A stretch of DNA of 64,000 nt from Fervidobacterium thailandense (GTDB lineage Bacteria; Thermotogota; Thermotogae; Thermotogales; Fervidobacteriaceae). Within the stretch, counting starts at the first letter, position 1, and each line of letters starts with the position of its first letter. Of the stretch, positions 1-64,000 are shown piece by piece. The DNA is taken from assembly GCF_001719065.1 (NCBI RefSeq), contig NZ_LWAF01000011.1, forward strand, positions 1 to 64,000, read 5' to 3'. Both the position numbers and the translations under genes were made by a program. The notes beneath the pieces are model-generated. The model had not been told where the DNA came from, ran no database searches, and was given only the letters and a program-made list of their open reading frames with translations.

Positions 1-2
1 GG

Positions 3-101
3 AAGTTGAGAATTCAAGAGCCAGGAGACTGGGTGAAGATACAAAGACCACTGGTGGAGTACCTGGTGAATCATTTTGAAGAGCTATTTGCGTTTGGCTG
101 A
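3..101 (+). pseudogene. Possible transposase C-terminal fragment
   Basis: An open frame enters from the left edge and stops at TGA 99-101. It encodes 32 residues including GDWVKIQRPLVEYLVNHFEE. The composition and the position beside clear insertion-sequence remains suggest the C-terminus of a transposase, but no family motif is visible. It would be the end of the left of two tandem elements, whose right end is the 27-bp repeat at 309-335. The window edge prevents a firm call. Confidence 0.35.
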
Positions 102-308
102 GTTGTGGAGCGTGTTGAGTAAATGAAAGTGGAATACAGAAGAAGTCAAGCTGCGAGAGCAGTAAGGGTGATGTTTTGTTAAAGCTGAGAAAAACAGCGT
201 TTTTGAGAGCCGAAGGAGATTTCAAAGACCGAGATTTTTGTTTAAGGCCGAGGGGTATACCCTCTATCAGCAAACTCTAATCATATCGTCGAACAGACTC
301 GTCAAGGT

Positions 309-335
309 TAGACTGTTCCATGAAATTATGAAAAC
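309..335 (+). repeat. 27-bp direct repeat, copy 1 (IS end?)
   Basis: Perfect 27-bp direct repeat of 506-532, beginning TAGACTGTTCCATGAAATTA. It is probably the right terminus of the first insertion sequence. The next bases (CTACCGGATTGTTGTATAAT) would be the left end of the second element, with a TATAAT box at 350-355. Confidence 0.7.
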
Positions 336-406
336 CTACCGGATTGTTGTATAATTCCTTAAAAAGGGGTACACCCCCCTCCACCCCACGAAAGGAGGTA
401 TACCCT

Positions 407-508
407 ATGCCAAGAAAACTCAACCTTCCTCAAAGACCTTCATGCCCCTACTGCCATCATCCCAAAGTCTACGTCAATTCCCGATACTTCCGCCGTGCTC
501 CTGACTAG
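407..508 (+). pseudogene. Transposase N-terminal fragment, zinc-ribbon start
   Basis: The ATG at 407 follows a strong ribosome binding site (AAAGGAGGT, 390-399) and a TATAAT box at 350-355. The frame gives 33 residues with CPYCHHPKVYVNSRYFRR, a zinc-ribbon beginning typical of several transposase families (it recalls ISL3, but this is not certain). The frame is cut exactly where the second 27-bp repeat begins, and that repeat supplies the TAG stop. This indicates an internal deletion that removed the rest of the gene and left a roughly 197-bp MITE-like relic. Confidence 0.6.
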
Positions 509-532
509 ACTGTTCCATGAAATTATGAAAAC
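506..532 (+). repeat. 27-bp direct repeat, copy 2 (IS end?)
   Basis: Identical to 309-335. It truncates the transposase start gene and probably marks the right end of the deleted second element. The following 533-650 bases are AT-rich and show no gene. Confidence 0.7.
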
Positions 533-650
533 TGTTATCCGGTTATTAACGCCACGTAAACTCCGAAAGCTGTCATATTAAATTATACAAAATTTTGGGC
601 AGGTTTGTCAAATTTTAAATGCTCCGTTCTTTGGAAGAGTAAATGAAAAT

Positions 651-676
651 AAAAAAGGCACCGAATTCTCGGTGCC
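651..676 (-). terminator. Intrinsic terminator of tRNA-Val
   Basis: The 8-bp stem GGCACCGA/TCGGTGCC (657-676) has a four-base loop. On the minus strand it is followed by a T-run (A651-656 on the plus strand). It lies 17 bases downstream of the tRNA. Confidence 0.85.
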
Positions 677-693
677 CTAACAGTTTTTCCGTT

Positions 694-768
694 TGGTGGG
701 TGTGGTAGGAATTGAACCTACGGCCTCTTCCTCGTGAGGGAAGCGCTCTCCCACTGAGCTACACACCC
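694..768 (-). tRNA. tRNA-Val (anticodon CAC)
   Basis: On the minus strand the cloverleaf is complete. The acceptor is GGGTGTG/CACACCC, the D-arm is GCTC/GAGC, and the anticodon stem CTTCC/GGAAG encloses loop CTCACGA (anticodon CAC, valine GUG codons). The T-arm GTAGG/CCTAC has loop TTCAATT. The 3' CCA is encoded. It is 75 nt long, monocistronic by appearance, and followed by an intrinsic terminator. Insertion-sequence debris lies just downstream, a common situation near tRNA genes. Confidence 0.95.
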
Positions 769-867
769 ACACCAATATTATTTCACCCTTGCGGGAAATA
801 TTATAACCTACGTTGCGGAAGTTGTCAATTTGGATGTCCTGAATGTCGGGATTAAAGTTGCTCAAGT

Positions 868-1320
868 TCAGAGATTCGCAAGTGCCAGTTTTTCTTCAGC
901 TGTGAGTAGGTTGTCAACCTCAAGTGTGAGTACCATCTCGTTTGGAAGTTTGATCACACCGGAGATGAACTTTATGTTCGACATTCCCCCAACGTGCGCC
1001 GGAGGTTCGTCAATCTGTTCTTCCGTTACCGTCAGAACTTCCCTCACGTCGTCAACGAGTAAACCAACTTTCTTACCGTTCTCGAGTTTAACGACTATGA
1101 TTTTGGATTTCTCCTTGTTCTCAAAGTCCGGTAGCATAAATTTTTTGCGCATGTTGATGATGGGAATAAGCTCGCCCATGAGGTTGATGATCCCCTCAAC
1201 GTAATCGGCAATGTTCGGAACTTTTGTGGTCTTCTCGTACTCCTTTACCCTCTCCACCTTCATTATGTTGATGGCAAATACTTCCTCACCTATGTGGAAG
1301 GTTAGGAATTTCAGCTCCAT
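868..1320 (-). CDS. cheW: Chemotaxis coupling protein CheW
   Basis: About 150 residues, one CheW/SH3-like domain throughout. It links chemoreceptors to the kinase CheA at the cytoplasmic face of the membrane. Typical features are LTFHIGEEVFAI at the start, the KVERVKEYEKTTKVPN stretch, GIINLMGELIPIINMR in the middle and the GLLVDDVREVLTV strand. I chose ATG 1320 (MELKF) because GGAGGTG lies six bases upstream. An in-frame GTG three codons earlier falls inside that site. A TATAAT-type -10 box is at 1341-1346. It is transcribed separately from the fliS group, from which a terminator divides it. Confidence 0.92.
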   Translation of the reverse strand: MELKFLTFHIGEEVFAINIMKVERVKEYEKTTKVPNIADYVEGIINLMGELIPIINMRKKFMLPDFENKEKSKIIVVKLENGKKVGLLVDDVREVLTVTEEQIDEPPAHVGGMSNIKFISGVIKLPNEMVLTLEVDNLLTAEEKLALANL

Positions 1321-1340
1321 ACTTGTCACCTCCGGTAGTT

Positions 1341-1367
1341 ATTATACCATGTCCCATCCACGTTCAA
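1341..1367 (-). promoter_or_regulatory. Probable cheW promoter
   Basis: On the minus strand there is a perfect TATAAT (plus-strand 1341-1346). The best upstream match is TTGAAC at 1362-1367 with a short 15-bp spacer, so the -35 element is weak. Confidence 0.45.
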
Positions 1368-1382
1368 ACAAGCCTTAAGAAA

Positions 1383-1406
1383 AAATCCCCCAAAGTGCGG
1401 GGATTT
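1383..1406 (-). terminator. Terminator of the fliS group
   Basis: The 8-bp stem AAATCCCC/GGGGATTT encloses an eight-base loop. It is followed on the minus strand by a T-rich run. It ends the transcript that contains fliS. Confidence 0.75.
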
Positions 1407-1457
1407 CGGCATTCGGCATGTGAGCGATACTCGAATCTTTTGGGCTGTTGTCAACCT

Positions 1458-1664
1458 TTAGAAGAGTGATGTTATTATCGACAACAGTAATAATCCCACA
1501 GCTATCAGAAGCCATCTGAATCCGAGTCTGTTGCTCTCTTTGGATTTTCTTTCGTTCTGGTTTCTGAAAGCCCTGATACCGATTTCAAAAAAGATGATAG
1601 CCACCAAGAGCGCGACGACGAAGGCTATGAAGAACACGTTCGAAACTACGTGAGTGAATTTCAT
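1458..1664 (-). CDS. Small membrane protein, two TM helices
   Basis: 68 residues, function unknown. Two hydrophobic helices (about residues 5-27 and 49-66) flank a charged cytoplasm-like loop rich in Arg, Lys and Glu. The start at ATG 1664 is preferred because TTAGGTG lies six bases upstream; an in-frame GTG nine bases earlier lies in that site. It follows fliS directly and ends at the terminator, so it is last in that operon. It may be a flagellum-associated or simply linked membrane protein. No family is recognised. Confidence 0.6.
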   Translation of the reverse strand: MKFTHVVSNVFFIAFVVALLVAIIFFEIGIRAFRNQNERKSKESNRLGFRWLLIAVGLLLLSIITSLF

Positions 1665-1691
1665 CCGTTTCACCTAACTTCGTCCAGTTTC

Positions 1692-2099
1692 TCAGAACGT
1701 TAGATTTATCCTTGGTTTGTTCACATCTATCTGACTTGCCGTGCTCCCGGCCTTTTTCATGGCTTCTCTCCAAGTGGCCAAGAGCTCACTTAACAATCCT
1801 TTGACGTCATCGAGCATGCCAATATCTTTCTTAATATTTGCCTCCACCAGCGTCCTGTACATGTAGGTGTAGAGCGCCCTCAAGTTCTTGGCTATGTCTC
1901 CGCCTTTTTCCACATCAAGCGAGAGGTTGAGTTCCATAACGATATCCTGAGCGCGGATGATTTTGTCGTTCGCGTTCGGATAGTCTTTCTCCTGGATGAA
2001 TTTTTTGGCCTCCTCAATAACCGTGATTGCTTTGTCCAAGAGTAATTCTACAAGTTTCGCCGGGCTGGCGGTCATGACCATTTGTTCTGTGTAATCCAT
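1692..2099 (-). CDS. fliS: Flagellar export chaperone FliS
   Basis: 135 residues, all helical, the usual FliS length. It binds newly made flagellin in the cytoplasm and keeps it unfolded for export. Family marks are MVMTASPAKLVELLLDKAI near the start, a middle helix with AQDIVMELNLSLDVEKGGDIA, then NLRALYTYMYRTLVEANIKK, and a C-terminal LLATWREAM. It is preceded by a conserved gene of unknown role (2125-2718) with a small gap. The pair probably forms a flagellar operon together with the downstream membrane protein. Confidence 0.93.
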   Translation of the reverse strand: MDYTEQMVMTASPAKLVELLLDKAITVIEEAKKFIQEKDYPNANDKIIRAQDIVMELNLSLDVEKGGDIAKNLRALYTYMYRTLVEANIKKDIGMLDDVKGLLSELLATWREAMKKAGSTASQIDVNKPRINLTF

Positions 2100-2124
2100 C
2101 GCGTGTTCCTCCTTTTTTCCTCGC

Positions 2125-2718
2125 TTAGTTCGTCGTCCTCAATGCCTCGAGTACTTTAGAGAAGTATTCGATGTAGTAATTCAGCACCACCGGAATTTTG
2201 TTCTCGACAACATCCGAAACCTCGAGGTTGTCCCTGGCATCTAAAGCAGACAGTAGGCTTCTGAGTACCTCCATGACCTCGGAGGGGTTCGTCACCATGT
2301 TCAGTTCTTCTTCGGTGAGTTTGGTGATTTGCCGGGTCGAGGTACGTAAGTTCTCCATCGCGGAAATGCCATCCGCCAGATCTTTGATCGCCCTCCAACC
2401 GGATTCGGAGTTCATGATCAAATTCCTTGAGACCTCAGGTAAGAGTCGTTTGACGTGCTCGATATAGCCAAGGACATCTTTTAAAGTTTCAACAAGGAAT
2501 CCAACCGCGTTCACAAGTTCCATCTCGATCGTTATGTCCTCGTCGATACGGGCTCCTTTGAGTTCGTCAACAAAGCTGATCGGTACATCCTTACCGTTTA
2601 TCTTCAGACTCTTGAGTACCTGTCCTTCGGGGATTAGTTTCCTTAGAAAATCGCCGAAGTTTTCAAATTCGCTCGCTTGATGTGTGGTCTCCACACCGTT
2701 GATGAACACTTTAACCAT
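2125..2718 (-). CDS. Conserved protein upstream of fliS
   Basis: About 197 residues, function not recognised. The first 65 residues look beta-rich with a small ubiquitin-like or ligand-binding character (VKVFINGVETTHQASEFE, KSLKINGKDVPISFVDE). The remainder is helical (residues 70-195), including paired helices around VLRSLLSALDARDN. The start is ambiguous: ATG 2718 and an in-frame GTG 2730 both lie near GGAGG. Its place between a Nudix gene and fliS suggests a flagellar assembly role, but that is inference from position only. Confidence 0.65.
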   Translation of the reverse strand: MVKVFINGVETTHQASEFENFGDFLRKLIPEGQVLKSLKINGKDVPISFVDELKGARIDEDITIEMELVNAVGFLVETLKDVLGYIEHVKRLLPEVSRNLIMNSESGWRAIKDLADGISAMENLRTSTRQITKLTEEELNMVTNPSEVMEVLRSLLSALDARDNLEVSDVVENKIPVVLNYYIEYFSKVLEALRTTN

Positions 2719-2726
2719 CTTCCTAA

Positions 2727-3266
2727 TCACTCCTCCGACCGATTAAGATAAAAATACGCCCTGAAAATTCCAGCAAGTGTTTTGGCATCGGTAATCTCAC
2801 CGCTTATACATTTCTTCAATACTTCTCGGAAATCCTCAAGGTGCACCTTTAAAATTTCGTCCTCATCGGGGCTCATCTGTCCCTTTTTAAGTCCCCTCGC
2901 CAAGTAAAGGTGGATGACCTCGTTCGAAAATCCGGGGGTTGTGTGGATGTAGCCTAAGTAAATATACTCACGCGCACTGTAACCAGTTTCTTCTTCCAAC
3001 TCGCGTTTTGCACATTCCAAGGGGTCTTCACCCGGTTTGTCGAACTTCCCCGCCGGTATTTCGAGTAGCTTTTGTTTGATCGGGTACCTGTATTGCTCTA
3101 CAAGTACCACTTTTCCATCCTCGGTGATAGGCACAACAGCAACGGCACCGGGATGGAGAACGAACTCCCGCGTGCTCCGTACACCGTTTTCGAGTTCAAC
3201 TTCGTCTTTCAAAACGTGGAGTAGCACTCCCTTGAATATCTCCATACTACTTATCGTCCGCTCCAT
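2727..3266 (-). CDS. Nudix hydrolase, ADP-ribose pyrophosphatase type
   Basis: 179 residues. It hydrolyses nucleoside diphosphates linked to another group, probably ADP-ribose to AMP and ribose 5-phosphate. The Nudix box is intact: G..DKPGEDPLECAKRELEEETGY (conserved G, E, RE, EE, G) at about residues 73-96. The preceding AVVPITEDGKVVLVEQYRYP and the following HTTPGFSNEVIHLYLARGL are typical of the ADP-ribose pyrophosphatase branch. The stop of the upstream beta-propeller gene lies two bases from this start, so the genes are probably cotranscribed. Exact substrate cannot be read from sequence. Confidence 0.88.
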   Translation of the reverse strand: MERTISSMEIFKGVLLHVLKDEVELENGVRSTREFVLHPGAVAVVPITEDGKVVLVEQYRYPIKQKLLEIPAGKFDKPGEDPLECAKRELEEETGYSAREYIYLGYIHTTPGFSNEVIHLYLARGLKKGQMSPDEDEILKVHLEDFREVLKKCISGEITDAKTLAGIFRAYFYLNRSEE

Positions 3267-3268
3267 GC

Positions 3269-5896
3269 TTATTTTGTACCTCCCTTTTCGTTAGCATCGA
3301 TCCTGAAAGTTACCATTTCACGTCCTTGCGAAAGGATGATTTCCTCCGTTTCTTTGGAAAACGCCACCGCAAGGATGGATTGGCGGAAATCGGAGTAAAC
3401 CTTCCAAAGTCTTAATGCTATTTTACCACCACTTTTCGAGATTTCCCAGATCTTTATCAAGTTATCAGAACCGGCCGTCAGCAGTATGTTGCCGAATCTT
3501 TCCAATTTGAATATCGTGGAGTTATGAGCTTTCAATTGCGCAATCAGGTTCAGATTCCCGTCAAGTACGAAGACGATACCATCCCAGCCAGCTGCGAATA
3601 CGTATTCGGCATCGGTGCTCACGGTCCAGAGCGTCTGTTTTGCGATACGCCTTTTCTGAACCCGGCCAGCTTTGAGGATGCCTACCTCACCTTCGAGTGT
3701 GGTGAATACTATGCCATCCTTCCAATACTTTAAATCGGATATCGAACCACTAACGTTGAACGCATCGGTTTGGCTCAAGTCACCTGACACGTTCAAAATC
3801 TTCCAGGTAAAGATTCGCCCCTCCCAATCACCGGAAACCAGAACATTACCGCTGATATCCAAGGCCCAGACGTACGCACCGTGCCACGTGATGGTGTTCA
3901 ACAAACGACCAGTCTTTCGATTCCACACTTTGATCGTACGGTCCGAAGAAGCGGAGATGAGGAGCTCACCGTAAACAACGATATCCCTCACCGAAGCTGC
4001 GTGATCCGCAAGCACTTTTTCAAGTACGAACTCCGCCACAGTGCCAACTTTGCGCCATACCGATAGTTCACCGTTTTCGTGTCCACAGGCGATGGTTTCT
4101 TTATCGATAACGTGGATGGTGGTGATAGGTGATAACTCGGGAACGTAGCCTTTGACCACCCTCGGAAGCGACCCTGGAGTGTATTCAACTTCCAAGATCC
4201 TACCGTTGGAGAGTGCAAGGAACAATCTACCATCTGAACGCGCACTGTCGACAATCGGTGCTTCCGATTCGAAAATTTTCTGCACCGAGGATGGGCTTTG
4301 TGGGCTGATGGAGTAAACCCCATCACCGGTGATGAGTAGTTCTTCTTTTGTGCCGGACAACGAGTAAACCGGAGGTCCAATGCTCGAAAACAACTGGAAT
4401 CGGGAACCCTCAAGAACGTAGATTTTACCGGTAAAAGTTAGAACAAAGAGTTTTTTTCCAGCATTTTCGAAAAACCTCACAACTCCACCGTCGAGTTGAA
4501 GCCTTCGAAGTACCTTTGGAGACGCGATTGAAAAATCTAAAACGTAAATCTCACCCGTGTTCGTGCCTGCAAACATGTGTGACTGAAAGACATGTAGTGC
4601 GGTAACCCAACCGTCAAGACTAACCGAGCGCACCGTCGGTGAGGAACCGGTAATATCTAACAGATAAAGTTGTCCGTACGTACCGACAAAGACGTTCTTT
4701 GATGTCTTCAGCACCGAGATAATGGCGTCGTTGAATTTGAACGTTTTTGTGATTTTTCCAGATGATATGAAAGCCAAAAGGCCGTTCGCACAGCCTACAA
4801 CAACTTCCTGGCCGTCGAAGGCAATCGACCTTACAGGAGAGCGCAACGTTAATCTCCATATTAACTTTCCGTTCGAGTTGTCGTACATTTCCACTTCTCC
4901 GGTCTCCCTACCGACAGCCATTAATCTCCCAAAGGTTGCGATCTTGGTCTGACTTTGTCCGTAGCGTTGTGATTTTGCCAGGTAACGACCATCGGGTGTG
5001 TAGGTGTACAGTTCTCCGTACTTGTTCCCCACGAATAGCTTTTTACCTAACAACTTTAACGCCGTAACCTCTATCGGTGATGCGCTGAATTTCCCAGCTA
5101 TCGTTAGCTCCCGTTCACTTACTTTGAGTCTGTAGACAAAGTTCCCCATTCCACAATAAAGTTCTCCCCCGGAGTATTCAAGCGATTCGACGGGTAATTC
5201 CACCCCGCGCTCGAGAGTCTTCCGAATCAGACTACCAGTGGTTAAAGATAACATCCAAACTTTCCCTCTCGAATCTCCGAAGAAACAAAGCGCCGCACCG
5301 TCGGAAGTTGCAGATACTACAAGCGCATCGATCTTAAACTCTCCAATCTTCCTGAAAGACTTTAAATCCGTTAAGACTACCTTTCCAAAATCGTCGACCG
5401 ACACGAGCGTATCGTTCATTACCAAGACCTCTCGCACCCAAGCATCGTGGAATTTCAGAACGCGCGATTTCCACGTTCTCAGATCCGTGACAACTACCCA
5501 GTTATCAGAACCGCCTGAGATGAGGAGATCTTTGTAAAACTCGAGTGTGAAGACGGAACCGGAGTGGACTTTCAGAATCTTTAGTAACTTGAACGTGACT
5601 TTATCGAACACTTTTATCATGTTATCGGGTTTGTACCCGCCCACAGCAACGTACTTGTCGTTCACGGCAAGTGCGCGTGCCCAGGACTCGTGCGTTGGAA
5701 TGCTCTGAATAAGGCGAAGGTTCCCATCCCACACCTTCAATGAACCGTCGGCACTGGAGGTGAAAAGGTAGCGACCATCTGAACGGATACGCCAAATCAC
5801 ATCCCTGTGACCGAAGAACTGGAAATCGATGGAAAACACGAGTCGGGGGAGGGGAAAAAGAAGCACCAGAAAGACAATGAGCACGAGTGCGGACAA
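3269..5896 (-). CDS. Large exported WD40-like beta-propeller protein
   Basis: 875 residues. A hydrophobic N-terminus (residues 3-22, LIVFLVLLFPLPRLVF) looks like a signal peptide or anchor. The rest is a chain of WD40-like blades, clearest at SSADGSLKVWD, SGGSDNWVVVTDLRT, SASSDRTIKVWNRKTG, SGDWEGRIFTWK and TAGSDNLIKIWEIS. The length suits two or three propellers in series. Such proteins act as protein-binding scaffolds. Here the location would be outside the membrane, but partners are unknown. The start is a TTG at 5896 with no strong ribosome binding site, so the exact N-terminus is uncertain. Confidence 0.82.
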   Translation of the reverse strand: MSALVLIVFLVLLFPLPRLVFSIDFQFFGHRDVIWRIRSDGRYLFTSSADGSLKVWDGNLRLIQSIPTHESWARALAVNDKYVAVGGYKPDNMIKVFDKVTFKLLKILKVHSGSVFTLEFYKDLLISGGSDNWVVVTDLRTWKSRVLKFHDAWVREVLVMNDTLVSVDDFGKVVLTDLKSFRKIGEFKIDALVVSATSDGAALCFFGDSRGKVWMLSLTTGSLIRKTLERGVELPVESLEYSGGELYCGMGNFVYRLKVSERELTIAGKFSASPIEVTALKLLGKKLFVGNKYGELYTYTPDGRYLAKSQRYGQSQTKIATFGRLMAVGRETGEVEMYDNSNGKLIWRLTLRSPVRSIAFDGQEVVVGCANGLLAFISSGKITKTFKFNDAIISVLKTSKNVFVGTYGQLYLLDITGSSPTVRSVSLDGWVTALHVFQSHMFAGTNTGEIYVLDFSIASPKVLRRLQLDGGVVRFFENAGKKLFVLTFTGKIYVLEGSRFQLFSSIGPPVYSLSGTKEELLITGDGVYSISPQSPSSVQKIFESEAPIVDSARSDGRLFLALSNGRILEVEYTPGSLPRVVKGYVPELSPITTIHVIDKETIACGHENGELSVWRKVGTVAEFVLEKVLADHAASVRDIVVYGELLISASSDRTIKVWNRKTGRLLNTITWHGAYVWALDISGNVLVSGDWEGRIFTWKILNVSGDLSQTDAFNVSGSISDLKYWKDGIVFTTLEGEVGILKAGRVQKRRIAKQTLWTVSTDAEYVFAAGWDGIVFVLDGNLNLIAQLKAHNSTIFKLERFGNILLTAGSDNLIKIWEISKSGGKIALRLWKVYSDFRQSILAVAFSKETEEIILSQGREMVTFRIDANEKGGTK

Positions 5897-6017
5897 AGCA
5901 CATGAGGAACTTAAAAAAGATAAACATATCCAACACAGCCAATGTGGAACGCGGTCCTGAACAGGTGCGTCCCACGTTGGGGGATTGGGGAAGTCAGGGG
6001 GAAGGCAAGAAAAGTTT

Positions 6018-6227
6018 TCACCTGTTCCTCGTTCTGTCGCGGATGAAGTTCTCGAGGGATCTATCCCAAGTGTGTTCGCCTTCTTTGGTGAAGAAACAAC
6101 CGGGGATTTCTCCGAGCCTGCGGTGGTATGCCACGCATTCGCAGCACTTTCCCCGTTTATCGCAGGAAGTGTAAGTGCACGTACAATTCTGGAGATTTCG
6201 TTGGAGAGAAGGACAAGCTTGTGACAT
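6018..6227 (-). CDS. Small Cys-rich protein, DUF6485-like
   Basis: 69 residues with eight cysteines, including CTCTYTSCDKRGKCCECV and IPGCFFTKEGE. The pattern matches a small conserved family found in anaerobic bacteria (DUF6485, from memory), probably metal binding. The ATG at 6227 has a good AAGGAGG site upstream. It lies between the D,D-carboxypeptidase gene and the beta-propeller gene on the same strand. No function can be assigned. Confidence 0.72.
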   Translation of the reverse strand: MSQACPSLQRNLQNCTCTYTSCDKRGKCCECVAYHRRLGEIPGCFFTKEGEHTWDRSLENFIRDRTRNR

Positions 6228-6274
6228 AGAGGTGATACCTCCTTTCTCGTCCGGAGACGCTTAGTAACAAAACT

Positions 6275-7501
6275 TCAATAATTATTCCAAACGTATCTGA
6301 TTATCTCATCGTGGTAAGCCATAACGGTGTACGTTGGTGCGGTGAAGTTGTTAACCATAATGCAAAACGCTATGAGTCGTCCTGTCTTCGTGCGCATGAT
6401 TCCCGCGATATTTGAAACTCCTTGGAGTGTGCCCGTTTTTGCCCGCACGAATATATCTCCGAGACGTTTCTCCATCGTTCCTTCCTTTCCACCCAGCGCC
6501 AAGGTCGATATGAAACCGTCCAATCCTCCGTGGTTTTTGTACGCGTAAACAAGCGCCTGGGTTACCATGTAGGGGGTGAGTAGGTTGTAAGTTGAAAGGC
6601 CACAACCGTCTACGATCCTGTAAGAATAGCTCTCGCCGAACAACCTTTTCACAAAGTTGTCCATCGCTCTAATGCTGTTTTGAGTACTCCCGAGGTTGTA
6701 GAGTCTCAAACCTACGGTTCTGAATATCTGCTCGGCGTAGGAATTACTGCTAAATTTGTTGGCAACGTCGACCAGTGACTTTAAAGGCGCTGATTTGATC
6801 GAGATATACTCCGTGTATCCAGATGTCAGTTTTCCGACGATTACTTGACCAGTCACTTCTATTCCGTAAGACGTTAGTATCTGCTTTACTTGGCCACCGT
6901 AGAACAACGCCATAGCGTTTTTGTCGTTAGCCGAAAAGCTTGTGACGTATTCCCTGAGCACGAGTGCGTCGATGTAAGGATTCTTGTAATCCCATTCCCA
7001 ACCGATTCCCCAGCGCTCGGTCGAAAAGAAAGAGTTATCCACGACTATGTTTCCCTCTATTCTCGTGTAGCCGTCGTCTTTGAATTTTTTCAGATTCTGC
7101 CTCAGTATGTCAACGCTCATCGATGGATCACCGTTGGCTTTGATAACCAGATTGCCCTTGATAACCGGTCGAGTACTGCCGACTGGGATGTAAAATGTCG
7201 TTGTGTACTTGAAATCTGGGCCGAGGACTTCCCAAGCCAGTAACGTTGTGAATATCTTTGTCAGCGAGGCCGGCGTAAAAAGTTTATGGGCGTTGTATTC
7301 AACAAGAACCGTTCCATCAACGTCAACAAAGTAAGCTCCGACAAACGAGTTAGCTGGTGCCTTCTGTTCGATCAGCTTATACAGCTCTTGTGCGAGCGAA
7401 GAACTTGGTAAGATAACAAGGAACAGTAAAGATAAAACCAAGGTTACGTTGCAACAAAGTTTGCGGCTATTCGACGAGTTCGTGGATACTTTGGACCACA
7501 T
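6275..7501 (-). CDS. dacB: D-alanyl-D-alanine carboxypeptidase, PBP4/S13 family
   Basis: 408 residues. It removes the terminal D-alanine from peptidoglycan peptides (and may act as endopeptidase) outside the cytoplasmic membrane. A signal peptide lies at about residues 18-37. The three catalytic motifs of penicillin-binding serine enzymes are visible: SLTK (SxxK) near residue 79, SNS (SxN) in KFSSNSYAEQI, and KTG in VRAKTGTL. It is shorter than Escherichia coli DacB (about 470 residues), with a reduced insert domain. Its start overlaps the end of birA by 35 bases, suggesting coupled translation. Confidence 0.9.
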   Translation of the reverse strand: MWSKVSTNSSNSRKLCCNVTLVLSLLFLVILPSSSLAQELYKLIEQKAPANSFVGAYFVDVDGTVLVEYNAHKLFTPASLTKIFTTLLAWEVLGPDFKYTTTFYIPVGSTRPVIKGNLVIKANGDPSMSVDILRQNLKKFKDDGYTRIEGNIVVDNSFFSTERWGIGWEWDYKNPYIDALVLREYVTSFSANDKNAMALFYGGQVKQILTSYGIEVTGQVIVGKLTSGYTEYISIKSAPLKSLVDVANKFSSNSYAEQIFRTVGLRLYNLGSTQNSIRAMDNFVKRLFGESYSYRIVDGCGLSTYNLLTPYMVTQALVYAYKNHGGLDGFISTLALGGKEGTMEKRLGDIFVRAKTGTLQGVSNIAGIMRTKTGRLIAFCIMVNNFTAPTYTVMAYHDEIIRYVWNNY

Positions 7502-8180
7502 GTACCTTGCCTCCTACATCGATGTACATTGCTTCGTCCGAAATTTTCAGGATGGTACCTTCAAGGACCTCACCTTCGTGCTTGAACTTTATTTGAGCAC
7601 CCTCCTTCGGGTAAAGATACTTTTTCCACAACTTCGTTATATTCTCCGGTTCGTTCCTGTAGGTAACAAGCAGGTGCCAGGCATACTTGTTTATCTCGTC
7701 AAGAAGGTACGTTATTTTAACCTTTTTCTTGAGAATTTGTGAGAGTGAAATCCCGATATCTTTCAGTTCGTCAGGGATGTTGTTGTTGACGTTTATCCCA
7801 ACACCAACTACGATGGCGACAACCCTGTTGTTCTCGGAAATAGCCTCCGCAAGGATTCCGGCCAGCTTCTTGCCCTCATAATAAATATCGTTGGGCCACT
7901 TTATCGTTACCTTCACCTTTAACTTCTTCAATACCTCGGCGATGGATACTGAGAAAATCTTGGTGTACACGTGCAAACCGATGTGTACCTTTGGTTTGAA
8001 GAGTACCGAGTACCACAATCCTCCCTCGGGAGAGTACCAGGTTCTGCCAAAACGCCCCTTTCCCGCAGTTTGTTTTATGGCCACGACAACGGCACCGTCG
8101 TGAAAGGAACGATAATTGCGTTTCAAGAATTCGTTGGTACTGTCCACCTCGTACAGCACTTCGAGTTCTTCACCTATCAT
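7467..8180 (-). CDS. birA: Biotin-protein ligase BirA (no DNA-binding domain)
   Basis: 237 residues. It activates biotin with ATP and attaches it to the lysine of biotin carrier proteins. The ligase motifs GKGRFGRTWYSPEGG and KWPNDIYYEGKKLAGIL (biotin and ATP contacts) and VGVGINVNN are clear, and a C-terminal SH3-like domain follows. The N-terminal winged helix of regulatory BirA is missing, so this is a ligase only. Its likely substrate in this window is the biotin carrier at 50587-51030. It lies between murJ and dacB in one run of minus-strand genes. Confidence 0.93.
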   Translation of the reverse strand: MIGEELEVLYEVDSTNEFLKRNYRSFHDGAVVVAIKQTAGKGRFGRTWYSPEGGLWYSVLFKPKVHIGLHVYTKIFSVSIAEVLKKLKVKVTIKWPNDIYYEGKKLAGILAEAISENNRVVAIVVGVGINVNNNIPDELKDIGISLSQILKKKVKITYLLDEINKYAWHLLVTYRNEPENITKLWKKYLYPKEGAQIKFKHEGEVLEGTILKISDEAMYIDVGGKVHVVQSIHELVE

Positions 8181-8192
8181 ACTACTCCCCTT

Positions 8193-9629
8193 TCAGCCCT
8201 TTTTCAGTTTTAGAAAGTTCGCGAGTTTGTGTCTGAAAAACACGAAGGAAATTAAAAGGTACACGACCGCGCCAAAGAGTGTCGAAAAGAGTACCCAGAA
8301 CCTCCTCGAGGATAATGCGGAGAACCAGAACGTGAGTAGCCCCATCACCGTCGAGGAAAGTATTACGTACACGTTTTCACGCTCAAACAAGTCCTTATCA
8401 CTCTCTTTAAGGAACAAGTAGATGCAACCGACAAGTCCTGCGATACTGGTGGCCAACGCAACTCCAATTGGTCCGTACTTCAATCCAACTGCCAGATCGA
8501 GTACGATGTTCACAACAGCAACAAGTACGGTTGCACGCAGCGGTGTTTTCATATCCTTCAGTGCATGCCTTGCCCTCGACATTGTAGAGTAGACCCCGTA
8601 AAACGGCAAGCCAACAGCGTACGCGGAAAGTACTTGGGCCGTTATTTTTGTATCCTGGGGTGTGAATTTGCCATATTCGTAAAAGAGTCGTATTATCGGC
8701 TGGGAAAGTACCACAAGCCCAACAGCCGCGGGAAGGGTGAAGAATAATGTCGATGTTATCCCTTTTCTGAGATGTAGTTTGTAGTTCTCCCTATCGTTGC
8801 TTATCGTTGAGAGGATAACTGTGGCCACGGCTACTCCGAAAAGCCCGTAAGGTAGCATGTAAAACCTTGATGCGTACTGGAGGTACGAAACACCTCCCCT
8901 GTCTCCCGAGCTGTAGTATGAGACTACGTTCGTATCGACGATGCTGTTGATTTGCGAGATCGACATGGCCAGAAAGCTTGGAAAGAAGTACTTGAGAAAC
9001 TCCCCAAATTGCGAGAGTGTTAAGCTCAGTTTGTGCCTTCTCAAAGCGTAGATCAGACTTGCGAACGCAACACCCTCGCCTATCAAAAATCCCCACGTCG
9101 GTCCGTAAATTCCGAGTCCTGGGACAAGCATGAGAATGATCATGACAAGGTTTGGATAGATCGGCGTGAGGGCCGGGTAGAAGAACTTGCCCCTCGTGTT
9201 TTCTATCGAATACGCTATCGCCCACCAGAATATGAACAGTATCGAGGGAGCGGTGATGCGAACAAGAACCTTCGTGAGTTCCTTCGTACGCTCCGGTGCC
9301 CCGGAACTGAACATGTAAATAACGATGTTTGGAAAGAACATGGTGAGCGCAACGATGACGAGCAAGATGGCTGTGAAACCCGTGAGAACCGACGAGAGAA
9401 ATTCGTCCTTGTTCTTCGACTCGCTGTAAAGTGGAACGAAAGCAGAAGTCATCGCACCCTCTCCGAAGACACGCCTTAGGAAAAACGGGAAGAGGATGGC
9501 AACAAAGTACGCATCCGCTTCCCAGCTCGTACCGAATTTGGAAGCCATCAGCATGTCACGTAAGAGACCGAGTAATCGGGAAAGGAACGTGGCTACCGCG
9601 AATGCAAGACTCCCAAGTATGATGCTCAT
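8193..9629 (-). CDS. murJ: Lipid II flippase MurJ
   Basis: 478 residues of polytopic membrane protein (about 13-14 helices), the MviN/MurJ branch of the MOP superfamily. It moves the peptidoglycan precursor lipid II to the outer face of the membrane. Family signatures include AFATFLSRLLGLLRDM-like N-terminal residues (AVATFLSRLLGLLRD), FGTSWEADAYFVAILFP and RRVFGEGAMTSAFVPLYSE. It is followed within 12 bases by birA, with dacB after that, so it sits in a run that includes other cell-wall functions. Confidence 0.93.
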   Translation of the reverse strand: MSIILGSLAFAVATFLSRLLGLLRDMLMASKFGTSWEADAYFVAILFPFFLRRVFGEGAMTSAFVPLYSESKNKDEFLSSVLTGFTAILLVIVALTMFFPNIVIYMFSSGAPERTKELTKVLVRITAPSILFIFWWAIAYSIENTRGKFFYPALTPIYPNLVMIILMLVPGLGIYGPTWGFLIGEGVAFASLIYALRRHKLSLTLSQFGEFLKYFFPSFLAMSISQINSIVDTNVVSYYSSGDRGGVSYLQYASRFYMLPYGLFGVAVATVILSTISNDRENYKLHLRKGITSTLFFTLPAAVGLVVLSQPIIRLFYEYGKFTPQDTKITAQVLSAYAVGLPFYGVYSTMSRARHALKDMKTPLRATVLVAVVNIVLDLAVGLKYGPIGVALATSIAGLVGCIYLFLKESDKDLFERENVYVILSSTVMGLLTFWFSALSSRRFWVLFSTLFGAVVYLLISFVFFRHKLANFLKLKKG

Positions 9630-9671
9630 ATTTACCTCCAGGTATCAAGCTTTACCGATTTTTTCTATACG

Positions 9672-11246
9672 TTACTTCGCGTACGCTATCGAGCGTTTTT
9701 CTCTTATCACCACAACTTTTAAGACTCCGGGATACTGGAGTTCGTTCTCGATCCTCATGGCAATATCGTGCGCCATCTTTTCAATCGTCGCATCGTCGGT
9801 CTTTTCCGGCTGAACTATGACGCGAATCTCTCTACCGGCTTGAATAGCGTACGCATTTTCGACGTACTTGTAGCTCTTGGCAATTTCCTCGAGTTTCATG
9901 AGACGTTTGATGTAGCTCTCTATATCCTCCCTACGTGCACCGGGTCTTGCGGCCGAGATCGCGTCCGCAGCTGTGACAATCGCCGCTTCCGGGGTCATCG
10001 GTTCTTCTTCTCCGTGGTGTGCCATGATCATGTTTATTATTTCATCCGATTCACCGTACCTCTTCAGTAGTTCAGCTCCGATGACAGTGTGAGAACCCTC
10101 AACCTCGTGGTCAACTGCTTTACCAATATCGTGCAACAGCCCTCCACGCTTGGCCTTATCGACGTTCAAACCAAGTTCGGCCGCCAAGAGGCCGGCAATC
10201 TGAGCCACTTCTATCGAGTGCGCAAGAACGTTTTGACCGTAGCTGGTCCTGAACTTTAGTCGACCGAGTAATTTTATGATTTCCGGATGGAGTCCGCCAA
10301 CGCCCACCGTGATAACCGCTTCCTGACCGGCTTCTTTGATTTCGCGCTCTATCTCCGCTTTCGCCTTCTCGTACATCTCTTCTATCCTTGCCGGATGGAT
10401 ACGACCGTCCTGAATGAGTTTTTCGATCGTCCTTCGGGCGATTTCTCTTCTAAGTGGGTTGAACGAACTGAGTGTGACCATTTCCGGGGTATCGTCGATG
10501 ATAAGGTCAACACCCGTGATTTTTTCAAAGGTCCTGATGTTCCTACCTTCCCTACCTATGAGTCGTCCCTTCATATCGTCGTTGGGCAAGGCAACGGTAC
10601 TGATGGTAACTTCTCCGGTATACTCCGGCGCGTAGCGTTGAATGGCATCCGCAATGATTTTTTTAGCGTACTTATCAACCTCTTCCTCGTAGCGTGTTTT
10701 TATTTGGACGTAGATTTTCGCGATCTCGTGTTCGTACTTTTCCCGGGCTTCCTGGAGCACCATTTCGCGCGCTTGTTCGGCGGTGAGACCGGCCAGTTGT
10801 ATGAACTTTTCTTGTACTTCCCTTTCTTTTTGCTCGAGCTCTTTGGCCTTCGCTTCCAGTTCGAGTTTTAAGTTTTCGACGAAACTTTCGCGTTTGTCGA
10901 GCAACTCCTCACGCTTGCTCAACATCTCTTCACGCTTCAATAGTCGATCCTCGAGCTGTTTTATTTCCTCTTCTCGCCTCTTGCGTTCTTTCTCGATCTC
11001 TTCGCGAATCAAGTGTGCTTCTTCACGTGCCTCGATGATGGCTTTTTTCTTTATCTCCAGCGCTTCTTTCTCGGCTTCTTTTATTATCGACTCGGCATCT
11101 TGTCTTGTCTTCTTGAGCCTTTCCTCGATTTCCGTTTCGGCTTTCTTTTTACCTACCCTACTACCAACTATCCACCCAACCGCAATTCCCGCGGAGATTC
11201 CTATTATTCCAACGATGATGTATATCAAAACTTCCATCATCATCAT
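9672..11246 (-). CDS. rny: Ribonuclease Y
   Basis: 524 residues. Membrane-anchored endoribonuclease that starts mRNA decay. Order of domains: one N-terminal membrane helix (residues 5-28), a long coiled coil rich in Lys and Glu (30-180), a KH RNA-binding domain (about 210-275, [19 protein letters not shown]), and an HD phosphohydrolase domain (about 335-430, with [13 protein letters not shown] and the metal-binding pair [12 protein letters not shown]). Four Met codons in a row follow GGAGG, so the first residue is uncertain by three. It is 32 bases from recX. Confidence 0.96.
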
Positions 11247-11278
11247 CCACCTCCTGATCTCGTTGAAATGTTTTTTTG

Positions 11279-11713
11279 CTAATCGTTAAAAGAATCGACA
11301 TCGAACCCGTGTCTATAGAGCTTCTCTCGTTTTTTCCGTTCATCTAATCCCTCGGTAAGTTTTCGGACGATCTCCGATACGTCCACCTCTGAAAGGACTT
11401 TGGAAATAGCATCTTCGATCAAGTATTCATCCACGTGGAGCATCTTCAGTTCGTATCTTATCCTGTAAGGGCCTTTGTGGTGCACAGTCAAACTGTCGTA
11501 CGCGTAGAGGTACGCAAATTTCGCATCATCGATGAAACCTTTGGATTTGAGTATCTCCAACGTTCCGTTAATCTCCTCGTCGGAGTAACCCCTCGATTTA
11601 AGCTTATTCCTTACCTCCCACTCGGACCGCGCACGGAACCTTATGAATCTCAAAGCATCGGCGAGGGGGTCTCTTCGCTTGGGTTTCCTTGAACTGCCAC
11701 CTTTGCTCCCCAT
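11279..11713 (-). CDS. recX: Regulatory protein RecX
   Basis: 144 residues, helical repeats of the RecX family, which binds RecA filaments and tunes their activity. Visible marks are [42 protein letters not shown] and the middle repeat with [11 protein letters not shown]. It lies 13 bases downstream of recA, the usual arrangement, so levels are tied to RecA. Confidence 0.9.
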
Positions 11714-11726
11714 TTTAACTTCTCAT

Positions 11727-12764
11727 CTACTCCTCTTTCTGACTCTCGACTTTTGTTCCACCGAAGTACTTCTCACGTATCCGTCTTTCTATCTCGTCGG
11801 CGATTTCCGGATGTTCCACCAAGTAGCTCACCGCGTTCGTCTTTCCTTGACCAAGGGAGTGTTCCTTTCCGTTGAGATCCTCGTACGTGAACCAGCTTCC
11901 CCTTCTATCGATTAAACCTTCGCTCACACCAATGTTGAAGAGTTCATTTTCCCTGACGATACCTTTTCCGTAGATGATGTCAACCGTTGCGGTCTTGAAT
12001 GGAGGTGCAACCTTGTTTTTGACAAACTTGATCGAGATTTCGTTCCCGATATGCTCGTTGCCTTCGACGATCTTACCGGCTGACCTGACCTCTATCCTCA
12101 TGGTCGCGTAGAATTTCAAAGCCATACCACCCGTTGTGGTTTCCGGGTTACCGTACATGACACCAATCTTCATTCTGGTTTGGTTGATGAATATGACGAC
12201 CGCTTTCGATTTGTTGACGTTCCCAGCCAATTTCCTGAGGGCTTGGGACATCAGCCTTGCCTGAAGGCCCACTTGCGTATCACCCATCGCACCCTCAATT
12301 TCCGCGCGTGGTACGAGGGCAGCAACGGAGTCAATCACTATCAAATCCACCGCGTTGCTCCTAACAAGCTCGTCAACTATATCGAGTGCCTGTTCTCCGT
12401 AGTCTGGCTGGGAAACGAGCAATTCCGAGAGGTTGATGCCAAGGTTACGCGCATAGTTTAGATCCAGCGCGTGCTCGGCATCGACAAATGCTGCGATCCC
12501 CCCCTGTTTTTGAACAGACGCGATCGCGTGTAACGCTATCGTCGTCTTTCCGCTCGACTCAGGACCGTAGATTTCAATAATCCTGCCACGTGGATAACCA
12601 CCTACACCGGAAGCGATATCGATAGCCAGAGAACCACTTGGAATGACCTCCAGATTTTGGGCGAGGTTCTCTTCACCAAGAATCATTATCGAACCTTTTC
12701 CGTAGGTCTTCTCAATTTTGCTGATAGCTTTTTTTAGAACTTCCTTTCTCGCATCACCTGACAT
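11727..12764 (-). CDS. recA: Recombinase RecA
   Basis: 345 residues. ATP-dependent strand-exchange protein for homologous recombination. The Walker A motif is GPESSGKTT, Walker B is [15 protein letters not shown], and the DNA-binding loops lie around [20 protein letters not shown] and [16 protein letters not shown]. Length and order are standard. Its start overlaps the end of thpR by 11 bases, so thpR-recA-recX are probably one transcription unit. I see no clear SOS operator in front of recA. Confidence 0.98.
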
Positions 12765-13326
12765 TTTTCTCTAAGCCCCCTTCAAACTTTGACTTGTAGA
12801 CCCACTTGTATATGGGTCCTTGCGGTGTCAGTGTTGAACTGTAGATGGTAAAACCATCGATAACGAGAGTTATTTTGGGAACAACTATCTCTGAAACGAT
12901 CGCTTCCCAGTTGCTGGGGTACTCCTTGACACGTGCAAGAGTTACGTGCGGAACAAAATTTCCCTGGTCGTCGTACTTGAATTTATTTTTCGTGAGTTCA
13001 GACTTCATTTCCAGGTACATCTTCTGGAGAGATTTCGTCGGTTCCAGCTTAAGAAATATCACCCTCGGTGCGTGTTTGAATTTAAAGTACCCAACCCCCG
13101 CAAGCACGGTACTGAAAGATGGGAAACCAAGTAACCGCTTATTCAACACATCAGCCATCTTGTCAACGTGCCGCTCGTCCATCTCGCCCATGAAAAAGAG
13201 AGTTAAATGAAGGTTCTCAGGCTTTGTCCAGTTGGCCTTGAATCCCGCGTTCTGAAGTTTTTCCATAACTTCTTGAGCAACTTCTCTGATTTCGGCGTTA
13301 ACATCTATCGCAACGAACGTTCGCAT
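12754..13326 (-). CDS. thpR: RNA 2',3'-cyclic phosphodiesterase ThpR
   Basis: 190 residues from ATG 13326 (MRTFVAID), chosen because GGAGGG lies five bases upstream; an earlier in-frame Met has no such site. The 2H phosphoesterase fold is shown by two HxTx motifs, HLTLFFMG (about residue 43) and HVTLAR (about 125). It opens 2',3'-cyclic phosphates at RNA ends; the older name is 2'-5' RNA ligase. The gene comes before recA. Confidence 0.9.
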
Positions 13327-13362
13327 ACAATCCCTCCAAAGTTCACGTGTCCTGGTCACTTT

Positions 13363-13935
13363 TTAACGGTTCAAATGCTCGCGGTTTTGGTAAATGTACA
13401 CTATACCGGAGAGCACGGTGAAGAACATCGTTACGTAAACGAGCACCGAGTTAATAAACCTAAGTTGCGAAAATCCCAAGATTTGCAAAAACAACCCTAT
13501 TACGAGAACCATCTGCGAAACTGTTTTCAGCTTACCAAGGTAGTTTGCCGCAACGATCTTTCCTCCCTCGGAGGCCATTATCCGAACGATACTCACAAGT
13601 GTGTCCCTGAACACCATCGCAACAACGAGCCACCCCGGTGTTAAGCCCTTCTCGGTAAAGATAACAAGTACTGAGGTGATGAGGATCTTATCGCTCATTT
13701 GATCGAGAACTTTTCCAAGGTTGGTCACCTGTCCAGTCTTCCTTGCTATGTATCCATCGAAGCAATCACTCACCGAAGCGAGCAAGAACAAAACAAAAGC
13801 CAGGACGTTCATCTTGAGGTACAAAAAAAGCACAATCAATGCTGTGGCAACTATACGAAGCCAGCTGATAGTGTTCGGAATGTTGAAAACAACGGAATGA
13901 TGAACAGAAGTTTTCTTATCACATGCCAAGCGCAC
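13363..13935 (-). CDS. pgsA: CDP-diacylglycerol-glycerol-3-phosphate phosphatidyltransferase
   Basis: About 190 residues. It makes phosphatidylglycerol phosphate, the first step to phosphatidylglycerol, in the membrane. The CDP-alcohol phosphotransferase motif is present: the D..D...G....D...D pattern in SDCFDGYIARKTGQVTNLG followed by KVLDQMSDK. About five membrane helices follow. An upstream Met exists but lies inside rimO. I prefer GTG 13935 (or TTG 13929), just after GGGTAAGGG and the rimO stop. Confidence 0.88.
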   Translation of the reverse strand: MRLACDKKTSVHHSVVFNIPNTISWLRIVATALIVLFLYLKMNVLAFVLFLLASVSDCFDGYIARKTGQVTNLGKVLDQMSDKILITSVLVIFTEKGLTPGWLVVAMVFRDTLVSIVRIMASEGGKIVAANYLGKLKTVSQMVLVIGLFLQILGFSQLRFINSVLVYVTMFFTVLSGIVYIYQNREHLNR

Positions 13936-13942
13936 CGAACCC

Positions 13943-15241
13943 TTACCCAACGAGCTCCCCCTCCAAATCGTAAGTATCTGTTTCGTAGACCAAGACCTTC
14001 GCAAAACCGTTTATCTCTTCCAGTGACTTGGTTGCCCTAACGAAGATGTTCCCGTCGATCTCCGGTGCATCCATGTAACCACGACCGATCAGTACACCCT
14101 CCACCATTTCCTCGAAAAGGACATCTATAACCTTCCCAAGGTACCTACGGTTCCTGATGAACGAGATCTCCGCCTGCAGTTCCATCAATTTGTCCAGACG
14201 ACTCTGGGCCGTTCTTTTCGAGACTTTTCCGGGGAGTTTTGCCGAGGCGGCATCTTCTTCTTCGGAGTACATGAACGCACCGAGTTTGTCAAACTCGACG
14301 TACCTTATAAAATCCAGAAGTTGCTCAAAGTCCTCCCTCGTCTCGCCCGGAAATCCAACTATAATCGAGGTTCTCAGTACGGCATCCGGGTATCTCTCGC
14401 GGATTTTCTCGAAAAGTGCCTTGAGTTCTGCCGATGTTTTTGTACGCCCCATGAGTCTAAGGATTTTGTCACTTCCGTGTTGCACGGGCACGTCGAAGTA
14501 CTTCAGGACTTTGTCGTAAGAAAAAGCCTCGATGATTTCGTCGGTAACGTGGTCTGGATGCATGTACATCACACGTATCCAGAACTCACCATCAAGTTGA
14601 TTCAACCTTTCGAGTAACTTCGGCAAGGCCTGATAACCGTAGTTATCGACACCGTAACCGGTCGTATCCTGCGCCACCAGGATTATCTCCCTCTTACCTT
14701 TTCTAAGGAGATACTCAACTTCCCGGACGATATCCTCGATCTCCCTACTCACGAAACCCCCCTTGAACTTAGGTATGGTGCAAAAAGTACACGCCCTATC
14801 GCAACCATCGGCAATCTTAACGTAGGCGTAGGGCATCTTATCGTCTACGCGACCCTCGAAATGATAAACCGCAACCGGGTCCGTAACGTACTTCGAAACC
14901 CGGTCAATGTTCTCGGCAAGTACCTTCGGAGGAATGACACCGAACCAGCCGTTAACTTCTGGTAGTTCGGAAATCAATTCGTCTGGATAACGTTGGACCA
15001 GGCATCCAACCACGAAGATTTTAAAATCCGGCCTTTTCTTCTTGTATTCGGCGAACTCGAGTATGGTGTCGATGGACTCGCGCTTGGCATCCAAAATGAA
15101 GCCGCAAGTGTTGATGACAACTCCATCGGCGTCCTCAACATCTTCAACAACCTGGTGGCCGGCCTGGATGAGGTGATATTTGAAGAGGGCAAAATCTGCC
15201 TCGTTCTTCGGACATCCGAGAGTTACTATGTACAATCTCAA
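13943..15241 (-). CDS. rimO: Ribosomal protein S12 methylthiotransferase RimO
   Basis: 432 residues. Radical-SAM enzyme that methylthiolates a conserved aspartate of ribosomal protein S12. Domains: UPF0004 N-terminal domain with Fe-S cysteines (VTLGCPKNEADF, NTCGF, VVGCLVQRY), the radical-SAM core with CDRACTFCTIP (CxxxCxxC), and a C-terminal TRAM domain. The start is TTG 15241 with GGAGG nine bases upstream. It lies immediately upstream of pgsA. Confidence 0.95.
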   Translation of the reverse strand: MRLYIVTLGCPKNEADFALFKYHLIQAGHQVVEDVEDADGVVINTCGFILDAKRESIDTILEFAEYKKKRPDFKIFVVGCLVQRYPDELISELPEVNGWFGVIPPKVLAENIDRVSKYVTDPVAVYHFEGRVDDKMPYAYVKIADGCDRACTFCTIPKFKGGFVSREIEDIVREVEYLLRKGKREIILVAQDTTGYGVDNYGYQALPKLLERLNQLDGEFWIRVMYMHPDHVTDEIIEAFSYDKVLKYFDVPVQHGSDKILRLMGRTKTSAELKALFEKIRERYPDAVLRTSIIVGFPGETREDFEQLLDFIRYVEFDKLGAFMYSEEEDAASAKLPGKVSKRTAQSRLDKLMELQAEISFIRNRRYLGKVIDVLFEEMVEGVLIGRGYMDAPEIDGNIFVRATKSLEEINGFAKVLVYETDTYDLEGELVG

Positions 15242-15296
15242 TTTTCCACGTCCTCCTCAAAACTTTCGTATAAAGTCCCTGACGAAAATCACCGAG

Positions 15297-15851
15297 TCAA
15301 CGTGCACTCAACAGTTTCAAGAGCCTCTTTCTCTTCTCAAGGTAAAGCTCCCTTATCTTACTCAGTTCGGCCTTATACTCGGGTTCCTTGTAGTTTGGGT
15401 AGGTGAAGTCGTAATCTTTCCACCTACCGTTAACGTACAGCAGCGTCGTCTCGGCGTAAATACCGTTACCTATGTATATCCGATGCGGCCACATTTTTGT
15501 TGTAGCGAGCACGAATTGCATGTGATGAATGTAACCCGGATCCAGATTAAACCTCCGCTTGCCATCGACGGAGTACTTCTGTTCAATATCGTTAGTCTTC
15601 AACTTAATAACCGATAAGAGGGATGGGTGAATGAGTCTCTCGAAACTTATCAACCTTCCCATCAAACCAGATCCCATTTCCTCGTTGTAATACAGCGTGT
15701 ATTTTTCAAAATCCAGCAAAGGGCTTACGTAGTCAATCCTCCCGAATTCTGCTTCGAGTTCCCCTTTAATGGTCTCAAGCCAGTAGTCAACGTGTGCTGA
15801 AAACATGAAAATCACAAGGTTCACAAGCTCCACATTCCTTACTTCTCCCAT
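15297..15851 (-). CDS. DUF4416 family protein
   Basis: 184 residues of a conserved family without known function. Recognisable stretches are FDFEKYT-type (LLDFEKYTLYYNEEMGSGL), RRFNLDPGYIHHMQFVLATTK and IYAETTLLYVNGRWKDYDFTYPNY (conserved, family DUF4416 from memory). The family is frequent in Thermotogota and Aquificota. The start overlaps the previous gene by 13 bases. It precedes rimO. Confidence 0.82.
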   Translation of the reverse strand: MGEVRNVELVNLVIFMFSAHVDYWLETIKGELEAEFGRIDYVSPLLDFEKYTLYYNEEMGSGLMGRLISFERLIHPSLLSVIKLKTNDIEQKYSVDGKRRFNLDPGYIHHMQFVLATTKMWPHRIYIGNGIYAETTLLYVNGRWKDYDFTYPNYKEPEYKAELSKIRELYLEKRKRLLKLLSAR

Positions 15852-16126
15852 TTCACTTCCACCTCGAATACGGGAATCCTCACGATCTTGATCTTGTTCC
15901 CGAAAATCTTGAGCACGCTCTCCCCATGCACGATGTGGCGTCCAGATGGCAGAGCTACAGGACCCTCGTACCTCTTCCCGTTGACCACCACCGCTTTCCC
16001 CAACGGTTCCAGGATAACAAGTGGAGCGTTTTTAATATCCAAAACAAACCGCACACTTAACACCAACAAGAAAACAGAGGCCAGAAAGATTAAATAAAAA
16101 ATTACCCGTACAACAACCTTGGGCAT
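15839..16126 (-). CDS. Small anchored protein, PEGA-like
   Basis: 95 residues, not assigned to a family. One N-terminal membrane helix (residues 6-29) is followed by a small extracytoplasmic beta domain with NGKRYEGPVALPSGRHIV, which resembles PEGA-type surface repeats. It is the first gene of the run reading away from the proposed origin, with a promoter at 16194-16221. Confidence 0.62.
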   Translation of the reverse strand: MPKVVVRVIFYLIFLASVFLLVLSVRFVLDIKNAPLVILEPLGKAVVVNGKRYEGPVALPSGRHIVHGESVLKIFGNKIKIVRIPVFEVEVKWEK

Positions 16127-16193
16127 CGATATCCTCTACCAGCTGTAGATTTTGACTTAATGCGTATCCTCCACAAGACTTGTCAGCGAAAAT

Positions 16194-16221
16194 ATTATAC
16201 AACAAAATGATAAAAATTGAA
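16194..16221 (-). promoter_or_regulatory. Promoter of the 16126-to-13363 gene run
   Basis: On the minus strand, TTCAAT (16216-16221) and a perfect TATAAT (16194-16199) are separated by 16 bp. It fires away from the DnaA-box cluster. Confidence 0.6.
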
Positions 16222-16261
16222 CTACACCATTTCAAGCCAATGGTGTACTACTATATAAAGT

Positions 16262-16737
16262 GGTGGTAAGTTTTTTGACTCAACATATAGAAAAGTGGTA
16301 AATTTCTGGTAAGTTCTTTTTTTCACAAAACGCAATTTCCGGTATGCGAGGTATGGTTCACACAATCGGTTGTGTATTGGAAGTTTATTGAGAATCGTTC
16401 TCAACAAACAATTTACCATTTTACCGATTGTGAACTTTTTCACAGCTTTTAGGCGCACCTAATTTGCGTTTTCTCGTTCATCCATGCCGAAAAGAGGAAC
16501 TTACCGCCTTGAAGACCGCATAGAATGTGGCTTTCCGGAAAAAACTTACCACCCTGGTAAGTTGTAACAAAAAAGCGGTAAATTGTAATATCGCTCTCAA
16601 ATCCGCATCGATAAAGGTTTTTAATGTTACAACCAGGTAAACTTACCATTTTACCACCCAATATATTTTTATACTATTACCATAACGACACTAATACTAC
16701 TATCGATATAGTAATAAGCCGCGAAGGTGGCAAGTTT
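16262..16737. other. oriC: Proposed chromosomal replication origin (oriC)
   Basis: This is the gene-free 672-bp gap 16127-16798. It holds about 13 copies of a 12-mer close to AAACTTACCACC, in both orientations. Exact copies are at 16542-16553 (+) and 16262-16273 (-). An 11/12 copy is at 16726-16737 (-), and 10/12 copies are at 16294-16305 (-), 16497-16508 (+) and 16639-16650 (+). Weaker ones are at 16305, 16409, 16553, 16574, 16633 and 16647. The Thermotoga maritima DnaA box is, from memory, AAACCTACCACC, one base different. An AT-rich stretch at 16660-16716 could unwind; its minus strand reads TAGTAGTATTAG, like DnaA-trio elements. Gene direction switches near here. dnaA itself is not in the window. 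Confidence 0.75.
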
Positions 16738-16798
16738 CTTTCAACCCAGTTCGGTACGTTATCTTTCAAACTGCAAGGTAGACCGTGGGGAGACTTTA

Positions 16799-17518
16799 CT
16801 ACCTGATGTACCGAGAAACGAGGACTTCCATACGCTCATAATGTGTGCCTGGCCAGTAGATCTTTCCACAGGAAGAACAAACGCCGAACTTTTCGTTCGA
16901 TTCAAAAACACGGATTGGTACTTTGCCCTCGACCATTCTTTTTTCGACTTCAACTATCTCACCGTTACAAACAAGACACCTTGTGAAAGGTTTGAACCAC
17001 AGCCACAGTTTGTAACGCCTGTAGACTTCCTCAAACTGACGTTGAGGTTCATCGTTCCTAACAACATAGCCATACTTGACGTCTTTTCTCATGAGTAGTT
17101 TACGATCCTTCGTAAGGATTATGTAGCCCGTACTAACCCCACGATCAACTATATCACCGTCATCCAACAGCCCGTACTCCGCGTAGATTCCAAAGATCCT
17201 GAGTAACTTCGCAAGTTTACCAAGGTGGATGTCGAGAACAAAGCGCGGTTCACCGCGAAACTTCGGCGAAACCAAAAACGAATCTACAATGGGAAGGTCC
17301 GTTTCAGGATAAACGAAGTAAGTCTCTCCATCTCGGACGATCCTCGAGAAGTCCACAAACTCACCGTTAAGGGTAATGAAAGACACCTCGGTATGAGGTA
17401 CACCGAGCCGCTCCACACAGTCTTTAATAGTTTGATTGACGCCCGGATCGATTTCGAAAAGATATCTTCCCTTCGTTAAATCGCACAAGCTTCCAAAGAG
17501 TCTGATCCTAACGCTCAA
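16799..17518 (-). CDS. Ubiquitin-like plus Mut7-C RNase domain protein
   Basis: 239 residues. The N-terminal 80 residues form a ThiS/ubiquitin-like fold ([13 protein letters not shown]). Then comes a Mut7-C (PIN-like) nuclease domain ([18 protein letters not shown], with acidic residues in DDGDIVDRG and TKDRKLL). A zinc ribbon completes it, with CLVCNGE and [17 protein letters not shown]. The architecture is a known bacterial family of probable RNases. It overlaps purA by 11 bases and is the last gene of the acyP-purA operon, ending at the origin. Confidence 0.88.
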
Positions 17519-18716
17519 CTAAGTCATCCACCCCTGGACCGGTTGAAATCATTGTAATTTTGCAACCGACTTCTGATTCCACGAACTTGAGGAATCCCTC
17601 GAAGTTGGAATCCACCAAACTCTTCCATCCCGGCAACTGAACGTAATCAACGTCAACACGCGGTAGAATTTCAAGGTTCATAGGCATATCGATCCTACGC
17701 CCTGCAAGTCTGTAGTTCACAGCAACCTTAACGTAATCAAATCCACTCAAAACATCAGCCTTTGTGATGATCATTTCATCACATCCAGATACCTCAACTG
17801 CATAACGCAAAAGCGGGAGATCGAGCCATCCACACCTTCTTGGCCTTCCAGTCGTCGCTCCGTACTCCTTACCTGCACTTCTCAAGGCCTCACCCTCAGG
17901 ACCGCGTAGTTCAGTAGGGAATGGTCCTTCACCAACGCGCGTCGTGTACGCCTTGAAGACACCGATTCTCTTATCCACGGTTACGGGAAAACCAAACCCG
18001 GCTTCGACACCGGTGGTATTACAGTACGACGAGGTTACGTAGGGGTACGTACCTACATCGATATCGAGTAAAACACCCTGTGTACCCTCAAAGAGCATCG
18101 ACGCGTTTCGGTACTTGCTTCTGAACTCGGTGGGAGAAACGATGAAACGTGATACGAATTGGTAATCCTCGAGAACGCTATCGAGAGAAACACTGGTTAT
18201 ACCGTAGACGGACTCGTAAAATTTCCGAGCGAAATCCAGCTTTTCATTCAAGAGATTTTCATCCTCAAAATCACATAGTCGTACGCCGATCCTATGTGCC
18301 TTATCCGCGTACGATGGGCCGATTCCGCGTTTCGTCGTCCCAACCGCCTTACTTCCTTTTGCTAGTTCCAGTTTCTCGTCCAGCAACTTGTGAAACGGCA
18401 AAACTACGTGGCACAGGTTTGAGATAAACAATCTACCATCGACCTCGACATTTCTTCCCATAAGCTCTTCTATCTCGTGTCTAAGCACGCCGAGATCCAC
18501 CACAACACCGTTCGATATGTAGCCCTTAACATCGTACCTGACATCAAAGGACGGGATCAGGTGGTGCACGAGTTTAAAACTCGGGTACTCAACGGTATGT
18601 CCAGCGTTACTACCACCGCTGTATCGAACGACAAAATCGAAATCTTTGGAAAGTTTCGTTGTTATCTTTCCTTTCCCTTCGTCCCCCCACTGAAGACCGT
18701 AGACGACCACGTTCAT
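17508..18716 (-). CDS. purA: Adenylosuccinate synthetase
   Basis: 402 residues. It joins IMP and aspartate with GTP in the committed step to AMP. Signatures are [12 protein letters not shown] (GTP loop and catalytic Asp), NAGHTVEY with the catalytic His, [14 protein letters not shown], and [12 protein letters not shown]. Slightly shorter than the E. coli enzyme (432). It lies 37 bases after acyP and overlaps the next gene. Confidence 0.96.
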
Positions 18717-18753
18717 AACAACTCCATCTCCCTTTGCAGATTTCTATGGAATT

Positions 18754-19029
18754 TCAAAATTCCACGTGAAAATCTTTGTATTCTTGCTCTGGCAAGTCGA
18801 ATTCTTCAATATCGGAAACGTAACTCCATCCGTTTCCTTCGAGAATTCTCCTTTTCAGTTCGTTGAGTTGTTCCGCATTACCACCAGCCACAACGGTAAC
18901 ACTGCCATCCATTTCGTTTTTAACATATCCTCTGACGCCCAACGCTCGCGCCACGTTCTTTACAAAGTGTCGGAACCCAACACCTTGGACGATTCCACGA
19001 ACGACCCATTTTTTCCAAAATATTGTCAT
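18754..19029 (-). CDS. acyP: Acylphosphatase
   Basis: 91 residues from ATG 19029, chosen because GGGGGGAAAG precedes it. It hydrolyses acyl phosphates. The catalytic Arg lies in VQGVGFRHFV and the catalytic Asn in GYVKNEMDGSVTVVA. First gene of the acyP-purA-Mut7 operon. Its own promoter is at 19067-19094. Confidence 0.93.
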   Translation of the reverse strand: MTIFWKKWVVRGIVQGVGFRHFVKNVARALGVRGYVKNEMDGSVTVVAGGNAEQLNELKRRILEGNGWSYVSDIEEFDLPEQEYKDFHVEF

Positions 19030-19066
19030 AATCTTTCCCCCCAGTACAAGCGTATCCACCGCTTTT

Positions 19067-19094
19067 TTTATAGCACAAATTTGGTAAAATTCAA
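19067..19094 (-). promoter_or_regulatory. Promoter of acyP-purA
   Basis: On the minus strand, TTGAAT (19089-19094) and TATAAA (19067-19072) are separated by 16 bp. It is back to back with the gcdB promoter. Confidence 0.6.
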
Positions 19095-19111
19095 CATATG
19101 TGTACAATAGT

Positions 19112-19140
19112 TTGCAAAACTACCTACTTTTTGATATAAT
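19112..19140 (+). promoter_or_regulatory. Promoter of the 19.2 kb decarboxylase genes
   Basis: TTGCAA (19112-19117), 17 bp, perfect TATAAT (19135-19140). The first gene starts 58 bases downstream. Confidence 0.75.
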
Positions 19141-19197
19141 TTTCATAAGCTGGTCGATCAGCGCACGGAATGATTCGGAAAGGAGACGACCCGGTAG

Positions 19198-20307
19198 ATG
19201 GTACCTCTCGGGAATCTGATCATGATCCTGGTGGGCTTAGTTTTGATATATTTGGCGATAAGAAAAGAATACGAGCCCACTTTGCTCCTCCCCATTGGTT
19301 TTTCGACCATCCTCGTCAATATTCCAGGTTCGTCTGTGTTGGACCAGGCACTTGATGGGGTACTTCACCGTGGAATTTTAAACATCTTTTTCGATGTGGG
19401 AATTTCAACGGAGATCTTCCCGCTCCTAATATTCATTGCGATAGGTTCGATGATCGATTTCGGCCCCCTGTTTGAGTATCCCGTAATGTTCCTTTTTGGA
19501 GCGGCCGCGCAGTTCGGTATATTTGTCACGATGGTTGTTGCAACGCTTGTCGGTTTCGACATCAAACAAGCGGCATCGATTGGAATAATCGGAGCAGCGG
19601 ACGGTCCGACAGCCATATACGTTGCCGGTAGGTTCGCAAAGGAGTTGCTCGGTCCGATCTCGGTTGCCGCTTATTCTTACATGTCTCTGGTGCCCATTAT
19701 CCAACCTCCCGTTATAAAAGCACTCACGACAAGTGAGGAAAGAAGGATCAAAATGGTGTTGAGGCAGAAGAAGGTGAGCAAAACCGTAAGGATAATCTTT
19801 CCGATAGCGGTGACCATCGTCGCAAGTTTGGTGGCACCGAGCGCGGCGGCGCTTATCGGTTTTTTGATGTTCGGAAACTTACTCAAAGAATCTGGAGTGG
19901 TGAACGCGCTGGCTAAGTCGGCGCAAAACGAACTTGCAAATCTTGTAACGATATTTCTTGGGCTTTCGATAGGTTCAACGATGACCGCGGATAAGTTTCT
20001 CCGACCTCAAACGTTACTCATCCTACTCATGGGACTACTGGCCTTCATTTTTGATACGGCCGGTGGGGTGCTTTTTGCCAAGTTTTTGAATCTTTTCTTG
20101 AAAAATAAGATAAACCCCATGCTCGGTGCGGCGGGAATTTCCGCATTTCCCATGTCCGCGAGGGTGATTTACAAGATCGCACGCGAGGAAGATCCTACTA
20201 ATTATCTCTTGATGCCAGCCGTCGCTGCGAACGTTGCCGGGCAGATCGGTTCAGTTTTAGCTGGAGGAATATTGGTCATGCTCGTGACCGCGTTCGGAGG
20301 GAAGTGA
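19198..20307 (+). CDS. gcdB: Na+-transporting decarboxylase beta subunit (copy 1)
   Basis: 369 residues, polytopic membrane protein of the OadB/GcdB/MmdB family. It decarboxylates the carboxybiotin group and pumps Na+ outward. Family marks include FPLLIFIAIGSMIDFGPL, KQAASIGIIGAADGPTAIYVA and GAAGISAFPMSARV. It is preceded by AAAGGAG. The tiny gene right behind it (20312) looks like the matching gamma/delta subunit. No alpha or biotin subunit adjoins, so it presumably works with the genes at 48.6-51.0 kb or another carboxyltransferase. A paralogue lies at 41853-43004. Confidence 0.93.
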   Translation: MVPLGNLIMILVGLVLIYLAIRKEYEPTLLLPIGFSTILVNIPGSSVLDQALDGVLHRGILNIFFDVGISTEIFPLLIFIAIGSMIDFGPLFEYPVMFLFGAAAQFGIFVTMVVATLVGFDIKQAASIGIIGAADGPTAIYVAGRFAKELLGPISVAAYSYMSLVPIIQPPVIKALTTSEERRIKMVLRQKKVSKTVRIIFPIAVTIVASLVAPSAAALIGFLMFGNLLKESGVVNALAKSAQNELANLVTIFLGLSIGSTMTADKFLRPQTLLILLMGLLAFIFDTAGGVLFAKFLNLFLKNKINPMLGAAGISAFPMSARVIYKIAREEDPTNYLLMPAVAANVAGQIGSVLAGGILVMLVTAFGGK

Positions 20308-20311
20308 ACCG

Positions 20312-20476
20312 ATGGGTTCGGAAGTAATTACAGCGCTTAAGATTGCGATACTCGGGTATGTTCTGTTAATCATTTCTCTTTTTGCATTTTCCGCGCTTAC
20401 GGAAATCTTTGTGAAGCTAATGAGAAAGATAGACGAACGGGATTCACAAAAAGAGCAGCCTCAAGAGGATCAGTGA
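20312..20476 (+). CDS. Small OadG-like gamma/delta subunit
   Basis: 54 residues beginning MGSEVITALKIAILGYVLLI. One membrane helix (residues 8-30) is followed by a charged tail (KLMRKIDERDSQKEQPQEDQ). This is the layout of OadG/MmdD subunits, which anchor the biotin and carboxyltransferase parts to the beta subunit. It starts four bases after the gcdB stop. Family membership is inferred from topology, size and position, since the sequence is too short for motifs. Confidence 0.7.
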   Translation: MGSEVITALKIAILGYVLLIISLFAFSALTEIFVKLMRKIDERDSQKEQPQEDQ

Positions 20477-20535
20477 AATAAAGCCAAGTTTTGGGAAATG
20501 TGCTTAAGAAAACTAAGAAAACTTGGAGGTGTTTT

Positions 20536-21183
20536 GTGTTGAATATGGAAAAACAGAATAAGGAAAACATTGGAAGAAAACCGAAAGAGTTCGAGCACTA
20601 CTACACCGAGGAGCCGACATCGAAGTTGAAGGTGAGGGAAGTTACGCTGACTTTGAAAAACGGCCATACTTACAAGTTTAAAACACCAACCGGGGTGTAC
20701 TCCTACGGGGCAATAGACAAAGCTACGGAGATTTTGATAAACCACCTGAATCCAGTGAGCGGAAGGGTACTTGACATCGGGTGTGGGTACGGTGTTATCG
20801 GGATAGTCCTAAAAAAGGAAAATCCTCAAATCGAGATTTGCATGTCGGACATAAATAAGAGGGCCGTTGAGTTCGCTAAGATAAATGCGAAGGATAACAA
20901 CGTCGAGGCTGATATTAGGCAGGGGCATCTTTACGAACCTTGGAACGGTGAGTTGTTCGACCACATCGTTTCCAATCCACCGATAGTTGCTGGTAAAAGT
21001 GTTTGGATGGAATTAGTGAGGGGGGCATTCGAACACCTCAAACCGGGTGGAACGCTCCAGCTGGTGGCTTACCACAACAAAGGTGGTGAGCGGATAAGGA
21101 ATTACATGAGGGAAGTTTTCGGGAATGCGGAAGATATTTGGAAAGAGGGCGGAATACGCATTTATCTTTCGGTAAAGAGTTGA
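20536..21183 (+). CDS. SAM-dependent methyltransferase, RsmC-like
   Basis: About 215 residues. Class I Rossmann-fold methyltransferase. The SAM-binding motif is RVLDIGCGYGVIGIVL and the catalytic NPP motif is IVSNPPIVAG, as in N-methyltransferases acting on rRNA guanine (RsmC-like). The N-terminal FEHYYTEEPTSK is typical of the short RsmC-like group. The start is probably GTG 20536 or TTG 20539, since GGAGG is at 20525-20529; a Met at 20491 has no such site. Confidence 0.87.
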   Translation: MLNMEKQNKENIGRKPKEFEHYYTEEPTSKLKVREVTLTLKNGHTYKFKTPTGVYSYGAIDKATEILINHLNPVSGRVLDIGCGYGVIGIVLKKENPQIEICMSDINKRAVEFAKINAKDNNVEADIRQGHLYEPWNGELFDHIVSNPPIVAGKSVWMELVRGAFEHLKPGGTLQLVAYHNKGGERIRNYMREVFGNAEDIWKEGGIRIYLSVKS

Positions 21184-21207
21184 AAAAATCGTAGAGGGTG
21201 TTCGAAG

Positions 21208-21876
21208 TTGGTCATAGAACTTCGGGACGTATCGGTTGTTTTCGAGAAAGGTACGGATCTGGAGAGGAAAGTGTTCGAAAGACTGAACCTATCTTTTCAA
21301 ACGAGTTCTTGTATTCTCCTGGTGGGGGAAACCGGCGCTGGAAAAACGACGCTGATTAACTTGTTAGATCTGCTCATTAAACCGAGCACTGGAACGATGC
21401 TTTACGATGGAATTGATCCGTTCACAAATCCGTACGAATTTCGAAGGAAATTCGGTGTTGCTTTTCAAATCCCTGAACGCCAATTTTTCAACGAAACGGT
21501 TTACGACGAAATAACTTACGCGTGTAAAAATTTTAGGGTGCCGTACGATAAAGAGAAAATCTTAAAAGTACTGGAACTTGTTGGTTTGAGTGAGAGTGTA
21601 CTGAAGAAATCGCCTTTCAAATTAAGCGGTGGTGAGCAGCGAAAAGTCGCTATCGCTTCCATTCTACTTCACGATCCGGAATTTCTCATGTTCGACGAAC
21701 CCACCGCAGGGCTCGATCTAAAAGGAGTACTTTCAATATTGAGCATTCTCGAAAGTTTCAGAAAAAGTGGAAAAGGATACCTTGTTGCCACGCACGAACC
21801 TGAAATTTTTTCCGGATTGTTCGATAAAAGAATCGAAATCAAATCGGCAGGAATAGTAGAGGTGGAGTCGTTGTGA
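21208..21876 (+). CDS. ABC transporter ATPase, ECF/CbiO-like
   Basis: 222 residues. Walker A GETGAGKTT, Q-loop AFQIPERQFFNETVYDEI, signature LSGGEQRKVAIA, Walker B FLMFDEPTAGLD and H-loop ATHEPE are all intact. The Q-loop pattern is typical of energy-coupling factor (vitamin or metal uptake) ATPases. No membrane T or S component lies next to it, so the partner is elsewhere. TTG start at 21208. Its stop overlaps the PilC-like gene by four bases. Confidence 0.88.
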   Translation: MVIELRDVSVVFEKGTDLERKVFERLNLSFQTSSCILLVGETGAGKTTLINLLDLLIKPSTGTMLYDGIDPFTNPYEFRRKFGVAFQIPERQFFNETVYDEITYACKNFRVPYDKEKILKVLELVGLSESVLKKSPFKLSGGEQRKVAIASILLHDPEFLMFDEPTAGLDLKGVLSILSILESFRKSGKGYLVATHEPEIFSGLFDKRIEIKSAGIVEVESL

Positions 21877-23078
21877 ACTTCCGATACAGTGGCATTGATC
21901 GAACAGGTAAAAAGGTAAAAGGCCAGATAAGTGCTGAAAGTGTCAAACAAGCTATTGAAAAACTCAGAAGCCAAGGAATAATGGTTACCGAATTGCAACC
22001 GATAGAATCTACCGTTAGGCAAACGGGACCAAAAAAAGTAGTTTTTCAGCCTCGGCTCAAGGACATCGTGCTCTTTGCAAGGCAGCTTGAAACGATGATT
22101 TCGGCTGGTATCAGGTTGGCGGACGCCATCGTTACCCTTTCTGAGCAGGAAATTTTCAGCAAGAAATTTAGAAATGCTCTCAAAGAAATAGCTGCGGAAA
22201 TGAAGGGAGGTAAATCCTTCTCGGAGGCATTACAATCGCAGGGAATATTTGACCAAATCTTCATAAACATGGTAAGAGCGGGGGAAGAGGGTGGTGTCCT
22301 CGACGTAACGATGAAAAAAGTTGCGAATTACTACGAAAGCGTGAACCGTCTAAGGGAACAAGTAAAATCCTCCATGGCTTATCCGATGTTCATTCTCGGT
22401 TTTGCGGTTGTTGTGGTGGTCGTTATTTCTGTTTTTATACTTCCAAGACTTATTTCGGTATTTGGTACCACCCCGACTGGAGGGATTTTGGCGTTTCTCA
22501 TGTTACTCAACCGTCTTTTCACACAGCGTTGGTACGTGGTTGTTCCTATCGTTGCCGGTATAGGAGCGGCGTTAAGGGTGTTCTTCCAGACCGTTTACGG
22601 AAAACAAGTTATAGACTTCTTCAGTAACTTGGTACCGCCAATTCGAAAGTTGAGACAGAAGATGGCAAACGAGCGGTTTACAAGGACCCTCGGTGTTCTT
22701 GTTAGTAGTGGTGTCAGTCTACCAAGTGCCCTCGAAATGGCAGCAAAGGCTTCCAACAATCTTAAGTTCATCGAGATTATTTCAAAGGTGAACGAGCAAG
22801 TCAAAGCTGGAAGTAGCTTAAAAGAAGCGTTGAAGAGAACTGGATTGTTCCCACAGATGATTTACGAAATGGTTGGAACCGGTGAGGAAACAGGTCGACT
22901 CGATTTGGTTTTAGAGAAGGTTGCCGATTTCTACGAAGAGGAGATATTAACAGACACGAAGAAACTCGTTAGCTTGGTTGAACCTATGCTCATCGCATTT
23001 GTTGGTGTATTCATTGCATTCATAGCATTCACCATGTACTCAACCATATTCTCTATGCAAAGCCAATTTGGCAGATGA
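21873..23078 (+). CDS. pilC: Type IV pilus/type II secretion platform protein PilC/GspF
   Basis: 401 residues. Inner-membrane platform of the pilus or secretion machine. Two repeated GspF domains are present (about residues 65-190 and 265-390), each with a cytoplasmic helical bundle such as FARQLETMISAGIRLADAI and FTRTLGVLVSSGVSLPSALE. Three membrane helices follow the usual pattern, one ending GVFIAFIAFTMYSTIF. GTG start at 21873. It heads a run of secretion genes ending in the secretin. Confidence 0.92.
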   Translation: MNFRYSGIDRTGKKVKGQISAESVKQAIEKLRSQGIMVTELQPIESTVRQTGPKKVVFQPRLKDIVLFARQLETMISAGIRLADAIVTLSEQEIFSKKFRNALKEIAAEMKGGKSFSEALQSQGIFDQIFINMVRAGEEGGVLDVTMKKVANYYESVNRLREQVKSSMAYPMFILGFAVVVVVVISVFILPRLISVFGTTPTGGILAFLMLLNRLFTQRWYVVVPIVAGIGAALRVFFQTVYGKQVIDFFSNLVPPIRKLRQKMANERFTRTLGVLVSSGVSLPSALEMAAKASNNLKFIEIISKVNEQVKAGSSLKEALKRTGLFPQMIYEMVGTGEETGRLDLVLEKVADFYEEEILTDTKKLVSLVEPMLIAFVGVFIAFIAFTMYSTIFSMQSQFGR

Positions 23079-23090
23079 CAGAGGAAATTC

Positions 23091-23442
23091 ATGACAGCAA
23101 GGGGGTATTTTTCTGCTTACTGAGATACTTATATGCGTGCTGATTAGTATCCTTCTTCTAACCATGTTCATCGTACCAATCGCAAAAGGATTCAATGTCT
23201 CACTGGATGGATACATTTTTGAGGCAGCGCTTTACGCCGGGCTCTGGAAAACAGAACTGCACAAAAATTATATTAGTGAAAGCTTATGCGAGTTGAGAAC
23301 ACCGTCACTTAAAATCATTCGTAGGCAGTCGGAACCTTGTTTGAAGGGGTTGTATATAGTACCGTTCCACTATGTAAAGGCTGGGACTTTTTATTCTGGA
23401 AGAACGGTGGAACCGATTTTATTTAAAATTGGGGGGAAATGA
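23091..23442 (+). CDS. Prepilin-like protein, start apparently frameshifted
   Basis: The open frame contains GIFLLTEILICVLISILLL followed by an exported domain ending near residue 115. This is the Gly, hydrophobic, Glu, long helix pattern of type IV prepilins. In that frame the nearest stop is 23092-23094 and there is no ATG, GTG or TTG before the helix. The ATG at 23091, with GAGG six bases before it, reads MTARG in another frame and stops after ten codons. A one-base change in G(5) 23101-23105 or the T tract at 23108-23112 would join them. Without it, GTG 23137 is the first usable start. Confidence 0.55.
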
Positions 23443-24386
23443 ACTTGAGAATTCTTCAAAAGAGGGTTGTGGCTTACAATTTTTCAGATGTAGGGTTGCC
23501 GACCAAAAATCTCGAAGTAGCCTTTGCGAATGTCAGAGGTAAGAATTTGAAAATAACGGATTACGGGAAGATAATGAAATACCCGGATTTGGAAGATGTC
23601 GTCGTTGTAAATCTACCATGGGATATTCTCAGGACGGTGTTTTTGGAGTTACCACCCGTTCCAAAAGAACAGGACCGGTTGAATTTGGCAGCAATTGAGA
23701 TTAAGAGACTGTACGATTTTATTTCGGATGTTGAGGTAGCACTGCTTCCATCGGTTGGTGGTAAACAGCTTGCCATCTTCGTTGAGAAAACGGATTTAAA
23801 CAGGTACCTCAGTACCATCAACATCGGAATAGAACCTGACGTTGCCTACCCTGACTTGTTTTCGGAGTTACTCCTTGTGCAAAAGTTTCCTGGTTACTGG
23901 GTGTATTTCATCATGGGTAAAGCAGTTTCGGGTACAGTGTTGATGTTTGGTGACATGATTCTGAACATCAGAATCCACGAAATGGCACTGAACACCGTTG
24001 ATAGGATCGTTCTCGAAGAAACAGGATTTGAACTCTGCGAAATAGAGAAGAGTGAGAATTCAGAATTAATCGAAAGGGCTGAAAAGATAGTTGAGAGTTT
24101 GATAGGTGAACTGATAACGGAAGCAGAGAGAGAGGTTATAATAACCGTTAACACCACGGATGTTGAGAAGGTTGCGATCGATCAGATTGAAGGTGTAGTT
24201 TTTTTAGCGAATTCCAAAATAATCTCGAACTCGTTGTTATCGACCGAGTATGAAGGATTTCTGAGGCGAAAACTCACGAGTCCCTCTCTCAAAATCGATA
24301 TTCCGAAAGACATTTCGCTTTCAATTGCCGGACTCCTGTATAGAGGGGGGTTAGAGTTTGGAAAAGTTAAATCTTTATCGTGGTAA
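23439..24386 (+). CDS. pilM: PilM-like assembly protein
   Basis: 315 residues. Actin-like (FtsA/PilM) fold inferred from length, position and patterns such as LPWDILRTVFLELPPVPKEQ and AAIEIKRLYDFISDVEV. It would sit on the cytoplasmic face and bind the PilN N-terminus. Conservation is low, so the call relies on gene order (PilC, pilin, M, N, O, P, Q). The start overlaps the prepilin gene by four bases. Its end overlaps the next gene by 29 bases. Confidence 0.7.
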   Translation: MNLRILQKRVVAYNFSDVGLPTKNLEVAFANVRGKNLKITDYGKIMKYPDLEDVVVVNLPWDILRTVFLELPPVPKEQDRLNLAAIEIKRLYDFISDVEVALLPSVGGKQLAIFVEKTDLNRYLSTINIGIEPDVAYPDLFSELLLVQKFPGYWVYFIMGKAVSGTVLMFGDMILNIRIHEMALNTVDRIVLEETGFELCEIEKSENSELIERAEKIVESLIGELITEAEREVIITVNTTDVEKVAIDQIEGVVFLANSKIISNSLLSTEYEGFLRRKLTSPSLKIDIPKDISLSIAGLLYRGGLEFGKVKSLSW

Positions 24387-24921
24387 GGTTAAAGTACTAA
24401 AAATAAGAACTCTTATTACACTCCTCTTCATTTCTTTACTTCCTTCGCTGGCAATTTTGATCTTCTCTGCCCAGTGGAAAGTATTCCTTGTGGATCAGCT
24501 GATCCGTAAATATCCATTGGTGTTTAATAACATAAGCGATTTCAAACCAGAAAAAATAGAAGAACAAGTGAAAACTTTAAAACTTTCTGTTGAGCGTCGA
24601 TTAAATGAAATGAGGGAAATCGTAAGAAATCTTCAGGTTTACGTCGGAGAAGTTAGAAATAGCTCATACTTTTTGCGTGTATTCTCATATTTTTGCTCGA
24701 GAATTCAGAACAAAATTTTCTTGACCTCTTGCTATTACGATGGCAGCCGAGTTTCAATGGATTTCTACGAATATGGCTACGAGACGCAAGTAGAAACACC
24801 ACTGTGGGTGGAAACTATGAAAAAAGTATTCCCAAAAAAGGTGGAGCTTAAACTTTTGGAGGAACGCAAATTTTTGGGAGATATGAAATACTTCAGATAC
24901 TTCCTGGAGGCGGAGAAGTAA
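24358..24921 (+). CDS. pilN: PilN-like assembly protein
   Basis: 187 residues. One N-terminal membrane helix (about 20-38) and a coiled-coil stretch (about 65-105) followed by a small beta/alpha domain: the layout of PilN. No family motif is distinct, so position between PilM-like and PilO-like genes is the main evidence. TTG start at 24358. Confidence 0.62.
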   Translation: MEKLNLYRGKVKVLKIRTLITLLFISLLPSLAILIFSAQWKVFLVDQLIRKYPLVFNNISDFKPEKIEEQVKTLKLSVERRLNEMREIVRNLQVYVGEVRNSSYFLRVFSYFCSRIQNKIFLTSCYYDGSRVSMDFYEYGYETQVETPLWVETMKKVFPKKVELKLLEERKFLGDMKYFRYFLEAEK

Positions 24922-24922
24922 A

Positions 24923-25345
24923 ATGGCCTTAGTCAAGAGAAGGACGGCGGTGTTGATTACTTACTTGGTTTTCTTTGTTTCTCTGGGGCTAAGCTTGTTG
25001 TATCTTTACAATTTTGTGGTTGATTTCCATTCGCGGATGGATACGGAGATTGGAAACTTAAACCGCCTCATCATACAGCTCCAAAGCATGGAGAAAGAAT
25101 TAGCTGAACTTGAAAACTTCAGAGAAAATATTGTCAAATCACCGAAGTTTGACATTAACGGCGAACTTCAAGCCAAGGATTTATCCGATATATTGATGCA
25201 GATTCTTCAATCCGAAGTCGTTGAATTAAATTACTTGATGATTAGCTGCGAAACTCCGGAACCGATAATCTTCGATGAAAAGGAGTACACGTTTAAGGTG
25301 ATTCTGAAGACAGGAGGAAGTGTCAGTGGCGGCGAAGATCAATAG
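24923..25345 (+). CDS. pilO: PilO-like assembly protein
   Basis: 140 residues. N-terminal membrane helix (about 12-32), coiled coil (about 35-70, with LNRLIIQLQSMEKELAELEN) and a short C-terminal domain. PilO-type proteins pair with PilN in the periplasmic space. Assigned by topology and gene order. It overlaps the following gene by 26 bases. Confidence 0.6.
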   Translation: MALVKRRTAVLITYLVFFVSLGLSLLYLYNFVVDFHSRMDTEIGNLNRLIIQLQSMEKELAELENFRENIVKSPKFDINGELQAKDLSDILMQILQSEVVELNYLMISCETPEPIIFDEKEYTFKVILKTGGSVSGGEDQ

Positions 25346-25931
25346 GAGAACGCTTATTCTCTTAATTGTGATGATTGTTGTGTGGGTTGTTGCGATCTTT
25401 GTTTTGCTGAACATGAACAGATCTGCTTCGACGAATATACAGCCACAAGCACGAGCTGATGCGAATTCTTCTCAAGTAAGTATCGCTGAAGGGACACCTG
25501 AGGGTGTATTGCAACAGTCGAACGTTGGTCAAACAACGAACTCAAACATTGCCACGAGTACGCTAAATTTACCAACCGAAAAAGAAATTTTTGAGGCAAG
25601 CTTTGTGAACTTTTTTTCTCCTTACGTGATTAGACTAGATCATGAACAATTTGATAGTGCTCTATCCAGTACCGTTTCCAGTCAAAATGATAAATTGATC
25701 GAAGACACTACCTCTCCAGATTTTCAATACATTGGTTATATGACTCAAAAATCGGAAGGAAAAGAATTGAAAAAGGTTTTCCTGCTAATCAATGGTGAGT
25801 ACGTGGCCGGTTTTGAAAATGAACTCATTGGCGGCCGTTACAAGCCGATACGGGTCTTTCATTCATTTCTTATTTACCTCGATACTCAGGATGGTCGCAT
25901 CAAGAAAGTTGGTTATCTTGGAAATCAATAA
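25320..25931 (+). CDS. Anchored protein in secretion operon, PilP-like position
   Basis: 203 residues. One membrane helix (about 12-30) is followed by a Gln/Ser/Thr-rich linker (about 35-85) and a small globular domain with YIGYMTQKSEGKELKKVFLL. The fold and order resemble PilP/GspC proteins, which link the inner-membrane complex to the secretin. GTG start at 25320. The secretin starts 16 bases after its stop. Confidence 0.6.
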   Translation: MSVAAKINRRTLILLIVMIVVWVVAIFVLLNMNRSASTNIQPQARADANSSQVSIAEGTPEGVLQQSNVGQTTNSNIATSTLNLPTEKEIFEASFVNFFSPYVIRLDHEQFDSALSSTVSSQNDKLIEDTTSPDFQYIGYMTQKSEGKELKKVFLLINGEYVAGFENELIGGRYKPIRVFHSFLIYLDTQDGRIKKVGYLGNQ

Positions 25932-25947
25932 GAAGGGGGATCGCATA

Positions 25948-28900
25948 ATGAGGTTCTCGGTTATCTTGCTATTCCTTAGTGTGTTGATCTTCTGCCAAAC
26001 TTTGGTCTTTTCGAGCCTTGTAGATGTAAATTACACCTCGACTCAAAACGAGGTGGTTTTGATCTTTAGTTTTTCTTCAACACCAAGGGTCTTATACTAC
26101 GGTCAAAATCAGAGTTCAACAGTTCACTATTTTCACCTAAGTAACTCGGGAAAATATCTTTCGTACGTTCCCGTATCCACCGGTAGTGTGGAAGGCGTTC
26201 AAATAGTTCCAGCTGATGTAGGGTTGGATCTGTTCGTTTTTTGTTTGACCCCTGTCAGAGCGACTCATAACGTCGTTGGAAACAAGCTCTACGTTCGGTT
26301 TCCGAGAAGTTTCTCTCCAAAAAGAATTACCGTGAATTTCTTGGGGATAAAGAGTGATCTGTTTTTGAGAGAGATTTCCGAATACTTCGGGATAGACATC
26401 TTTTTATACGACGGGGCAAAGGGAAAAGTCGTTAATCTGAAACTTACAGAAGCTACACTTGAGGATGTAATACGTTCATTCTTAAGTTCCTCAGGCTTAT
26501 CCTACGCTTACGGTTCTGGAAAGGTGCTATATTTCGGTACGGTCGAAGAAATATCGAAAAACTTTGCGATGTCCTGGCAGGTGTACGATAAGGAAGTTAA
26601 TCTTGAAAAACTCAAGGAGATATTCGGTAAGGGAACATACGTAGCCTATACGAAGGATAAGTCAAAACTGTTTGTTTATGGGGGTTTACGGGAGTACAAG
26701 TTGATAGCTGAGGCATTAGTCACTGAACCTAGTAAGAACTGGATTTTCGTAAAGTATCCTGACGGAGCAACTGACAGGGAGATTGAGGATCTCTTGAAAA
26801 GATTTGCCGAAGGCACAGATCTTAAATATATGTTGTTACCAGCCAATCGGCAGATTGCTTTACTTGGCAATCAAGAGGAGATAGAAAAGCTTTCGAAGAT
26901 TCTTGCTGTTTACAAGCCTGCGGTCCTTAGATCAACTTCAACCATTTTCTCGTTTGTACAGGTAAGTTATCCTGAACGTGTTAAAGAAGCTATCTTGAAG
27001 GTGGTTCCGGATATAAAGGTAGATGTTCAAGGAAACTTACTCATCGTCCCGAAGGAGTTTGAGGATTTTGCCAGAACGCTCGCGTCTTACACCTCTGTGG
27101 CAAGTCCTTACAGGATCACTCTCGACGATGTTTCTGAAGAAACCGTAAAGGGGGCTGCAAGAGCTCTTGGAATTTCTGAAAAAGACATGATAGTGACAGC
27201 AAGTGCGAATAAAGTCCATGTTGTTCTTTTCACAACGGAATCTTTGTATCAAAGATTTCTGACGTTAGTCGATACTTTGGAGCAGAAAACGGAGATTGTT
27301 CGAGCATCGAGTGAAACGGTAGAGAAGTATAAACTGAAAACTTTGGAAAGGTATTCCGATGGTTCTGTATTGGTTAGTGGTAAGAGGACGGAATTGGAAA
27401 AGCTGAGAAAGGAATTGGAATCGAAGACGACAGTTGTGGTAAAAGCGAATCCCGCCGATCCCCCCGTTGAAATACTATCACGAATTCTCGGGTATACTGT
27501 CGAAGAGAATCAGGGATACATCGTGGCCGAAGTGAGTAAATCAGATGTCGAGGAATTCCAAAAAAGACTCCAGGAAGTTAGGGAAAGCTACGGTCGCAAA
27601 ATGGTGATAACTGTAAACTCGTACAGCGAGGAAATAAAGAAAATTGCTGCGGATCTTTACAAGGTAAGTTTCTACGCATCAGGAGATAATCTTCTTATCG
27701 TTGGAATCAACGCTGTTGAGGCTAAGAAGTTTTTAGATACTTTCTTAGAGCTTCCCGACCAGTTCATCGCCAAGGTGGATCCAATTGACGAACAGCTCGG
27801 AAATATGCTGAGTAAGCTTTTCAAAGTAGAGGTTTACAGGACGGAGGGTGCGACATATCTTGTTGGAAAAAAAGTGAATGTAGACTTGGCCAAGCAGTAT
27901 ATTGAAGCGAAGGCTTCCGATGTGGTGAACTTAAAAGTTAAGATCTCAAACGAAGTTATAGAATACGTTAAGGCATTATATGGTGTGAGTCTAAGTTACT
28001 TTTCAGAGTTAAACGTAGCTTTGCTCAGCGGAAGTAAAGATCAGGTTCAGAAAGCTAAAAAGTTTTTGGAAAGTTTGGAAGTAAGTACCGAGGTTGCTTA
28101 CATCGACTTGGGTAGTACACTGAAAGAAGAAGACATAAACAACCTGGTACAGCTACTTGGTTTAAAAATTGACGTCAAAAAAATAGGTCCCGGTGTGTAC
28201 ATTAGTGGTGAACGTTCGGCAGTGGTGAAGTTGAAAAATGAAGTTGAGAATTTAAAGAAAACGATTGAGACGAAGAACCCCGTTGTAACAAACAGTTACG
28301 TCTTCTTGACCTATCCGGAGGAACTTGACGAAGTTGTGCGTAAAATCTTCGAAGGTGTTAAAACCTTCAAACTTGGATCGGGATACGTGGTGTACGGTAC
28401 TACCGAACAAGTCAAATTGGTGGAACAGTTTGTGAATGAATTTTCTCCGTACGTTCAGGTTCCGCAACCTCAGAGCGGAGAACTTAGCAGAGAACTTACT
28501 TTCGAGTCAACGATCGTGACTCTTGAGACGACGCTCGATGAAGAACAGGTAAAAACGATAGCTTCGATATTCGAAGAAAACGTTAAATTCGTTAAAAAAA
28601 TAGGTAACAAGCTGTACCTTGCAGGAAGGAAAGAATCTGTTTTAAAAATTCGAGACGAGATCAGCAAGTACAAACCTGACACGGAATATGCCGTAATCTC
28701 CGGAAAATTGCTTGTTGATGTTAAACAAAAGCCACTTCATCAATTGATCATCGAAGTTTCAAAGTTGCTCGGCGAAGAGGTCGTTGTTGTTGGGAACCTT
28801 GATAGTACAGTTTCCTTGAGGATAATAGTGAAGAGCTTTCCAGAGCTTCTTGCTCACTTAAATTCTTATGGGGTAAGGTACGACAAAGTTGGTACAGTGT

Positions 28901-30651
28901 TCAGGGTTTACGGTGTGTCGGATAAGATCAGCTCTGACAACTTTGTGACAATAGTTGGAGAGGACAGTCTTTACGTATTCGTGAAGAATCAAAGTTTGAC
29001 AGATGTAGTCTCCGCAGCGGCACAAGCTCTCAAAAAATCCGTGGTTTTTGAAAATTTCGAGGACATTAAAGTAACACTTTCTTTGGTCGGTGCAACGTTC
29101 GAGGGATTGTTACGAAGTGTTGAAGTGTATGGTGTCACTTACGAACAGAAAGATGGTGTCTACTACATTAGGAAACAAGTGAAAATTCCTGAGGAAAAAG
29201 CTGCAGAAACGGTTCCATCGGTGATAAGTGTCGATGGTAAGAACTACGTAGACGTCAAAGATGGAAAAATTACACTCTACTTCTCCAAAGAGAAAGTTGA
29301 CGAGATAGTAAGACAGGTGCTAACCAAACTTGGGAAGTCGTTTAAAGTTTATCCGGTTGACGATACGGTCCACTCGCTCCTGTTGATAGACGTTGATTAC
29401 GAAACATTCAAAGCTATTTTCTCGGAATGGGTTGAGTTTAGGGAAGAAAACGGAATTGTGTACGTTGCGTCTTTACCAAAGAAGATACCGGAACCTGAAA
29501 AGAAAGAGATGAAAGTTGTCCAAGTAAATAACGGCAAGATAACGATCAACGCTGAAAACCACGATTTATCAGAGATCATTAAAGATGTCTTCAGAGGCCT
29601 TGGATATTCAATCGTGTTTTCAAAGCCTGTGGACAAGAAGGCGACGATGGCTGTGAGTGAGGTGGATTTCGAAACGTTCAAGTCGATAGTTCTAAACTAC
29701 GGAGTATCACTAAAACAATCGGGGAATCTCTATTTTGTTGACATTACACCAGAAGCCACGAAGGTAATAAATACTTACACGTTCAATGTAGTTCGGGGTG
29801 CTGACAAAGTTAAAGAGTTGATAGAATTCTACGGAGGGAAAGCGACGGTAAATAGCGACGCAGGGATCGTTATAGCTTACAATCTTGACCCCAAAAACGT
29901 TGATGACATAAGGCATCTCATAGATAAAGTATCGAGAGCAAAACTTGTTTCAATCGAAGCAAGGGTAGTTGATACGTCTCTTCTGGATTCGATAGGTATC
30001 GACTTAGGATTCTACCTGAATTCCCAAGATACACTGCAAATAAGTTCTAGGGATGGTCTAAAACTTTCATTAAAAGTGTTGGAGTTGTTCGACTTTGAAA
30101 ACCTTTGGAAAAGGATTCTTGATAATGCCCAGATCGGGATTAATGCAACAACTGGTCAAGCGGGTTCGGTGCAAGCTACACAAGGTAACACGAAACTTTT
30201 GGCAAGTCCAAACATTGTAGCCAAGAGTGGAGAATCTGCAAGAATATTCATCGGAGATTCGATACCAATAGTTCTTAGAGACGCACAAACAGGTCAACTA
30301 TCTTTGCAATACCTTGAGGCCGGTATAGAGCTTCGTATTACGCCAAGAGTTAATCCTGATGACAGCATAGAACTGGATCTCTATACCGCTGTTGGAAACT
30401 TCGACTTTACAACACAAGTAGGAGGTTATCCCCGCACAAGTAAAAGGGAAGCTACCACTAAACTTACGCTCAAAGACGGTCAAACTTTGGTCATCGGTGG
30501 TTTGGCTCGTGAAGAGAAGAGTCAGCAAACTTGGAAAGTTCCAATTCTTGGAGATTTGCCGATCATAGGAATGTTGTTCAGGGGAACAAGGGAAAGTGTC
30601 GAGACGAGGAATATCGTTATTTTCCTCACGGCGAGGATCATAGAGCAATGA
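25948..30651 (+). CDS. pilQ: Giant secretin, PilQ/GspD family
   Basis: 1567 residues from ATG 25948, after AGAAGGGGG; usual secretins have 400-800. Signal peptide at residues 1-22. An AMIN-like N-terminus is followed by an STN-type domain, then about ten short modules of 60-80 residues with a recurring strand/helix pattern (for example SGKRTELEKLRKELE, VGKKVNVDLAKQYIE, SGERSAVVKLKNEVE), then four STN-like domains. The C-terminal 240 residues are the secretin pore: KLLASPNIVAKSGESARIF, IPIVLRDAQTG, LTLKDGQTLVIGGL, VPILGDLPIIGMLFRG. It would form the outer-sheath (toga) channel. Module count is an estimate by eye. Confidence 0.9.
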   Translation: MRFSVILLFLSVLIFCQTLVFSSLVDVNYTSTQNEVVLIFSFSSTPRVLYYGQNQSSTVHYFHLSNSGKYLSYVPVSTGSVEGVQIVPADVGLDLFVFCLTPVRATHNVVGNKLYVRFPRSFSPKRITVNFLGIKSDLFLREISEYFGIDIFLYDGAKGKVVNLKLTEATLEDVIRSFLSSSGLSYAYGSGKVLYFGTVEEISKNFAMSWQVYDKEVNLEKLKEIFGKGTYVAYTKDKSKLFVYGGLREYKLIAEALVTEPSKNWIFVKYPDGATDREIEDLLKRFAEGTDLKYMLLPANRQIALLGNQEEIEKLSKILAVYKPAVLRSTSTIFSFVQVSYPERVKEAILKVVPDIKVDVQGNLLIVPKEFEDFARTLASYTSVASPYRITLDDVSEETVKGAARALGISEKDMIVTASANKVHVVLFTTESLYQRFLTLVDTLEQKTEIVRASSETVEKYKLKTLERYSDGSVLVSGKRTELEKLRKELESKTTVVVKANPADPPVEILSRILGYTVEENQGYIVAEVSKSDVEEFQKRLQEVRESYGRKMVITVNSYSEEIKKIAADLYKVSFYASGDNLLIVGINAVEAKKFLDTFLELPDQFIAKVDPIDEQLGNMLSKLFKVEVYRTEGATYLVGKKVNVDLAKQYIEAKASDVVNLKVKISNEVIEYVKALYGVSLSYFSELNVALLSGSKDQVQKAKKFLESLEVSTEVAYIDLGSTLKEEDINNLVQLLGLKIDVKKIGPGVYISGERSAVVKLKNEVENLKKTIETKNPVVTNSYVFLTYPEELDEVVRKIFEGVKTFKLGSGYVVYGTTEQVKLVEQFVNEFSPYVQVPQPQSGELSRELTFESTIVTLETTLDEEQVKTIASIFEENVKFVKKIGNKLYLAGRKESVLKIRDEISKYKPDTEYAVISGKLLVDVKQKPLHQLIIEVSKLLGEEVVVVGNLDSTVSLRIIVKSFPELLAHLNSYGVRYDKVGTVFRVYGVSDKISSDNFVTIVGEDSLYVFVKNQSLTDVVSAAAQALKKSVVFENFEDIKVTLSLVGATFEGLLRSVEVYGVTYEQKDGVYYIRKQVKIPEEKAAETVPSVISVDGKNYVDVKDGKITLYFSKEKVDEIVRQVLTKLGKSFKVYPVDDTVHSLLLIDVDYETFKAIFSEWVEFREENGIVYVASLPKKIPEPEKKEMKVVQVNNGKITINAENHDLSEIIKDVFRGLGYSIVFSKPVDKKATMAVSEVDFETFKSIVLNYGVSLKQSGNLYFVDITPEATKVINTYTFNVVRGADKVKELIEFYGGKATVNSDAGIVIAYNLDPKNVDDIRHLIDKVSRAKLVSIEARVVDTSLLDSIGIDLGFYLNSQDTLQISSRDGLKLSLKVLELFDFENLWKRILDNAQIGINATTGQAGSVQATQGNTKLLASPNIVAKSGESARIFIGDSIPIVLRDAQTGQLSLQYLEAGIELRITPRVNPDDSIELDLYTAVGNFDFTTQVGGYPRTSKREATTKLTLKDGQTLVIGGLAREEKSQQTWKVPILGDLPIIGMLFRGTRESVETRNIVIFLTARIIEQ

Positions 30652-30667
30652 GGAAGGAAGTGAAAGA

Positions 30668-31477
30668 ATGGATAGGAAACCTGTGGTAAGTGGCAAGTTC
30701 TATCCAGGTACTCCTGTTCAGTTGCAGAGAAATTGTGAAGCTTTAATAGGAATTGAGGAACAGGCTCAGGGGAAAAGATATTTTGAGCGCCCATACGGAG
30801 CTATCTTACCGCATGCGGGATACATCTACAGTGGCAAGACCGCTGGTATGGCGTTGAAAGAACTGGTTCGGTATGGGTGTCCAAGGTATGTTATAATCCT
30901 GGGTCCGAACCATACTGGCTACGGAAAATCCGTTTCTGTCTGGCCGGAGGGCTACTGGCACGTACCAAACGGGAGCGTGAAGGTTTCAGAGGAAATTGTT
31001 GAGATGATTGTCGATGATCAGATTATTTTCAAAGATATGGATGCACACCTTTTTGAGCACTCGATAGAGGTTCAGCTCCCGCTCTTAATCGCTGCGTTCG
31101 GAGAATTCGAGTTGGTACCGATATGCATGCTCGATCAAAGGCTTTCGACGGCTCTAAAAGTTGCCGAAAAGATTAAAAAGGTTTTGGAAAAATATCCGGA
31201 GACGCTCGTCGTGGCGTCTTCGGATTTTAATCATTACGATCCTCACGAGGTCACTCTTGACAAAGATGAGAAGGTTATAAAGTACGTGTTATCTGGAGAG
31301 TTGGAAGAGATGTACAAGGCCATCTCTCAGTACGATGTTTCAATGTGCGGTCCGGGGCCGGTTGCTGTAGTGCGAAGTCTTTTCGAAAATGTAAAGCTAA
31401 TTTATCACACAACGAGCGCGGAGTTTTCGCAGGATTATCTTTACACCGTCGGTTATGCTTCATTTGTACTCTCGTGA
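30668..31477 (+). CDS. amrB: MEMO1 family protein (AmmeMemoRadiSam protein B)
   Basis: 269 residues, full-length MEMO1 fold related to extradiol dioxygenases. Marks: KPVVSGKFYPG, PYGAILPHAGYIYSGKTAG, VIILGPNHTG, LFEHSIEVQLPLL and VASSDFNHYDPHE, including the conserved histidines. The system usually includes AMMECR1 and a radical-SAM protein, not seen here. The biochemical role is unproven. Its end overlaps the convergent DUF523 gene by 18 bases. Confidence 0.88.
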   Translation: MDRKPVVSGKFYPGTPVQLQRNCEALIGIEEQAQGKRYFERPYGAILPHAGYIYSGKTAGMALKELVRYGCPRYVIILGPNHTGYGKSVSVWPEGYWHVPNGSVKVSEEIVEMIVDDQIIFKDMDAHLFEHSIEVQLPLLIAAFGEFELVPICMLDQRLSTALKVAEKIKKVLEKYPETLVVASSDFNHYDPHEVTLDKDEKVIKYVLSGELEEMYKAISQYDVSMCGPGPVAVVRSLFENVKLIYHTTSAEFSQDYLYTVGYASFVLS

Positions 31478-32404
31478 TTCGCGCTCCGCTTCGAGATCCA
31501 TGGGGTAAGGCTCGAAGATGGTTTGTTTGAGCAAGTATTCTTCCTCAAATCTTAGTGCCCAAGATTTGAGTAAAGTCAATATTGACTGGAGCGATACTGT
31601 ATTCGTACTGTAGCCGGTTAAAAGGTCCATGAAGTACGCTTTTTCATCGCTCGATACCTTCTCTTTGAAGTAACCGTACATATGCATGAGTGCGTTAATC
31701 ATCCTCGGTTTCTTTACATGAGTCTTGAGAAGTTTCCTCAGGATGGTTTCGTACTCTTCCTTAATCTCTTTAAATCCTTTTCGAGCGACGATTTTTCCCA
31801 TCTGTCTCATCAGTGCTTCATTTTTTGCCATAAAGAACAGCTTGTTTGAGGCGTGAAATTCTATCAATTCTTGCTTGTTATTCACATTTCTGAACTTTGC
31901 GAGTGTGAAAACGGTTGAAAGGAATTCGAACCTTAGTTTGTCGTTTGTGAGGCGCATTTCACTTTCTATTGGAATACCGATTAGCATTTCGAGCATCGTT
32001 TTTGCGAATAGTCCAGGGGTTTTTGAAACAACTTTACCATTCGGTCCGTAAAGCTTTGCGTCGTTGAGACCGCAAGAGGGTGATTTCGATTTTAGTATCA
32101 TACCGTCAACACCAAGCGTGGAGATGGTTTGAGCAAACTTTCGGGAAAATTCGAGCATCCGATCCGTTAGATCGACGCTCAATGTTTTGTTCAAAAGCCG
32201 TATTTCACCATCAATTAGGAAAACGTCTATCGGTTCTCTTGGTGTCGGCAATCCGATTTCCACCTCAGGGCATACCTTTATGAAATCCACATATTTTTCG
32301 AGTTTCTTCAAAAGATCGTCCGAAATTATTCCTCCGTCGTATCTGGTGTGTTCAAAAAAGCACCTACTGACGACCAACCTTGGTTTTGCAAAATCTCTTT
32401 TCAC
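31460..32404 (-). CDS. DUF523-DUF1722 fusion protein
   Basis: 314 residues. The N-terminal half is DUF523 (VVSRCFFEHTRYDGG, VCPEVEIGLPTPREPI, KSKSPSCGL with conserved Cys). The C-terminal half is DUF1722 (FHASNKLFFMAKNEALMRQMG). The fusion is a common arrangement, and a role in tRNA or thiol chemistry has been suggested for related proteins but is not settled. It starts two bases from the end of the hybrid kinase gene, so it belongs to that operon. Confidence 0.87.
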   Translation of the reverse strand: MKRDFAKPRLVVSRCFFEHTRYDGGIISDDLLKKLEKYVDFIKVCPEVEIGLPTPREPIDVFLIDGEIRLLNKTLSVDLTDRMLEFSRKFAQTISTLGVDGMILKSKSPSCGLNDAKLYGPNGKVVSKTPGLFAKTMLEMLIGIPIESEMRLTNDKLRFEFLSTVFTLAKFRNVNNKQELIEFHASNKLFFMAKNEALMRQMGKIVARKGFKEIKEEYETILRKLLKTHVKKPRMINALMHMYGYFKEKVSSDEKAYFMDLLTGYSTNTVSLQSILTLLKSWALRFEEEYLLKQTIFEPYPMDLEAERESREYK

Positions 32405-32406
32405 GT

Positions 32407-35400
32407 CTACTTCTCCCCTTTCCTAAGCTGCTTGAGTTTCTCGTTTATTTTTCGCAATTCTATTAACTTTGCTTCGTAGTCAAACATAACATTTTTCTCG
32501 CGTGCTATGTTTTCAATTTCGTATGCAAGTTCTGCCATCACCTCAAGTCCCAGACTTCTTGCGGCACCTTTTAAGGAGTGGGCTTCACGTCTCAGGGTTT
32601 CGAAATCTCCGCTTTGCAAGGCCTCCTTCATTTTTTCAATGTTTTTGTCACACGATTTGATGAACGTCTCTAAGAGTTCGCCAAAAAATTCATCTGTGAA
32701 TCCTTGTTCTTCTTTTGTTGCCTTCAAAATAGATTCGATGTGGCTAATCTTGTGCGCTTCTGATTGTTCTGCCTCTACCTCGGTTTCAACTGTAAGATGA
32801 TGGCAGAACTTTTCCAGGATACGCTCGAAGTCCTCTAATTTTGTTGGCTTTACAACGTATTCGTTCATTCCCGCGGCGAATATTTCGTCCCTGATACTTT
32901 TTAAAGCGTGTGCTGTGAGTGCCACGATGGGGGTATCGTGATCGAATTTCCTGATCTCTTTTGTTGCTTCAATTCCATCCATCACGGGCATCATAACGTC
33001 CATGAAGATCAGATCGTACTTTGTGTTCTTGACTTTTTCAACGGCTTCCGCTCCGTTCAGGGCGAAATCAGGTACGATACCAAACTTTTTGAGCATCTCG
33101 GCGATGAGTAACCTGTTCACATCGTAATCCTCAACAACGAGTACCTTGGCTTTGTAGAGCCTTCTGATTTTTGGTTTTTCAGTTTCCTCGGCAATCTTTT
33201 TTGAACACTTTCTCAGTTTCAGCGTGAAGTAAAACTCGCTACCTTTTCCTTCCTCGCTCTCGACTTGTATATTTGAACCCATTAGTTTTACTATTTGCTG
33301 GGAGATCGCTAATCCTAAACCCGTTCCACCGTACTTTTTTGTTATCGATACATCAGATTGCTCAAAAGGTTCGAAAATAATCTTCAAACGATCTTTCGGG
33401 ATACCGATTCCGGTGTCCTTTACCGAGAAAAAGATTTCTTCCGAATCATCAGATTCTGCTCTTTTTTCAACAGTAATTGTGACCTTTCCACCAGAAGGTG
33501 TGAACTTTATTGCATTGTTGATAAGGTTAAACAAAACTTGTTGAATCCTAATCGAATCGGCGTATAGACAGCCCGAAATGTTTTCATCAATATTCACGAA
33601 ATAGTCTACCCCCTTTTCCCGTGCCTTGGCTTCGTAAAGCTTTAGCGAACTTTGAAGTTCCATCTTCAAGTTGCACTCGCTTTCCTCTATCTGGAACTTA
33701 CCACTTTCAATTTTGGATAGGTCAAGGATATCGTTTATCACACCAAGGAGAACCTCGGTAGACTTTAGGATAATTTCCACGTACTTTCGTTGGGTTTCGT
33801 TCAAAGGGGTTTGAGCCAGCAGGTGAGTGAAACCCACGATACCGTTCAAGGGTGTTCTAATTTCGTGGCTCATATTAGCAAGGAAGGTGGACTTTGCACG
33901 ACTTGCCTCTTCTGCAATTCGTTTGGCTTCTATAAGTTGTTGTTCGTACTGTCTTTTAGATTCAACATTTGCAATTAGTGTTGAAAGTAGCTTCAGAACA
34001 TTTCTTTCGAGCGTAGTCCACTCCCTCTTCTCAAAACAAGCGGTGCTGATAAAACCGATGAGTTGGTCGGCGAGTACGATTGGAGTTATGAGTACTGTAG
34101 AGTAGTAATTCAGCAGCGAAAGAATCAGCGGATGTGCCGTTCCTTCTTTCGTGATAACGAATTGGTTTAACCTCAGGAGTTTTTCAAGCTCTTCTCCCGC
34201 AGCGTCAAAGATTGAGAATTCAATATAGCGTTCCTCGTTTGAATTTTTCGAATAAAACCACTCCGGGATTGAATAGAACCTTCCGTTATCGAATCTGTAC
34301 ACTCTGACACGGTCGATGTTCAGGTATTCCGAAACGAGTCTTATCGCGTTTGAAATTTCACAGTCGACGCTTTCAACGGGAACGTTAATAAACCTCAGAG
34401 CAAGTTCTATTATTAAGTGCTGGTATTTCGCAAAGGTTTTGATAACGTTACTTACGGTCACCTGTCGTGTTATATCCTTTTGTACCGAAAGTATCCCTTT
34501 CTCACCGTTGGGAAGCGTGTAACATCTTTCGTACAACTCCGTGTATCTTATTTCTCCGGATTTTCTTTTTGTTCGAACCTTATGAATCAACGTTTTTCCT
34601 TTGCGAAGCTCCATCAAGTTTCTCTCCACGATTTCTTTGTCTTCTTCCAGTGCAAGAGACCTCACGTTTTTTCCAACAATCTCGCTTTTTTCGGAAAACC
34701 CGTGGATTTTCAAAAACTCGGAATTCACATCCAGGATGTTTCCATCGGTATCTCCGATTAGAATCCCGACCGGTGCGAACTCGAAGAGTAACTTGTAGCG
34801 CTCGGCTTGAGTGAGCACCTCGTTTTCTGCCCGCTTTAGCTTCGTTATGTCCCGTAAGAAAACCACGGAGCCTAACCTTTCACCCTTTGATTTCAGTTCA
34901 ACGACGGCCAATTCAAAGTGCATCCCGTGTTTTTCCAAAAAGCCACCACCAGCTTTGATCAGTTCAACACACTCTGGTGTCAGAACTTCCGACACCAGCC
35001 TTCCCTTGTATTCGTGCACACCGAGCAGATGTCTAATCATCTCGTCGAACCTTTTATTAACACTAACTATACGTTCCTGGCTATCGAGGACCATTATAAG
35101 GTCGTTTGTGGAGTTGAATACGACATCCTTAACGATTCCCAGGAGATCTGAACCCATCAATTTCTTGGTTTCGTAAAGTAAGATGATCGCACTTGCCGTT
35201 AAACCGAAGGGGGTTAAGTCGATGCGAAGGTTGAAGAGAATGTAAACGAGACTGGTGCTCAACGGAATAAGGGATGCAATTAACAGGTGGTGTATTACGC
35301 TCCTGTTTACGAATCGAACGCGCTTTGCGAAATTAAAGAGTACGTAGTAACCGATGATCGAAACTGCGTAACTATATATGATGTGTACGTAATAAAATGG

Positions 35401-35829
35401 ACCGCGGGCCAGGTAAGTGTTGTGAATCATGTATCCTCTAAAGTAAAGGTGGTGGAATTCGTTCGTCCAAACCAAAACAGTTGTCGTTAGAGGTATTAAG
35501 GAAAGCATTAAGGGTTTCGGTCTAAGTTGTGGAAACACACCGAATTCTTGCACAAAGTTGAGGATGTAGAGGAACCACAAAACGGGTAAGTAAGGAATCG
35601 CAAAGTACTGGATTTTGTACCAAAAAAACGCCTTGTGAATCTCAGAGTTGTTCAGATAAATCAGCTCCATCGCGTTGGCGAAGGAGTACAGACCAATCAA
35701 TGCTGAAAATCCCGATCCGTACTTTGTGATGGTGCGGTCGGCGGCTTTAATTCTCGAAAACCCGGCTAGTGTTTGCACAGCAAGTGTGCAGTTGTAAATC
35801 AGCAAAAATATGTGAACAAGGTCTCTCAA
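32407..35829 (-). CDS. Hybrid sensor histidine kinase (7TM-PAS-PAS-GAF-HK-REC-Hpt)
   Basis: 1140 residues. Order by eye: seven-helix membrane sensor (1-230), PAS (about 240-330), PAS with PAC (about 340-465), GAF (about 480-630), HisKA with H-box [19 protein letters not shown] (about 655-720), HATPase with DTGIGIP and GTGLGLAI (about 765-890), receiver with phospho-acceptor Asp in [14 protein letters not shown] (about 910-1025), and an Hpt domain with [11 protein letters not shown] (about 1045-1135). It is a phosphorelay in one chain, lacking only the final response regulator. Upstream genes encode a Cache sensor and an MCP-like protein. Confidence 0.93.
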
Positions 35830-35885
35830 ACTTTTTTCCCCCTCAAACTCCGAACTAACAAATCTAAGGGTAATAGGCTCCTGGG

Positions 35886-36839
35886 TTAAATGCTGTTGAG
35901 AAGTTTTTCAACTTCTTGGATGCGTTTCTGAAGTTTCATGCCTATCCTGTGGCTAAAGATCAAGATGACAGCCATAAAGATGATCGTAACCAAGAACTGA
36001 AGTAAAATCATGAGCACGCGGAAACGTTGAATCTGCTCTACCGAGGTTCTCAAAAAGACACCTGCGTAAGTTTTTCCTTCAAAGTCTTTGATAGGGATAG
36101 CTATGTACGCGTATTTTCCACGGACCAAAGTCAACGTATGACCCTGAAGTAGCTCGTCGAGTTTGTAAATCGCCGTGAAGTCTTCAACATCATCCCTGGA
36201 TCTTGACACAATATCCACACGTTCGCCCTTTTCATTGTAAAACACTCTGACTATAGCATCTCCGTGCAGCTTCTTTGCAAAGCTTGTTGCAAAGTTTATA
36301 TTCGCCTCCACACTACCAACATACTCTCCTTCGTAAAATACAGGAGCGATGTAGCGGATCATTGCCCCCATCCTACCAACGCCCGTAGAGAAAGTTGGCT
36401 GTTTCGTTGCTATAACGTGAAGCACATCTTTTCTGTAACTCTTGAGATCATCACCAAATTTGCTGAGATCCGAGGTTCTCAAAAACGAGACGGCTTCGGG
36501 TGTGTGGAAGTGTATCTGAAATAGGTCGTAGTGCAGGGAGTAGAACGTGTGGTACCTCATCACGTGAGAAATCAGCAAATCGCGATCCTTCTGTGCAAAG
36601 GCCCTCACTACATTTTCATCGTTGAGCAGTGTGTCGATGATCATCATCGCTTTTTCCTGCTCGTGATAGATCTGACGTTCAATAAACTTGGCCTCTGAAG
36701 AAGCGTACGTCTTTTCCCAGTACTTGATTACTGCGTTCAGAGAGAAGAACCCTACCAAACTGGCCACAGCTATTGCGAACGCTATCAGGGAAGGAATCGT
36801 TACGTTCAGCCACGTTCTAATTTTCATCGACATGCGCAC
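35886..36839 (-). CDS. Cache-domain membrane sensor without output domain
   Basis: 317 residues. Membrane helix 1 (about 15-35), a double-Cache-like extracellular region (about 40-260, with [15 protein letters not shown] and [12 protein letters not shown]), membrane helix 2 (about 270-292) and a short basic coiled tail. It has the receptor half of a chemoreceptor or kinase but no HAMP, MCP or kinase domain. Output probably passes to the MCP-like protein upstream or the kinase downstream. Start options are GTG 36839, ATG 36833 and ATG 36827. A hairpin (36841-36858) lies between the G-rich ribosome site and the start. Confidence 0.82.
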
Positions 36840-36840
36840 G

Positions 36841-36858
36841 TGGGCGATCTTTCGCCCA
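36841..36858 (-). other. Hairpin before the Cache sensor start
   Basis: 7-bp stem TGGGCGA/TCGCCCA with a 4-base loop, no T-run, so not a terminator. It separates the G-rich site (about 36869-36880 on the plus strand) from the start codons and could affect initiation. Confidence 0.4.
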
Positions 36859-36945
36859 GAGCGTGCACTTCCCCCCTTTCCACTCGTTATCGTTCCTAAG
36901 GTTCAAGACAACAGTTTTAAGAAGCGCATTGCGCGTTTGTCGAAG

Positions 36946-37668
36946 TTAGTCAAGTAACTGGATGATCGTCCTGCGTATTTCCTCAACTTTTTCTTTGAGA
37001 ACATCCACGGTTTTGAGCAACTGCTCCACGGTTTTGCGCGAGTTCTTGGAAATATCCACGAGCAACTCAAGGTTCTTAAGACTCGACAAATTGAGATTTT
37101 CAAGAGTCTTCAAAGTTTCATGAACTTGCTTAACTTCTTCCACCACGACTTCGATATTGTTCGTGAGCTCACCCGCAATTTCCTTGGACTTTTTTACGTG
37201 TTTTTTCGTGTTTTTCGATATATCGCGTACATTACCTGCCAGCTGCATGATCATTTCGGATATTTTCCTAAGTGCGTTTCTGTCAATATTTTCCTTTCTA
37301 ATTTCGACAGACGAGTTGATCGACAATACCGTGATGTCATCTGCAATGTCTGATATCTTCTCGGAGAAATCGCCGAAGACCCTTACCAATTCTTCGATAT
37401 TCTCGAGCACCTTTTCTAAATCTTTCACCTTGTTGGCGAATCTTTCTATACTTTCGATGACACCCGAGACTTCGGCACGGTTCTCTTCAAAAAATGTTGC
37501 AAAATGCTCAACGGAGTTGTCGAGGACGTTGGTTGCGTTCTCCACTTCCTGGGCGACTCTTACTAACTCTTCGAGAGGAGTGAGTGTAGAATTATCTGAC
37601 TCTTGTTCTCCGTCTTTCTGGTTCTTGGTGAGATTTTCCCTTTCTTTTACGTCTTCCATTTCTTCCAT
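36946..37668 (-). CDS. Soluble MCP-like signalling protein
   Basis: 240 residues, almost wholly helical coiled coil, no membrane segment. The middle (ISDIADDITVLSINSSVEIR) resembles the MCP signalling tip with its TNLLALNAAIEAAR pattern, but the usual GRGFAVVA segment is replaced. The start is ATG 37668, with GGAGGTGG five bases upstream; a longer frame to 37755 would begin on top of a TATAAT box. Together with the next gene it looks like a receptor split in two. It may bind CheW (868-1320) or the hybrid kinase; both are inference. Confidence 0.68.
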   Translation of the reverse strand: MEEMEDVKERENLTKNQKDGEQESDNSTLTPLEELVRVAQEVENATNVLDNSVEHFATFFEENRAEVSGVIESIERFANKVKDLEKVLENIEELVRVFGDFSEKISDIADDITVLSINSSVEIRKENIDRNALRKISEMIMQLAGNVRDISKNTKKHVKKSKEIAGELTNNIEVVVEEVKQVHETLKTLENLNLSSLKNLELLVDISKNSRKTVEQLLKTVDVLKEKVEEIRRTIIQLLD

Positions 37669-37862
37669 TGATTCCACCTCCGCGTTTTGTGAGCCAGTTC
37701 CTTTTGGTCTCTTGTATTCCTCCCTGCATATTTTTGGCGCGGCTTCCGTCTTCAAGATTAATTATACTACCTAATCCGGGATTTTTTATGGTACAATCTT
37801 AAATGAAGACTAGCCGTGACTGTAAGTTATACTCCTGAACATTCTAGAGGGGGTGTCCGAAG

Positions 37863-38048
37863 ATGGATAAAAAAGAACTTGTGTTGAAAGTTCTTCTCGA
37901 ATCGCAGGAACCACTGCGGCCCGGAGACATCGCCGAGAGAGCTGGTATCTCAAAGGAGGATGTCGACAAAATTCTGAAGGACTTGAAAAAAGAAGGTAAA
38001 ATCGAGTCCCCAAAAAGGTGCTACTATACGGTAAAGAAAAACGGTTAA
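37863..38048 (+). CDS. Small winged-helix DNA-binding protein
   Basis: 61 residues making up one winged helix: LVLKVLLESQEPLRPGDIA, AGISKEDVDKILKDLKKEG (recognition helix) and the wing KIESPKRCYYTVKK. AGAGGGGGTG lies six bases upstream of the ATG. It is monocistronic with a terminator right after. It is divergent from the sensory operon, so it could regulate it, but the target is unknown. Confidence 0.8.
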   Translation: MDKKELVLKVLLESQEPLRPGDIAERAGISKEDVDKILKDLKKEGKIESPKRCYYTVKKNG

Positions 38049-38070
38049 CAAGTTTCTAATATGTACAAAC

Positions 38071-38102
38071 AAAAAAGTCGGCCGTTGGCCGACTTTCTTT
38101 TT
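38071..38102 (+). terminator. Intrinsic terminator
   Basis: Stem GTCGGCC/GGCCGAC with loop GTT (38077-38093), A-run before and T-run after. It could work on both strands. Confidence 0.85.
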
Positions 38103-38202
38103 TCAAACACTTTTTCCAGAGAAAATGCTTGAATTTGACGTATTTCTTTCCGTTGACTGTGTCAATCTCACGTATGCTTTCTCAACGCGCTGAGTATGTG
38201 AG

Positions 38203-38231
38203 TTTATCGTAATTTTCTTTGAGGTTATAAT
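38203..38231 (+). promoter_or_regulatory. Promoter of tdh-kbl
   Basis: Perfect TATAAT at 38226-38231, TTTATC at 38203-38208, 17-bp spacer. The rest of the gap 38103-38202 shows nothing recognisable. Confidence 0.6.
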
Positions 38232-38289
38232 AGAATCGCCATGCGTATTATTTCTCAACTTTACTTTAACCTTGAAGGAGGCGGTTCGC

Positions 38290-39342
38290 TTGGGGACGGA
38301 GACTACCATGAAAGCCATAATGAAGGCAAAACCTGGTCCGGGATTTGTCTTTACCGAAGTTGAAAGACCGTCGAGTTTGGGCCCACGGGATGTATTGGTG
38401 AAGGTACGTCGTGCTTCCATCTGTGGAACGGATGTTCACATATACAAATGGGATGAATGGTCTCAGTCCAGGATAACCCCACCGTTGATTGTCGGTCACG
38501 AAATGGCTGGAGAAGTGGTCGCTGTTGGTGAGGCGGTGACGCGTGTCAAGATTGGAGACTTGGTTGCAGCCGAGACGCACATACCTTGCGAGGGATGCTA
38601 CCAATGCCGAACTGGCAGAATGCACGTGTGTAAGAATTTGAAAATTTTAGGTGTCGATACAAACGGAATATTTGCTGAGTATGCGGTGATTCCAGAAAGT
38701 GTTCTATGGAGGTTCTCACCTGAAATTCCCCTCGATTACGCTTCGGTGATGGAACCTTTCGGTAACGCTGTACACACGGTATCGGTGACCAACCTGCTTG
38801 GAAAGGCGGTACTCATCACCGGTGCCGGTCCAATAGGTTTGATGGCCATCCAGATAGCGAAAGTGGCGGGTGCGAGCGTTGTCATCGTGTCCGAGGTTGA
38901 TCCGCTCAGAATCCAGATGGCAAAGGAGAACGGTGCAGATTACGTTATAAACCCGTTGGAGAATGATCTTGTGCGGGAGGTTTACAAGATCGTCGATGAC
39001 GGTGTTGATGTGCTTTTCGAGATGAGCGGGAACAGGAAAGCCTTCGAGGACGGTTTGAAGTGTGTCACCATGGGTGGTGAGGTTTCAATACTTGGAATAT
39101 TCGGTGGAAGGATAGAGGTCAACATAGATTCGTTAATCACGATGCGAGGATTAACGGTTTATGGTATAACTGGCAGGAGGATGTTCGAAACGTGGCGTAT
39201 AGCAGATGAACTGCTGAGAACTAAGAAAGTTGACTTATCAAAGGTTGTCACGCACGTGCTTCCGTTTAATGAATGGGAAAAAGGCCTTGAGCTTATGATA
39301 TCCAAGAAGTGCGGGAAAGTGGTACTGAATCTCGATTTGTAA
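38290..39342 (+). CDS. tdh: L-threonine 3-dehydrogenase
   Basis: About 350 residues. Zinc-dependent medium-chain dehydrogenase oxidising threonine with NAD+ to 2-amino-3-ketobutyrate. Catalytic zinc ligands lie in RRASICGTDVHIY and GHEMAGEVVAVGE. The structural zinc cysteines are in CEGCYQCRTGRMHVC. The Rossmann motif is GAGPIGLMAIQIAK. TTG 38290 is preferred because AAGGAGG (38275-38281) lies eight bases upstream; ATG 38308 is the alternative. kbl follows and takes its product. Confidence 0.95.
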   Translation: MGTETTMKAIMKAKPGPGFVFTEVERPSSLGPRDVLVKVRRASICGTDVHIYKWDEWSQSRITPPLIVGHEMAGEVVAVGEAVTRVKIGDLVAAETHIPCEGCYQCRTGRMHVCKNLKILGVDTNGIFAEYAVIPESVLWRFSPEIPLDYASVMEPFGNAVHTVSVTNLLGKAVLITGAGPIGLMAIQIAKVAGASVVIVSEVDPLRIQMAKENGADYVINPLENDLVREVYKIVDDGVDVLFEMSGNRKAFEDGLKCVTMGGEVSILGIFGGRIEVNIDSLITMRGLTVYGITGRRMFETWRIADELLRTKKVDLSKVVTHVLPFNEWEKGLELMISKKCGKVVLNLDL

Positions 39343-39372
39343 GACTATTTAAGGGTTAAAGGGGGTGGAGTG

Positions 39373-40560
39373 ATGTTTGACTACAAGATCCTCGAAAGCG
39401 AACTTGAAAACCTCAAGAACGAGGGGTTGTACATAAACATCAGAACTCTCGAGTCTCCACAGGGAGCGTGGATTGTTGTTAACGGAAAAAGAGTACTCAA
39501 CCTTTGTTCGAACAACTATCTCGGATTTGCCAACGACGAGAGGTTGAAGAAAGCGGCGATTAGGGCCGTTGAAGAGTGGGGAGTTGGTCCCGGGGCGGTT
39601 CGCACAATCGCCGGAACTATGAAGATACACGAAGAACTTGAACGTGCACTTGCCGAGTTCAAAGGTGCGGAAGCCACAATTTTCCTTCAATCGGGTTTTG
39701 TTGCCAATCAAGCGGCTATTCCAACACTTTTCGGGGATGAGAACGATGCGATTATCTCCGACGAGCTGAACCATGCGAGTATCATCGATGGTGTCAGGTT
39801 ATCGAAAGCGAAAAGGTACGTCTACAAGCACAACGATATGAACGACCTGGAGGAACGGCTCAAGGAAGCCAGAAATGTTCAGAACGCAAGGAGGATACTC
39901 ATAGTCACCGACGGGGTTTTCAGTATGGACGGTGACATTGCGCCACTACCGGAAATCGTCGATCTGGCTGAAAAATACGGTGCCGCAGTGATGGTTGATG
40001 ACGCGCACGGTGAGGGTGTGCTTGGACGGGGTGGAAGAGGAATTGTGGACCACTTCGGTCTGCACGGTAGGGTTGATATGGAGATAGGGACGCTCTCTAA
40101 GGCGTTTGGTGTGCTTGGTGGATACATAGCCGGTAGCGAAACGCTCATCAGGTACTTAAAGCAAAAAGCAAGGCCGTTCCTCTTCAGCACGGGACTTACA
40201 CCGGCCGACGTGGCCGCGTGTTTGGAGGCGGTCAAGATACTCCAAGAAAGTGATGATAGGGTGAAGAAACTCTGGGAGAACGCGAACTATTTCAAGACCG
40301 AGATGAAGAAACTCGGGTTCGACCTCGGAGTCAGCCAGACACCTATAACACCGGTTATGCTCTACGATGCGAAGGTAGCGAGTCAGTTCAGCAAGGAACT
40401 GTTCGAGGAAGGAATTTTCGCCCAGTCCATAGGCTATCCAACCGTACCGAAGGGTAAGGCAAGAATACGCGTGATGATTAGCGCGGTCCACTCAAAAGAA
40501 GACCTCGATTTTGCCCTCGAAAAATTTGAAAAAATCGGAAAGAAGCTCGGAGTGATTTAG
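39373..40560 (+). CDS. kbl: Glycine C-acetyltransferase (2-amino-3-ketobutyrate CoA ligase)
   Basis: 395 residues. PLP-dependent alpha-oxoamine synthase that cleaves 2-amino-3-ketobutyrate with CoA to glycine and acetyl-CoA. Markers are [27 protein letters not shown] and the PLP lysine in [16 protein letters not shown]. It follows tdh by 30 bases, so the pair forms the threonine-degradation operon. A GTG just before the ATG is also possible. Confidence 0.95.
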
Positions 40561-40585
40561 AGAAATAACACAAGCCAGCAGTGTA

Positions 40586-40610
40586 GGAAGAGGCTCTGCC
40601 TCTTCCGTTT
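40586..40610 (+). terminator. Probable terminator after kbl
   Basis: 9-bp stem GGAAGAGGC/GCCTCTTCC, loop TCT, followed by a short GTTTGCATT tract. The U-run is weak, so some readthrough to iadA is likely. Confidence 0.6.
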
Positions 40611-40658
40611 GCATTAAATATTAAACGGGATTTTATGGCCCAATTCGGGGGAAGTGGT

Positions 40659-41813
40659 ATGGGACTCGTGAAACTTTTGAGAAATGCGGAAGTTTTTTCT
40701 CCAGAACCAGTTGGGAAGAAAGATATACTGATCGTTGGAAATCAAATAGCGGTCGTTGAATCCGACATTGTTGTGAACGTCCCAGATTTGGAAGTAATCG
40801 ACGCAAGCGGTTTAATAGCCGTTCCAGGTTTCATCGACACGCACGTTCACTTCCTCGGTGGAGGTGGCGAGGGAGGTTTCTCCACAAGGACAGCTGAACT
40901 TGATCCGAGAGATTGTATCGTCAACGGAGTTACCACGCTCGTTGGTTGCCTTGGAACGGACGGTGTTACCAGGTCTCTGGATAGTCTTTACGCGAAGGCG
41001 AAAGCACTGGAAGAATTCGGATTGACCACTTTCATATACACCGGTTCTTACCGTGTTCCACCGGTTACGTTCACCGGTAGCATCCAGAGGGACATTGTGT
41101 TGATAGATAAGGTGATAGGAGTTGGGGAAATTGCCATTTCGGATCATCGTTCCTCGCAACCAACGTATGAGGAAATTCTGAGAATCGTTGCGGATGCACG
41201 CGTTGGAGGGATGCTTTCGGGAAAACCTGGTATCGTGAACTTCCACGTGGGAGCCGGTAGAAAGGGAATTGAGTACCTCTTCAAGATTGTCGAGGAAACG
41301 GAAATCCCCATAACGCATCTTTATCCGACACACATGAGCAGGTCAAAGAGATTGTTTGAAGAAGGTCTGAGGTTTTGCGAACTTGGTGGTATGGTCGACG
41401 TAACCGCGCTCCAGCCGTTTGAAAGAGAAGAAGACTTCAGTCCGGTAGACGCGTTAATCATGGCTTATGAAAACGGACTCATCGGAGCGGTGACAATCTC
41501 TTCTGACGGACAAGGTAGCTTACCCGTTTTCGACGATATGGGTAACATGGTGGGATTTAAGGTCGGTAGTGTGGGTGCACTTCTTCACACCGTGAAGCTT
41601 GCGGTGGAAAAGGGGTTACCGATCTGGCAAGTTTTAAAGACCGTTACTATCAATTCGGCGAAGGTGCTGAAGCTAAAGCGGAAGGGAAAGATAGAAAAAG
41701 GATACGATGCGGATATCATTCTTATGGAAGATTTTCACGTCAAGTGGGTAATTTCGAGGGGAAAGCCTCTGATGGTTGAAGGTAACGTTGTTGAACCATT
41801 CAGAGTAATGTGA
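40659..41813 (+). CDS. iadA: Isoaspartyl dipeptidase
   Basis: 384 residues from ATG 40659, after GGGGGAAGTGG. Amidohydrolase that removes isoaspartate residues from dipeptides. Metal ligands: PGFIDTHVHFLGGGGEGG (HxH), then HVGAG, HLYPTHMSRS and the catalytic Asp in ISSDGQGSLP. The C-terminus (KGKIEKGYDADIILMED) is typical. It fits a peptide-fermenting, high-temperature life style in which isoaspartyl damage is frequent. Confidence 0.92.
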   Translation: MGLVKLLRNAEVFSPEPVGKKDILIVGNQIAVVESDIVVNVPDLEVIDASGLIAVPGFIDTHVHFLGGGGEGGFSTRTAELDPRDCIVNGVTTLVGCLGTDGVTRSLDSLYAKAKALEEFGLTTFIYTGSYRVPPVTFTGSIQRDIVLIDKVIGVGEIAISDHRSSQPTYEEILRIVADARVGGMLSGKPGIVNFHVGAGRKGIEYLFKIVEETEIPITHLYPTHMSRSKRLFEEGLRFCELGGMVDVTALQPFEREEDFSPVDALIMAYENGLIGAVTISSDGQGSLPVFDDMGNMVGFKVGSVGALLHTVKLAVEKGLPIWQVLKTVTINSAKVLKLKRKGKIEKGYDADIILMEDFHVKWVISRGKPLMVEGNVVEPFRVM

Positions 41814-41852
41814 TATCGTATTTATTGAAGAAAATCTCCAGGAGGTTTGACT

Positions 41853-43004
41853 ATGCTCGAGCAGTTCCTTGCGTTTTTCGAAAAGATGGCGTTCTCCCAG
41901 ATGACCTTTGGTAATATCGTGATGCTCTTTATCGCCGGTGTACTTATTTACGTGGCTGTTAAGAAAGATGCGGAGCCACTCCTTCTTATTCCAATAGCGT
42001 TCGGTATCGTACTCGCAAATATTCCCCCACTTGCTACCGGTATTCTCAACCCTCCTCAACAATTTCCCGATGGACGGTTCATTCCTGGTGGATTCATGTA
42101 CTACATAAAGAAGGGACTTGATTACGGAGTCTATCCCCCGTTGATATTCCTCGGGATAGGTGCTCTCACCGACTTTTCCTTTATGCTATCGTATCCTATA
42201 ACGATCTTCTTAGGTGGTGCTGCCCAGATAGGTATCTTCTTGACGTTCATACTCGCAAGGTTCTTCGGGTTCACCTTCAAACAAGCTGCTTCGATTGGTA
42301 TCATCGGTGGAGCGGACGGTCCAACCTCGATTTACGTTGCCACTAAATTCTCCCCCGAACTACTCTCGATCATCGCGATAGCGGCCTATTCTTATATAGC
42401 CCTCATCCCCATCCTCCAGCCGCCGGTGTCGAAGTTATTGACGACGAGGGAAGAGAGAAAGATACGCATGAAACCACCACGCAAGGTTTCGAAAGCCGAG
42501 AAGATTGTCTTTTCACTCGTTACGACTTTAGTTACCGCGTTGATCGTACCTCAATCGTTGACCCTCGTCGGTCCGCTGATGTTTGGAAACCTACTTCGCG
42601 AAGTTGGAAATGTGAAAAGGCTTGTGGAGGCGGCCAGTAGGTACATACTCGATACAACGACGATTTTCCTTTGTCTGTCCGTTGGTGCATCCGCGAGGGC
42701 CGATATTTTCCTTAAACCGCAGTCACTTCTTGTGTTTGCGATGGGAGCCTTTGCTTTTGTCTCGGCACTTGCCTCGGGTATACTCTTTGCAAAATTAATG
42801 AATTTGTTCTTGAAAGAAAAAATCAATCCGTTAATAGGTGCCGCTGGTGTTTCCGCGGTGCCTGATTCGGCTCGCGTGGCTCAAAAGATTGCACAGGAAG
42901 AAGATCCAACGAACTTTATCCTTATGCACGCCATGTCACCGAACGTTGCCGGTGTCATCGGTTCGGCGGTAGCCGCCGGTGTTTTCCTTGCGATCTTTGG
43001 ATGA
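41853..43004 (+). CDS. gcdB: Na+-transporting decarboxylase beta subunit (copy 2)
   Basis: 383 residues from ATG 41853 with AGGAGG seven bases before. It is a paralogue of the protein at 19198-20307 and shares KQAASIGIIGGADGPTSIYVA, GAAGVSAVPDSARV and the ten-helix layout. It is longer at the N-terminus, with an extra loop around residues 60-85. No gamma subunit adjoins. It lies in the same block as the methylmalonyl-CoA decarboxylase subunits (48.6-51 kb) and is the likelier partner, by position only. Confidence 0.92.
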   Translation: MLEQFLAFFEKMAFSQMTFGNIVMLFIAGVLIYVAVKKDAEPLLLIPIAFGIVLANIPPLATGILNPPQQFPDGRFIPGGFMYYIKKGLDYGVYPPLIFLGIGALTDFSFMLSYPITIFLGGAAQIGIFLTFILARFFGFTFKQAASIGIIGGADGPTSIYVATKFSPELLSIIAIAAYSYIALIPILQPPVSKLLTTREERKIRMKPPRKVSKAEKIVFSLVTTLVTALIVPQSLTLVGPLMFGNLLREVGNVKRLVEAASRYILDTTTIFLCLSVGASARADIFLKPQSLLVFAMGAFAFVSALASGILFAKLMNLFLKEKINPLIGAAGVSAVPDSARVAQKIAQEEDPTNFILMHAMSPNVAGVIGSAVAAGVFLAIFG

Positions 43005-43033
43005 TTTTTTCAAGTTAAAAGGAGGCAGGAGCG

Positions 43034-43264
43034 ATGCCAAAGAAGAAATTCAAGGTTATGGTAAAATATGAATGGTGCAAGGCGTGTGGTATTTGCTATC
43101 ACATCTGTCCAACGAAAACCATCGTGCGTGGTGAATTGAACAGGCCGGATATTCCGGATCATTCCACGTGCATCGGCTGTCTGATGTGCGAAAACTTGTG
43201 CCCTGACTTTGCAATAGACGTTGTTGAAGAAAAGAGTGAAGAGGTAGGTGTCGAAAATGCCTAA
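43034..43264 (+). CDS. korD: 2-oxoacid:ferredoxin oxidoreductase delta subunit (2[4Fe-4S])
   Basis: 76 residues. Two cluster motifs, CKACGICYHICP and CIGCLMCENLCP. It carries electrons from the oxidoreductase to ferredoxin. The next gene, the alpha subunit, starts inside its 3' end, so they are translationally coupled. Confidence 0.9.
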   Translation: MPKKKFKVMVKYEWCKACGICYHICPTKTIVRGELNRPDIPDHSTCIGCLMCENLCPDFAIDVVEEKSEEVGVENA

Positions 43265-44426
43265 GTCGAGTAGAATGGTCTTCTGGCAAGGGAACGAAGC
43301 TTGTGCGTACGGTGCAATTCGGGCTGGTTGTAGATTTTATGCCGGTTACCCGATCACACCTTCCTCTGAGATTGCTGAAACAATGGCACGCGAACTTCCA
43401 AAGGTTGGCGGTGTGTTCGTTCAGATGGAGGACGAGATAGCCAGTGCGGCCGCGATAATTGGTGCATCGCTGGCCGGTGTGAAATCCATGACTGCAACCA
43501 GTGGGCCAGGGTTCAGCCTAATGCAGGAAGCGATCGGATATGCGATCATGACCGAAACACCAACGGTTTTCGTTGACGTGATGCGTGCAGGTCCATCAAC
43601 GGGAATGCCTACAAAACCATCTCAAGGTGACATCATGCAAGCCCGTTGGGGAACACATGGAGACCACGCGATAATAGCGCTCTATCCATCCACCGTCGAA
43701 GAGGTTTACAGGTACACGATTAAAGCGTTCAACTTGGCCGAAGAATACAGAACACCTGTTATCTTGCTCATGGATGAGGTCCTGGGCCATATGTACGAGA
43801 ACTTCTACCTACCACCGGACAGCGAGATAGAAATCGTTGAGAGGATTTCGTCCAGGGAACTCGAAGAGGGCGAGATTTTCGTTCCTTTCTCGGAGACCGA
43901 ATACGCCGAGCACTTGCCACCAACGCTTGTGGAGATGGGAAAGGCGAAATTCCACGTTTCTGGGCTTGTGCACGACGAATCCGGATTCCCGATGGCCGTG
44001 GCCGAGACAGCTGAGAGGTTGATAAGAAGGCTTGTGAACAAGATAAAACTCCACATAGACAAGATTGCCGAGTGCGAAGAGTACATGCTTGAAGATGCGG
44101 AGAGCGTAATTATTGCGTACGGAACGGTTGCACGTTCGGCCAAGGAAGCGGTTAACATAGCAAGGGCTGAGGGGATAAAAGTGGGGTTGCTTCGCCCGAT
44201 CACGATATGGCCGATACCGGTGAACCAGATGAGGAAAAAACTTGCGAACGTTCAGAATGTGCTCGTTGCTGAAATGAACCTCGGACAGTATGCCAGCGAG
44301 GTTGTTAAACTCATCAAACCCGGAACGAAACTGAGAGTTTTGAGCCGCGTAAACGGTGAGTTGATTGCACCGCACGAAATCCTCGATGAACTCAACAACA
44401 TGCTCTTGGAAGGTGTTGATTTCTAA
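43257..44426 (+). CDS. korA: 2-oxoacid:ferredoxin oxidoreductase alpha subunit
   Basis: 389 residues from ATG 43257. Pyruvate:ferredoxin-type domain I and [56 protein letters not shown], and the C-terminal [11 protein letters not shown]. It probably oxidises 2-oxoglutarate or another 2-oxoacid to the acyl-CoA. The beta (thiamine diphosphate) and gamma subunits, which normally follow, are absent: secA starts 34 bases downstream. Confidence 0.92.
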
Positions 44427-44460
44427 AGTTTTTTACTTGAACCGAAGAAGGAGGTTGGTC

Positions 44461-47052
44461 ATGGCTTTACTCGGTAAATTGTTCGACAAAAACGAATGGG
44501 AAATTAAAAAGGCTCGAAAAATTGTGGAAAAGATAAACGCACTTGAACCTGAAGTGCGGAAGATGTCGTTTTTTGAAATGAAGGCCTATATACAATCACT
44601 CAAGGGAAGGATACAGGATCCCAAAGAGTTGGACCAGTACTTACCAAAGGTCTTTGCCATCGTCAGGGAAGTTGCAAGAAGAACGATTGGTTTGAGGCAT
44701 TTCGATGTACAACTCATCGGTGGCATCGTTTTGCACCAAGGAAAAATAGCTGAGATGAAAACTGGTGAAGGAAAGACACTCGTTGCCACTTTACCCGTTG
44801 TTTTGAACTCGCTCATGGACAGGAACATCCACATGGTGACGGTGAACGATTACCTTGCAAAGCGCGATGCTATGTGGATGGGTCCCATATACCTGGCCCT
44901 CGGATTGAGGGTGGGGGTTATACACACAACCGGTAAATCCTACGAGGTTGTTTGGAAGAATCCCGAACTTGCCGAACGCGGACTTGCCGAGAATTACTGT
45001 GTCTGGCCCGAGGATTTTACCGATGAGTTTCTACCGGACGAGTTGAAGGTGAAAAAAGCCGTCGAGGCGTTCGAGGTCGATCTTATCGAAGTAACTAAGA
45101 AAGAGGCTTACAGGTGCGATGTTACCTACGGTACGAACTCCGAGTTCGGATTCGATTATCTCAGGGACAATCTCGTGTTGTACCTCGAGGACAAGGTCCA
45201 GAACGGGCACTTCTACGCGATTGTAGATGAAGTTGACAGTATACTCATCGATGAGGCGAGAACACCGTTGATAATCAGTGGCCCGTCAAAGCAAAACGCC
45301 GCAGTTTACAAACAGTTCTACCAAATTGCCAAACGACTCGAAAAGGATAAGCACTTCAAACTTGATGAAGAGCACCGAACGGTAATACTGACCGACGAAG
45401 GTATCGAGTACGTTGAAAAACTTCTTGGGGTTGATAACCTCTACGATCCGGCAAACGTGAACAGCATTTTCCATCTCATTAACTCCCTAAAAGCCATCCA
45501 CCTTTTCAAGAAAGATGTTGACTACATCGTCCACAACGGGCAAGTACTCATCGTTGACGAATTCACCGGCCGCGTGCTTCCGGGAAGACGATACAGTGGT
45601 GGATTACACCAGGCCATAGAAGCAAAAGAAGGCGTCCCAATCAAAGAAGAGAGCATCACGTACGCTACGATCACGTACCAGAACTACTTCAGGATGTACG
45701 AAAAGCTCGCCGGTATGACCGGTACGGCTAAGACGGAGGAAGAGGAATTCAAAGCCATATACGGTCTTGAGGTTGTCGTCATTCCCACGCACAAACCCAT
45801 GATTCGCGTTGACAGGGACGACTTGGTTTACAGGACTGCCGAGGAGAAATACCGTGCGATCGTTGAGGAGATCAAAAGAAGGCATGAAAAAGGTCAGCCG
45901 GTGCTCGTTGGTACGACTTCCATCGAAAAGAGTGAAAAACTCAGCGAGATGCTTAAGCGAGAAAAGATACCTCACCAAGTGCTGAACGCAAAGTACCACG
46001 AAAGGGAAGCACAGATCATCGCTTTGGCCGGTCAAAAAGGCGCGGTCACGATTGCGACGAACATGGCCGGTAGGGGTACGGATATAAAGCTTGGACCTGG
46101 GGTTAAGGAACTCGGTGGATTACTCGTCATCGGTACCGAGAGGCACGAGAGTAGGAGAATTGACAACCAGCTTCGTGGACGATCCGGAAGACAGGGAGAT
46201 CCAGGTGAGTCGATCTTCTACCTCTCCCTGGAAGATGACTTACTCAGAATTTTCGGTGCGGATCAGATAAGGAAGATAATGGATGTGGTGAAGATAGAAC
46301 CTGGCCAGCCGATTTACCATCCGCTTCTGACAAAACTCATCGAACAGGTTCAAAAGAAGGTCGAGGGTATAAACTTCTCGATAAGGAAATTCCTCCTGGA
46401 ACTTGACAGCGTCCTCGATACTCAAAGACGCGCGATCTACGGTTACAGGGATTACATACTCTCCAGTGGTGTGGACGCGTTCATCGAAGAAGCGATCGAG
46501 CACTTTGTTGAATCCAGGCTCGAAGAATTTTGCACAAAAGCCGAATGCAACATGGAAGCCCTGCGAGATTCACTTGCCGTTGTCAGGGATTATGTCTCAC
46601 TCGGCGATAAGGTCATGAGTAGAGACGAGCTAAAGGAAGAACTGGTACGCCAACTTAAAATGGCCTACGAGGAGAAGAAAAAAGAATTTTCCGAAGAGTT
46701 CGATTACGTTGCGCGGTTTATTGTGCTCAGGGTGATCGATGAAAATTGGCGCCAGTATCTCGAAGAAGTTGAGCACGTTAAAGAATCGGTCAGGTTGAGA
46801 AGCTACGGCCAAAAAGACCCGGTACTCGAGTTCAAAAGGGAAACGTACCTCATGTTTAACGAGATGATGTCGCGTATTTACGAACTTGCCGTTTCTTACC
46901 TGCTCAACCTTCGGAGAGTGGATAACAGGGCCGAAGAGGAGTCGAAGAAAGAACTTGCACGGGTCACAACGATACACGAAGAGTTCAAACTCGTCTCCGA
47001 GGAAAAACCAACGAGTGGAAAAAGGCCAAAACTTAAACTCAAGAGGAGTTAA
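44461..47052 (+). CDS. secA: Preprotein translocase ATPase SecA
   Basis: 863 residues from ATG 44461, after AAGGAGGT; the frame is open further upstream but that part overlaps korA. Motor of protein export through SecYEG. Walker [17 protein letters not shown] motif [15 protein letters not shown], nucleotide-binding fold 2 with [13 protein letters not shown] and [10 protein letters not shown]. It has the extra stretch between YEVVWKNPE and [14 protein letters not shown] seen in Thermotogales SecA. The C-terminal zinc-binding tail is missing. Confidence 0.96.
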
Positions 47053-47066
47053 GCAATTTCTTACTT

Positions 47067-47837
47067 TTGACAACTCTTGACAAACACGTCTGGGTTGGTG
47101 GTTCTGTGCGACTCGAGGGAACGATTTTCAAGGCTGGTGAGGTTCCAAAGCGACTTTTCAAAATAGTGTCGGGTACCGTTAGGGAGACGCGGAAGAAGAC
47201 GTATCACGACCTGACAAATGGTGACTTTGTAGCTTTAGTCGAGTACTTGCTCCAGATTCCCGTTGAAGAAGATGTCATTGCTTTGGAAGAAACCGAACTT
47301 GTCGAGGTTAACTGGGAGGACGAGTTTCTAAACATCCTTGACAAGGTTTATAGTCTGAGGGAGATCATCTCCCAGACGAGCGTTGACGTTGAGAACATTG
47401 TTCTTGACGACTTTCAGTTCGAAGAGGTGAATCTTGACGAATACCTCGATCAGATCGAGGCACTTCTCACCTTAAGTGCCGGGGAATTGCCGGACGATAA
47501 GGATGAAGCGGTAAAACTCATCGAAAGTCTGGAGGAGGACAAACTTATAACAAAAGTCAACCTCGTAAAGAAATTTGTCGAGAAATTCCCAAGCGAGGAA
47601 ATCGGTGCTAAGATGCTTATAGAAACGGCCGCGAAGGTTTACATCGTTCTGGGTGATAAGTATATTGCGAAGGCGTTGCTGAAAAAAGTTCTCTTTCTTT
47701 TCTCAAACTCACCGAGCTACTGTCTTGAAGCGGTAAAGACACTTGAAAGCATATACAGGGAAGAGGGAAACATCATGTGGAGAAAATACAGAAAGATCGC
47801 CAAAGTACTGGAGGCGAGGTTACGTGGAAACTATTGA
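47067..47837 (+). CDS. Cyclic-nucleotide-binding-like plus helical repeat protein
   Basis: 256 residues. The first 90 residues resemble a cNMP-binding beta roll (EGTIFKAGEVPKRLFKIVSG, then HDLTNGDFVALVEYLL). The rest is helical, with TPR-like hairpins around residues 160-250. No DNA-binding helix is visible. The start is uncertain (TTG 47067 or GTG 47106). It overlaps the next gene, a second cNMP-like protein, by 14 bases. Function unknown. Confidence 0.65.
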   Translation: MTTLDKHVWVGGSVRLEGTIFKAGEVPKRLFKIVSGTVRETRKKTYHDLTNGDFVALVEYLLQIPVEEDVIALEETELVEVNWEDEFLNILDKVYSLREIISQTSVDVENIVLDDFQFEEVNLDEYLDQIEALLTLSAGELPDDKDEAVKLIESLEEDKLITKVNLVKKFVEKFPSEEIGAKMLIETAAKVYIVLGDKYIAKALLKKVLFLFSNSPSYCLEAVKTLESIYREEGNIMWRKYRKIAKVLEARLRGNY

Positions 47838-48147
47838 GCTCTCCGCAGGTGAGGAAATCTTCAAAGCGGGCGATGTTGGAAAGTACATCTACGTTCTCAA
47901 ATCTGGCAAGGTCAAGATTAGTGTTGGGCTGTACGATTTTTTCCTGACCGCGCAAGAGCCCGTCGCGTTTGGACTGGAAGTACTCTTGGGCAAACCCTAC
48001 ACCGAAACGTGCAGGGCGGTTGAGGACACAAAGTTGATAAGGTGCGAAAAGAATGAGTTCCTGGATGTTTACACGAGGACCGATGTGGGAAAGAACTCCC
48101 TCGTAGAGTACATGCGACGCACAGCGAGGGCTCTTGGTTGGATTTAG
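47824..48147 (+). CDS. Cyclic-nucleotide-binding-like protein
   Basis: 107 residues from GTG 47824 (GGAGGCGAGG upstream). A single cNMP-binding fold: GEEIFKAGDVGKYIYVLKSG, then AFGLEVLLGKPYTETCRAVED. The phosphate-binding cassette Arg is not obvious, so ligand binding is unproven. No HTH domain. Paired with the preceding gene. Confidence 0.75.
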   Translation: METIELSAGEEIFKAGDVGKYIYVLKSGKVKISVGLYDFFLTAQEPVAFGLEVLLGKPYTETCRAVEDTKLIRCEKNEFLDVYTRTDVGKNSLVEYMRRTARALGWI

Positions 48148-48190
48148 ATGAATTTCCGTCAATACGAGCGCTCAAAGGGAGGGGCATACG

Positions 48191-48598
48191 ATGTTCACCA
48201 AACGGATCGACCATATAGGTATCGCGGTGAAGAACGCGCAGGAGAAATTGAAGCTTTACCGCGATTTCTTAGGCCTTGAACTTACTGAGGTGGAGGAACT
48301 ACCCGACAGGGGGTTGCGCGTGTACTTTATTAAAGTAGGAGACACAAGGATAGAGTTGCTCGAACCGATACACGAAAATTCTGAGGTATCGAGCTTCTTG
48401 GAGAAGCGCGGGGAAGGGATACACCACATCGCCTTCAACGTGGAAGGTATTGATGAAGCTGTCGAATTGGCAAAAGCGCACGGTCTGCAGCCACTATCCG
48501 AAGAGCCAAAAATGGGCGCGGGTGGAACTCGTGTGCTATTTTTGCATCCAAAAACGACTGGTGGCGTTTTGGTAGAACTGGTCGAGGGAGAACACTGA
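48191..48598 (+). CDS. mce: Methylmalonyl-CoA epimerase
   Basis: 135 residues, vicinal-oxygen-chelate fold. It interconverts R- and S-methylmalonyl-CoA. Metal ligands and motifs: RIDHIGIAV, IELLEPIHENS, GIHHIAFNV and GVLVELVE. It begins the methylmalonyl gene set. Start supported by AAAGGGAGGGG. Confidence 0.93.
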   Translation: MFTKRIDHIGIAVKNAQEKLKLYRDFLGLELTEVEELPDRGLRVYFIKVGDTRIELLEPIHENSEVSSFLEKRGEGIHHIAFNVEGIDEAVELAKAHGLQPLSEEPKMGAGGTRVLFLHPKTTGGVLVELVEGEH

Positions 48599-48623
48599 AG
48601 ATAAATCTCAGGAGGTGTCCTGA

Positions 48624-50162
48624 ATGGACGAGTTGATACAGAAGTTGAAGGAACTTGAGAAGGAAGTCGAATTGGGTGGTGGACAGGATAAGATAGAAAA
48701 ACAACACAGCGAAGGCAAGCTTACTGCTCGTGAAAGGCTTGAATTACTCTTTGATCCTGGAACGTTCGAGGAGATAGATAAGTTTGTCAAACACAGGAAC
48801 ACGTACTTTGGTCTGGACAAGATGAAACTCCCGGCCGACGGTGTTATCACCGGGATAGGTAAGGTTAACGGTCGGCCTGTTGCCGCGTTCTCCCAGGACT
48901 TTACCGTTATGGGTGGCTCCCTCGGTGAGATGCACGCAAAAAAGATTATGAAAATAATGGACCTGGCACTGAGAATGGGTATTCCGCTTGTTGGTATCAA
49001 CGACTCCGGTGGAGCGAGGATCCAGGAAGGTGTCGACTCGCTCTACGGGTACGGTGAGATCTTCTTCCGAAACACGATAGCATCCGGCGTTATACCGCAA
49101 ATCACGGTGATTGCCGGTCCGTGTGCGGGAGGTGCGGTCTACTCGCCAGCCATAACGGATTTCGTTGTGATGGTGAACAAAACAGCACAGATGTTCATCA
49201 CCGGCCCTAACGTAATAAAAGCCGTCACGGGTGAGGATATCTCGAAAGAAGACCTCGGAGGTGCCCTTGTTCACAACTCCAAGAGTGGTAACGCGCACTT
49301 CCTCGCAGAGGACGATAGACACGCCATAGAAATTGTTAAGAAGTTGCTCTCGTATATTCCACAAAACAACATGGAAGAACCACAGCCGGTTGAGGAATAC
49401 ACGGTCCCGGATATCAGTGACATACACACGATCGTTCCAACCGACTCTAAGAAAGGTTTCGACGTCAGGGACGTTATTAAAAGAGTTGTTGACGAGGGTA
49501 GCTTTTTCGAAGTACACGAATACTTTGCAAAAAGCATCGTCATTGGATTTGCAAGGATAGCTGGTCGGTCCGTTGGTATCGTTGCGAACCAGCCAAATTA
49601 CCTTGCCGGAGTACTCGATATAGATTCTTCCGATAAAGCTGCAAGGTTCATCAGATTCCTCGATGCTTTCAATATTCCCATCATCACGTTCGTGGATACT
49701 CCTGGATATCTACCCGGTGTGAAGCAGGAACACGGTGGAATCATCAGGCACGGTGCAAAACTGCTGTACGCCTACAGCGAGGCCACTGTTCCGAAGATAA
49801 CGATAATACTCCGCAAGGCCTATGGTGGCGCGTACATAGCGATGGGTAGTAAGCACTTGGGTGCCGACTTTGTTGCCGCCTGGCCGACGGCCGAGATTGC
49901 GGTCATGGGACCGGATGGCGCGGCAAACATCATATTCAAGAAGGAAATCGACGCTTCGGAAAATCCCGAAGAGACACGTAAACAGAAGATCGAAGAGTAC
50001 AGGCAAATGTTTGCCAACCCGTATGTGGCAGCTTCAAGGGGCTACATCGATGCCGTTATAGACCCGAGGGATACGAGGGCTTGGATAGAGAGAGCTCTGG
50101 AATACGCCGCAACGAAGGTTGAGCCCAGACCGAAGAAGAAACACGGAAACATCCCGCTATGA
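48624..50162 (+). CDS. mmdA: Methylmalonyl-CoA decarboxylase alpha (carboxyltransferase)
   Basis: 512 residues. Crotonase-like carboxyltransferase with two related halves. It moves the carboxyl group from methylmalonyl-CoA to biotin, giving propionyl-CoA. Marks: LTARERLELLFDPGTFEE, INDSGGARIQEGVDSL, CAGGAVYSPA, and in the second half PNYLAGVLDIDSSDKAARF, VDTPGYLPGVKQEHGGIIRHGAK and MGPDGAANIIF. It could act as a propionyl-CoA carboxylase beta chain, but the delta and beta subunits nearby favour the Na+ pump. Confidence 0.94.
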   Translation: MDELIQKLKELEKEVELGGGQDKIEKQHSEGKLTARERLELLFDPGTFEEIDKFVKHRNTYFGLDKMKLPADGVITGIGKVNGRPVAAFSQDFTVMGGSLGEMHAKKIMKIMDLALRMGIPLVGINDSGGARIQEGVDSLYGYGEIFFRNTIASGVIPQITVIAGPCAGGAVYSPAITDFVVMVNKTAQMFITGPNVIKAVTGEDISKEDLGGALVHNSKSGNAHFLAEDDRHAIEIVKKLLSYIPQNNMEEPQPVEEYTVPDISDIHTIVPTDSKKGFDVRDVIKRVVDEGSFFEVHEYFAKSIVIGFARIAGRSVGIVANQPNYLAGVLDIDSSDKAARFIRFLDAFNIPIITFVDTPGYLPGVKQEHGGIIRHGAKLLYAYSEATVPKITIILRKAYGGAYIAMGSKHLGADFVAAWPTAEIAVMGPDGAANIIFKKEIDASENPEETRKQKIEEYRQMFANPYVAASRGYIDAVIDPRDTRAWIERALEYAATKVEPRPKKKHGNIPL

Positions 50163-50188
50163 TTTCCTTCAAATCAGGAGGTTGAACC

Positions 50189-50593
50189 ATGACTGAGCCA
50201 AACGAACTGAGCATTACGATAGTGGGTGTTACCACAGTTTTTGCCGTTTTCGTCATCCTGTACATTGTCTTCAAGATCTTCGAGTATCTCGGCATCAGCA
50301 AAGGCAAAAAAGTGAAGCTTCCAAAATCGGAAGACAAGGGAACGTTCGTTCAAACTGTTAGAGAAGAGCCTACCGAGAAGATCAGAAAAAGCGTCGATGC
50401 TGCTTTACTCAAGGGTACCGAGGACGAAGAAATAGCCGCGGTGATAGCGGCGGTGTACGCTTGTCTTGGAACCGGTGTTAGGATTAAGTCAGTCCAGCAG
50501 GTTCCACAGAGGTCCGCTGTTAGAGGTGTCAAGGGATTGAGAGGATGGGAAGAATGGAGAAACTACGGTTGGAGAGGTGGAAATAGATGGTAA
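50189..50593 (+). CDS. mmdD: Methylmalonyl-CoA decarboxylase delta subunit
   Basis: 134 residues. One membrane helix (about 10-32), a charged linker, and a C-terminal domain with AAVIAAVYACLGTGVRIK and a Trp/Gly-rich end (WEEWRNYGWRGG). This is the OadG/MmdD layout, which ties the complex together at the membrane. The end overlaps the biotin carrier start by seven bases. Confidence 0.88.
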   Translation: MTEPNELSITIVGVTTVFAVFVILYIVFKIFEYLGISKGKKVKLPKSEDKGTFVQTVREEPTEKIRKSVDAALLKGTEDEEIAAVIAAVYACLGTGVRIKSVQQVPQRSAVRGVKGLRGWEEWRNYGWRGGNRW

Positions 50594-51030
50594 GGAAATT
50601 CTTGGTGAAGGTGAACGGAAGAGAGTACGTTGTTGAAGTCGAGGAACTTGGAACAGCAGAGCAATCCGTTCAGCAATTTGTCTCCCAACGGACGGTGCGA
50701 GAGATTATTGAAACGGAACGTGTTGAATCCCCAAAGGGCCAGGAACGCGTCGAAGAAAGACCGATGCCACAAGAAACTGTGAAACGGTCGGAGGAACCAT
50801 CTTCTTACGTTTCCAGCGCGCATGCCATTGTCGCTCCCATGTCCGGGGTTATCCTCAAGGTCCTCGTCTCTCCGGGCCAGAAGGTTGAACACGGCCAGAA
50901 GGTTGTTATCCTCGAGGCCATGAAGATGGAAAATGACATCGTTGCCGACAGACCTGGCGTTGTGAAGAGCGTGAAGGTCAAAGAAGGTGACAACGTCGAC
51001 ACCGGTCAAATCCTTGTTGAGTTAGAGTGA
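50587..51030 (+). CDS. mmdC: Biotin carboxyl carrier subunit
   Basis: 147 residues. An N-terminal beta domain, a Glu/Pro-rich linker (about 35-75) and the biotinyl domain with [12 protein letters not shown], whose Lys receives biotin. It carries the carboxyl group from the alpha to the beta subunit. It is the likely BirA (7467-8180) substrate. Confidence 0.94.
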
Positions 51031-51043
51031 GGAGGGATGCCCC

Positions 51044-51451
51044 GTGGAGGGTAAGAAGATCAGGGTGTTAATAGCCAAGCCCGGACTTGATGGTCACGAC
51101 AGAGGTGCGAAAGTCGTTGCTCGGGGACTTAGGGATGCGGGAATGGAAGTCATATACACCGGTCTCAGACAGACTCCGGAGGAGATCGTAAAATCCGCCA
51201 TGCAGGAAGACGTTGATATCATCGGACTTTCGATCCTTTCCGGTGCGCACATGAGCGTATGTAAAAAAGTGCTTGAACTGATGGACAAACACAACTTCCA
51301 CGTCCCGATATTCGTTGGTGGAATCATACCACCGGACGACGCGGAAGAATTGCTGAAAATGGGCATAAAAGCAGTTTTTGGACCAGGTACGCCGATCTCG
51401 GAGATCGTCAAAAAGATCGAAGAAGTTCTTGGGGTGAATACAAACGCTTAA
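51044..51451 (+). CDS. mcmB: Methylmalonyl-CoA mutase small (B12-binding) subunit
   Basis: 135 residues. The cobalamin domain with the DxHxxG motif ([14 protein letters not shown]), SILSG and GGIIPPDD. It carries the cofactor for the succinyl-CoA/methylmalonyl-CoA rearrangement. GTG start with GAGGAGGG before it. The large catalytic subunit is not in the window. Confidence 0.92.
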
Positions 51452-51516
51452 AATTTTTTCCTTCTTCCCTCTTTTCGGGAAGAGAATCAGATTGGACGCA
51501 GCGCAGAGGTGTCGCG

Positions 51517-52449
51517 ATGGGTAATCAAAAAAACGTTTTTTCGAAGGGTGATTTCCCCCAACTACTTGAGAAGGTTAGGCAGAAGGACCAGATAGCCTTA
51601 GCACGTGCCATTACGATAATTGAGAATGAACCGGAAAAGGCTCTCTTAATCGAAGAATTCTACGCGCGCGAAATTAACGATGCAACTTCTTACATAATCG
51701 GTTTCACCGGTAGTCCAGGTGCTGGCAAGAGCACGCTCGTTGACAGTTACGTTTCCCTGCTGAGAAAAACAGGTGCGCAGGTGGGCATCATAGCTGTGGA
51801 TCCGTCCAGCCCGTTCACCGGTGGTGCGTTGCTTGGTGATCGCATACGCATGAAGCGACACTTCACCGATGATGGTGTTTTTATCCGTAGCATGGGTAGT
51901 CGCGGATGTGTCGGGGGATTGAACGATGCAGTTTTCGGTGTTATCATGCTCTACAAACTTTACGGGTTCGATTACATCATCGTCGAAACAGTTGGAGCTG
52001 GTCAAAGTGAAATAGACATCGTTTACGTTGCCGATACAGTGGTGCTCGTACTCTCACCCGGTGGAGGAGACGAGATACAATTGATGAAAGCTGGAATTAT
52101 GGAAATAGCGGACATTTTCGTTATAAACAAATCCGATATGGATGGCGCTGATTTGCTCAAAGTGAACCTCGAAGCCATGTTGAAATTCTCCGAGCAGGAA
52201 AAACCCATCGTGCTCACGGTCGCCACTTCCGGAAAAGGTGTAGGCGAACTTGCCGAAAAGATTGAATCGCACAAGTTCTTCCTGAAGGATTCCGGTGAAA
52301 TAGATGTGCGCAGGCTCAGAAGGTTGAGGAAGCACGCCGAAACGATCATAGCTCGCAGGGTGCGAGCATTGCTTGATGGTGAAAAGGATCTTAACGGTAA
52401 AGTCAGCGACTTTGTTGAGAGGATAGTTTCCAAACTATGCACGAGCTGA
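51517..52449 (+). CDS. meaB: MeaB/ArgK-type GTPase, mutase chaperone
   Basis: 310 residues. SIMIBI-class GTPase that protects and reloads methylmalonyl-CoA mutase. Walker A GSPGAGKSTL, VDPSSPFTGGALLGDRIRM, ETVGAGQSE and NKSD motifs are intact; the C-terminal dimerisation helices follow. It overlaps the next gene by 13 bases. A weak hairpin (CTTCCC/GGGAAG near 51463-51482) precedes it, without a T-run. Confidence 0.94.
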   Translation: MGNQKNVFSKGDFPQLLEKVRQKDQIALARAITIIENEPEKALLIEEFYAREINDATSYIIGFTGSPGAGKSTLVDSYVSLLRKTGAQVGIIAVDPSSPFTGGALLGDRIRMKRHFTDDGVFIRSMGSRGCVGGLNDAVFGVIMLYKLYGFDYIIVETVGAGQSEIDIVYVADTVVLVLSPGGGDEIQLMKAGIMEIADIFVINKSDMDGADLLKVNLEAMLKFSEQEKPIVLTVATSGKGVGELAEKIESHKFFLKDSGEIDVRRLRRLRKHAETIIARRVRALLDGEKDLNGKVSDFVERIVSKLCTS

Positions 52450-53291
52450 CTTATTCGACGTCGGACGAATTTTCACTCGATTCGCTTCTTTTTCACGTTG
52501 TCGGTGTTGGGAAAGTTTCATCTTCCTTTGCAAGAAATCTGGCACGTAAATGCCCACTGGTACGCTTCGGTTATGTTGTATCGAGGGATATCGATAAGTC
52601 GCGTTCCCTTGCCCACGAACTTGGAGCGGAGCCGAAGAGTTACAACGACGAATTTGTCCTCGAAGGTGTTGTACTGTTTGGTTACAGCGATTCGGTACTA
52701 GTCGATGCTCCAAAAATTGTTGGTGAAAAAATTGGTTCTGATGTCATCGCCGTGCACTTCAGTGGATTCCACCCGTCAACAATTTTTCCGAAATCATGGA
52801 ATCCCGTTTCGATACACCCGAACTGTGCGGTAGCGAGCTACGATTTCGATTTCACACGAAAGGTTTTCGGTATCGAAGGTTCAGAAAAGGGCCTTAAGAT
52901 TGCCAAGTTGTTACTTGAAAAACTCGATGCACAGTACTTTGAGATCCGAACCGATGCGAAAAAAATTTACCACCTGGCTGCGGTGTTGACCAGCAACTTC
53001 CCCGTCGCCTTTCTTTACCTGGCTAGAAAGCTGTACCGGGAATTGGGCATCGATGAAACCTTGATTCGGCACATTCTTCATTCGCTGCTGGGTTCCGTGG
53101 CATCGAACGTTTTTGAAAAAGAACTTCAGGAAGCACTAACAGGTCCGGTAAAAAGGGGAGACTGGGAGGTTGTCGAGGAAGAAGGAAAAATTTTTTGCGA
53201 ACACTTCCCAGAATACGCTACCATCTATGACACGACAGTTTTAGTTTTGAAGAGCCTACTCGATGAATCACGTAAAGATTTGGAGAGGTGA
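52437..53291 (+). CDS. Rossmann-like plus DUF2520 protein
   Basis: 284 residues. N-terminal NAD(P)-type Rossmann domain (FHVVGVGKVSSSFARNLA) and C-terminal helical DUF2520 domain (HLAAVLTSNFPVAFLYLA). It resembles ketopantoate-reductase or pyrroline-carboxylate-reductase relatives, but the substrate is unknown. It is translationally coupled to meaB. Confidence 0.85.
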   Translation: MHELTYSTSDEFSLDSLLFHVVGVGKVSSSFARNLARKCPLVRFGYVVSRDIDKSRSLAHELGAEPKSYNDEFVLEGVVLFGYSDSVLVDAPKIVGEKIGSDVIAVHFSGFHPSTIFPKSWNPVSIHPNCAVASYDFDFTRKVFGIEGSEKGLKIAKLLLEKLDAQYFEIRTDAKKIYHLAAVLTSNFPVAFLYLARKLYRELGIDETLIRHILHSLLGSVASNVFEKELQEALTGPVKRGDWEVVEEEGKIFCEHFPEYATIYDTTVLVLKSLLDESRKDLER

Positions 53292-53300
53292 GCTATAATC

Positions 53301-54371
53301 ATGGGTTTTTACATGCCCACGAAGGTTCTTTACGGAAAAGATGTAGTTTTGAAAAATAGAGAGCTCATCCAAAGTCTTGGTGAACGGTTTTTGATCGTCA
53401 CGGGGAAAAGTTCGAAGAAGAACGGTAGTCTGGATGATGTACTCGACGTACTCGATGGGAAGCACGTAACTGTGTACGACGAGACACCGGAGAATCCTCC
53501 AACGACGGTCGTCGAAGAAATCGCAAAGATGTTTACCGACGTTGATGTTGTCGTAGGTGTCGGTGGAGGAAGTCCGATGGATACGGCAAAAGCGGTGGCC
53601 GTTCTTTTGGAAAATCCTTCACTCACTGCGCAAGATCTCTACGACACGGGCAAGTACACCAGGGCTAAACCGATCATCTGCGTTCCCACCACGGCTGGAA
53701 CGGGGAGTGAGGTTACGCAGTATTCGGTTCTCATACTCAACGGTCGAAAGCGCGGTTTTTCGCACGAATGCATTTTCCCCAAAATAGCCTTCGTGGATTA
53801 CAAATACACACTCACAGCAAGCGAAGAACTCACACTTTCAACCGCTCTTGATGCCCTATCCCACGCGGTAGAGGGATTCATTTCGCTCCGCGCAACACCG
53901 TTCAGCGATGTACTTGCAGTTGAGAGCGTGAAACTGATAAAAGAATTCCTTCCAAAGGTTCTGAATGACCCGGAAAATGAGTTTTACAGAGAACGTCTCA
54001 TGTTTGCCTCAACGCTCGCGGGTATGGTAATCGCTCAAACTGGTACGACGATCGCGCACGCTCTCGGTTACAGTTTAACAACGGAGAAAAACGTGAAACA
54101 CGGTCTTGCAACGGCTGTTTTCCTCCCGTTTGAGTTGAAAGTCGCGAACAACGAAAAATCCAAATTCATTAACGAGCTCTTTGACGGTTCGATTATGAAC
54201 TTCTACGAACAGGTAGGTGTGAAATTACCAGTCGCTTTCAGCGACGAGGAGATCGAAACGTGGGCAAATATCGTTTTAAGCGCGTCGCATTTGAAGGTAA
54301 CACCTGGGGAGTACACACTTGAAAGGATAAAGGAAGCGTACGAATTTGTGCGTTCGAATTTCTGTTTTTGA
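53301..54371 (+). CDS. Iron-containing alcohol dehydrogenase
   Basis: 356 residues of the group III family. NAD(P) site GVGGGSPMDTAKAVA, iron ligands in ALDALSHAVEGF (Asp, His) and HALGYSLTTEKNVKHG (His, His). It would reduce aldehydes to alcohols (or the reverse) to balance redox in fermentation. It lies nine bases after the DUF2520 gene. Confidence 0.92.
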   Translation: MGFYMPTKVLYGKDVVLKNRELIQSLGERFLIVTGKSSKKNGSLDDVLDVLDGKHVTVYDETPENPPTTVVEEIAKMFTDVDVVVGVGGGSPMDTAKAVAVLLENPSLTAQDLYDTGKYTRAKPIICVPTTAGTGSEVTQYSVLILNGRKRGFSHECIFPKIAFVDYKYTLTASEELTLSTALDALSHAVEGFISLRATPFSDVLAVESVKLIKEFLPKVLNDPENEFYRERLMFASTLAGMVIAQTGTTIAHALGYSLTTEKNVKHGLATAVFLPFELKVANNEKSKFINELFDGSIMNFYEQVGVKLPVAFSDEEIETWANIVLSASHLKVTPGEYTLERIKEAYEFVRSNFCF

Positions 54372-54386
54372 TTGGAGTGGTGAACG

Positions 54387-54764
54387 TTGATAAAGGTGGC
54401 TCTTATTGCTCATGATAAAAAGAAACTGGATCTTGCAATGTTTGTAAAGGAATGGAAGCACGTTTTCCAGCGGTGTGAACTTTACGCGACAAAGTCCACC
54501 GGTACCATCCTTGAAGAAAAAATCGGCCTGAAAGTGCACAAATTCGAATCCGGTCCGTACGGTGGAGACCTACAGATTGGTGCGATGATAGTGAGCGGGC
54601 AGATAGACTTTGTCATATTCCTCCGCGACCCGCTCACCGCTCAACCGCACGAGCCTGATGTCTCGGCACTCATGCGCGTTTGCGACGTACACAACATCCC
54701 TCTGGCCACAAACCTTGCAACGGCGGAAGCACTCGTGCTGGAAATAGAGAAGAAACTCGGTTAA
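54387..54764 (+). CDS. mgsA: Methylglyoxal synthase
   Basis: 125 residues. It converts dihydroxyacetone phosphate to methylglyoxal plus phosphate. Marks: IAHDKKKLDLAMFV (with the catalytic Asp region), TKSTGTIL, SGPYGGDLQIGAMI, DFVIFLRDPLTAQPHEPDV. TTG start, GGAG upstream. It ends 14 bases from the convergent ABC gene. Confidence 0.95.
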   Translation: MIKVALIAHDKKKLDLAMFVKEWKHVFQRCELYATKSTGTILEEKIGLKVHKFESGPYGGDLQIGAMIVSGQIDFVIFLRDPLTAQPHEPDVSALMRVCDVHNIPLATNLATAEALVLEIEKKLG

Positions 54765-54778
54765 AGCGTGGGAGTTAA

Positions 54779-56584
54779 TCAGGTTTTGTATTCTCCGAGT
54801 ATCTCGGACTCTTTCTCGTAGACAAACTGTTTCATGTATAGAGTGTAGTACTTTCCGCGTAACTTCATCAATTGTTCGTGATTTCCCTCTTCTACGATTT
54901 TGCCATGCTCGATAACAATAATCCTGTCCGCGTTCCTTATAGTCGACAACCTGTGCGCTATCACAAAACTCGTCCGGCCGTGCAAAAGCTTGTAAATCGC
55001 ATCTTGTATGAGGTGCTCCGTGTAAGGATCCACCGAACTCGTTGCTTCGTCGAGAACAAGGATCTTAGGATTCAAAAGCACGATGCGCGCCAAGGCTATG
55101 AGCTGTCGCTGACCCGTTGAGAGTTTTGAACCACCTTCACCCACAACCGTTTCGTAACCATTCTCCAGTTTCAAGATAAAATCATGTGCGTTCACAAACT
55201 TTGCAGCTGTGATGATTTCCTCCATCTTCGCATCAGGTTTTCCGTAGCGTATATTCTCTGCCACAGTATCGTTGAACAGGTGTGGGGTTTGAAGCACAAA
55301 CCCAATTTGCCTTCTAAGTGCCGAAAGCTTTATTCTGCGGTAATCCACCCCGTCGATGAGTATCCGTCCAGCGGTGGGTTCGTAGAACCGTGCAAGAAGA
55401 CTAACTATGGTAGTTTTACCGGCACCCGTCTCCCCAACGATTGCGAGACGCTCACCCTTCCTGACCTTCAGGTTGAAATTCTTCAGCACCTCCTGGCCCT
55501 CAACATAGCCGAACGTCACGTTATCGAACTCCACGTTCCCTTCTATCTCAAGTTCCAGACCATTTGCATCATCCGAAATCTCAACCGGAGCGTTCAGGAG
55601 TTCAACGATCCTCTCAGCCGAAGCTTGAGCCGAGATTACCTCGGCCAAGATACGTGCAAGCTGTTGGACGGGTTCGAAGAATTGGATCGAATAAGAAATC
55701 GCCGCGATCACCGTACCGAGCGTTACCGTGCCCTTCGAAACACCGATACCACCTGCGACAAGTATCAACGCGGTTACCAAGTTCCCGATGAACACAACAA
55801 CGGGTGTGTAAAGTGCGGAAAGTGCCGCGGCAGCAACCGCCGTGCGCTTCAGTTCCTCGGCTTTCGTTCCGAACTCACTTTCCAACCTACCTTCGATAGC
55901 TAAAGTCTTAACGGTCTTCGCTCCCATCAGATGTTCGTTGAAAAGTCCCGTGATATCGGCAACAAGTTTCCTAACCAGCCTGAACCTTTTAAGTATCCTC
56001 ACATGGAAAAAATTACTCACCAGCGCGAGCGGTGGAATTGCCAAAATGACAAAAAGCGCAAGCCTCCAATTCAACTTCAACATGTAGAACACAATAAACA
56101 CCATCGTCGAAAACGCCCACACAAAATCCACAACTTGCCACGACATGATCGTGCTTATTCGCTGGACATCGGACATAACACGCGAAATGAGAGCTCCCGT
56201 CTGATTTCTATCAAAGAAAGCGGGGGGCATATCAACCAATTTGGAAAACAAGCCGTTTCTTAGTTCGTAAGTGAAACCGTTTTCGATCCTCCATGCCAGG
56301 TATACGAGCAAATACGTGTTCAACGCTTGGAGAACCACCAGTCCGAAATAAAGTACCACGAATTTCCAGAAGCCCTCAAGCGACTTCCGAACGATAAAAT
56401 TATCTATCGCGTACTTGGTCAGGTAAGGAAACGTCGCTTCCAGAAGACCGACCAAAGTCATTACGAATACAAGTCCGAGAAGGTGCCACCTGTAATGGCT
56501 TACAAACCTCCACAACCCCTTCCACACCTTTAAATCAAACCGAGCCTTGTGCTCCAATCTATCTTCACGCACGGTGCCGTACAC
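54779..56584 (-). CDS. ABC exporter, canonical half (TM288-like)
   Basis: 601 residues. Six-helix transmembrane domain (about 30-330) and ATPase domain (about 360-590). Walker A GETGAGKTT, signature variant LSTGQ, Walker B ILVLDEATSSVD with catalytic Glu, H-loop IAHRLS. The signature change matches heterodimeric exporters, where one site is non-hydrolytic. It overlaps the end of the other half by 20 bases, so they form one operon under the attenuator at 58.4-58.6 kb. Confidence 0.93.
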   Translation of the reverse strand: MYGTVREDRLEHKARFDLKVWKGLWRFVSHYRWHLLGLVFVMTLVGLLEATFPYLTKYAIDNFIVRKSLEGFWKFVVLYFGLVVLQALNTYLLVYLAWRIENGFTYELRNGLFSKLVDMPPAFFDRNQTGALISRVMSDVQRISTIMSWQVVDFVWAFSTMVFIVFYMLKLNWRLALFVILAIPPLALVSNFFHVRILKRFRLVRKLVADITGLFNEHLMGAKTVKTLAIEGRLESEFGTKAEELKRTAVAAAALSALYTPVVVFIGNLVTALILVAGGIGVSKGTVTLGTVIAAISYSIQFFEPVQQLARILAEVISAQASAERIVELLNAPVEISDDANGLELEIEGNVEFDNVTFGYVEGQEVLKNFNLKVRKGERLAIVGETGAGKTTIVSLLARFYEPTAGRILIDGVDYRRIKLSALRRQIGFVLQTPHLFNDTVAENIRYGKPDAKMEEIITAAKFVNAHDFILKLENGYETVVGEGGSKLSTGQRQLIALARIVLLNPKILVLDEATSSVDPYTEHLIQDAIYKLLHGRTSFVIAHRLSTIRNADRIIVIEHGKIVEEGNHEQLMKLRGKYYTLYMKQFVYEKESEILGEYKT

Positions 56585-58379
56585 CTCTCTCCTCTTCCAG
56601 TATCAAGCGCTCGATCTTCCAAACCTTAGCGTACAAACCCTCTCGCTTGATAAGTTCTTCGTGTGTTCCCGCGTCGGTTATCGTCCCGTTCTCGATCACG
56701 AAAATCCTGTCAGCATCCTTCACACTCGATATCCTATGCGAAATTACAATCACCGTTTTCTTCCCCCTGAACTCCCCTATCCGTTCTCGAATTCTCCTCT
56801 CCGTATCGGTGTCGACAGCACTCATCGAATCATCGAAAACCAGCACCGGATGATCAAGAATCAACGTTCGAGCGATACACAAACGTTGTCTCTGTCCCCC
56901 AGATAGCGTCACCCCACGTTCCCCCACAACCGTTTCGTAACCGTCCTTAAACCCGAGGATATCATCGTGAATCGCAGCAGTCTTACAAACCTCGACGACC
57001 TCCTCTAACGGTGCTTCACCTTTTGCAATTGTCACGTTCTCCCTGATCGTTTTCGAGAACAGAAAACTTTCTTGTGGGACTACACCGATCACTCTTCTGA
57101 GGACTTGAAGAGGAATTTTCTCAATATCAACCCCATCCAACAGTATTTGCCCCTTTTGTGGTTTAACCAATCTCAGCAACAATGCAATAATTGTCGATTT
57201 TCCCGAACCCGTGGGTCCGAAGAACGCAACCGTTTCACCAGCTAAAATTTTGAAAGACACCCCCTTAAGCACGTCATTTTGTCCATCGTAGGAAAACCAC
57301 ACGTCCCGAAACTCGATTTCTCCTCTAAACTCTTCATAACTGAACACACCCTCCTTACTCTTAACTTCTTCCTTCTCTGCAGAAACGATTTCGAGAATCC
57401 TCGAGAGTGCGATGCGTACCCTCCCGTACCTGGAGAGCAAAATGCCAAATTCACGAACCGGCCACAGCAACAGCCAAACATACGTGGAAAACACGACAAG
57501 CGTACCGAGAGTAAGTGAACCTTTAACCACGAGGTACGTACCGACGAATATCACGAGTGCCACCTGGGCCAGGGCCATGAAATCCGAAATTGTCCAAAAT
57601 ATTGCCATCTTTTTTAACAACGATAGATCCCTTTCCCTGTAATGACTATTCCTCTTGAAAAACTTTACCTTCTCAAAATCCTCCCTTCCGAATGCCTTAA
57701 CTACCCTTATACCCGACAAACTCTCCTGGAGCGTTGTGGTGAGCTCACCTTCGGCTTCCTCGATCTCTACAAAGTCTTTCTCAACCTTTTTGTAAAACAA
57801 GAAAGCTGAGATTATCAAAACAGGTATGAAAATCGAAGAAATTCCCGTCATGAACGGACTGAGCGAAAACATAACGTAATAGACGAAAATGAGCATAAAA
57901 AGATTTCTCCAAATGGCAATTAGGTCCTGCGATACGAACTGCCTGACTGTATCGACGTCCGACGTACAACGCTGAATCACGTCCCCCGTTTGATGCTTAC
58001 CGTAGAACGAAAATTCAGCCCTCAAAATTGTTGAATGTAGTTCCGTTCTCAAATCCCTTGCGACCGATTCACCAACGGTTGCCGAAAACTTGTCCCTGAA
58101 GTATGAAAACAATCCGTTGAAAAAACTTGCCAAAACTACGAGCACACCGAAAAACCAAAAATTCCTCAACAAAAATTCTCTTCCACCGAAAAGCTCGAAG
58201 ATACCACGCAACAAACTCGATTTGATTTCACCTTCTTGGAGAACGTAATCAACTGCAAGCTTCACTATTAACGGCACAAGCCTTGAAAAAACCACCGCAA
58301 GCAAAGAAAAGAGGATGGAAAGTATGTAAATAAATTGATATTTCTTAAGCACTTTCAGAAGGAACTTCTCCACTGTCAT
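56565..58379 (-). CDS. ABC exporter, degenerate half (TM287-like)
   Basis: 604 residues from ATG 58379 (GGGGGTG eight bases upstream). Six helices and an ATPase domain with Walker A GPTGSGKST, signature LSGGQ, H-loop ISHRIS. Walker B ends VFDDS: Asp replaces the catalytic Glu, the hallmark of the degenerate site in TM287/288 and BmrCD-type multidrug exporters. First gene after the attenuator terminator. Confidence 0.93.
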   Translation of the reverse strand: MTVEKFLLKVLKKYQFIYILSILFSLLAVVFSRLVPLIVKLAVDYVLQEGEIKSSLLRGIFELFGGREFLLRNFWFFGVLVVLASFFNGLFSYFRDKFSATVGESVARDLRTELHSTILRAEFSFYGKHQTGDVIQRCTSDVDTVRQFVSQDLIAIWRNLFMLIFVYYVMFSLSPFMTGISSIFIPVLIISAFLFYKKVEKDFVEIEEAEGELTTTLQESLSGIRVVKAFGREDFEKVKFFKRNSHYRERDLSLLKKMAIFWTISDFMALAQVALVIFVGTYLVVKGSLTLGTLVVFSTYVWLLLWPVREFGILLSRYGRVRIALSRILEIVSAEKEEVKSKEGVFSYEEFRGEIEFRDVWFSYDGQNDVLKGVSFKILAGETVAFFGPTGSGKSTIIALLLRLVKPQKGQILLDGVDIEKIPLQVLRRVIGVVPQESFLFSKTIRENVTIAKGEAPLEEVVEVCKTAAIHDDILGFKDGYETVVGERGVTLSGGQRQRLCIARTLILDHPVLVFDDSMSAVDTDTERRIRERIGEFRGKKTVIVISHRISSVKDADRIFVIENGTITDAGTHEELIKREGLYAKVWKIERLILEEERGVRHRA

Positions 58380-58392
58380 AAACAACACCCCC

Positions 58393-58424
58393 AAAAAACA
58401 AACCCCATGGGGCAACCCATGGGG
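58393..58424 (-). terminator. Attenuator terminator before the ABC exporter
   Basis: On the minus strand: 9-bp stem (58416-58424 with 58403-58411) and a 4-base loop, then a T-rich run (plus-strand A-rich 58393-58402). It ends only 14 bases before the first exporter start, so it must be bypassed for expression. Confidence 0.85.
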
Positions 58425-58529
58425 AATTTAACACATTTTTCAATCTTAACCGGAAAGCCAGGTTGCCCGCTAAACTGTTCTGAAATATCCCTTCCTTTTT
58501 ATCAACCCAGTTCCAACCATCGGGCAACC
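58403..58529 (-). promoter_or_regulatory. Ribosome-controlled attenuator of the ABC exporter
   Basis: Three complementary segments on the minus strand. A (58521-58529, GGTTGCCCG) lies exactly between the leader ribosome site and its ATG. B (58461-58469, CGGGCAACC) begins right after the leader stop codon. C (58409-58418, GGGTTGCCCC) is inside the terminator stem. A pairs with B over 9 bp. B pairs with C over 8 bp and would break the terminator. A ribosome held at the leader start covers A and frees B to pair with C, allowing readthrough. Layout resembles bmrB-bmrCD of Bacillus subtilis, though the sequences are not comparable. Confidence 0.78.
58470..58520 (-). CDS. Leader peptide of the ABC exporter operon
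   Basis: 16 residues, MVGTGLIKRKGYFRTV, TAG stop. A strong GAGGAGG site (plus-strand 58529-58535) lies eight bases upstream of ATG 58520. The gene ends one base before antiterminator segment B. Its role would be regulatory. No rare-codon run is seen, so stalling by a drug is more likely than amino-acid sensing. Confidence 0.7.
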   Translation of the reverse strand: MVGTGLIKRKGYFRTV

Positions 58530-58557
58530 CTCCTCAAAAAGTTTGCTTTGCAAACTG

Positions 58558-58587
58558 ATTTTACCATAACCTGTGGTTTAATGTCAA
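58558..58587 (-). promoter_or_regulatory. Promoter of the leader/ABC operon
   Basis: Minus strand: perfect TTGACA (58582-58587), 18-bp spacer, TAAAAT (58558-58563). Transcription would begin near 58551, next to a small stem-loop (58540-58556). Confidence 0.7.
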
Positions 58588-58696
58588 TGCGCGTTGAAAA
58601 CTTGACGTTGCGGGAGTTAAGCTCATTCAGGACCACGAAGAAGAGGTCGACGGAAAGCGAACAGGGTGCAGCTAAAATCAAGTATTACCTTATCGT

Positions 58697-58858
58697 CTTT
58701 ATATCCCACGTATCCAACATGAGATGCGCAGTCAATATGAAACACGTCAAGTGTACAAAAATTTCTTTACACCCCACGTAGTTAATATGAGCCGCACACT
58801 TTCACCGCAATGCTTGAGCGTATCGAAACCTCTACATCCCACGTAGTTAATATGAGAC
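58697..58858 (-). CRISPR. CRISPR array, left part (3 repeats)
   Basis: 29-bp repeats at 58697-58725, 58765-58793 and 58830-58858, with core CCCACGTAGTTAATATGAG. Spacers are 39 and 36 bp. The leftmost repeat has several changes (TATCCAAC for TAGTTAAT), as expected of the trailer end, so transcription should run on the minus strand. 58600-58696 holds no gene I can support. No cas genes are in the window. Confidence 0.85.
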
Positions 58859-58976
58859 TCACGATTGTATAACCCTTGCGCCGACAGTACTCACGGATGT
58901 CTTCTAATTGTTTTTCAACGCTCGTATCTTGCTGGTTCGCCGTACTAAACTTTGCATACGCTACTGCGCGTTTCAA
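58859..58976 (-). pseudogene. Serine recombinase N-terminal fragment
   Basis: TTG 58976, with GAGGTG upstream, opens MKRAVAYAKFSTANQQ, then KQLEDIREYCRRKGYTIV: the resolvase N-terminus with the catalytic Ser region (YAKFST). After about 39 residues the frame runs straight into CRISPR repeat 3, so the gene is cut there. Probably a relic of the element that split the array. Confidence 0.7.
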
Positions 58977-58988
58977 TTTATCACCTCA

Positions 58989-59666
58989 TTACTTTTTCGG
59001 TCTACAAAGCGGACAAGGTTTATAACCCATTGCTTGTGCGTCTAAATAATCTGCTATAAAAGACCAATTTATTGTTTGAAGAAGAGGACATGTTGAAACA
59101 TGATAATACCCTAAGCTTGGGGTAACAAAAACACTGACTCGAGGCGGGGCATAATAATTCTTCCAAACACCTATTAAGTTTGTTCGTGCATATTTTTCAA
59201 GTCCTTCAAAAACTTTAATATACTTAAGACCAGCAAAAAGCGGTTCCGGATAGGCCAAACCATTAACAATTAAAAGCGCATTAAGCATTTTTGAACTGAT
59301 TTCTTCTTGCGTTACATATGTTTTGCCTTGTTCTTGAATGGTGTTGGGAAGCTCGAGCCAAACATAAGCAAAAACTTCTACATCTGACGTTACGACAGCA
59401 TTATCAAACTCCAAATAAACTATTTTGTTTATCGTTTGTTGCAACAATTTGAGAGCTTGAGCACCGTAATAATTCATTGTCCAATCTTCAACGTCAACGC
59501 CTAGTAGCTTGACTTTGATTTTGTTTCCATCTACGATCGCTATGAATGTTTCGTTATCAATGACTGATTCGACAAATGCTTTTTTTAAGCTTGATTCGTC
59601 AAAAACAAAATTTGAAAAAAGAACTACCGTGAGTGAAAGTATTAAACCAATCATCGCCCTGCGCAT
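58989..59666 (-). CDS. Secreted SNase-fold protein with C-terminal Cys/His motif
   Basis: 225 residues. Signal peptide (1-20). Staphylococcal-nuclease-like fold (about 30-160): VDGNKIKVKLLGVDVED, YYGAQALKLLQQTI, VYLEFDN, VFAYVWLEL and ALLIVNGLAYPE align with SNase order. The catalytic Arg-Glu-Arg set looks altered (Lys, Asp and a hydrophobic residue), so activity is doubtful. The C-terminus GYYHVSTCPLL...YKPCPLCRPKK resembles an Ada-like metal-binding end. GGAGGG precedes the ATG. It sits inside an 833-bp insertion in the CRISPR array. Confidence 0.75.
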   Translation of the reverse strand: MRRAMIGLILSLTVVLFSNFVFDESSLKKAFVESVIDNETFIAIVDGNKIKVKLLGVDVEDWTMNYYGAQALKLLQQTINKIVYLEFDNAVVTSDVEVFAYVWLELPNTIQEQGKTYVTQEEISSKMLNALLIVNGLAYPEPLFAGLKYIKVFEGLEKYARTNLIGVWKNYYAPPRVSVFVTPSLGYYHVSTCPLLQTINWSFIADYLDAQAMGYKPCPLCRPKK

Positions 59667-59691
59667 CCTACATCCCTCCCATGTGCTTGCG

Positions 59692-59915
59692 CTTTACATC
59701 CCACGTAGTTAATATGAGACTCTTAGCACCAAACAGAAAAATTTACTGTGCTCCTCTTTACATCTCACGTAGTTAATATGAGACACGCTTGGTCCGTCAC
59801 GAAACGGGAGACCAAAGCGAGCTTTGCATCCCACGCAGTTAATATGAGACCTTGAGTTAGAAAAAGCTCAAAGACCCTTCGATGACTCCGCTTTGCATCC
59901 CACGTAGTTAATATC
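59692..59915 (-). CRISPR. CRISPR array, right part (4 repeats)
   Basis: Repeats at 59692-59720, 59756-59784, 59822-59850 and a shortened one at 59891-59915 that lacks the final GAGAC. Spacers are 35, 37 and 40 bp. Point changes include CATCTCACG and CACGCAG. Only about 36 AT-rich bases separate the last repeat from the copper chaperone gene, so a normal leader is missing. Together with 58697-58858 this was one array of about seven repeats. Confidence 0.88.
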
Positions 59916-59951
59916 TGCGTTCTTTTAAAATTTATTTTACCAGGGAGACAA

Positions 59952-60167
59952 CTAACCTTCAACGTTCATTTCAACAACCTTATATCCCAGTTCTTCAAGT
60001 TCGTTAACTGCCTTCTCCAGGATCTCTTGTTCGGCTTCGATTTTGATTCTCTTTTCGGACAATTGAACCTCAAAATTTTCTATTCCAAGCTTTGTCAGCA
60101 AATTTGAGATCCTTTTGACACAATGTTCGCAAGAAATGTTTGGGACTACTAAAACATATCTTCTCAT
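59952..60167 (-). CDS. copZ: Copper chaperone, HMA domain
   Basis: 71 residues, one heavy-metal-associated domain with the metal site SCEHCVKRI (CxxC). It delivers Cu+ to the ATPase encoded 18 bases upstream. Last gene of the copper operon. Confidence 0.9.
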   Translation of the reverse strand: MRRYVLVVPNISCEHCVKRISNLLTKLGIENFEVQLSEKRIKIEAEQEILEKAVNELEELGYKVVEMNVEG

Positions 60168-60185
60168 TCTCTCTCCCCCTAAGAC

Positions 60186-62381
60186 TTATACAATTCGTTT
60201 ACTCAACTTACGAGTAATACCGAGCGAGATGGTGATGACCGTTATCGAACTCATAGCCATCGCTCCTTCGGCTATTACTGGATGTAAGAATCCGAGCATC
60301 GCGGATGGAATTGCTACGACGTTGTATAGGAACGCAAAAACCAGGTTTTTCTTTATAGTGCTGAATGTGATTTTCGAAATTTCAATCAACTCAACAACCT
60401 TCGATATACCACCTTTCATAATAATAACATCCGCGCTTTCCAGGGCAATCTCACTACCACTTCCAATTGCCACCCCGATGTCCGCTGCTTTCAAAGCCGG
60501 AGCATCGTTTATGCCATCGCCAACCATTAGAACCTTTTTGCCTTTCGATTGGAAGTGTCGAACTATATTGACCTTATCTTCAGGGCTTGCACCTGCAAAG
60601 ATCTCGGAAATGCCAACTTTTGAACCAACAACCTTTGCTACAGCTTCGTTATCACCTGTCACCATCACCGGGTGTACAGAAGCATCTTTCAATCTCTGTA
60701 CAGCTTCCTTCGAGTCCTCTCTTATTGTATCAGAAATCGCAAAGAATCCAATAACGTTATCGTCTTTTCTCACCTCCACGATGGAACAACCTTCCTGAAG
60801 AAACTTCATGTAAATTGAATAATCCTTCGGTTTTCCAACAAAGTATCTTACGCCTTTGTGAACAACCGAAATTCCACTACCACGTTCTTCCTTAATTTCC
60901 TCAAATTCTTTTAGTATGTCTTCCTTATCAAAACCATTTTTTACAAGAGGTTGGAGGTGCGCAAATACCGACTGTGCAAGTGGGTGATTCGAAAGGCTTG
61001 CGATGTACGCAACCGTAGTGTACTCGAATTGCGGTAGTTCGAAGTGAACAACGGTAGGTTTTCCATTAGTTATGGTACCTGTCTTGTCAAAAAGTACGTA
61101 TCCAACATCTTTCATCGTCTGTATCACTTCCGCGTTTCTAATAAGAAGTCCCTTTTTCATGGCCTGTGAGGTTCCAACAATTAGTGCCATCGGTGTAGCA
61201 AGTCCCAGTGCACAAGGGCACGCAATCACGATGGTACTAAGAAAGATAAAAACTGCCGTAGAAAATCGATCGGTAAAGTGCACCGACCATGGAAGGAGTT
61301 GGAAAAATGGTTTCATGGAAGCAAGAAGAGTTTCGAAATTGAAGTACCAAACCACGCTACTAAAAAATGCGAGAACTATTACTACGGGGACGAACCAAGC
61401 GGTTATTCTATCAGCCAAGGCCTGGATGGGTACCTTGGCTCCTTGAACTTCCTGGATTAGTGCGATCATTTTAGAAAGGAAAGAATCGTTTCCAACGTTA
61501 GTAACTTTTATTTTGATCACACCGTCAACGTTCATGGAACCACCAACTACGTTGTTTCCAACGGTTTTCGTGACTGGAATTGGTTCTCCGGAAATCATCG
61601 ATTCATCAACGTTTGAGGTTCCTTCGATTATTATTCCATCTGCTGGAATCCTCTCTCCAGGCTTAACTAAAACGATATCACCTTCTCGAACGAAGTCTAA
61701 GGGGACGGAAATTTCTCCATCAGTCGTTAATACTGTTGCGTTTTTCGATCGAAGTTCAAGAAGAGCTCTCACCTCTTTAGATGCTTTATCCCGAAGGTAA
61801 GATTCTATGAGACGTCCTACTAAGTGTAACGTTATTATCATCGAGCCAACCATTCCGAAAGGCTGAATTTTTAAGCCGAAGAAATGCAGAAGTTCGGTAA
61901 GCCAAGCGGTTAAAGCACCGAAAGTTATCAGGGTGTCCATGTTCGTGTGCTTGTGAACCAGGGCGATGAATGCTCCGCGAAACGCATCGCTTCCTGCGTA
62001 AAAAATCGCGATAGCTGAAAGTAAGAGCATCACAGCTTCCAGAACTTTTGAATGTCCGTGCGGTAAAAAAGCCATGCTAACAAACATAAAAGCGGTAATC
62101 GATATGGCAAAAATAGTTTTTCGCTTGGTTCTTTTGTATCTTCTGACTTCGTAACCTTCATCGAGGTGATCGGCAACAGAATATCCAACTTCTTCCACTG
62201 CCTTTTTCAATAATTCGTTGGGTACGTCTTTTTCAAGAACAACGAACGCAGTGTTTGTGGCAAGATTCACCGCAGCAAATTTGACACCGTCGACTTTTCG
62301 AAGGGACTTCTCTACAATTCGAGCGCAGTTGGCACATGTCATTCCGGAAATTCGAAGGGTTTTCTTCAATTGCTCAGGCAG
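60186..62381 (-). CDS. copA: Copper-transporting P1B-type ATPase
   Basis: About 731 residues. N-terminal HMA domain (GMTCANCARIVE), eight membrane helices with ion-site CPC (VIACPCALGLATPMAL), actuator SGEPIPV, phosphorylation site DKTGTITNGK, HP motif SNHPLAQ and GDGINDAPALKAADIG. It exports Cu+. The start is unclear: ATG 62423 lies inside the promoter, while AAGGAGGTG (62388-62396) points to CTG 62381. A TTG at 62369 is the alternative. Confidence 0.95.
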   Translation of the reverse strand: MPEQLKKTLRISGMTCANCARIVEKSLRKVDGVKFAAVNLATNTAFVVLEKDVPNELLKKAVEEVGYSVADHLDEGYEVRRYKRTKRKTIFAISITAFMFVSMAFLPHGHSKVLEAVMLLLSAIAIFYAGSDAFRGAFIALVHKHTNMDTLITFGALTAWLTELLHFFGLKIQPFGMVGSMIITLHLVGRLIESYLRDKASKEVRALLELRSKNATVLTTDGEISVPLDFVREGDIVLVKPGERIPADGIIIEGTSNVDESMISGEPIPVTKTVGNNVVGGSMNVDGVIKIKVTNVGNDSFLSKMIALIQEVQGAKVPIQALADRITAWFVPVVIVLAFFSSVVWYFNFETLLASMKPFFQLLPWSVHFTDRFSTAVFIFLSTIVIACPCALGLATPMALIVGTSQAMKKGLLIRNAEVIQTMKDVGYVLFDKTGTITNGKPTVVHFELPQFEYTTVAYIASLSNHPLAQSVFAHLQPLVKNGFDKEDILKEFEEIKEERGSGISVVHKGVRYFVGKPKDYSIYMKFLQEGCSIVEVRKDDNVIGFFAISDTIREDSKEAVQRLKDASVHPVMVTGDNEAVAKVVGSKVGISEIFAGASPEDKVNIVRHFQSKGKKVLMVGDGINDAPALKAADIGVAIGSGSEIALESADVIIMKGGISKVVELIEISKITFSTIKKNLVFAFLYNVVAIPSAMLGFLHPVIAEGAMAMSSITVITISLGITRKLSKRIV

Positions 62382-62408
62382 ACGAACCACCTCCTTGTAT
62401 GCATAAAT

Positions 62409-62437
62409 ATTGTACCATAACACCCTACAAAGGTAAA
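62409..62437 (-). promoter_or_regulatory. Promoter of copA-copZ
   Basis: Minus strand: TTTACC (62432-62437), 17-bp spacer, TACAAT (62409-62414). The transcript would begin near 62402, below the farthest upstream ATG. No recognisable CsoR or CopY operator. Confidence 0.6.
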
Positions 62438-62495
62438 TAAGGTTAAACTAATTTAATTTTGCACGGAAGAGCAGGCGAATTTTTTCGATTTTATT

Positions 62496-62598
62496 TGGAA
62501 CAATTGACTATCACTTCCGAATTTTGTCGATCATGGTAAAATAGCTGTGAAACCATGAAATTACGGTTTCCGTTTTTGATGTGTTTTGAATTGTTCCA
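62496..62598. repeat. 103-bp segment with 10-bp inverted ends
   Basis: TGGAACAATT (62496-62505) and its exact reverse complement (62589-62598) flank 83 bp without a gene. It could be a small non-autonomous element. No target duplication is evident. Confidence 0.35.
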
Positions 62599-62699
62599 TT
62601 ATCAAATTTCAAAAAATTTGGAATTAACTGAACAACGAGAGGTGTTAACGTACAAAGTAAAGCAGGATTTGGAAAAATGATAGTTGTGGTCATACTCGT

Positions 62700-63066
62700 T
62701 TTTTCGCTATCATTCCGCTTGGCGAGAAACCTATGCTTAGAATGAATTTATTCGTACAAGAGGTATCGAAGAAAATCGGACTGGAAAAGTTTGCAGAAGA
62801 ACTATCATCCAGAAAATCATTCTCATTCGAGCTTTCGGAATTATCTGGAGTAGAAAGGAAACGCCCTGGAATATTAAGAGGTCTCATGAGAGATGCCTCG
62901 ATAATAATTGATAATAATTATGGACGAACCAACATCGTTCTTGGACAAATTAACAGCGGAAACAATAATGAAGAATTTAAGGAAGAATTTCAAAGACAAG
63001 ACCATAATAATTTTCACACACGATACAAACATTTTGAAGTATTGCGATGAAAAAGTGGAGATTTAA
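62700..63066 (+). pseudogene. ABC ATPase remnant, frameshifted
   Basis: Frame 1 (from about 62706, Met 62733) reads KKIGLEKFAEEL, then SELSGVERKRPGILRGLMRD: the signature helix with LSGGE changed to LSGVE. A 10-bp near-tandem duplication, ATAATAATTG/ATAATAATTA (62901-62920), shifts the frame. The next frame continues IIIMDEPTSFLD (Walker B, D-loop) and IIIFTHDTN (H-loop) to TAA 63066. Walker A and the whole N-terminal half are gone. Dead gene. Confidence 0.85.
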
Positions 63067-63073
63067 AATAAGT

Positions 63074-63101
63074 AAAAAAGTGCCCTCACGGGCACTTTTT
63101 T
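63074..63101 (-). terminator. Bidirectional intrinsic terminator
   Basis: Stem AGTGCCC/GGGCACT with loop TCAC, A-run on one side and T-run on the other. It serves the AbiEii-like gene (minus) and the ABC remnant (plus). Confidence 0.85.
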
Positions 63102-63121
63102 GGATAGGTATTTTTACCAGA

Positions 63122-63721
63122 TTATAAGGTGCTGATTAAATTAACGAAGAAACTCTTTATTTCTTCCCAAGATTTTTCAACTTCTTCAATGTCTTTATTT
63201 TTTTCAGCATCTTCAAAGTATACTAAAGCTCTGAGGAATATCATTGGATTGTATTTTTCGTATTTTTTACGAAGCATTGATACCAAATTTTCAAGGCTCC
63301 AATTATATTTTTTTATCAGAAACCACAAATCATAAAAATCCTTTTTTAATCCCCTTTGGCTGATAGCTATCATTTTCATGCAAGCTATATCTTCATCGCT
63401 ACAAAGGACGATTCCACCTATCTTTGAGGTGATTCCTATTAATGGATATTTATACTCAAACAACGAAACTTTCACACCATTCAAGAAGAAAATAATCGTA
63501 CTACTATCAACGTACGAAAATTCAACATCATAGTTTCTCAATGTTGATTCGTAAATATTTGAGAAAGATTTATCGGGAAGAAGAAAGAAGTCCAAATCGT
63601 ACGAAGGTCTATGTTCGTACTTCAAAAAGAGAGCTGTACCTCCAGCGAGGTAAAAATCACGGAAAATTTCTAATTTCGATAGATTCTCTAAGGTTTTTAG
63701 CAATCGCTCTCTCAAGTTCAA
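63122..63721 (-). CDS. AbiEii-type nucleotidyltransferase (toxin-like)
   Basis: 199 residues. AbiEii/AbiGii nucleotidyltransferase fold: YLAGGTALFLKYEHRPSYDL and DLDFFLL carry the GG and DxD residues, and KKDFYDLWFLIKKYNW is the family C-terminal mark. Related proteins are toxins of abortive-infection systems. TTG start. It overlaps the upstream gene by 65 bases. Confidence 0.85.
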   Translation of the reverse strand: MNLRERLLKTLENLSKLEIFRDFYLAGGTALFLKYEHRPSYDLDFFLLPDKSFSNIYESTLRNYDVEFSYVDSSTIIFFLNGVKVSLFEYKYPLIGITSKIGGIVLCSDEDIACMKMIAISQRGLKKDFYDLWFLIKKYNWSLENLVSMLRKKYEKYNPMIFLRALVYFEDAEKNKDIEEVEKSWEEIKSFFVNLISTL

Positions 63722-63929
63722 TATCAGATACCTCCAATACTATCTTCCAAAAATTTCTTTCTTTACCGTGAAATCTATGAATGTTATCCAAGAATAACTC
63801 TTTTAATTTCTCTTTCCCGAACGTTCTCAAAATCTCTTTAACTTCATCAAAATTTCCAAAGTTCATTATTCTGATTATAACCTCTGGACCGTTTACACCG
63901 TCCCAACTATATTTTCCGTATCCCTTCAT
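63657..63929 (-). CDS. Partner of AbiEii-like gene (DUF6922-like)
   Basis: 90 residues, no known motif. Helical, with FGKEKLKELFLDNIHRFHGK. Genes of this size and position next to AbiEii-like proteins are annotated DUF6922 (from memory) and act as the presumed antitoxin. GAGGTGAG lies before the ATG. A TATAAT-type -10 box is at 63959-63964. Confidence 0.7.
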   Translation of the reverse strand: MKGYGKYSWDGVNGPEVIIRIMNFGNFDEVKEILRTFGKEKLKELFLDNIHRFHGKERNFWKIVLEVSDIELERAIAKNLRESIEIRNFP

Positions 63930-63958
63930 CTATCTCACCTCACGGATTTGCTAAAACA

Positions 63959-63964
63959 ATTATA
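63959..63964 (-). promoter_or_regulatory. -10 box for the AbiEii-like pair
   Basis: Perfect TATAAT on the minus strand, 30 bases before the start at 63929. No good -35 element. Confidence 0.5.
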
Positions 63965-64000
63965 TCACTAAAGTAAAAAAAGTTCTTATACGGGCGCTTT

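Follow-up and report, generated by a model that had tools for sequence, protein, structure and literature searches.

A probable ribosome-controlled transcription attenuator in front of a heterodimeric ABC exporter operon of Thermotogota

What decides whether transcription passes from the leader of an ABC exporter operon in Fervidobacterium thailandense into the exporter genes? The operon lies in a window of 64,000 nt, which is the whole stretch of DNA that was analysed (assembly GCF_001719065.1, contig NZ_LWAF01000011.1, positions 1-64,000) and in which all coordinates are counted. A sequence-only reading had described its leader as a complete ribosome-controlled attenuator, and the elements of that reading were confirmed base for base on the minus strand (Table 1). 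These are the TTGACA-18-TAAAAT promoter, found just where it had been placed and matching the consensus at 11 of 12 positions, the 16-codon leader gene with its strong Shine-Dalgarno (SD) sequence, a segment A between the leader ribosome site and the ATG, and a terminator shortly before the exporter, where a nine-pair hairpin with a U tract ends 13 nt from the exporter ATG (58379). A leader open reading frame (ORF) with a ribosome-binding site, a terminator and mutually exclusive, conserved pairings are all present, and on these sequence grounds the leader may be classed as a ribosome-mediated transcription attenuator. The reading that we prefer, with a probability of roughly 0.78, is that this attenuator senses a ribosome held at the leader start (about codons 1-4) and regulates a heterodimeric ABC exporter of type IV.

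Table 1. Features of the leader and of the exporter operon, with positions in the window
Feature	Position	Strand	Remarks
Sigma-70-type promoter TTGACA-18-TAAAAT	58558..58587	minus	-35 TTGACA 58587-58582; spacer 18 nt; -10 TAAAAT 58563-58558; 11/12 consensus matches
Hairpin GTTTGC-AAA-GCAAAC-TTTTT just 3' of the promoter	58536..58555	minus	read from the sequence
Leader Shine-Dalgarno GAGGAGGG	58528..58535	minus	read from the sequence; last three bases belong to A
Segment A GGGTTGCCCG (GGGUUGCCCG)	58521..58530	minus	anti-antiterminator half, between SD core and ATG
Leader ORF, 16 codons, MVGTGLIKRKGYFRTV and stop	58470..58520	minus	ATG 58520, TAG 58472-58470
Segment B CGGGCAACC	58461..58469	minus	pairs with A or C, never both
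Intrinsic terminator CCCCATGGG-TTGC-CCCATGGGG (RNA CCCCAUGGG-UUGC-CCCAUGGGG)	58403..58424	minus	9 pairs, 7 G-C
Segment C GGGTTGCCCC (GGGUUGCCCC)	58409..58418	minus	terminator inner stem and loop; near-copy of A
Terminator U-rich tract TTTGTTTTTT (UUUGUUUUUU)	58393..58402	minus	read from the sequence
ABC exporter subunit 1, 604 aa	56565..58379	minus	Walker B FDD, degenerate catalytic site; signature LSGGQ
ABC exporter subunit 2, 601 aa	54779..56584	minus	Walker B LDE; signature LSTGQ; overlaps subunit 1

The genes downstream of the leader were found to encode half-transporters of a type IV exporter, and their PDB matches include TmrAB, BmrC (YheI) and TM_0288. We take the combination of FDD and LSGGQ in one subunit with LDE and LSTGQ in the other to mark a heterodimeric exporter in which one of the ATP sites is degenerate (cf. 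TM287/288 and BmrCD). Judged by its sequence, the operon encodes a probable multidrug exporter, which presumably exports drugs. The exporter was found in nine of 103 Thermotogota genomes, all belonging to one family (20 genomes among those compared), with protein identities from 88 down to 48%. The window comes from a genus of two species. Eight of the nine genomes have an intact 5' region and form the set compared here, while the contig of the ninth ends before that region. In one of them (G002) a single in-frame TGA was observed in the match to subunit 1, and the leader of this genome is intact.

The elements were observed in the same order in all eight genomes: promoter and SD come first, segment A ends at the ATG, the short ORF and segment B follow, and the terminator comes last, with a copy of A as its loop (C). 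Segment A forms the last 9-10 nt before the leader ATG in every genome, with the SD and the ATG adjoining it, and the terminator hairpin always lies upstream of the exporter and outside the leader ORF. The pairings A:B and B:C are mutually exclusive, as both draw on B, and both are conserved; the exclusive pairing that had been proposed from the window thus recurs in 8/8 genomes. The distance from ATG to B stays within 47-60 nt, and that from B to C ranges over 46-145 nt. The window and its sister species share the motif GGGUUGCCC for A and C and GGGCAACC for B, except that the A of the sister is UGGUUGCUC, and most other genomes have GGGUUGUCC (A and C) with GGACAACCC (B). Four of the eight genomes also have a TGGAG after B that matches a CTCCA of the terminator arm and gives a longer antiterminator. 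A:B is weak in G001 (the sister species) and G015, and B:C is still perfect in both.

Promoter-like sequences were also observed throughout the set: read from the sequence, a TTGAC[AT] box followed 16-18 nt on by a -10-like box lies 5' of the leader in 8/8 genomes. The promoter-like and terminator-like sites of the leader are the top of their kind within 8 kb. The raw counts in those 8 kb, 13 promoter-like and 11 terminator-like sites, are close to the shuffled expectation of 10.7 and 9.2, and therefore the consensus scan proves nothing by itself. The hairpin at 58536-58555 has an identical copy in G001 and a near-copy, TTTGCAAAGCGAAC, in G002. The transcript presumably begins at this hairpin, which might serve as a 5'-end protector or a pause signal.

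The strength of the pairings was assessed on alignment A2, which has eight rows and exact cores. Standard pairs were found in 91.7% of the cells for A:B and 88.4% for B:C, and in 23-54% when the partner was slid by 1-3 columns. The covariation that had been sought in relatives was seen in part: a single base changes jointly in A, B and C between genera (U/A/U to C/G/C), but a column-shuffle control stayed below significance, because there are eight rows and most columns are invariant. We therefore place weight on the conserved complementarity amid diverged spacers. In G016 a U-A pair has become U-G, so that each of the two pairings contains a wobble. A weighted joint test, in which a single 12-nt stretch has to match A as well as C, placed the leader above 300/300 shuffles in six genomes, that of the window included, and above 298/300 and 299/300 in the others (300 shuffles per genome). 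It replaced a laxer test with free G-U pairs, which gave 32/1000 for the window alone; the window genome by itself is therefore only suggestive, and it is conservation that settles the matter. Folding of the whole leader had a z-score of -1.2, with 25 of 200 shuffles equally good. Conservation of the A, B and C pairing in relatives was the check on which the sequence-only reading had staked itself, and with the pairing found in all eight genomes with an intact 5' region, this sequence comparison moves the observation from plausible to well supported.

The leader ORF, which is presumably translated, has 16-39 codons among the eight genomes. It is open as far as B in all of them, and the product of the shuffle probabilities, 2.5e-5, is only a guide because the species are related. 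The sequence-only reading had placed B after the leader stop codon, and this holds for the two species of the window's genus, where a ribosome terminating at the stop beside B would still cover B, but in the other six species B lies within the ORF. There it occurs in differing reading frames (as an example, ATT GGA CAA CCC versus TAT TGG ACA ACC). No conservation of the leader peptide was found among the eight genomes, the peptides being unrelated across genera, and neither a conserved codon or amino acid along the leader nor a conserved stall motif of the ermC or RLR type was found in them. Substitutions between the window and G001, the two closest genomes, number 5 at first, 3 at second and 3 at third codon positions; there is no third-position bias and therefore no sign of selection on the leader amino acids. 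Since the peptide is not conserved and the frames of the B motif differ, the signal is likely to be the position of the ribosome on the RNA rather than the peptide, and stalling should be independent of the peptide sequence.

Whether such a position could direct the fold was addressed by modelling. At equilibrium the complete leader forms the terminator whichever part is masked in seven of the eight genomes, masking of A included, and masking of the start brings out the antiterminator in G005 alone. As the terminator is more stable than B:C at equilibrium in these seven, capture by B would have to be co-transcriptional and kinetic. In the bmrB study, too, the predicted antiterminator is the less stable of the two folds (PMC4191407). 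We also folded growing transcripts stepwise at 60 C with a ribosome imposed through assumed footprints. With the ribosome at the start, B:C was dominant in 8/8 genomes when the RNA was about 5 nt short of the complete terminator, and in seven of them it yielded only over the last few bases, whereas with the ribosome on B it never formed. With no ribosome, A:B persisted and the terminator grew progressively in six genomes, and a transient B:C was observed in G001 and G015, which have the weaker A:B. Stepwise folding under the imposed ribosome, a form of the masking that had been suggested as a check, yields the proposed states, and at equilibrium the terminator wins in 7/8. The proposed logic, that a ribosome at the start frees B and one over B keeps the terminator, is in agreement with the stepwise model, in which the position of the ribosome would choose between termination and read-through. 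An untranslated leader in G001 and G015 might read through, and in these two species the off state would depend mainly on translation of B.

In the mechanism that we propose, B would be the switch strand of a three-state attenuator. In a leader without a ribosome, B would pair with A, the leader start would be occluded, the terminator would fold and transcription would stop. Under normal translation the ribosome would pass over B (six species) or halt beside it (the window's genus), and with B blocked in this way the terminator would again fold and leave the operon off. A ribosome that is arrested while initiating, or within the first few codons, would hide A under its footprint and leave B free. 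The free B would capture C, in the loop and inner 5' arm of the terminator, while this part of the RNA emerges from the polymerase, and in four species CTCCA would be captured as well. The terminator would then be lost and transcription would continue into the exporter genes. B:C would cover the loop and inner stem, where the terminator hairpin normally nucleates, and the TGGAG:CTCCA pairing of the four species would close the remaining toehold. Because control by early-arrested ribosomes would here precede a probable multidrug exporter, the agents to be expected are inhibitors of initiation or of the first peptide bonds. By analogy with known leaders, the inducers are likely to be drugs or conditions under which ribosomes are held at start codons, and a drug is presumably what induces the operon.

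Other readings of the same leader were weighed against this one. A general translation-rate attenuator of the bmrB type would antiterminate on any slowing of the leader ribosome before B, be it from rare codons, low charged tRNA or many drugs. The same type of exporter is so controlled in Bacillus (PMC4191407), and long leader ORFs with B inside (six of eight) are compatible with such a sensor. However, a ribosome paused past about codon 6 would uncover A and make A:B available. All eight genomes have A at the start codon, and the leader shows no conserved codon or amino acid. We regard a rate sensor as unlikely. The segments might also have been conserved by chance or for some other reason, for example as a ribosome-site hairpin and a terminator that act independently, with no switch at all. 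This would fit the terminator winning at equilibrium, but C copies A in 8/8 genomes and B changes with both, and B:C is perfect in G001 and G015 despite the weakened A:B, which independent hairpins do not require; of all the readings we give this one the least credence.

The stretch between A and B bears on the two remaining readings. Alternative terminator and antiterminator folds are also a platform of riboswitches, and A:B could in principle be the aptamer stem of a ligand-binding riboswitch or direct RNA sensor to which the ORF is incidental. Against this, the 44-57 nt enclosed by A:B were found to hold no conserved sequence or structure in the alignment of the eight genomes, the ORF is open and the SD and ATG lie beside A in all eight, and no credible Rfam match was obtained for the leader even at E<=5, so that we hold a riboswitch to be highly improbable. 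In a peptide-dependent drug attenuator of the ermC/cat type, a specific nascent peptide together with a drug stalls the ribosome at a set codon. That a short leader precedes what is probably a drug exporter would suit such a device, but the peptides are unrelated across genera and the 5/3/3 substitutions have no third-position bias, and its chances appear slimmer still. The riboswitch, amino-acid-codon and peptide-stall readings were rejected for the lack of conservation between A and B.

The known system closest to a sensor of start-held ribosomes is the vmlR leader of Bacillus subtilis, where retapamulin or lincomycin stalls ribosomes at initiation and iboxamycin is a further inducer (PMC9226507). 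There, too, the start region of a short uORF lies within the anti-antiterminator stem, and a ribosome stalled at initiation blocks this stem, upon which the antiterminator forms and the terminator is lost (PMC9226507). The uORF variants MDN and MDK were at least as effective as MIN, and MRK less (PMC9226507); the vmlR leader largely tolerates changes of uORF sequence, much as the peptides here are unconserved. In contrast to the present leader, vmlR is a Firmicutes system that controls an ABC-F ribosome-protection protein rather than a type IV exporter, has a uORF of 3 codons (MIN) against 16-39, and contains pause sites as well as a hairpin that covers the SD of the resistance gene, whereas a terminator loop that copies the segment at the leader ribosome-binding site is a trait of the Thermotogota leader.

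The sequence-only reading had pictured a compact Thermotogota version of bmrCD control. This stands as an analogy, but vmlR is nearer than bmrB and neither is a homologue. The bmrB-bmrCD system of B. subtilis shares a leader ORF, an attenuator and a heterodimeric multidrug ABC exporter with one degenerate ATP site, and its antiterminator is again predicted to be the weaker fold (PMC4191407). It differs in that its 162-bp ORF contains the terminator, which lies outside the ORF in 8/8 genomes here, and it acts as a translation-rate sensor with an anti-antiterminator of unclear role (PMC4191407). In the present leader the anti-antiterminator is the start-codon region itself. We place the leader in neither the vmlR nor the bmrB family, because the genes, the leader size and the terminator position differ and there is no detectable homology. 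It is an analogue, not a homologue, of both and is set apart from vmlR by its downstream genes and the absence of an Rfam match.

In Listeria, rli80-hflXr likewise combines a small ORF with an anti-antiterminator, an antiterminator and a terminator, and its gene is induced by ribosome drugs, but its 14-aa peptide has an RLR macrolide-stall motif of a kind not conserved here (PMC6310831). The lmo0919 attenuator of Listeria is induced by lincomycin. Unlike the present operon, neither hflXr nor lmo0919 is an exporter gene. The trp attenuator of E. coli has segments that pair as 1:2, 2:3 and 3:4, and its untranslated leader terminates. The segment logic is the same, but the trp leader stalls ribosomes on Trp codons, while here no codon is conserved and segment 1 is located at the start codon.

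It seems rather probable that these leaders represent a new Thermotogota RNA family in which sensing is done by the leader's own start-site segment and a copy of this segment forms the terminator loop, a strand-exchange switch of thermophiles that responds to ribosomes parked at a start codon, drives a drug exporter and evolved independently of vmlR. A covariance model of the A-B region found eight places among the 103 Thermotogota genomes, with 60-75 bits and all before the exporter operon; the next score, 26 bits, was on the opposite strand of one of these places. Ten sub-threshold matches that were inspected were coding-like or unrelated hairpins, and the device was recognised in none. Rfam gave no match above its curated gathering score, and no earlier description of such attenuators in Thermotogota was found in the open-licence literature. 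Outside Thermotogota, no device was observed upstream of six exporter relatives (28-39% identity; few are close) or by a device detector on nine exporter loci.

The well-studied antibiotic-sensing attenuators cited above belong to Firmicutes, and the present one occurs in a deep-branching phylum of thermophiles. Its presence predicts an encounter of these bacteria with inhibitors of early translation and names the exporter that they would use, and if this is true, bacteria of hot environments are exposed to natural inhibitors of this kind. The leader would be a compact and mutable sensor for start-codon-arresting drugs. A terminator loop that copies a start-site segment is furthermore a simple design rule which can be searched for elsewhere.

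A search of 45 genomes of the order for the start-site pattern gave other matches (S-layer-like and YggS-like genes among them), and those inspected were without the B/C arrangement. At a separate locus, L109 (G021:C1, near 1572814), the sequence GGGUAGCCCC ahead of an ATG is paired with GGGGCUACCC, which lies about 85 nt into a sugar ABC permease-like gene; this hairpin is apparently start-site-sequestering and unrelated to the attenuator.

The surroundings of the operon hold some further elements, all on the minus strand. A CopZ-like metallochaperone (59952-60167) and a copper-type P1B ATPase (60186-62423) are encoded upstream of the exporter operon. Between these copper genes and the operon we noticed seven copies of a repeat of about 29 bp, approximately GTCTCATATTAACTACGTGGGATGTAAAG, at 58700-58860 and 59697-59930, with a spacing of 64-69 bp within the two blocks. 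The Rfam model CRISPR-DR14 matches the repeats below its threshold, and they form a degenerate CRISPR-like array that is split by about 0.8 kb. The gap between the blocks contains an ORF of 225 aa (58989-59666) and a short ORF that resembles the start of a serine recombinase (58782-58976).
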